Assembly (NCBI GenBank): GCA_002686955.1
Contig: NYZA01000036.1
Coordinates: forward strand, 1-26,252
Reading direction: 5' to 3'
Length of the DNA stretch: 26,252 nt
Source of the DNA: Gemmatimonadota bacterium
Lineage (GTDB): Bacteria; GCA-2686955
The notes beneath the pieces were generated by a model. That model was given only the letters and a program-made list of their open reading frames with translations. It was not told where the DNA came from and did no database searches. Position numbers and translations under genes: made by a program. Shown here in pieces: positions 1 to 26,252 of this stretch (the stretch's first letter is position 1; each line of letters opens with the position of its first letter).

Positions 1-595
1 CGAGCAGATCGAGGATCTCCCCCTCTTCGATCGTCGCCGCCGACTGTTTGCTCAGCTCGAAGAGGTTCTGCAGCTCGGTGTTTCGGCGCTCGAGATCGTC
101 GTTGATCGTCGACAGTCTGGCGCAATCTTGTGCGTCTCGAATCGAGACCGCGTGGAAACAGGCCATCGCCCGCAGATACTGTAGAGGGACATCTCCGAGC
201 GGGTCGCCGCTGATCGTCTTCCCCAGGCACAGCAGCCCGATCATGCGATCCGCGATCCGCATGCCGATGCCCAGTTCCAATCCCATCTCCACCAGCGCGC
301 GCGCGAGCGGTGTGTCGCGGGCGAGCGTTCCCTCGAGCTCGGGCCCGAGCTTCGCGTTTCGAGGCAGCGCTCCGGAGTCGATCGCGCGCCCGCCACTCGC
401 CAGAATCTCGATCCCTTCGTCACGTTGGAGCAGCACCACGCCTTTCGTGACACCGGCCGATCCGAGCGAGCCGAGGAGGAGGTTTTGGCAGATATCCGCC
501 TCTGAGCTGCCCCTGGCGAGGAGCGACGCGGTCTCGTAGAAGCTCTCGAGAAGGTGGGCCTGCAGGGTCGCGGCGGCGGAGGGGTCGGCGCTCAC
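1..595 (-). CDS. GAF-domain signalling protein, C-terminus cut by window edge
   Basis: The minus-strand frame is open from a GTG at 595-593 to the window edge, about 198 codons with no stop. The GTG shares the bases GTGA with the stop codon of the upstream anti-sigma gene, a typical translationally coupled overlap. Residues about 20-155 read as a GAF-like fold, with alternating hydrophobic strands such as VTKGVVLLQRDEGIEILASG and MIGLLCLGK. They are followed by a charged coiled-coil segment (DDLERRNTELQNLFELSKQ), after which the sequence looks like the beginning of a second GAF domain. I infer a cytoplasmic sensor or regulator for the adjoining STAS/RsbW switch. The missing C-terminus could be a PP2C phosphatase, a kinase or a cyclase; the window does not show it. 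Family assignment is from pattern only. Confidence 0.7.
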   Translation of the reverse strand, partial: MSADPSAAATLQAHLLESFYETASLLARGSSEADICQNLLLGSLGSAGVTKGVVLLQRDEGIEILASGGRAIDSGALPRNAKLGPELEGTLARDTPLARALVEMGLELGIGMRIADRMIGLLCLGKTISGDPLGDVPLQYLRAMACFHAVSIRDAQDCARLSTINDDLERRNTELQNLFELSKQSAATIEEGEILDLL

Positions 596-1026
596 TGTGC
601 CGAGCGGTACTTCACCATGGTGAGACTCTGCGTGCGGGCCGAGCGATGCTCGAGCTCGACCTCGTCCATCAGTGCGCGGATCAGGTAGAGCCCGAGCCCC
701 CCAGGCTCCCGGGTTCGGATTCTCCGTTTCGAATCCGGTTTCGCGAAGCGTTCGTTCGGGATCCTCGCGCCTCGGTTCAGTACCGTGATCGAAAAGCGGC
801 CCGATGCTTCGTCCTTCACGCGCAGATCGATCTGCCGCGTCCGGCGCGTGGCTCCGTGCTCCAACACGTTCGCGCAGGCCTCGTCGACCGCCAGCGCGAT
901 ATCGTCTACTTCGGAATCGCCGAAACCGGAGCGCCTCGCCACGCGGCCCACGAACTCCCGAACCAGCTCGAGATTCGCCGTACATCCCGGGATCTTGAAC
1001 ACGAACTCCGACCCGCGCGGCTTCAC
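592..1026 (-). CDS. RsbW-type anti-sigma factor / serine kinase (HATPase_c_2)
   Basis: A 144-residue GHKL ATPase of the RsbW/SpoIIAB family, which in known systems binds a sigma factor and phosphorylates a STAS antagonist. The N box is clear (DEACANVLEHG, about residues 48-58), and so is the glycine-rich G2 lid (EPGGLGLYLIRAL, 107-119). The G1 box is unusual: where the family normally has Asp-x-Gly, this protein has Asn84-Arg-Gly86, so the adenine-contacting Asp is replaced. The start codon overlaps the end of the STAS gene by 4 nt (ATGA), and its own stop overlaps the next gene by 4 nt, so it lies in the middle of one transcript. Its partners are most likely the two STAS proteins immediately upstream. 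No sigma factor is visible in the window. The family is confident; the kinase activity is not. Confidence 0.88.
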   Translation of the reverse strand: MKPRGSEFVFKIPGCTANLELVREFVGRVARRSGFGDSEVDDIALAVDEACANVLEHGATRRTRQIDLRVKDEASGRFSITVLNRGARIPNERFAKPDSKRRIRTREPGGLGLYLIRALMDEVELEHRSARTQSLTMVKYRSAQ

Positions 1027-1391
1027 GAGACCGTACCCTTTCCGGCGAATCGCTCGACGGCACCATCCTCCTCGTCGTCGAGCTCGAAGACACGGGAGAA
1101 CCCCACGATATCGAAGACCCGCCGCACCTTGGGGATCAGGCCGCAGAGCCTGAGATCGCCGCCATCGGCTCTAAGCGATTCGACGTGGCTCATGAAAACG
1201 CCCAGGCCGGCGCTCGAGATATAGTCGAGCCGAGCGAGGTTCGCCACGATCCGCCTCGTCCCCAGGTCGATGACTTGCTTGATCTCTTTGTCGAGGGCGG
1301 GCGCGGTATGCGCATCGAGGAAACCCTCGAGCCGGATCGAGGTGACGTCTCCGCGCTCTACCCGGGTGATGACGAGTCCCGGCTCCACCAC
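1023..1391 (-). CDS. STAS-domain anti-sigma factor antagonist (copy 1)
   Basis: A single STAS domain (SpoIIAA/RsbV-like). Its characteristic loop is DYISSAGLGVF, with tandem serines of which the second, in the SAG context, aligns with the phospho-acceptor of SpoIIAA. In the family, the unphosphorylated form pulls the anti-sigma ATPase off its sigma factor. The frame also opens at a TTG at 1412, but the GTG at 1391 is preferred: a GGAG lies 8 nt upstream and it starts one base after the stop of the preceding STAS gene. The 3' end overlaps the anti-sigma gene by 4 nt. An acidic run (DDEED) lies near the C-terminus. Start confidence is moderate; family confidence is high. Confidence 0.88.
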   Translation of the reverse strand: MVEPGLVITRVERGDVTSIRLEGFLDAHTAPALDKEIKQVIDLGTRRIVANLARLDYISSAGLGVFMSHVESLRADGGDLRLCGLIPKVRRVFDIVGFSRVFELDDEEDGAVERFAGKGTVS

Positions 1392-1392
1392 C

Positions 1393-1743
1393 TCAGCCAC
1401 TCCGGTCGCCAAAAGCCGCGACCGCCTCGTCCTCGGAGCGGTACGAGTCGAAGACCGTAACCAGCTTGGTGATGATCAGCAGCGATTCGATCTTGTTGGA
1501 AACGTTGAGGAGCTTCAGGTCGCCCCCGGCCTTCCTGAGCGAGGAGTGGCTGCTGATGATGCTGCCGAGCCCGCTGGAATTCACCAAGGTCACGTCGGCG
1601 AGGTCGAGCACGACCCGGCGCACGCCCGTATCGATCAGCTCCTTGATCGTCGATTCGAGGAGCTGGGTATCGGATCCGCCGAGGATCCTGCCCTTGGCGA
1701 CCAGAACGACCACGCCTTCGCGCCGGTGTTCCTTGAGCTTCAT
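1393..1743 (-). CDS. STAS-domain anti-sigma factor antagonist (copy 2)
   Basis: A 116-residue single STAS domain. The phospho-acceptor loop is VTLVNSSGLGSI, with Ser56 and Ser57 counted from the chosen start. The chosen ATG at 1743 has a strong GGAGGA ribosome binding site 5 nt upstream; the same frame opens 27 nt earlier at 1770, but without such support. It is the first gene of the minus-strand partner-switching block STAS > STAS > RsbW > GAF. Two different antagonists next to one anti-sigma kinase suggest two inputs, or one active and one decoy partner. A 90-nt gap separates it from the glycoside hydrolase upstream; that gap holds an inverted repeat abutting this gene's ribosome binding site. 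Confidence 0.88.
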   Translation of the reverse strand: MKLKEHRREGVVVLVAKGRILGGSDTQLLESTIKELIDTGVRRVVLDLADVTLVNSSGLGSIISSHSSLRKAGGDLKLLNVSNKIESLLIITKLVTVFDSYRSEDEAVAAFGDRSG

Positions 1744-1751
1744 GTCTCCTC

Positions 1752-1791
1752 CATCAGGCTGGAAGTGCACGTTGTTTGCAATGACCTGATG
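1752..1791. promoter_or_regulatory. Inverted repeat abutting the STAS copy 2 ribosome binding site
   Basis: Perfect 7-bp arms CATCAGG (1752-1758) and CCTGATG (1785-1791) are separated by 26 nt. On the minus-strand transcript the second arm runs directly into the GGAGGA of the STAS gene. This could be a leader hairpin or an operator. A single 7-bp arm is only weakly beyond chance. Confidence 0.25.
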
Positions 1792-1833
1792 CGACCGTAG
1801 CCCAGGGTGCGGACGTCGTCAACGTGGTGTGGC

Positions 1834-2189
1834 CTACTCCACTCCCGGCAGAGCTGCGATCCGCCTGCTCGATAGAGCAGCGTCGGTGAGGATCGCGTAC
1901 GCAACCGAGTTGGCGGGCAGATCTAAGCCGTCGCTCAGGCCTGGTGGTGGATTGACCCGCGTGTGCTTGACCGGCTCTTTGTAGGCGTGGGGCCCTTCGC
2001 CGCCATGCAGGATCAGCACCTTGGCCCAGTGCTCTACACCGAGTCCCGATATGTCCTCGACCCGAACGTTCATGCTCCTGTCCGGGAGACGGTTGACCAT
2101 GTAGAGCTCCACGAAATTGACCGAATCCTGCTTGTAGCGAATGCCGACACATCCGAGCGATTCGATCTCGACCGCGGGCAGCCGGCCCC
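1834..2189 (-). pseudogene. Out-of-frame C-terminal piece of the glycoside hydrolase
   Basis: This stretch continues the hydrolase in the -1 frame. It starts at about the GGGG run (CCCC on plus, 2186-2189), reads through PAVEIESLGCVGIRYKQDSV and ends at the TGA at 1834. It looks like the last beta strands of the accessory sandwich domain: alternating hydrophobics, then VEDISGLGVEHW and SVAYAILTDAAL. Restoring one G in the run would fuse it to the upstream frame and give a protein of about 821 residues. Whether the base is missing in the organism or only in the assembly cannot be told here. No ribosome binding site supports independent translation. Confidence 0.6.
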
Positions 2190-4298
2190 TAGAGTTCCCG
2201 AATCGAACCCCTCGATCCGGAGCGGATCGGAGGGATTGGGCTGCATGTCGATCGCCGCGCTCTCATCGTTGGTCCTGAGCTTGGTCATCATCTCGCCGAA
2301 CCAACGCTCGGCAACCGGCCCGGTTCGGCGGTGGGCGATCAGCGGCAGCGAGGTGAGGGGATCGTAAGCGACGCAGTCGACCTCGATCGTGGGGCCGAAG
2401 CAGCGCACGGGATCGGTTGATTCCCATGCGAAGGCTCCGTAGATCCGATCGAGATAGGGGCGCGGCTCGCCGAGCCACACATTGTTGCGCCAAAACGCGT
2501 AGTTCGTGAAGCGGTTCGCCAGTCCGACCTGTTGCCTGCCGACATTGTCCTCGGCCAATGCGATCATGAAGCTCGCGATCGCGGCCCCGGAGAGCCGCGA
2601 GTGCATTCCTGGCGACAGACTGAACTCCGTCAATGCGATCGGGGGGAAGGGCGGATCGGCTCCAACGATCCTCTCCCACTCTTTCTGCAGCCCTTCCTGC
2701 TCTTCGTCCCCCAGTCGCTCGTCGGCGTCGACGCCTGAGCGCACGAGCTCGAGCTGTTGGTGCGCGACCCCCATGGCCTGCTCGCGGAAGAAGATCTCGT
2801 CGGCACTGCCGATCTCGGTGCTGGGATCATAGTCCTCACCAGCATCGGTCAGCGTTCGTGGCCCGTACGCATGCAGCACCACGCCGTCGATCGCATCCGC
2901 GAAACGCTTCCCCGAGTCGTTCTCGAAAGTGTACAGGACTTCGTTCCATGTGGCGCTACGCCCGTTCTGGAGAGTATCGCCATCGCAGGTCACGCCTGGA
3001 ATCGCGTCGGATCGGATCTGCATCTGAATATAACCGTTGTGGCCGGGAAGGATTACTTGTGTGGCCAGCCTGTACGTGTGTGCGTTTTCGGGATCCGCCG
3101 TATCGATGAACTCCCGCATCGCAACGACCCATTCGGCGTACTCTCGCCCACAAGTGTGTCCATTGTTGGGCAAGCCCTTCGTTCGCTCGCAGTCCTCCCC
3201 TTCGCCAGCGGTCTGAGAGCGCTTGGTCACGACCTCGTTGCCCATCTCGAAGGCGTAGATTCTCGGTGCGCTCGCGCCCCAGGGCAGACCCGCGTTCGCG
3301 TACAGATCGTCCCGAGCCAGGCCCTGAAGAACTCCGTCCTGATTCCAGTCCTCCGTCGCCGGCGCATTGAAGAACTCGATCAAAGCGGAGGCCCGCATCA
3401 GAGGATCGTCGCACCGCACGATCGATTCGCTCTCTTCATCCCAGCGGTGGCAGGGGTAGAAATCGTCGATCAACTCCTCCGGAACTTCGTAGCCCCAGGG
3501 GGCGATCGATCGAAGGGCGCCAAGGCTCGGTCCGTAGCCGTGGTCGCGCAGAGGCAGCGAGGGGTTGTGGTGCGTGATGTAGTCGGTGCGCGTGCCGTCG
3601 CATTCGACCATGATGCCTTCGCCGTAGTTCAAGACATAATTCACGCGAAGCACGTTGCCGTTGAGCAGGCCGAGCTCCCAGGCGAGCCGCACCAGCTCCA
3701 CCGGACCGAAGTGTTGCTGCCCGTGCAGCGCGTTTCCGGTAGGATAGATGTCGCGCAGATTCCAATCGAAGAGCCCACCCTGGTGTGAGCAGGGGCGACT
3801 GTACTCCTGGCCCGCGTAGGCGCGCGCGTCGACATCGCCATCGTCGCAGGGACCGACCTGGTAGTCACCGAGCGCCTCGAACCAGTGGAACACCTCTGCT
3901 TGGGCACCGAGCGGGTAACGCAACTGCTGCACCTGTTGGATCCGCAGGTTTTCGAGCACGCTCTGAGGCGCCTGGTCCGGATTGTCGTCGAAGAGCATCG
4001 CTTCGACGAAGTCCTGCGCATCTTCGACCGACGCCGCGTTCCCTTCTTCGATCAGCTTGCCGAGGAAGTCGTAGAGGGAGCCATCGCCTCGCGTTCCGTA
4101 GTAGCTGCTGAAAAGCACCGAGAGATCGGTTCCGAGCTTGCGCAGCGGCAGTTGCGGGCCCCCCACGTCGCGGGCATCGAAGCGCAGAGTTACCTTCTCT
4201 TCCGTGATCGGAGCGGCGGTGGAGGAGCCGATCGGACCGAGGCTCACTGCAAAACAGGTCGCCAGACCTAGGGATGTCTTCGCTGCGATTGCGCTCAT
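2070..4298 (-). CDS. Secreted clan GH-A glycoside hydrolase, frameshifted near its end
   Basis: A large exported protein. The chosen ATG (4298) has GGAG 5 nt upstream and begins a signal peptide (KTSLGLATCFAVSL, then a cleavage region ending in TAA). The body looks like a clan GH-A TIM barrel: FEMGNEV around residue 355 carries the Asn-Glu acid/base pair, IALTEFSLSPG around residue 558 offers the nucleophile Glu, and DGVVLHAYG matches a conserved barrel strand. Many cysteines fit an extracytoplasmic location. GH39, GH51 or GH79-like families are the nearest in feel, but I cannot assign one. The last ~40 residues of this frame are Ser/Arg-rich nonsense; the real C-terminus continues in another frame down to 1834. 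It is divergent from the PP2C phosphatase gene and upstream of the STAS genes, so it could be an output of, or unrelated to, the switch. Confidence 0.72.
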   Translation of the reverse strand: MSAIAAKTSLGLATCFAVSLGPIGSSTAAPITEEKVTLRFDARDVGGPQLPLRKLGTDLSVLFSSYYGTRGDGSLYDFLGKLIEEGNAASVEDAQDFVEAMLFDDNPDQAPQSVLENLRIQQVQQLRYPLGAQAEVFHWFEALGDYQVGPCDDGDVDARAYAGQEYSRPCSHQGGLFDWNLRDIYPTGNALHGQQHFGPVELVRLAWELGLLNGNVLRVNYVLNYGEGIMVECDGTRTDYITHHNPSLPLRDHGYGPSLGALRSIAPWGYEVPEELIDDFYPCHRWDEESESIVRCDDPLMRASALIEFFNAPATEDWNQDGVLQGLARDDLYANAGLPWGASAPRIYAFEMGNEVVTKRSQTAGEGEDCERTKGLPNNGHTCGREYAEWVVAMREFIDTADPENAHTYRLATQVILPGHNGYIQMQIRSDAIPGVTCDGDTLQNGRSATWNEVLYTFENDSGKRFADAIDGVVLHAYGPRTLTDAGEDYDPSTEIGSADEIFFREQAMGVAHQQLELVRSGVDADERLGDEEQEGLQKEWERIVGADPPFPPIALTEFSLSPGMHSRLSGAAIASFMIALAEDNVGRQQVGLANRFTNYAFWRNNVWLGEPRPYLDRIYGAFAWESTDPVRCFGPTIEVDCVAYDPLTSLPLIAHRRTGPVAERWFGEMMTKLRTNDESAAIDMQPNPSDPLRIEGFDSGTLGAGCPRSRSNRSDVSAFATSRIRSISWSSTWSTVSRTGA

Positions 4299-4358
4299 CT
4301 GCACTCCATTCCGTTGATTTCGCCGCCCCCCATCCGACCATCGGAATGACTAGTGCAG
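4299..4358. promoter_or_regulatory. Two-part inverted repeat covering the hydrolase ribosome binding site
   Basis: CTGCACT (4299-4305) pairs with AGTGCAG (4352-4358), and the adjoining CATTCCG (4307-4313) pairs with CGGAATG (4342-4348). The parts are separated by only 1 nt on one side and 3 nt on the other. The repeat begins at the base next to the hydrolase ATG, and its distal arm contains the GGAG ribosome binding site. In the minus-strand RNA this would be a hairpin of about 14 bp sequestering the site. As DNA it could also be an operator. The rest of the 178-nt divergent gap (4359-4476) shows a T7 run at about 4440 and no promoter I would defend. Confidence 0.45.
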
Positions 4359-4476
4359 CGCGTGTCCGTGTATCTTCGCCCGGGCGATTTCCCGGCTATC
4401 CTAACCTCGGAATTCCAAGACCCCGTGCTACCGTCAGCTTTTTTTACGTCCCCCGCAGTCGAAGCGCAGGAGCGAT

Positions 4477-6351
4477 GTGAAGAAACGAAGCGCCCCGATC
4501 CAGGAGAGCTCGAGGGCCGACCGGTGGCCCCTCTTCCTCCTCCTCGGAACGGGGGTTTGCCTGGCGACCGCGTTGCTGTGGGGGCCAACTGGCACGGCTC
4601 CCATCCTCACTCTGTTGCTGGCCGTGGAGATCGCCGTCTTTCTGGTGCGGTTGACCCGGCGGCGGTCCAGGCGCGTGCACTTTCGTTTGATGATCAGCTA
4701 CGCGCTCTTGGGGTTCTTGCCGCCGGTTCTCCTCTCCTGCCTCGGGACCATCAGCCTCTATCTTTTCCTGTCAGCACAAGAGGTTACGGCTGTGCGCCAG
4801 ATCGTCGACCTCGAGGTGGAAGCGCTGGCGAAGCTCTGCGACGAGCTTGCCGCGGGATTCGAGATCGGTGCACCGCTGCCCCCTCGGCGAGGTGCGAAGC
4901 TGCGCTGGGTCGAGAGCCCCGGCGAGCTGCAACCCCGCGAGATCATCGAAGGCGCGGCGGGGGAGCATACCCTGGTCTTGCGCTCACCTACCGCCGCCAG
5001 CGGAGCGATCGAAGCCTCACTCCCGCTCGATTCAGGCCTCTTGGAGCGGGTGCGCCAAGCGACGGGTTACCGTATCTTGCTCCTATCGATGGCTGATTCG
5101 GAGAGTCCGGCGGCACCGGATTCCGCGGACCGCGCGTTCGACCTCTCCTTCGACAAGGGGGGCATAACACTTCAGTCGGTCAGCGGGGAGAGTGTGCGAG
5201 CGGTGGTCTCACTCAGGTGGAGTGAGATTCCGATCGTGCACATGGTCGGCGCGGACCAGTTGGTGCGAGGCCCATCGCGCAACGTCGTTCCGATCATCAT
5301 CGAAGATAGCGCGGTAGCGCTGGCGAAACGGCTGGCCGAGCAGCAGAGGATCCCGGTCCGAGAGATCGTGGGGTTTCTGCTCGTGGCCTTCGTCCTGGCC
5401 GAAGCGGCTCTGATGGCTTTTTCGATGTGGGTCGGTCATCGCGTTGGGAAGGCGACCGACCGACTCGAGGAGGCGGCACGCCGGATCGCGCGTGGGGATT
5501 TCTCCACCCGCCTGCCCGATCGATCACGTGACCAGCTCGGAGCGCTCGCCCGATCCTTCAACGAGATGGCCCACGATCTCGATCGACTCGTGGAGGACAA
5601 GGTCGAGTCGGAACGGATCGAAGGTGAGATCGCGGCGTGCGCGACGATTCAGGAAGGACTCCTGCCTCCATCCGACGGAACCTTGGATTCGCTGGAGATC
5701 GCCGCCTATACCCGGCCCGCCCGCGACGTTGGGGGGGATTCGTACGACTACTTCTCACTTCCGGGAGGACGAATCGCCCTGGTCGTGGCCGATGTCGCTG
5801 GCAAAGGGGTCACCGCGGCCCTGTACATGGCTGAGCTCAAGGGGCTGCTCATGGCGTTGGCCGACGGCAGGCGCCGCCCCGCGGAGGTGGTTCGGGCGCT
5901 CGACGCGGCGCTTCGCCGCACTCTGAGACGGGGCAGCTTCATCACCCTGGCCTACGTCGAAATCGATCCCGCCACGGGGGAAGGTGAGCTCGTGCGCGCG
6001 GGCCATCCGGCCCCGCTGCTTGCCGGCCCCGGGGGGGTGCGAGAGATCGAGGCCGAAGGCTCCGCGCTCGGACTTCCCGTCATCGTCGACTCGGTGGAGC
6101 GCGTGGGCCGCTTCACCCTGGCCCGAAACGAGTGTCTCGTTCTCTACACCGACGGCTTGACCGAGGCGACCGACCTCGACGGTAACGAGATGTCGGACGG
6201 CCCTTTGACACGAGCCGCGACCGAGGCCGCAACCCGCTCGCCTGGCAGTCCCACCGCCATGCGGGAAAGCCTTCTCTGCGCACTCGAGGACCATCCGGGA
6301 CGGCCGGATGATGTAACGGTGCTCGTGGCAGCCAGAGTCGAACCCCATTGA
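4477..6351 (+). CDS. Membrane HAMP-PP2C serine phosphatase (RsbU/SpoIIE-like)
   Basis: A 624-residue inner-membrane phosphatase. The GTG start has AGGAG 4 nt upstream; an ATG two bases earlier is followed at once by a stop. Hydrophobic segments lie at about 18-36, 42-58, 71-98 and 298-319, the last two flanking a probable extracytoplasmic sensor region. A HAMP linker follows (about 320-375), then a short coil, then the PP2C/SpoIIE domain (about 390-620). Its metal ligands are visible: ARDVGGDSYDYF (Asp421), VVADVAGKG (Asp439), LYTDGLTEATD and PDDVTVLVAA. In partner-switching systems such enzymes dephosphorylate the STAS antagonist, and two STAS genes and an RsbW-type kinase lie just across the divergent promoter region. 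It heads a plus-strand operon with the hybrid kinase and two receivers. The domain call is confident; the substrate is inferred from neighbours. Confidence 0.92.
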   Translation: MKKRSAPIQESSRADRWPLFLLLGTGVCLATALLWGPTGTAPILTLLLAVEIAVFLVRLTRRRSRRVHFRLMISYALLGFLPPVLLSCLGTISLYLFLSAQEVTAVRQIVDLEVEALAKLCDELAAGFEIGAPLPPRRGAKLRWVESPGELQPREIIEGAAGEHTLVLRSPTAASGAIEASLPLDSGLLERVRQATGYRILLLSMADSESPAAPDSADRAFDLSFDKGGITLQSVSGESVRAVVSLRWSEIPIVHMVGADQLVRGPSRNVVPIIIEDSAVALAKRLAEQQRIPVREIVGFLLVAFVLAEAALMAFSMWVGHRVGKATDRLEEAARRIARGDFSTRLPDRSRDQLGALARSFNEMAHDLDRLVEDKVESERIEGEIAACATIQEGLLPPSDGTLDSLEIAAYTRPARDVGGDSYDYFSLPGGRIALVVADVAGKGVTAALYMAELKGLLMALADGRRRPAEVVRALDAALRRTLRRGSFITLAYVEIDPATGEGELVRAGHPAPLLAGPGGVREIEAEGSALGLPVIVDSVERVGRFTLARNECLVLYTDGLTEATDLDGNEMSDGPLTRAATEAATRSPGSPTAMRESLLCALEDHPGRPDDVTVLVAARVEPH

Positions 6352-6382
6352 AACCTGAGAAGGGGACGGGGATCATCACTCC

Positions 6383-9300
6383 ATGACACGCGCCAAGAGC
6401 ATCCGGCGACCACGTGGTCTTCGCTGGAAGCTCATCACCTACTTCACGATCGTCGGGGCCTTTCCGCTGATCCTGGGGCTCTGGGCGACTTATGCCACAT
6501 CGCGCACGGCTCTGCGCTCGTCGATCGGGACGACGCTCGCCCAAGCGGCGATTCTGAGCGCCAATCGTCTCGACGAGCAGGCCGCGGCGCAATCCGGTCG
6601 AATCGCCGGCGCTTTTCGCAGGCCTGAGATCCTCTCCGCGCTGTCCGGGAGCAGTGCGGCCCGGCTCGATCTCTCCGCGGCCTTTCTGTCGGCCGATCTG
6701 CCGGTGATGCGGGCGTGCCTGAGCGATGATTCGGGCCGGATCGTGGCCACCTACGGGATCGAAGGAGAGGAGGAGGTCGCCGCCCTCCAGCGCGGGGCGC
6801 GCCGCTTCGCGGTCCGCTGGAGCGAGCGCGATGCTCTGCCCCTGCACAGTGTCAGTGCTGAGATCACCGACTTCGGGGGCAGTGTGCGCGGGCGGATCGA
6901 CGCGGAGATCGATGCCCGGGCGCTGCTCGACGGCTCGGGAGCAGCCTCGGCTGATCCGAATCGGCGTGTTTGGTTCATCGATGCCGCGGGGAGGATTCTC
7001 GGCGGGCGCACTCCCGGAACGGTGCTCGATGCCCCGCTGATTCCGTTGCTCGACCGGGTCGAGGCCGGTTTCGAGGTGGTGGAGCGCCGGCGAGCGGGCG
7101 AGTGGGAGCGGAAGTTGGTCGGCTTCACTCCGGCGACCATCGGAGGCACCGCGGCGCCCTTGCTCGTCGTCATCGAGAGCGATCTCGGGCACGCACTCGA
7201 ATCGACCCAGCTGCTCTTGAGGCTGATCATCGCTTTGACCCTCGTCCTCACGATCGTGCTCATCTGGAGCGCCAGCTTCTGGTCGGAACGGATCCTGGCG
7301 CCGATCCAGGAACTCGGTGGCGCGGTGAACGCGGTGAGCGAGGGCGATTTCAGTCGCCGCGTGCGGATCTCCACAGGGGACGAGCTCGAAGCGCTGGCCC
7401 AAGGCTACAACGAGATGATCGAAGGGCTCGAGGCCTACCACAATTTGATGCAAGAGCGGATCGAGCGGGGCGAGGAGGAGCTGGAATCGAAGCGGCGGGA
7501 GCTGGCGGCGACCGAAGAGGAGCGAGAGCTTTCGTCCGCCGAGCTCGGACTGCTCTACGCCGTTGGGCAGGCGGTGCTCCGCTCGACCGATCCGGGGGCG
7601 ACCCTTCGCGGTCTCGTCGACACGACTCGCATCGTCTTCGGCGTCGAGCGGGCCTATGTGCTTCTGCGAGAAGAGAATGCGCTCCACGGCGCCGCCGTCT
7701 CGCCCAACTGGGGAGAAGGAGGCTCCCCTCCCCTCGTTCCCCACGGTTCGCACTCGGCGGCTCTCGAAGCTCTCGAGACGGAGCGGCCGGTGCTGGTCGA
7801 GCGGGCGGCCGAGAGCAGGTATCTGGGTGGACCCGATCCGTACACCGAGAAAGCCGCGGTCTACGTTCCGATTCTGGGCGGTGAAGAGCCGATCGGGGTG
7901 CTGGGCTTGGTTGCCGCGGGAGGTGTGAAGCATTGGGATGCGCGCAGTCTCGACCGCGCCAGACGGATCGCGGACCAGGCGGCGATCGCGATCACGAACG
8001 CGCGGCGGGTGCGAGACCTCGGTGAGCGCGTCAGAGATCTCTCGGCCCTCTACGACGTCGGTCAGGCCGTGGCCGGCAGCCTCGACCTCGATCGGCTTCT
8101 CTTCGAGGTGCTTCAGATCCTCGAAGAGAAGTTCCACTATTCCCAGTCCGTCGTCGTGCTCCCGGCGGCCGACGGCGGCGGACTCTACTGCGCCGCTCAT
8201 CGGGGTTTTCCGAAGGAGCATGCCGAGGACATTCTGATCCCCCCGGGCCAGGGGATCTGCGGAGAAGCGAGGGAGACCGGCAAGCCGGTCTATGTGGCCG
8301 ACGTGGCGAAGCACGAGAACTTCGTCTATGGCATCAAGGGGGCGCGTTCGGCGCTCGCGGTGCCTCTGCTCAAGGGCGATCGAGTGATCGGAGTGCTCGA
8401 TATCGAATCGCCCGAGCTCGACGCATTTCGCGAGCGAGATGTTCGCGTGCTGACCTTGCTCGCTTCCCTCTTGGCCGTGGCGATCGACAACGCCCGGATC
8501 CACGGCAGCACTCACGCGAGCGCTCAGCGCTTTCGGGCGCTCTTCGATGTCGGTCGCGTGCTGGTTTCGACCTACGACCTCAAAGATCTGATGGACGGAG
8601 CACTGGAGATTCTCGACGAGCATCTGGGCTACCGAAATACCGCCATCCTGCTCTTCGACAGAGAGAGTCGCTCGCTTCAAGTCGAGTCCCACCGGGGCCA
8701 TTCCGGCGAGGGGATTACACGAATCCCCTTGGGAAAAGGGGTCTGCGGGCACGTGGGACTCACCCGCGAGCCGATGATCGTGGCCGATGTGCGCGAAGAG
8801 TCGAGATTCGAAGAGGGCTGGCCGGGGGCCCGGGCGGAGCTCGCGGTGCCGATCGTTCACGGTGAGGAGCTTCTCGGAGTGCTCGATGTGGAGTCGGGGC
8901 GCAAGGGGATTCTGGGGCACGAAGACCGCGATATCCTGACACTCTTCGCGGCACAGATGGCAGCCGCGATCAAGAACGCGCGCCTCTTCCGCGAGCGTGA
9001 GCTGGCGCTTGCCGAGAGTCAGGAGGCCGATCGCCTGAAGACCGAATTCCTTGCGAATACTAGCCACGAGCTGCGCACGCCGCTCACCGCGATCATCGGA
9101 TTCAGTGAAGTGCTCGCGGACGGGTTGGCGGGCGAGCTCAACAAGGAGCAGTTTCGATGCGTCAACGATGTGTTGACCAGCGGACGGCATCTGCTCGATC
9201 TGATCAACCAGCTTCTCGATCTCTCCCGCATCGAGTCGGGCAAGATGGAACCTTCCCCCGCGGTCGTCGACGTCGAGGACCTCTTCCGCGAAGTGGAAAC

Positions 9301-10522
9301 GACGATCAGCGGTCTGGCCAGCAAGAAGCGGCTCGAGCTGTTGACCGAGATCTCGAAGGGGGGCGAGAAGGTCTTCGCCGATCGCGGAATGATGAAGCAG
9401 GTGTTGCTGAATCTCGTCGGCAACGCGGCCAAGTTCACGCCCGATCGGGGGCGAATCACCCTCTCTGCCTCCGCGATCGCCTCCGATGGACTCGAACACC
9501 ACGTCGATCGGGGGGGCCGTTTGGCCCCGGAAGAGTTGATGCAGATCGCGGTGGCCGATACCGGGATCGGGATCGCCAAGGCGGATCAGAAGCTCATCTT
9601 CGGCGAGTTCCGGCAAGCCGACGGATCGTACACGCGGGAGCACCAGGGCTCTGGGCTGGGGCTCACGCTCTCGAAACGATTCATCGAGCTCAACAACGGA
9701 GTCATCTGGGTCGACTCAGAAGCGGGACATGGCGCCACTTTCAAGAGCGTGCTGCCTCGCGTCGAGCCCTCGGCGACCGACAGGGTCATCGCGGCGGAAG
9801 AAGCGCCGCGTCCGATCCTCTTGGTGGAGGACGACTTGAACTCGCTCAAGCTGCTCCGGCGGCTCGTGGAGGGCGCCGGGTACGAGGTGCTCACCGCTAC
9901 CACCGGCGAAAAAGCCCTGGCGTTGGCCCGGCGCTCCGAACCTCGCGTCATCGTGCTCGACGTGATGCTCCCCGACATGGATGGCTGGAGCATCATGAAG
10001 CAGCTCAAGGCCGAGCCGAAAACCGAGGGGATTCCTGTCATCATCACCAGCGTGCTCGGCAATCCCGATCTCGGCATCGGCCTCGGGGCGTCGGACTACT
10101 TCACCAAGCCGGTGCCGCGCGAGCCCTTCCTCGCTCGAATCGCGAAGCTCGGGGAGTGGCGGCGCACGCGAATTAGAGTCGTCTCCGGCGACGCCGAGAT
10201 CAGAGGACGGATCATCACGGCTCTCGATCGTCCCGGTTGGAACACCCGCGCCTTCGCGGACGTCGAGTCGGCGACTCGAGAGGGCAGCGACATCTTGGTT
10301 CTCGACATCGGCACGGAGGAGGAGCCCCGCGAGGTCCCGGGACGGGACCGTCTTCCAGTTCCGGTGCTTCTAGTATCGGCCCGTTCGATCACCGACGGCG
10401 AGAGACGTGAGTTCCCGCCGACGGTCGAAGGGCTCGTCGAGGTCGACGAGGGGCTGGAAGAGGCTTTGGCGAGACTGATCGACAGGTTGGACCAGCGGCG
10501 CAACCGCGCCATAGGAGGTTGA
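6383..10522 (+). CDS. Triple-GAF hybrid sensor histidine kinase with two receiver-like domains
   Basis: A 1379-residue membrane kinase. Domains in order: transmembrane helix about 17-38; periplasmic sensor about 40-275; second helix 277-300; HAMP about 300-355; coiled coil; GAF repeats at roughly 388-535, 553-708 and 716-868; HisKA with His895 in TSHELRTPLTA; HATPase with N box LLNLVGNAAKF, G1 VADTGIGI and G2 GSGLGLTL; a receiver from residue 1144 with phospho-acceptor Asp1193 (VLDVMLPDMDGW) and conserved lysine in DYFTKPV. The C-terminal ~115 residues form a second receiver-like fold that keeps an Asp (LVLDIG) but lacks the switch Thr and Lys patterns, so it is probably a pseudo-receiver. 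Translation starts 31 nt after the phosphatase, and the stop abuts the next receiver gene, so the genes are one operon. It probably phosphorylates the two downstream receivers. The ligands of the GAF domains are unknown. Confidence 0.93.
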   Translation: MTRAKSIRRPRGLRWKLITYFTIVGAFPLILGLWATYATSRTALRSSIGTTLAQAAILSANRLDEQAAAQSGRIAGAFRRPEILSALSGSSAARLDLSAAFLSADLPVMRACLSDDSGRIVATYGIEGEEEVAALQRGARRFAVRWSERDALPLHSVSAEITDFGGSVRGRIDAEIDARALLDGSGAASADPNRRVWFIDAAGRILGGRTPGTVLDAPLIPLLDRVEAGFEVVERRRAGEWERKLVGFTPATIGGTAAPLLVVIESDLGHALESTQLLLRLIIALTLVLTIVLIWSASFWSERILAPIQELGGAVNAVSEGDFSRRVRISTGDELEALAQGYNEMIEGLEAYHNLMQERIERGEEELESKRRELAATEEERELSSAELGLLYAVGQAVLRSTDPGATLRGLVDTTRIVFGVERAYVLLREENALHGAAVSPNWGEGGSPPLVPHGSHSAALEALETERPVLVERAAESRYLGGPDPYTEKAAVYVPILGGEEPIGVLGLVAAGGVKHWDARSLDRARRIADQAAIAITNARRVRDLGERVRDLSALYDVGQAVAGSLDLDRLLFEVLQILEEKFHYSQSVVVLPAADGGGLYCAAHRGFPKEHAEDILIPPGQGICGEARETGKPVYVADVAKHENFVYGIKGARSALAVPLLKGDRVIGVLDIESPELDAFRERDVRVLTLLASLLAVAIDNARIHGSTHASAQRFRALFDVGRVLVSTYDLKDLMDGALEILDEHLGYRNTAILLFDRESRSLQVESHRGHSGEGITRIPLGKGVCGHVGLTREPMIVADVREESRFEEGWPGARAELAVPIVHGEELLGVLDVESGRKGILGHEDRDILTLFAAQMAAAIKNARLFRERELALAESQEADRLKTEFLANTSHELRTPLTAIIGFSEVLADGLAGELNKEQFRCVNDVLTSGRHLLDLINQLLDLSRIESGKMEPSPAVVDVEDLFREVETTISGLASKKRLELLTEISKGGEKVFADRGMMKQVLLNLVGNAAKFTPDRGRITLSASAIASDGLEHHVDRGGRLAPEELMQIAVADTGIGIAKADQKLIFGEFRQADGSYTREHQGSGLGLTLSKRFIELNNGVIWVDSEAGHGATFKSVLPRVEPSATDRVIAAEEAPRPILLVEDDLNSLKLLRRLVEGAGYEVLTATTGEKALALARRSEPRVIVLDVMLPDMDGWSIMKQLKAEPKTEGIPVIITSVLGNPDLGIGLGASDYFTKPVPREPFLARIAKLGEWRRTRIRVVSGDAEIRGRIITALDRPGWNTRAFADVESATREGSDILVLDIGTEEEPREVPGRDRLPVPVLLVSARSITDGERREFPPTVEGLVEVDEGLEEALARLIDRLDQRRNRAIGG

Positions 10523-10945
10523 GTGGCCGACGATGTAGATGTCTTGGTTGTCGAGGATTCAGACGAGGCCAGACGGCTGCTCGTGATGATCCTGAGTGCC
10601 GCGGGCCGTTCGGTTGCTACGGCGACGACCGGACTGGAGGCGATCGGTTTGCTCCGGGAAGAGGGGCTGCGCCCGGGGCTGATCGTGCTCGATATGCAGT
10701 TGCCGAAGATGAGTGGCCTCGATGTGGTTCAGGAGATCAGGCGAGCGCCGGAGCTCCGAGACCTGCGCGTGTTGGCTCTGACCGCCCATGCGATGCCCGG
10801 TGACCCGGAGCGCTTCATCGCCGCCGGCTGCAACGCCTATCTTTCGAAGCCGATCGACACCCGGGCTTTCGTGCGCCATGTGAGCGCGCTTCTGGCCGGC
10901 GCGACCGAAATCGAAGACGACACTTCGCACACCAGTGAGACGTGA
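10523..10945 (+). CDS. Single-domain response regulator (REC only)
   Basis: A 140-residue stand-alone receiver. The GTG start lies directly after the kinase TGA and has AGGAGG 4 nt before that stop. Acidic pocket residues are in VVEDSDEAR, the phospho-acceptor is Asp57 (IVLDMQLPKMSG), the switch Thr is Thr87 (LALTAHAM) and the conserved Lys is Lys109 (LSKPI). All key residues are intact, so it should be phosphorylatable. There is no output domain; the tail after residue 125 is short and acidic. In the family such proteins act as phosphate shuttles or by protein binding (DivK or Spo0F type). Its position between the hybrid kinase and the two-receiver protein suggests it passes phosphate or competes within this operon. 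It overlaps the next gene by 4 nt (GTGA). Confidence 0.92.
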   Translation: MADDVDVLVVEDSDEARRLLVMILSAAGRSVATATTGLEAIGLLREEGLRPGLIVLDMQLPKMSGLDVVQEIRRAPELRDLRVLALTAHAMPGDPERFIAAGCNAYLSKPIDTRAFVRHVSALLAGATEIEDDTSHTSET

Positions 10946-12123
10946 CGATGCGAAAGACGAAAATCGTCGTTATCGAAGACGATCCGAAAACACGCCGTCT
11001 GATCTCGACCATGCTCGACGACCAGAACCACGACTTGGTCATGGCAACGGACGGGGAAGACGGCCTGGAAAAGGTCAGACTGCATCTTCCCGACCTCGTG
11101 ATCACCGACATCCTGCTCCCCGAGAAGGACGGCTATGTCGTCCTCGAGGCGATGAAGCGCGACCCGGCCCTCGAAAAAGTGCCGGTCATCCTGATCTCGG
11201 CGATCTACGTGTCGGAGGTGGACCGGCGACGCGGACTGAAGCTCGGCGCCGACCATTTCCTTCTGAAGCCGGATGCTTTCCTTTCCAAGCCTTTCCGCGC
11301 GAATGCACTGCTCGATGCCATCCAGATCACGCTCGGCGAAAAGCGCCCGCCGGAGTCCGATGCGCATGAACCGATCGACACCGTGGTCGTAGTGTCGAGC
11401 GTCGACAAGGATCGCCGTCTACTCGGCCGCCGGCTCGAGGCACAAGGGTACAAGGCTGTCGAGGTCGACAATATCGAGGATGCGGCCCAATCGATCCACT
11501 TGGAGCAGCCTGCCGCGGTGGTCGTCGACGTGGATCGCCTCGAAGCGCCGGCGGAATGGATGCGCGGGTTGGATCGTGAGTTTCCCGAGTCGGCCTTCAT
11601 CGTCTTGGCATCCGCTGAGGGGGAGCCGGATCCGATCGAGGTGATGCGAGCGGGGGCGAGCGATCTTCGGTCGAAGCCGCTAGACTTCGCACTTTTTTTT
11701 CATTCGCTCCACGAGGCCATCGAAAACAAACGGCATAGAGCGGCCAGAATCGAGCTGACGGAGCAGCTCAAACGGACCACGGCCGACCTGCTCGATCGGA
11801 TCGCGCGCCTCGAGGCGAGCAATCGGGCGCTCGAGAAGAAGAACCTAGAGCTGGGCGAGGCCAAGAACGAGCTGCGGGCCCGCGACCGGATCGATCCCGA
11901 CGAAGTGGCCCAGGCTGTGCGGGCCATCCAGCGAGTGGCCACCGAAACCAGCGGTCAGGCCGATCTCCTGGTGGATCGGACCGAGGGTGCGGAGGAGCGA
12001 TTGGCGCTGATCGTTCGCTCGAACGTCGCCAGGATCTCGGAGCTCCTCGACGAGGTCGGCCGCGGCATCGGTCGAAGCGTTGAGCCTTTCGCGGGCGATC
12101 AGCGGGAGAGTTCGGAAGCGTAG
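10942..12123 (+). CDS. Two-receiver coiled-coil response regulator without DNA-binding domain
   Basis: A 393-residue protein, last gene of the signalling operon. The first receiver (about 5-135) has the acidic pair IEDD, phospho-acceptor Asp56 (LVITDILLPEKDGY) and a Lys in a duplicated motif, LLKPDAFLSKPF. A second receiver-like domain (about 145-265) keeps VVVDVD and RSKPLD but has lost the usual DxxLPxxxG loop, so it may be a pseudo-receiver. A helical segment follows from about 270 to 320 (LTEQLKRTTADLLDRIARLE and onward) with strong coiled-coil character. The last 70 residues are a polar helical region I do not recognise. No helix-turn-helix, cyclase or phosphatase domain is present, so output must be by protein contact. 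A start at the ATG six bases downstream (10948) is equally possible. Confidence 0.88.
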   Translation: MTMRKTKIVVIEDDPKTRRLISTMLDDQNHDLVMATDGEDGLEKVRLHLPDLVITDILLPEKDGYVVLEAMKRDPALEKVPVILISAIYVSEVDRRRGLKLGADHFLLKPDAFLSKPFRANALLDAIQITLGEKRPPESDAHEPIDTVVVVSSVDKDRRLLGRRLEAQGYKAVEVDNIEDAAQSIHLEQPAAVVVDVDRLEAPAEWMRGLDREFPESAFIVLASAEGEPDPIEVMRAGASDLRSKPLDFALFFHSLHEAIENKRHRAARIELTEQLKRTTADLLDRIARLEASNRALEKKNLELGEAKNELRARDRIDPDEVAQAVRAIQRVATETSGQADLLVDRTEGAEERLALIVRSNVARISELLDEVGRGIGRSVEPFAGDQRESSEA

Positions 12124-12158
12124 CGAACCCGGTTCAGGGTTAGGGTTCGCGCGAACCC
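12123..12158. terminator. Three-copy mutually complementary octamer after the signalling operon
   Basis: GCGAACCC occurs at 12123-12130 and 12151-12158, with its exact complement GGGTTCGC at 12143-12150. The middle copy can pair with either outer copy, giving a 12-nt-loop hairpin or a perfect 16-bp palindrome. The first base is the last base of the operon's stop codon. There is no T run afterwards, so this is either an atypical terminator or a regulatory site for the deiminase gene that begins 62 nt downstream. The rest of the gap shows nothing recognisable. Confidence 0.4.
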
Positions 12159-12220
12159 CTATCGTCTCGTCCTCCGAGATGCCTGAATCCGGAACCCGGG
12201 TAACGCAGGAATCCCAATCG

Positions 12221-13573
12221 ATGAAGCTCCCAGCTCCCCATATCGTCCTGTCGCTTCTCGCGCTCTCATCCGCAAGCGGTGCCGCTCGCATCTCCGGTGA
12301 AGGGGACTGGACCGCGCTCGATCGCGCGCATCGCGGAGATCTCGCCGCCATGCTCCGGTGGGTGCAGCGTGCCGATCCGATCGTTCAGCCCCGGAGCAAT
12401 AGAAGCGCGGCGGAGCTAGTGGCCGTTTTGGATCGAGCCGGGCGCTTCGAAGAGCTTGGACTGAGCTCGGAGGAGGGCGCTCTTCTCGTCGAGGCGGTCT
12501 ATCGTAGGTTCCGGCTCGCACCCCGGACTACCGACCTTCCGGCCACCGATCGAAGCGGCTCTCCGCGCGATAGCGCGATCCAGTTTCGGGCCGCCACGGA
12601 GATCGAGCCGATCCATGCGGTGCTGATGCGCTGGCCATTCGACTGGGCATCTCAGCGCACGCCCTATTCGGAGATGGTCGACCGACTCTCGAATTCCGGT
12701 GCGCTGATCTACATGTGGACCAACACCCAGTCCCAGCAGGAGAGCGCGAAGTCGTATCTGGAGAATCGATCAGTGCCCACCAGTCATGTCCGGTGGGTCA
12801 TCGAAGAGACCTCCACCGTATGGATCCGCGACTACGGTCCGAACTTCCTCCACGAGGTCGGAGGGGACGGGTGGGGTCTCGCCGATTTCCACTACTACAA
12901 CAGCCGGCCGAAAGACGACGACACTCCCCTCTTCGTGGCGGCGGCAACCGGAGCTCCCGTGATGAACCGGCAGAGCGGGCCGAAGATCGTCTACACCGAG
13001 GGGGGCAATCTCAACCACGACGGGCTCGGCACCGTCGCCTATTCCGAGCGGACCTACGGCAACAACCAGGGCGTGGATCCTTCGGTCATCGACCAGCGGA
13101 TTCGGTCCGCCTTTTCCGCCGGCCAGTCGATCGTGCCGGAAGATCCGAGCCTGGACGGCACGGGCCATATCGATATGTTCACCAAGATCGTGAGCTCGAA
13201 CACGATTCTGGTGGGTGAATACGACCCGGACGAGACCGACTACCAGGTTCTCGAAGACGCCGCCGCGCTTTTCGAGGGTTCCACCAACGGAGCCGGGGAT
13301 CCTTGGAACGTGGTGCGGATCTGGCAGCCCGACGTCTACTACGTCTTCTTCATCTTCCCCGTGGTGAGGACCTATACGAATTCGCTCATCGTGAACGACC
13401 AGGTTCTGCTCCCCACCTACAACCTCCCCTACGATGCGACCGCGGTCGCCATCCACGAGGCGATCCTGCCCGGCAAGACGATCCACTCGATCGATGCCAG
13501 CAATATCATCGAATCGGGAGGCGCCTGGCACTGCGTGACGATGGAGTTCGCCGACCCGACTAACCCGGACTGA
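12221..13573 (+). CDS. Secreted peptidyl-arginine/agmatine deiminase family protein
   Basis: A 450-residue guanidine-modifying enzyme of the PAD_porph/agmatine deiminase family, which hydrolyses a guanidinium group to a ureido group and ammonia. The ATG at 12221 begins a signal peptide (HIVLSLLALSSASG), so the product is exported; a longer frame upstream lacks this logic. Candidate catalytic residues are Asp204 (VWIRDYGPN), His316 and Asp318 (GHIDMF), Asn387 (YTNSLIVN) and Cys438 (GGAWHC). Their order and spacing resemble the Asp-His-Asp-Asn-Cys set of Porphyromonas PPAD as I recall it. Export argues against cytoplasmic polyamine synthesis and for action on periplasmic or external arginine, agmatine or peptides. 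It follows the signalling operon in the same direction after a palindrome-bearing gap. Family is confident; substrate is open. Confidence 0.88.
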   Translation: MKLPAPHIVLSLLALSSASGAARISGEGDWTALDRAHRGDLAAMLRWVQRADPIVQPRSNRSAAELVAVLDRAGRFEELGLSSEEGALLVEAVYRRFRLAPRTTDLPATDRSGSPRDSAIQFRAATEIEPIHAVLMRWPFDWASQRTPYSEMVDRLSNSGALIYMWTNTQSQQESAKSYLENRSVPTSHVRWVIEETSTVWIRDYGPNFLHEVGGDGWGLADFHYYNSRPKDDDTPLFVAAATGAPVMNRQSGPKIVYTEGGNLNHDGLGTVAYSERTYGNNQGVDPSVIDQRIRSAFSAGQSIVPEDPSLDGTGHIDMFTKIVSSNTILVGEYDPDETDYQVLEDAAALFEGSTNGAGDPWNVVRIWQPDVYYVFFIFPVVRTYTNSLIVNDQVLLPTYNLPYDATAVAIHEAILPGKTIHSIDASNIIESGGAWHCVTMEFADPTNPD

Positions 13574-13665
13574 CTCCATGGACGACCACAGCCCGCGATG
13601 CTTGCGCTAAACTTGCATTTTGCGTACGGCCCGCGGATCCACCCACCCCTACCGGCGAGCATCCA

Positions 13666-14274
13666 GTGATCAAGCTCTACTACGTTCCGATGACGCGAGC
13701 CATGCGTCCACGATGGCTCCTTGAAGAGATGTCGGTGCCCTACGAGCTCGTTCGCCTCCCGCGCGCTCATCGCGAGCGCGCCGAAGCCGGCTATCGTGCG
13801 ATCCATCCGGCTCTTCGGGTGCCGGCTCTGACCGACGGCGATGTGACGATGTACGAGTCCAGTGCGATCTGCATGTACTTGGCCGATCGCTTCGTCGAGA
13901 AGAACATGGCCCCTGCTCTGGCGGCCCCAGGGCGAGGGGTTTACTACCAGTGGGTCGCCTTCGCCCTCACCTCGGCGGAGCCGCCGGTATACCGCGCTTT
14001 CCTCCACTCGCGAATCCTGCCTGCCGAGAAGAGGGTCGAGAGCGAGATCGACGCCGCGCGGGAAGAGTTCAATCTGAGCGCGCAGGTCTTGTCCGCCGCC
14101 CTGCACGACCAGGAGTACATCGTCGAGAATCGCTTTACCGCGGCCGACGTGATCGTCGGCTCGATCTGCGCCTGGGCCGGGATCAGCGGCCTGCTCGAGG
14201 ATCAGCCGATCCTCTCCGCCTACGTCTCACGGCTCTCCCAACGACCGGCGTTCCAGACGGCGCATTCGGACTGA
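13666..14274 (+). CDS. Glutathione S-transferase family protein
   Basis: A 202-residue protein with GST architecture: an N-terminal thioredoxin-like domain (KLYYVPMTRAMRPRWLLEEM, then VPALTDGDVTMYESSAICMY with the cis-Pro VPAL and the glutathione-binding Glu-Ser) and an all-helical C-terminal domain containing FTAADVIVGS, the usual N-capping-box region. The GTG start has only a weak GGCGAG upstream. In the family these enzymes conjugate glutathione to electrophiles or act as peroxidases or isomerases in the cytoplasm. A 92-nt gap separates it from the deiminase, and it is convergent with the UbiA-type gene 19 nt downstream, so it is probably its own transcription unit. No substrate can be proposed. 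Confidence 0.88.
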   Translation: MIKLYYVPMTRAMRPRWLLEEMSVPYELVRLPRAHRERAEAGYRAIHPALRVPALTDGDVTMYESSAICMYLADRFVEKNMAPALAAPGRGVYYQWVAFALTSAEPPVYRAFLHSRILPAEKRVESEIDAAREEFNLSAQVLSAALHDQEYIVENRFTAADVIVGSICAWAGISGLLEDQPILSAYVSRLSQRPAFQTAHSD

Positions 14275-14293
14275 GAGCGAACCGTGAATACCT

Positions 14294-15958
14294 CTATCTC
14301 ACGACTCCCACCTCGAACAAGACCACGAGCGCCAGAATATAGCTGCTCACGATCCCCAGCGTAGCTTCGACCGTCGCGTTCGTCGGCCCCCGGCCGAGTG
14401 TGTACCAGAGTGCGGCGATGCTCACGCCGCCAACAGCCGCAACTGTCGCGAGCGGCACTCCCCAAATGTGTAGCGCTATCAGCGGAATACAGAGTCCCGC
14501 CGCCATCGAACGCCGAATCCAGAGATGGAAGGAGCGCAGAGAGCGACCGCGACGTTTCAGTAAAACATAGGCGGTCTGGACCCCAGCGTGATAGTCCTCG
14601 CGGATGTCCTTGTAGTCTTTGAAGCAGTTGAAGATCGACCAGCCGCCGAACACCAGGAAGCTCATTACCAACACCGGATCGGGCGCCATCATGCGTGGGT
14701 GTAAAACAGTGTACACACCGATCATGAAGGCGCTCCACCCCCAGATCGCTTCGATCTTGTAGTTGGCGGGAAAGAACCGTTTTCCGCGGTAGAAGTCGTA
14801 GTTGTAGAGAATAGAGACGATCTGAAAGACCACCAAGAGCGCGCCGACTCGTGGGCGCACACTGAATACCGCCGCGGCCAGAAGCCACATGCTGCCGTTA
14901 AAGAAGTGCATGTCTTGCGCGTCGAGGTAGGGCAAGGGGCCGCGCCGGTCTTCGTCGCGATCGAAGTGATCATTCTGGACGATGGCGACGTTGAATGCAT
15001 GAAAGACACAGAGAGCCATTACGGCGGCGGGGACGAGGCCGCCCCAGGTACCGGTGTCGATCTCTGGCGAGAAGTGGCGGGTGGCGGCGGCGCCGAGTAG
15101 GGTGAGCAGAGCGAAGGGGAGGGAGTGACCGCCGCGCAACAAGAGGTGGCGAGCGAGACGGGGATTGAGGAGGTAGTAGCAGAGTACGGCCACGGCGACC
15201 TGTGCCCCCGTGGTCAGCGCGATCGCCAGCTCGTCGTAACGGAAGCGGAGCTTCACCAGGCGTTGGGCGATCTCGTGGATCTCGCTGGGATCGGATGAAG
15301 CGCGCCAGGCCCGCTCCAGGCTATCGATCATCGGCACCTCGGTGGCGCGCAGCATCGGCACGAAGCCCGCCCGCAGGAAGCTGGCGGCGGCCGACGCGAC
15401 GACGGTCACATAGAAGAAGACCACGACGTAGCCGGCCACGAGCGCGGTCGCGGCCCGGCCGGCGGAGCGGGTCTTCACCCAAACGTAGAGCGGGAGCAGG
15501 AGGATCGTGAACCAAAGGGTGGCGGCTTCCCCAGGACTGATGTGGGCGTCTGGGTTGTAGATCAGCCAGGCCCAACCATCGAGCCAGCTGAAGTTGTAGG
15601 CGTAGCGGAAGTTGTGGGCGCCCAGGGCCAGCGTGTCGATGAGCGGCGGGAAGATCCCCACGAAGACGCCGATGAGCACGACATTCATGCTCGTTCGCCA
15701 TTCCACATCGATCAGACCGCGGATCGCGGCGACATAGAGGAAGGCGTTCATCAAGTAGAAGGTGATGTAGGAGAGGTAGCCGGCGACGCTTGCGAAGAGA
15801 CCTTCGGAGCAGACCATGAACTCGAGGATCAGCCGCATGATCCCGACGAAGGTGGCAAAAGCGAGGACGGTGTGGAAGGAGTACTCCTGCTTTTCGCGCA
15901 GGACGATGATCCGTTCGACCCATTTGTAGGGGGCGGCGAGAGTTTGGAAGACGGTCAT
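14294..15958 (-). CDS. Polytopic membrane protein with C-terminal UbiA prenyltransferase domain
   Basis: About 554 residues from the ATG at 15958; the frame also opens at a GTG at 16066, but a TATACT -10-like box lies between the two. The C-terminal half is a UbiA-superfamily intramembrane prenyltransferase. The first Asp-rich motif NDxxDxxxD is exact (NDHFDRDED, Asn329 to Asp337), followed by the second (DYKDIRED, Asp448 to Asp455); both are needed to bind prenyl diphosphate through Mg. The N-terminal ~250 residues hold about five further helices, faintly Yip1-like, then a charged loop (RAWRASSDPSEIHEIAQRL). UbiA enzymes are normally about 280-330 residues, so this is a fusion or an extended form. 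The acceptor (quinone ring, sugar phosphate or other) cannot be told. Undecaprenyl diphosphate synthase lies 1.1 kb away. Confidence 0.82.
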   Translation of the reverse strand: MTVFQTLAAPYKWVERIIVLREKQEYSFHTVLAFATFVGIMRLILEFMVCSEGLFASVAGYLSYITFYLMNAFLYVAAIRGLIDVEWRTSMNVVLIGVFVGIFPPLIDTLALGAHNFRYAYNFSWLDGWAWLIYNPDAHISPGEAATLWFTILLLPLYVWVKTRSAGRAATALVAGYVVVFFYVTVVASAAASFLRAGFVPMLRATEVPMIDSLERAWRASSDPSEIHEIAQRLVKLRFRYDELAIALTTGAQVAVAVLCYYLLNPRLARHLLLRGGHSLPFALLTLLGAAATRHFSPEIDTGTWGGLVPAAVMALCVFHAFNVAIVQNDHFDRDEDRRGPLPYLDAQDMHFFNGSMWLLAAAVFSVRPRVGALLVVFQIVSILYNYDFYRGKRFFPANYKIEAIWGWSAFMIGVYTVLHPRMMAPDPVLVMSFLVFGGWSIFNCFKDYKDIREDYHAGVQTAYVLLKRRGRSLRSFHLWIRRSMAAGLCIPLIALHIWGVPLATVAAVGGVSIAALWYTLGRGPTNATVEATLGIVSSYILALVVLFEVGVVR

Positions 15959-16002
15959 GAGTGGGCGTTGGGTCAGGGCGGCGATCTTCGCGGAAAGCCC
16001 GC

Positions 16003-16040
16003 AGTATAGGGCTGACGGACCGCACTTTATGTTGTAAAGT
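16003..16040. promoter_or_regulatory. Divergent promoter region with AT-rich operator-like repeat
   Basis: ACTTTA (16024-16029) and TAAAGT (16035-16040) form a perfect inverted repeat with a 5-nt spacer, conspicuously AT-rich in this GC-rich DNA. On the minus strand a TATACT (16008-16003) could be the -10 box of the UbiA gene, which would place the repeat over its -35 region. The winged-helix regulator encoded 0.7 kb away is a natural candidate to bind it. No matching -35 consensus was found. Confidence 0.45.
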
Positions 16041-16080
16041 TCTTGCGCATGTAGTCCGATTCTCACTAGAGTGCCCGCCC

Positions 16081-16698
16081 ATGAAGATCGCTCGAAAGCT
16101 CCCCAACCGGCCCGATGCTCCGGAGCCGCTCCACACCCGCGCAGTCCACGACTTACGGTTCATTCGCGAGACGATGGAGGCGGCCGCTCCGATTACGGCG
16201 GTGCCGGGACTGGGGTTGGTCGCCATGGGCCTGATCGCGCTGGCGGCGGCGGCTTTGGCGCAGATTCAGCCCACGGCCGAGCGGTGGCTGGCGATCTGGT
16301 TCGCGGCGGCGATGCTGGCGGTCGGTGTGTTTGGCGTCACGCTGTGGTTCAAGGCCAGAACGAGCGGAGTGTCGCTTTGGCAAGGCTCGCTTCGTCGATT
16401 CGTGCTCAGCCTCTTTACGCCGATGGGCGCTGGCGCCCTGTTGACGACCGCCATGTTGCTCGCGCGGAACATCCAGCCGGTTCCGGGCATGTGGCTGCTC
16501 CTCTACGGCACCGGCGTGGTCACGGGCGGGGCCTACTCCGCCATCCGGATCGTGCCGATCATGGGGATCTGCTTCCTCTGTCTGGGCTCGCTGGCGCTCT
16601 TCAGCCCTACCGAGTGGGGCAACGCGATGCTCGCGCTCGGATTCGGCGGGTTCCACGTCCTTTTCGGGCTGGTGATTGCCCGGCGGTACGGAGGGTGA
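16081..16698 (+). CDS. Six-helix membrane protein of unknown function
   Basis: A 205-residue protein with a short basic N-terminal tail and six likely transmembrane helices, at about 42-61, 70-90, 108-129, 136-153, 157-175 and 180-200. The ATG at 16081 is chosen over an upstream extension because that extension would run through the divergent promoter region. No catalytic motif is recognisable. Its stop lies 4 nt before the start of a winged-helix regulator, an arrangement in which the regulator often controls the membrane partner. It could be a small transporter or a sensor of membrane state. I do not assign a family. Confidence 0.75.
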   Translation: MKIARKLPNRPDAPEPLHTRAVHDLRFIRETMEAAAPITAVPGLGLVAMGLIALAAAALAQIQPTAERWLAIWFAAAMLAVGVFGVTLWFKARTSGVSLWQGSLRRFVLSLFTPMGAGALLTTAMLLARNIQPVPGMWLLLYGTGVVTGGAYSAIRIVPIMGICFLCLGSLALFSPTEWGNAMLALGFGGFHVLFGLVIARRYGG

Positions 16699-16702
16699 TG
16701 TA

Positions 16703-17047
16703 GTGGCCTACCGCGAACCAGCGCCTGAGCGTCATGCCCCGATTCCGGAGCCGCCGGAATCACTCGATCGACTGATTCACGCCCGGGTTCGGCTGGGCGT
16801 CGTCAGCGCCCTGGCGGTCAGCGACTCTCTCTCTTTCAACGATCTCAAATCGCTCCTCAAGACGACCGACGGCAATCTGAGTGTGCACGCCCGCAAACTC
16901 GAAGAGGGGGGATATATCGAGTGCCGCAAGAGTTTCGAGGGGCGCGTCCCCCACACAATCTACGTGTTGACCGAGGCCGGCCGAAACGCTCTCGAGCGCT
17001 ATCTGGATCACATGGAAGCCCTGATCCACTCCGTTCGAGATCACTGA
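16703..17047 (+). CDS. Winged-helix transcriptional regulator (HTH_34/ArsR-MarR-like)
   Basis: A 114-residue protein consisting almost wholly of a winged helix (about 21-101). The helix-turn-helix is ALAVSDSLSFNDLKSLLKTT followed by recognition helix GNLSVHARKLEEGG. The wing is YIECRKSFEGRVPHTIYVLT and a dimerisation helix follows (EAGRNALERYLDHMEALI). This pattern is typical of Pfam HTH_34 regulators. The GTG at 16703 is chosen because GGAGG sits 8 nt upstream; a TTG at 16676 would overlap the membrane gene. There is no ligand-binding domain and no cysteine pair for metal sensing. It is co-transcribed with the membrane protein and likely binds the AT-rich repeat ahead of that gene. Confidence 0.88.
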   Translation: MAYREPAPERHAPIPEPPESLDRLIHARVRLGVVSALAVSDSLSFNDLKSLLKTTDGNLSVHARKLEEGGYIECRKSFEGRVPHTIYVLTEAGRNALERYLDHMEALIHSVRDH

Positions 17048-17087
17048 TCATCTCAAACCGAATCGTTTCTTCTCTCGAGGACTCCCG

Positions 17088-17843
17088 ATGACAGAGTCGT
17101 TACTTCCCGATGCGAATCTCCCTCTGCCGAGGCATATCGCCGTGATCATGGACGGGAACGGCCGCTGGGCTCGGCGCCGGTCGTTGCCTCGCTTGATGGG
17201 GCACCGAGAGGGCGTGAAGTCGGTTCGAGAGACGGTTACCGCGTGCGCAGAGATGCATATCGACGCGCTTACCCTCTACGCCTTTTCGACGGAGAACTGG
17301 GGACGCCCTTCCCGCGAGGTGACCGGGCTGATGCGCCTTCTGCGCAACTACCTCGTGCGCGAAGTCGAGGAAATGATCGAGAACGACATTCGGCTCGTCG
17401 CCATGGGGCGGCTCGAGCAACTCCCCGGCACAGTGCGCAAGGCCCTCGATCGCGCGATGGCTATGACCGCGCATTGCCGTGGAATGGTGCTCAATCTGGC
17501 CCTCTCGTATTCCGGCAGAACAGAGCTGGTCGATGCCGTGCAGCGGCTGGCCGCGGGGGTTGCCCGAGGCGAGATCGCGCCCGAGAACATCGACGAAGCG
17601 GCGATCGGCTCGTTCCTGTATCACTCGGAGCTGCCGGAGCCCGATCTCGTGATCCGCACCAGCGGTGAGCAGCGCATCTCCAACTTTATGATATGGCAGA
17701 TCGCCTACGCGGAGCTCTTCTTCGCCGATGTCCCCTGGCCCGACTTCCGTCAACCCCATCTCTACGCTGCGATCCGGGAGTTTCAGCGACGGGACCGCCG
17801 CTTCGGGCTGGTTCCGGGGGCGATCAGCGAGAAGGCGGGGTAG
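17088..17843 (+). CDS. uppS: Undecaprenyl diphosphate synthase (cis-prenyltransferase)
   Basis: A 251-residue cytoplasmic cis-prenyltransferase that extends farnesyl diphosphate with isopentenyl diphosphate to the C55 carrier lipid for peptidoglycan and other envelope glycans. Signature motifs are all present: IAVIMDGNGRWARRR with the Mg-binding Asp22, TLYAFSTENWGRP, LNLALSYSGRTELVDA, and the C-terminal DLVIRTSGEQRISNFMIWQ with the IPP-binding Arg and Ser. Length is normal. The ATG has GAGGA about 7 nt upstream. It usually sits with cdsA, dxr or frr; here it follows a winged-helix regulator and faces the MamK-like gene, with the two 3' ends overlapping by 20 nt. A UbiA-type prenyltransferase nearby could draw on polyprenyl diphosphate made here, which is inference. 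Confidence 0.96.
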   Translation: MTESLLPDANLPLPRHIAVIMDGNGRWARRRSLPRLMGHREGVKSVRETVTACAEMHIDALTLYAFSTENWGRPSREVTGLMRLLRNYLVREVEEMIENDIRLVAMGRLEQLPGTVRKALDRAMAMTAHCRGMVLNLALSYSGRTELVDAVQRLAAGVARGEIAPENIDEAAIGSFLYHSELPEPDLVIRTSGEQRISNFMIWQIAYAELFFADVPWPDFRQPHLYAAIREFQRRDRRFGLVPGAISEKAG

Positions 17844-18882
17844 GTCCCTCCTTCGCCAATCTCGCCCAATCCTCATCGGGCGTGTCCTTGGCGATCTCGA
17901 GTGCCCCTTTCGCCCCGGCGAAGAGCGCATCTTCCACCGCTTTGACCTTGCCGCCACCGAGCTCGGCCAGCATCTCCTCGATCGCGCGATCGATGCCGCG
18001 AATCTGGCTGCCGCCGCCCGCGAGCAGCACGTTCTGTCGCACCTGCTCCTGGAGCTCGGGGTCGAAGGCGGCAATCAGCTCGCGGATCTCGCCCAGCAGA
18101 TGGGGGAGGATGCTCTCGCAGGCCGTGCGCATCTCGTCGGTGATGTCGTGCGCGGTCGGCTTGCCGTCGACCGGAATCGTGACCTTTACCTTTTGGCCGG
18201 GATCGTCGCCGACGAAGGCGTGAGCCTCCTTCCACTTCACGACCATGGAATCGGTGAACTGAGCGTTCGGGAATCGCTCGTGGAGCAGGTCGGCGAGCTG
18301 CCGGTCGATATAGTCTCCGGCCTGCTCGATGGTGCGCTGGTCCTCGGCGGTCGGGACGGTGCCGCGCATGATGCAGAGGTCGATCGTGCCGGCGCCGATG
18401 TCGACGACCAGCGCGTCGACCAGCATGTCGAGACCGTAGGCGACCGTGAAGGGCTCGCTCACCACCATCGACGCGTCGACCAGCTCCCCAAACGCCTCGC
18501 GTAGCAAGCCCTTGTTGTATGAGCTGGCCTCGGCCGGTGCGCCAATGACCGCCTGAACTCGTTGTCCATCTTCGGCATCGACGAGAGATATCAAGTGCTG
18601 CGCGAGGGCGCGGATCGCCTCTTCGTCGCGCTCGGTGTTCTTGTGCACGACGCCGTCCTGCAGCGGGCGGAAGACGTCGAGAGCGAGCCGGTGGTCGAGG
18701 CATTCGGCGCCGTAGACAACATCCTTTTTCAGCAGCTTGCGGGCGATGACATCTTTGGGCCAACCAACCAGACTGCGGTCCCAGGCGGCGGCGCCGCTCG
18801 ATGTGGTCACGGCGCTGCGTGCCGTGCCGAGGTCGATGCCCACATAGAGATCGTCGAGAGCCTTGCGCTTTCTGGTCGCCAC
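17824..18882 (-). CDS. MamK-like bacterial actin
   Basis: A 352-residue actin-fold ATPase closest, by my reading, to the magnetosome filament protein MamK. Shared features include VGIDLGTARSAV (phosphate 1), VGWPKDVIARKLL, CAVIG-type QAVIGAPAEAS, VVSEPFTVAYGLD, VVDIGAGTIDLC (phosphate 2), RGTVPTAEDQ and LLAGGGSQIRG (adenosine). With the chosen GTG (18882, AGAGGA 6-7 nt upstream) the catalytic Glu falls at 143 and the phosphate-2 Asp at 161, the same numbers I recall for AMB-1 MamK. MamK forms cytoplasmic filaments that position magnetosomes. No other magnetosome gene is visible here; the upstream co-directional gene is a peptidoglycan amidase, 88 nt away. It could position a different cargo or guide envelope growth. 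MreB and ParM fit less well. Confidence 0.85.
   Translation of the reverse strand: MATRKRKALDDLYVGIDLGTARSAVTTSSGAAAWDRSLVGWPKDVIARKLLKKDVVYGAECLDHRLALDVFRPLQDGVVHKNTERDEEAIRALAQHLISLVDAEDGQRVQAVIGAPAEASSYNKGLLREAFGELVDASMVVSEPFTVAYGLDMLVDALVVDIGAGTIDLCIMRGTVPTAEDQRTIEQAGDYIDRQLADLLHERFPNAQFTDSMVVKWKEAHAFVGDDPGQKVKVTIPVDGKPTAHDITDEMRTACESILPHLLGEIRELIAAFDPELQEQVRQNVLLAGGGSQIRGIDRAIEEMLAELGGGKVKAVEDALFAGAKGALEIAKDTPDEDWARLAKEGPTPPSR
17827..17856. terminator. Possible bidirectional terminator between uppS and the mamK-like gene
   Basis: GCGAGAAGG (17827-17835) can pair with CCTTCGC (17850-17856) with a 2-nt bulge, and an inner GGG/CCC pair closes the loop. It spans the overlapping 3' ends of the two convergent genes. 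There is no T run on either side, so intrinsic termination is uncertain. Confidence 0.3.
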
Positions 18883-18970
18883 TTTCTGTCCTCTCTGCGG
18901 CCGAATTCGCGGCCTATTCGACGAGTTTGCGGTTTGTTCCACGATTTCGATTCCCATCTCGAGGATTCGG

Positions 18971-20119
18971 CTATTCGGCCGCGACGAGGCCGCGCCGAGA
19001 GAGCCCTTCGATATAGTCCTGAATGCCCTCGGAAAGCAAGCGCGCGATCTCGTGCCGATGCGACTGCCGCGTCAATCGCCGCTCTTCTTCGGGATCGTTC
19101 ATCAGAGAGACCTCGGCGAGCACGGAGGGCATTCGCGTGTCGAGCAACACCAGGAAAGGTGCCCGGCGCACGCCGTAGTCGCGGATCCGCCGCCCCCGAA
19201 CATCGAGAAGACCGCGGTACAGCCGCTTCTGGATGGAACGCGCTAGGAGCCCGCTCTCCTCCTCCTTCAGAGTCTCGCCCATCTTGGCGATCAGCTCTTC
19301 GAACTCCCCGATCCGCCCCTCGCCGCCCAGATTCTCGCGCGCCGCCGCCTTCTCGGCCCGGTCGTCGGTGGGGAATCCGAGATGGAAGGTCTCGATGCCG
19401 CGAAACTCGGGGTTCTCGAAAGAGTTGATGTGGACGCTCACAAAAAGATCGCCGCCGCTCCGGTTGGCGATCCGAGCCCGCTCGCGCAGCCCCAGCCCGA
19501 CGTCGCTGGAACGGGTCAGAGTGACGCTCAGGCGTGGATCGGCCTCGAGAATCGACGCCAGCTTCAGACAGATATCGAGCGTGACGCCCTTTTCGAGCAG
19601 CCCGGTGTTGGGCCCCGCGGTGCCGGGGTCGCGCCCGCCGTGGCCCGGATCGATCACGACATGCCGAACGCCTAGGTGGAAGAGCTCCGCGAGGGGCAGG
19701 CGATCGCCGTCATCGAGGAAGGAACTGGCGGCGTGCAGGGGGGAGGGGGAGGAGGAAGAGGGGTTCTGGGATGTCGAGTTGCCCGTGGGAAGCGCATGGA
19801 CCGGAGCGGTCACATAGCGCGATCCGGGTGTCGACCCGTCCTCTCGTGCCGTTGCGGAGCCGAATCTGAGCACACCCCGTCCTCCGACGAAGAGCACCGC
19901 CGCCGCCACGACCGCCGCCGCGATTCGGCGTGCCGGCAGGTGCGGATGAGAGTTTCGTAACGCTTGAAAGGGGGCCCCAAAAGAGCGCCGCGACCGGGTC
20001 GATCGCGAATCCGCCAGGTTCTCGCTCACCAGGCGGGCCACGATGCGCCCTTTCATGCGCCGGGCAGCTTCTCTTTCCGGGTCCACGCTCTCGTTTCCGT
20101 TCCGAAGTTGGTCACGCAC
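18971..20119 (-). CDS. N-acetylmuramoyl-L-alanine amidase (Amidase_3, AmiC-like)
   Basis: A 382-residue zinc amidase that cleaves the bond between MurNAc and the stem peptide and in the family separates daughter cells. Zinc and catalytic residues are visible: His160 (VIDPGHGGRDPG), Glu176 (GLLEKGVT), His230 (FVSVHINSF) and Glu336 (VLAEVSLMND). The N-terminal part has a charged cytoplasmic stretch and one membrane anchor (about 64-80), then a Ser/Pro-rich linker (about 110-130). This is an inside-out anchor rather than a cleaved signal. The insert rich in Glu and Lys (about 255-295) resembles the autoinhibitory helix region of Ami enzymes. The GTG at 20119 is the longest start; a GTG at residue 12 or the ATG at residue 22 are possible. 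It lies between the DUF35 gene and the MamK-like gene on one strand. Confidence 0.92.
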   Translation of the reverse strand: MRDQLRNGNESVDPEREAARRMKGRIVARLVSENLADSRSTRSRRSFGAPFQALRNSHPHLPARRIAAAVVAAAVLFVGGRGVLRFGSATAREDGSTPGSRYVTAPVHALPTGNSTSQNPSSSSPSPLHAASSFLDDGDRLPLAELFHLGVRHVVIDPGHGGRDPGTAGPNTGLLEKGVTLDICLKLASILEADPRLSVTLTRSSDVGLGLRERARIANRSGGDLFVSVHINSFENPEFRGIETFHLGFPTDDRAEKAAARENLGGEGRIGEFEELIAKMGETLKEEESGLLARSIQKRLYRGLLDVRGRRIRDYGVRRAPFLVLLDTRMPSVLAEVSLMNDPEEERRLTRQSHRHEIARLLSEGIQDYIEGLSRRGLVAAE

Positions 20120-20157
20120 CCAATAGAAAGAGTAGTCGCCCGCCGCCCCTCAGGTCA

Positions 20158-20616
20158 TCAACCCAGATGCGCGGCCGGGGCCTTGTGCCAGGTCGTGCCC
20201 GATCGGTCGACGGTGAAGTAGACCTTGATCTCTTCTCCCTCTTCCCAGATACGCGGAACCACCTGCACCGCGTCGCCGATCGCGAGCGTGCCGGCGTCGA
20301 GGGTGTCGCCCAGCCAGCCGACCAGGCGCCCGCCCTCTTCGAGCTCGACCACCACCACGGTGTAGGGAGCGATATCGTCGAACCCGGTCGGGGCCGCGTC
20401 GGTCTTGGTGTAGGTGTAGACCTCGCCCTTGCCGCTGTACTCCGTGAATTCGAAATCGTCGCTCATGCACTCCGGGCAGTCGGCGCGGGGAGGAAAGGTC
20501 TGGAAGCCGCAGCCGGAACAGACCGAACCCATGAGCCGGCCGTCTTTGAGATGGACCGCGAAATCGGACACCTTGGTGTACTGGACGAAATTGACTTTGC
20601 CGAACCAGCTGAACAT
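20158..20616 (-). CDS. Zn-ribbon/OB-fold protein (DUF35 family)
   Basis: A 152-residue protein with an N-terminal rubredoxin-like zinc ribbon (Cys33, Cys36, Cys47 and Cys50 in VCSGCGF and DCPECM) and a C-terminal OB fold (YSGKGEVYTYTKT, then VVVVELEEGGRLVGWL). DUF35 proteins form complexes with thiolase-like enzymes and help channel acyl-CoA substrates, for example with SCP-x type thiolases or with archaeal acetyl-CoA acetyltransferase and HMG-CoA synthase. The ATG at 20616 lies 4 nt after the thiolase stop with GAGGGA upstream; longer frames run into the thiolase. Its partner is almost certainly that thiolase. The usual strict partnership makes the call firm; the substrate is unknown. Confidence 0.92.
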   Translation of the reverse strand: MFSWFGKVNFVQYTKVSDFAVHLKDGRLMGSVCSGCGFQTFPPRADCPECMSDDFEFTEYSGKGEVYTYTKTDAAPTGFDDIAPYTVVVVELEEGGRLVGWLGDTLDAGTLAIGDAVQVVPRIWEEGEEIKVYFTVDRSGTTWHKAPAAHLG

Positions 20617-20620
20617 CGTT

Positions 20621-21775
20621 TCAGTCCCTCTTGAAGACGTGGACGAAAGTGTATTGACCGATGCCACCGACGTTGTGCGTCAATCCCACATCGGCGTCGG
20701 GCACCTGGCGCTCGCCGCATTCGCCGCGGAGCTGCCGCACGATCTCGTAGGCCATCGAGACCCCCGTGGCCCCGATCGGATGGCCCTTGGCTTTCAGGCC
20801 GCCATCGACGTTGACCGCGACCTTGCCGCCGATGTACGACTGGCGATCGTCGATGAAGGCACCGCCGCGCCCCTTCTCGCAGAAGCCGAGGTCTTCGTAG
20901 GCCATGATCTCGGCGATCGTGAAGCAGTCGTGTACCTCGGCGACCTTGATGTCCGCGGCGGTCACGTCGGCCATGCCGTAGGCCTGCTTCGAGGCTTCCT
21001 GGGCCGAGGGCAGGCCGACCAGATTCGGACGCCGCAGAACCGACATGCTCGCCGTGGCGCAACCCACACCGTCGAGCCAGATCGGCTTCTTCGAGAGCTC
21101 CTTCGCGACCTCATCCTTCGCCAGGATCAGGCAGGCCGCTCCGTCGGCGTTGGCGCAGCAATCGTAGACACAGAAAGGTGACGAGACCGGGTCGGATGCG
21201 ACAGCTTTTTCGCGGGTGATCTCCTTGCGGAAGAGGGCGTTCGGGTTGCGGGCTCCGTAGTAGTGGTTCTTCTCGGCCACCGCCAGCATCTGGTCGTGCG
21301 TGGTGCCGAACTCGTGCATGTGGCGGTTGGCGAACATGGCGTAGTAGCCGGGGAATGTCGTGCCGAAGACCGACTCCCACTGCACCTCGCCGACCCGCCC
21401 CATCAGCGCCAAGATCTCGGCCGTCTCCATCTCGGTCATCTTCTGGCAGCCGATCACGGCCACCACATCGTGCAAGCCGCTCCGGATCGCCATCCAGGCG
21501 GTGCGCATGGCGGCGCTGCCCGAGGCGCAGGCGACCTCGGTGAGCCAGGTGGGGAGCGGATTGAGGTTCAGATACTCCTGAACCACGCCCGCGACCGAAC
21601 GTTGCTTGTGGTACTCCGGAACCGCCGCGATTACCGACGCATCTAGAACACTTCGTTCGATCGCGGCGTCTTTCATCGCCATTCTAAACGCTTCGAAGGC
21701 CAGCTCCTGGACCGTTGCGTCGCTCCGGCGGCCGAAGGTGCCGTGGCCGACTCCGATGACTCCAACTCGTGACAT
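20621..21775 (-). CDS. Thiolase (SCP-x/acetyl-CoA acetyltransferase-like)
   Basis: A 384-residue thiolase-fold enzyme of the branch that partners DUF35 proteins. The nucleophile is Cys83 (EVACASGSAAMRTA), and the general-base His is His332 (GGLKAKGHPIGATG). Where classical thiolases carry a second catalytic Cys, this sequence has LTHNVGGIG, with His367 at or near that place. HDCFTIAEI is the usual SCP-x motif. It probably catalyses thiolytic or retro-aldol-like cleavage, or condensation, of an acyl-CoA in the cytoplasm. It follows the SDR by 18 nt and precedes DUF35 by 4 nt, so the three are one operon: reduction or dehydrogenation, then carbon-carbon cleavage or condensation. Sterol side-chain, branched acyl or short acyl-CoA substrates are all possible. 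Confidence 0.92.
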   Translation of the reverse strand: MSRVGVIGVGHGTFGRRSDATVQELAFEAFRMAMKDAAIERSVLDASVIAAVPEYHKQRSVAGVVQEYLNLNPLPTWLTEVACASGSAAMRTAWMAIRSGLHDVVAVIGCQKMTEMETAEILALMGRVGEVQWESVFGTTFPGYYAMFANRHMHEFGTTHDQMLAVAEKNHYYGARNPNALFRKEITREKAVASDPVSSPFCVYDCCANADGAACLILAKDEVAKELSKKPIWLDGVGCATASMSVLRRPNLVGLPSAQEASKQAYGMADVTAADIKVAEVHDCFTIAEIMAYEDLGFCEKGRGGAFIDDRQSYIGGKVAVNVDGGLKAKGHPIGATGVSMAYEIVRQLRGECGERQVPDADVGLTHNVGGIGQYTFVHVFKRD

Positions 21776-21793
21776 TTCTTTCTCCCTCGGACC

Positions 21794-22543
21794 CTAGATG
21801 TACTGGCCGCCGTCGATTTTGATGGTTTCACCGGTGATATGTCGCGACAGATCGGAGCAGAGAAAGGCCGTCAGATTCGCCACGTCATCTGGGCTGGCGA
21901 AGCGGCCGACCACCGTTTCGCTCATCGCCGCATTCTTGAACTCGGGTGGGATGGCCGCCATCATCTCGGTCAGCACCATTCCGGGCGCCACCACGTTGAC
22001 GTTGACGTTGAAGCGACCAAGCTCCTTGGCCAGCGATTTCGAGAGCGCGATCTCACCCCCCTTCGAAGCGGCGTAGTTCGCCTGCCCCGCCTTGCCGCGG
22101 ATACCGTTGATCGACGAGATGTTGACGATCTTGCCGTATCGGTGGTCTTTGAAGTGCATTGCGGCGGCTTTGTTGTAGTTGAAGTAGCCCTTCAGGTTCA
22201 CGGTGATGACCTGATCGAACTGCTCCTCCGACATCTTCCAGATCATGCCGTCCCAAGTGATGCCTGCGTTGCAGACGAGAATATCGAAGCTACCGAAGCG
22301 GTCGGCGACCTGCTCCACCATCTTCATAGCGTCGGCGTAGATCGAGACATCGGCCTGGACCGCCAGCGCCTTAGAGCCCATCTCTTCGATCAGGCGGACC
22401 ACCTCTTTCGCCTCGGTGTCGTGACGGCGGTAGTTGATCGCCACATTGCAGCCTTCGCGCGCGAGACGGAGCGCGGTTGCCTGGCCGATGCCCAGGCTGC
22501 CGCCGGTAACGATCGCGCCTTTGCCTTTTAGTCCAAGTTCCAC
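21794..22543 (-). CDS. Short-chain dehydrogenase/reductase (FabG/PhaB-like)
   Basis: A 249-residue classical SDR. Coenzyme motif TGGSLGIG (13-20), VCNAGI (90-95), catalytic Ser144 (VNISSING), Tyr157 and Lys161 (YAASKGG), and the C-terminal DGGQYI. The basic NYRRHD after strand 2 suggests NADP(H). In the family it interconverts 3-ketoacyl and 3-hydroxyacyl thioesters. The GTG at 22543 with AAAGGA about 10 nt upstream gives the standard N-terminus; the longer frame extends through the divergent promoter region into the neighbouring hydrolase and is not real. It is the first gene of the SDR > thiolase > DUF35 > amidase > MamK run. Its leader adjoins a long inverted repeat. Confidence 0.93.
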   Translation of the reverse strand: MELGLKGKGAIVTGGSLGIGQATALRLAREGCNVAINYRRHDTEAKEVVRLIEEMGSKALAVQADVSIYADAMKMVEQVADRFGSFDILVCNAGITWDGMIWKMSEEQFDQVITVNLKGYFNYNKAAAMHFKDHRYGKIVNISSINGIRGKAGQANYAASKGGEIALSKSLAKELGRFNVNVNVVAPGMVLTEMMAAIPPEFKNAAMSETVVGRFASPDDVANLTAFLCSDLSRHITGETIKIDGGQYI

Positions 22544-22559
22544 GGTTTCTGTATCCTTT

Positions 22560-22619
22560 CGTTCTCTGGAGTGCGCTGGGTCCGAAATCATAGCGAATCG
22601 GGACCCGCACCCGAGAACG
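22560..22619. promoter_or_regulatory. Long imperfect inverted repeat in a divergent intergenic region
   Basis: Nested arms pair across a 17-nt loop: CGTTCTC (22560-22566) with GAGAACG (22613-22619), GTGC (22571-22574) with GCAC (22607-22610), and GGGTCC (22578-22583) with GGACCC (22601-22606). It fills the space between the ribosome binding sites of the SDR gene and the serine hydrolase gene. The loop contains TATGAT on the minus strand, a plausible -10 box. It could be a shared operator for both genes or a leader hairpin. Confidence 0.45.
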
Positions 22620-22628
22620 GAAAGCGCC

Positions 22629-23897
22629 ATGGGAATCCCCAATCCTCTCGATCTGATCCCCCGTTCGGTCCGCCCCTTCGATCCCGAAGAGGTCACGAGC
22701 GCCGAAGGCAGCCAGGAGGTCGAGCCCGAGACCGGCGGACTGACCGAGGAAGACATCGACGAGATCTGGCGGTCGGTCGAGGAGATCTACCGAACCCGCC
22801 TGCATCCCGCGGTGGCGCTCTGTCTCATGCGCCGCGGCCGGGTCGTCATCGACCGCGCCATCGGGCACGCCCGGGGCAATTCGCCCGACGATCCGGCCGA
22901 CGCCGATCTGGTGCCGGCCAAGCCGACGACGCTCTACAACATCTTCTCCGTGTCGAAAGCGGTCACCGCGACCGTGATCCATATGCTCGACGAGCAGGGC
23001 TATCTCCATATCGACGACCCCGTCGCCGAGTACATTCCCGAGTTCGCGCGGCACGGGAAAGAGAAGATCACGATTCGGCACGTGCTCACCCACAGGGCAG
23101 GTATCCCCAACATTCCCGCGAGGCATGGCGGAAAGGAGGGCCTGAAGGCGCTCGGCGATCCCGACCTGGCCCTCTCGATCCTCTGCGAAGCGAAGCCGAC
23201 CTGGCGGCCGGGGCGGGTGCTCGCCTACCACGCCTTGACGGGTGGCTTCATTCTCGGCGAGATCGCGCGCCGGGTGACCGGTGACGATATCCGTACTGTC
23301 CTCAGAGAGCGGATTCTCGGGCCGATCGGCGTCGAGCGGATGAGCTACGGAGTGAAGCCGGAGGAGATCGGTCTCGTCGCCGAAAACGCGTTCACCGGCT
23401 TTCCGCCGCTGCCGCCTTACAGCTGGCTTCTCGAGCGATCGCTCGGCGCCTCGATCCGTGATGTGGGTGAGGCCTCGAACGATCCCAGGTTTCTCACCGG
23501 GCTGATCCCGTCGGGCAATGTGATCGGGACGCCTGCCGACATCGCGCGTTTTTTCCAGCTTCTGCTCAATCGCGGAACCCTGGACGGCGTGCGGATTCTC
23601 AGCCCGCGCACCGTTGCCCGCGCGGTCGCCGAGCAGACCTACCTCGAGTTCGATCTGACCCTGAGTGTACCGACGCGCTACGGCATGGGTTTCATGCTCG
23701 GCGCCCAGTACGTCAGCCTCTACGGCCCCGGAACGCCGCAAGCCTTCGGGCATCTGGGCTTCAGCTACGTGCTGGCCTACGCCGATCCGGAGCGGGAGAT
23801 CAGCGTCTGTCTGATCACGACGGGGAAGCCTTTCGTGACGCCGGAGATGCTGCGTTGGTATCGAACCGTCTGGCTGATCGCGTCGCGCTGCCTCTGA
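22629..23897 (+). CDS. Beta-lactamase-fold serine hydrolase (class C/family VIII esterase-like)
   Basis: A 422-residue protein of the beta-lactamase/penicillin-binding serine hydrolase superfamily. The nucleophile motif SxxK is FSVSK (Ser107 to Lys110), the second motif Tyr is Tyr200 (LAYHALTGGF), and the third is AFGHLGFS in place of KTG, as in EstB-like esterases. There is no signal peptide: the N-terminus is a polar ~40-residue stretch, so it probably works in the cytoplasm on esters or amides and not as a resistance enzyme. The ATG at 22629 with GGAAAG upstream is chosen over an extension through the promoter region. It is divergent from the SDR operon, and its 3' end lies 6 nt from a convergent gene. 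Confidence 0.9.
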   Translation: MGIPNPLDLIPRSVRPFDPEEVTSAEGSQEVEPETGGLTEEDIDEIWRSVEEIYRTRLHPAVALCLMRRGRVVIDRAIGHARGNSPDDPADADLVPAKPTTLYNIFSVSKAVTATVIHMLDEQGYLHIDDPVAEYIPEFARHGKEKITIRHVLTHRAGIPNIPARHGGKEGLKALGDPDLALSILCEAKPTWRPGRVLAYHALTGGFILGEIARRVTGDDIRTVLRERILGPIGVERMSYGVKPEEIGLVAENAFTGFPPLPPYSWLLERSLGASIRDVGEASNDPRFLTGLIPSGNVIGTPADIARFFQLLLNRGTLDGVRILSPRTVARAVAEQTYLEFDLTLSVPTRYGMGFMLGAQYVSLYGPGTPQAFGHLGFSYVLAYADPEREISVCLITTGKPFVTPEMLRWYRTVWLIASRCL

Positions 23898-23912
23898 GCC
23901 GCCTCAGCGACG
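23881..23912. terminator. Stem-loop between convergent genes
   Basis: CTGAG (23894-23898) and CTCAG (23903-23907) enclose a 4-nt loop and contain both stop codons. An alternative longer stem pairs CGCTG (23886-23890) with CAGCG (23905-23909) and extends outward through CGT/ACG. There is no T run. The genes are only 6 nt apart, so whatever separates their transcripts must lie here. Confidence 0.3.
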
Positions 23913-24653
23913 ATCGCTCCCGCGCGCGTATCTGCGCAGGACTTCCCCCTCGCAAGCGCCGCCCTTGTCGGAGAGCGCGAGGCTGACCAGCGCCCAGGCC
24001 AGCTCGTCCGCCGTGAACGAGAGATACCGGTCACGCAACCCTCTTGCCCCGAGTCTTCCCGCCATCGCCAGCGCCCGATCGCCCAGCAGGGCGGCGACCT
24101 GTTCCATGGGGCGGCTCTCTTCGCGATCCCCCCCCGCTATCAGCCCGGGGCGCGCGATCACAGCACGCAGTCCGCTGTCGACCAGATCGCGCTCCGCCTT
24201 CCAGCGCGCCAGGTAGTAGGGGTTTCGGGGGCGGGAGGACGAGACCCCGGTCGCGGAGAGGTAGATGAAGCGGGGGGGCGGGTGGATCGAGCACGCGGCG
24301 TTGATCAGAAGCGCGGTGAGCCGGTAGTCGATCGAGTCGTACGTGGGCACGCCATCGGTTTCGGAGCGGGCGGCTCGCGCACGTGCTCGTGTGGTACCGA
24401 GCAATGAGAAGACATGGGACGGCGCCACGGCGGCGAGAGTGTCGGCCATCGCCTCCTCATCCCACGGCGAGCTATCGACCGCCGCCCCGATCTCGTCGAG
24501 CTCACGGGTCCAACGACCGATCTCTTTCGAATCGGGTCGCACATGGGCCACCACCTCGACCTGCCTGCGGCACAGTTCACCGACCACGGCGCGTCCGGTG
24601 TAGCCCGTCGCTCCGGCCACGAAGGCCCTTGGAATCGGTGCTACTTCAGCCAT
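23904..24653 (-). CDS. NAD(P)-binding epimerase/oxidoreductase-like protein (atypical SDR)
   Basis: A 249-residue Rossmann-fold protein with the atypical-SDR coenzyme motif GATGYTGR (residues 14-21) and the mid-strand VFSLLGTT. FIYLSATG and NPYYLARWKAE supply Ser, Tyr and Lys in the positions expected for NAD(P)H-binding proteins (NmrA/YbjT type). ARPGLIAGG is the usual post-catalytic strand. The ATG overlaps the stop of the preceding gene by 8 nt, so the two are co-translated. In the family such proteins range from oxidoreductases to redox sensors; no substrate can be named. It ends the minus-strand operon that begins with the MltF-like gene. Confidence 0.85.
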   Translation of the reverse strand: MAEVAPIPRAFVAGATGYTGRAVVGELCRRQVEVVAHVRPDSKEIGRWTRELDEIGAAVDSSPWDEEAMADTLAAVAPSHVFSLLGTTRARARAARSETDGVPTYDSIDYRLTALLINAACSIHPPPRFIYLSATGVSSSRPRNPYYLARWKAERDLVDSGLRAVIARPGLIAGGDREESRPMEQVAALLGDRALAMAGRLGARGLRDRYLSFTADELAWALVSLALSDKGGACEGEVLRRYARGSDRR

Positions 24654-25236
24654 CTAATCGACAGAGCAGAAAGTAGTTGTTGGTCGTCTTGCCGCCGCGG
24701 GTGGCGCGGCCGATCGTCACGTGGTGCGAAATGCGTCGCATATGGTCGACCATCCCCGCGAATACCAGTCGCTGCAGTCCGACTTCGTTCGTCTTCACCT
24801 GGGGCCAGGCGAGGGGGAGTCGGGCGCTCGGTGGCGGCACCTTTCGGTAGTCCACGCCGATTTCGATCCCCGCCGCGGCGGCCGGCACCACGAAATAGCC
24901 CGGGCCGACGATCTCGCGGGTCGGTCCCTCGTTGTATCCGTAGAGCAGATCGTCGCGTTCGGCCGCGCGGCAGAACCGTTTCTCGAACGAAGAGAGGACC
25001 GGCAGGGTGTTCTTCCCCTTGTGGATCACCTCGACGCCCGGAGCGCTCGAGGGGGGGACCAGATCGTCGAGTGTGGCGGGCCGCTTCCTTGCCGCTTCCC
25101 ACAGGCGAGCCTGCGTGCGTGCGCCGATCGATCTCACGAAGCGGACGCGCCGGGTGTCGTCCAGCGAATCGAGATACTCGGCGAGCGCGTCGATCCGCTC
25201 AGGCGTCAGCGATTGGGGAATGGTACTAGTGCTCAA
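24646..25236 (-). CDS. Uncharacterised 196-residue protein, TTG start
   Basis: I do not recognise this protein. The TTG at 25236 overlaps the stop of the upstream transglycosylase as TTGA, with GAGGA about 10 nt upstream; the frame continues far upstream but there it is only the shadow of the transglycosylase. Residues about 1-60 are helical and charged (ALAEYLDSLDDTRRVRFVR). The remainder looks like a compact alpha/beta domain with the distinctive strings LYGYNEGPTREIVGPGYFVV, GIEIGVDYRKVP and ISHHVTIGRATRGGK. No signal peptide and no membrane segment are seen; one or two cysteines are present. It lies between a lytic transglycosylase and an NAD(P)-binding protein, with overlaps on both sides. 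Confidence 0.75.
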   Translation of the reverse strand: MSTSTIPQSLTPERIDALAEYLDSLDDTRRVRFVRSIGARTQARLWEAARKRPATLDDLVPPSSAPGVEVIHKGKNTLPVLSSFEKRFCRAAERDDLLYGYNEGPTREIVGPGYFVVPAAAAGIEIGVDYRKVPPPSARLPLAWPQVKTNEVGLQRLVFAGMVDHMRRISHHVTIGRATRGGKTTNNYFLLCRLDG

Positions 25237-26252
25237 GATTCGGCCGTCCTCGAATATGCCGCGAAACGATCGCGAATCGTCCGAACGTATGCCACCGGCT
25301 CCGCACCCCGACAGTATCCGTAGCGCGCGCTCTGCGCATAATCCGGGCGGGAGAGCAAAAGCATCGCCCTCTCCACATGACCGAACCATCGGTCGCGATC
25401 GAGACCCAGCTGCGTCGCGAGCCTGCGCGCATCTTGCACGTGGCCGTAGCCGGCGTTGTAGGCCGCCAGGGCGAACCAGGTTCGGTCGTGGACACTCAGA
25501 TCGTCCTCGAAGCGATCCCGAAGCCACGCAAGGTACTTGACGCCCGCGTGAATGCCGGTCTCCGGATCGTGCAGGGCGGAGAATCCGAGCTGCCCCGCCG
25601 TGCGCGGCAGCATCTGCATCAACCCCAGCGCTCCGTTCGGGGAGCGCGCCTCCGGGTCGAATCGGCTCTCCTGGAACATCAGGGCAACCACGAGACGCCA
25701 ATCGAATCCGTATGTGGACGAGTAGGCGCGCACGAGTCCGTCCCAGGGGCAGAGCTCCTCCTCGGCGCGGGCTTCGAGGGGCAGAGACGCCTCTCCAGCG
25801 TCGGAGGCGAAGTAGCGGTCGAAGACCACGTTGTAGAAGAGCCCTCGGTACTCCTTGTCGATGAAGGCGTTGAGTGCGGCGAGCAGATCCTGGTTCTCGC
25901 TCCGCACCGCCCACCCATGATCGACCGGGTCGCCCAGCGCGATATCGGCGACGATGTCGTCCCTCCAGGCCATCTCCAGCGCGACAATGTGGCTGTCGGC
26001 GATCGTGAGATCGAACTCGCCGTCGGCGACGCGGGAGATGATCTCATCGGTTCCCAGAGGTTCCGGTGGCAGCTCGAGCGCCACGTTGATGCCCGATTCC
26101 CGCAGCCGTTCCGCCGTCCTCCAGTACGAGGTCCCGGGGCTTACGATCACCCGCCGGCCGTCGAGGTCGGCGATCGAGCGCAGAGGGTCGTCGTGGCGCA
26201 TCACCATCAACTCGGCGGCCTGATGGTAGGGATCGGTGAAAGCCACGCCGCG
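25233..26252 (-). CDS. MltF-like lytic transglycosylase, N-terminus cut by window edge
   Basis: The frame is open at the right edge, so about 340 C-terminal residues are present. The first ~140 visible residues are the second half of a periplasmic solute-binding (SBP_bac_3) domain: DLDGRRVIVSPGTSYWRTAE, VADGEFDLTIADSHIVALEM, DHGWAVRSENQDLLAALNAF. They are followed by a family 1 SLT domain with catalytic Glu in ALMFQESRFDPEA, then GLMQMLPRTAG, HAGVKYLAWL and FALAAYNAGYGHV. This domain order is that of MltF, an envelope enzyme that cleaves the MurNAc-GlcNAc bond with 1,6-anhydro formation and whose SBP-like domain tunes activity. The GTG at 26246 is internal, not a start. It heads the operon with the unknown protein and the NAD(P)-binding protein. 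Confidence 0.92.
   Translation of the reverse strand, partial: RGVAFTDPYHQAAELMVMRHDDPLRSIADLDGRRVIVSPGTSYWRTAERLRESGINVALELPPEPLGTDEIISRVADGEFDLTIADSHIVALEMAWRDDIVADIALGDPVDHGWAVRSENQDLLAALNAFIDKEYRGLFYNVVFDRYFASDAGEASLPLEARAEEELCPWDGLVRAYSSTYGFDWRLVVALMFQESRFDPEARSPNGALGLMQMLPRTAGQLGFSALHDPETGIHAGVKYLAWLRDRFEDDLSVHDRTWFALAAYNAGYGHVQDARRLATQLGLDRDRWFGHVERAMLLLSRPDYAQSARYGYCRGAEPVAYVRTIRDRFAAYSRTAES

Follow-up and report, generated by a model that had tools for sequence, protein, structure and literature searches.

The sequence analysed here, called the window below, is a stretch of 26,252 nt from a Gemmatimonadota bacterium (contig NYZA01000036.1). On its minus strand, the gene of a membrane amidase is directly followed by that of an actin (Table 1). 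The actin gene occupies the interval proposed for it in a first-pass annotation and its strand, missing there, is minus: the ORF is intact in that direction and broken by stops when the same interval is read on the plus strand. The segments that had been singled out as specific for MamK (VGWPKDVI, VVSEPFTVAYGLD and RGTVPTAEDQ) are all found in it. Two start codons were considered, a GTG at 18882 and an ATG at 18957; the former was preferred because it follows an AGAGAGG sequence, while nothing comparable precedes the ATG. With the GTG start, the alignment to the solved MamK chain is gap-free up to the two catalytic positions, so that Glu143 and Asp161 do fall at the MamK numbering, as initially claimed. 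A trait of BeeR, the disordered N-terminal extension of 30–50 residues, is absent with the GTG start and present with the ATG start.

Table 1. Features of the amidase-actin pair (positions in the window)
Feature	Position	Strand	Remark
MamK-family actin, 352 aa (GTG start)	17824..18882	-	377 aa if started at the ATG at 18957
AGAGAGG resembling a Shine-Dalgarno site, 7 nt ahead of the actin GTG	18890..18896	-	read from the sequence
Catalytic Glu, E143 by MamK numbering (residue 168 when counted from the ATG)	18454..18456	-	
Asp161 by MamK numbering (residue 186 when counted from the ATG)	18400..18402	-	
First gene of the pair, for a bitopic membrane N-acetylmuramoyl-L-alanine amidase (Amidase_3) of 382 aa	18971..20119	-	predicted topology
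Amidase_3 catalytic domain, residues 154-367, with H160, E176, H230 and E336	19019..19660	-	
Single transmembrane helix of the amidase, residues 66-84 (AlphaFold 63-82), after the basic tail	19868..19924	-	
Cytoplasmic tail motif MKGRIVARLVSENL, residues 22-35, Asn34 invariant	20015..20056	-	proposed filament-docking helix

Upstream of the actin gene lie the Amidase_3 gene and those of a Zn-ribbon/OB-fold protein, a thiolase and a FabG-like reductase. On the other side, an undecaprenyl pyrophosphate synthase gene (17088–17843, plus strand) converges on the actin gene and overlaps its end; the same order of amidase, actin and convergent uppS is found in G001, a genome of the same family. Farther away, some 5 kb from the pair, the window end cuts the gene of a protein with a lytic transglycosylase (SLT) domain (25233–26252, minus strand). 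On the plus strand (4477–12123), genes in a row encode a SpoIIE-type phosphatase, a hybrid histidine kinase of 1379 aa that contains three GAF domains, and two proteins of the response-regulator type. The thiolase seemed to tie the window to the MamK-like loci of Poseidoniales; this was taken as chance, since gene order and partners differ and the thiolase is absent from the other members of the amidase clade. A role in defence was likewise discarded, the model search having given just a weak partial match (21.6 bits).

Against the NCBIfam MamK model NF040964, the actin scored 419.6 bits (E 7.9e-126, cut-off 400), against 214.4 bits for the BeeR model (cut-off 530) and 69 bits for the MreB model (cut-off 293). 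Its nearest solved relatives are three MamK structures (PDB 5LJV, 5LJW and 5JYG; about 42% identity), followed by BeeR. The structure model (mean pLDDT 92) matched the MamK filament 5ljv best, with a Z of 43.8 and 1.4 Å over 325 residues, ahead of BeeR (Z 40.5) and MreB (Z 33.7). The protein is thus a member of the MamK family that has kept the fold and the catalytic residues E143 and D161. Together with a tree rooted on MreB, the model scores bear out the earlier preference for MamK over MreB, FtsA or DnaK, and lead us to reject a placement with BeeR as well. The name given by NCBIfam does not, however, imply magnetosomes, because two sequences whose examined flanks contain no mam genes, one of Latescibacterota and one of Planctomycetota, also pass its cut-off.

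Relatives outside magnetotactic bacteria are already known, namely BeeR of Verrucomicrobiota (PDB 8R2N, PMC11929497), which is about 30% identical to the window actin, and Bbp of giant bacteria (PMC10580974), the gene cluster of which includes a Kelch-domain gene. One scan of genome contigs gave 218 relatives, and 80 of these were kept. They come from Planctomycetota, Acidobacteriota, Nitrospirota, Latescibacterota and Rokubacteria, and also in marine archaea, Methanoperedens, giant sulphur bacteria and magnetotactic bacteria. Two trees were built, a careful one of 57 rows and a quick one of 93 rows. In the 57-row tree, where MreB is the outgroup (100/100), the amidase-linked actins form one clade of 15 (support 97/99), within which the window actin groups with those of G001, L022 (a Schekmanbacteria record) and L023 (a deep-sea bacterium). 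The main magnetosome MamK clade (100/100) stands apart from it, the MamKs of Desulfamplus and Omnitrophota are outside both, and the sequences from giant sulphur bacteria that we presume to be Bbp (L088 and L089) are in yet another clade and have no amidase alongside. The first-pass annotation had spoken of a MamK filament recruited for an organelle, cargo or envelope task. Recruitment is not supported, because the two clades are separate and MamK relatives are common outside magnetotactic bacteria: the actin belongs to an amidase-linked clade of its own, and the tree does not show it to derive from a magnetosome gene. Of the three tasks, the envelope is the one that was supported, the conserved partner being a peptidoglycan amidase; nothing pointed to an organelle or to cargo.

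The amidase-linked clade covers records of several phyla, the phylum names being those of the record titles. One member titled Acidimicrobiia (L042, contig VFZL01000029.1) is probably misnamed, since it shares its phylum set with G368 and its actin groups with those of Acidobacteriota; the amidase of this member is divided over two reading frames. Elsewhere in the tree, a record titled Deltaproteobacteria (L096:10010-11035) has its actin inside the Poseidoniales clade, which points to transfer or misbinning.

The amidase had been noticed before, as a mere neighbour. It is indeed a neighbour, and it turned out to be the key to the locus: an Amidase_3 gene lies immediately 5' of the actin gene, on the same strand, in 15 of 16 clade loci, and no third conserved gene was found among the neighbours of these loci. 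In a sample of 257 genomes of one phylum, 26 were actin-positive and all 26 had the amidase adjacent; when a single amidase was used as query, no amidase of an actin-negative genome extended to the tail (see below) among the matches listed. Within 386 genomes around that of the window, eight had a tail-bearing amidase; the actin was present in 8/8 and adjacent in 7/8. The exception is the L023 genome, in which the amidase is located inside another contig, with its tail motif intact; that amidase and motif persist when unlinked speaks for a functional link beyond a merely inherited operon. An apparent exception of another kind, a long amidase match in a genome without the actin (G193), was rejected as an AMIN-type amidase without the motif. 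Three genomes of the 386 set have a MamK-family actin without a linked amidase: G056, whose actin is outside the clade, and G242 and G344, which are unplaced in the tree. The linked amidases form one clade with respect to the other sampled amidases, exported AmiC-type paralogues among them (SH-aLRT 93), and actin and amidase distances are correlated (r = 0.92 over 15 pairs, a value reached in none of 5000 permutations). The linked sequences being related, these counts of pairs are not independent trials, and Fisher values computed for them were for this reason set aside. Operon-like arrangement and joint inheritance are properties of the pair. In the open-licence literature we found no paper joining a MamK-type actin to an amidase.

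The window amidase scored 146.9 bits against Amidase_3 (gathering cut-off 27), its four metal and catalytic residues (H160, E176, H230 and E336) are invariant in 12 sequences, and the nearest solved fold of its model is that of E. coli AmiA. The linked amidases resemble the division amidases AmiA, AmiB and AmiC (PDB 8C2O, 8C0J and 4BIN) in their catalytic domain. In contrast to these exported enzymes, they retain a tail in the cytoplasm and an anchor in the membrane, and they form a clade of their own. Their predicted architecture is bitopic: a basic tail of about 40–80 residues leads into a single membrane helix, which is followed by a variable linker and then by a catalytic domain predicted to be periplasmic. 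A single transmembrane segment and a net positive tail were predicted in 14 of 14. The paralogous amidases of the same genomes are without such a tail and have long N-terminal domains of other types, mostly after a signal-peptide-like start. The tail itself is variable save for one amphipathic stretch, hydrophobic-[KR]-x2-[ILMV]-[LVIH]-x2-[AVLI]-[VFYAI]-x-[DENQ]-N. This motif could be aligned without gaps in all 19 sequences that served to define it, with the Asn invariant. Among further amidases the N-terminus could be read in 18, and all of these again have the helix and the Asn; 15 fit a slightly relaxed form of the pattern and three deviate by one substitution. A few of the 18 are close relatives of the earlier loci or come from the same genomes. 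AlphaFold places a helix (residues 14–40) over the motif, with modest confidence (pLDDT around 66).

How could such a pair work? A functional parallel is the bactofilin BacA-LmdC system (PMC10945521), also a bicistronic combination of a polymer with a bitopic wall hydrolase whose cytoplasmic tail is conserved. There, the tail of LmdC binds the bactofilin polymer with a Kd near 15 μM, and tail exchanges abolish recruitment (PMC10945521). The likeness is one of working principle, with no claim of shared ancestry: the polymer is a bactofilin, the enzyme is an M23 endopeptidase and the LmdC tail is a β-hairpin, as opposed to the helix predicted in the window amidase. MreB-RodZ (PDB 2WUS) offers a second parallel, in which a bacterial actin contacts a bitopic protein at the cytoplasmic face of the membrane; MreB is, however, a distant outgroup to the window actin, and an MreB-like gene is present in the genome besides that of the actin. 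By analogy with bactofilin-LmdC, for which the same design was demonstrated experimentally, we think it probable that the two genes constitute a cell-envelope module in which a MamK-family filament docks the tail of the amidase and positions this periplasmic hydrolase. The cytoplasmic actin would polymerise with ATP, the amphipathic helix of the basic tail would dock on the filament, and the filament would gather and place the amidase and thereby set the site of peptidoglycan cutting during shaping, growth or division. Clade-specific actin residues such as R128 are leads for the candidate docking face. As to the broader proposition that several phyla possess a second, MreB-independent actin system for placing wall enzymes, in which a MamK-family filament steers the periplasmic amidase across the membrane by way of its tail, and that the magnetosome filament is only one specialised branch of a family with lineage-specific adaptors, we regard the chances as even.

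The main rival of this positioning scheme reverses the dependence: the amidase would act as a receptor in the membrane, anchoring the filament or nucleating it at particular sites of the wall, and the actin would have another purpose such as division-site or shape organisation. The same pairing and the same tail motif would be expected, and no membrane anchor is obvious in MamK-type actins themselves. We nonetheless hold this unlikely, since the full conservation of its catalytic residues indicates that the amidase is needed as an enzyme, and since other MamK-like clades have different neighbours instead. Joint inheritance could also reflect shared regulation rather than contact. Actin and amidase would then be two co-regulated envelope genes whose products do not meet, and the motif would be there for dimerisation or membrane binding; short amphipathic helices are indeed common, and the contact between tail and filament is something that we infer. 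What makes this explanation rather improbable is that both genes and the motif persist when unlinked, that the actin and the tail-bearing amidase co-occur exclusively and that one Asn is invariant within an otherwise variable tail.

The last alternative is that the actin is a true magnetosome MamK, the other magnetosome genes having been lost or being located in the 15% of the genome that the assembly lacks. The protein does pass the family cut-off, and the assembly (4.28 Mb in 270 contigs) is 84.5% complete. A genome-wide search was carried out with MamB, MamP and MamQ: MamQ gave no match, and MamP and MamB gave sub-cut-off matches alone, like those in control genomes, whereas the same search gave strong matches in two magnetotactic control genomes. 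Likewise, none of the three was over the cut-off in G001 or in other genomes of the clade, namely those of L022, L026, L031 and L036. The absence of a magnetosome gene set around the actin, reported earlier for the window, extends to the whole available genome for these three genes, and a magnetosome cluster elsewhere in it was rejected on the same search. Since the actin clade is, in addition, distinct from the main magnetosome MamK clade, and since the conserved partner is an amidase, we consider a magnetosome function very improbable.

Other MamK-like genes have other neighbours. In 13 of 31 loci, mostly planctomycete (e.g. L035:1838-2668), a related protein that looks rich in coiled coils is encoded directly upstream on the same strand; it has no Pfam match and is a candidate adaptor. 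Just upstream of the Poseidoniales MamK-family actins (L072:8805-9863 and others) is the gene of a conserved uncharacterised protein with a weak zinc-ribbon match; no paper naming MamK and Poseidoniales together was found in the open-licence literature. In Methanoperedens (L055:10991-11602), the MamK-like gene is followed, 1 nt on, by that of a protein with the archaeal-flagellum domain Arch_fla_DE. In G056 (L004:2603-3217) a ParB-type gene comes after the MamK-like gene, perhaps in keeping with a role in segregation.

MamK is commonly regarded as the hallmark filament of magnetosomes. The name also falls on proteins of bacteria without detectable magnetosomes, and mamK by itself is unsafe as a marker of magnetotaxis in metagenomes. 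That MamK relatives exist without magnetosomes is not new; the actin-amidase pair is a polymer-plus-hydrolase module built on a true actin. The locus offers another concrete job for MamK-type actins, with a named partner and a 14-residue candidate docking motif. To conclude, the conservation of the pairing across several bacterial phyla suggests a further role of MamK-type filaments, the placing of enzymes that remodel the cell wall. If this is true, the principle illustrated by bactofilin and LmdC would extend to true actins, and it would bear on the roles that MamK-type actins may have besides the alignment of magnetosomes.
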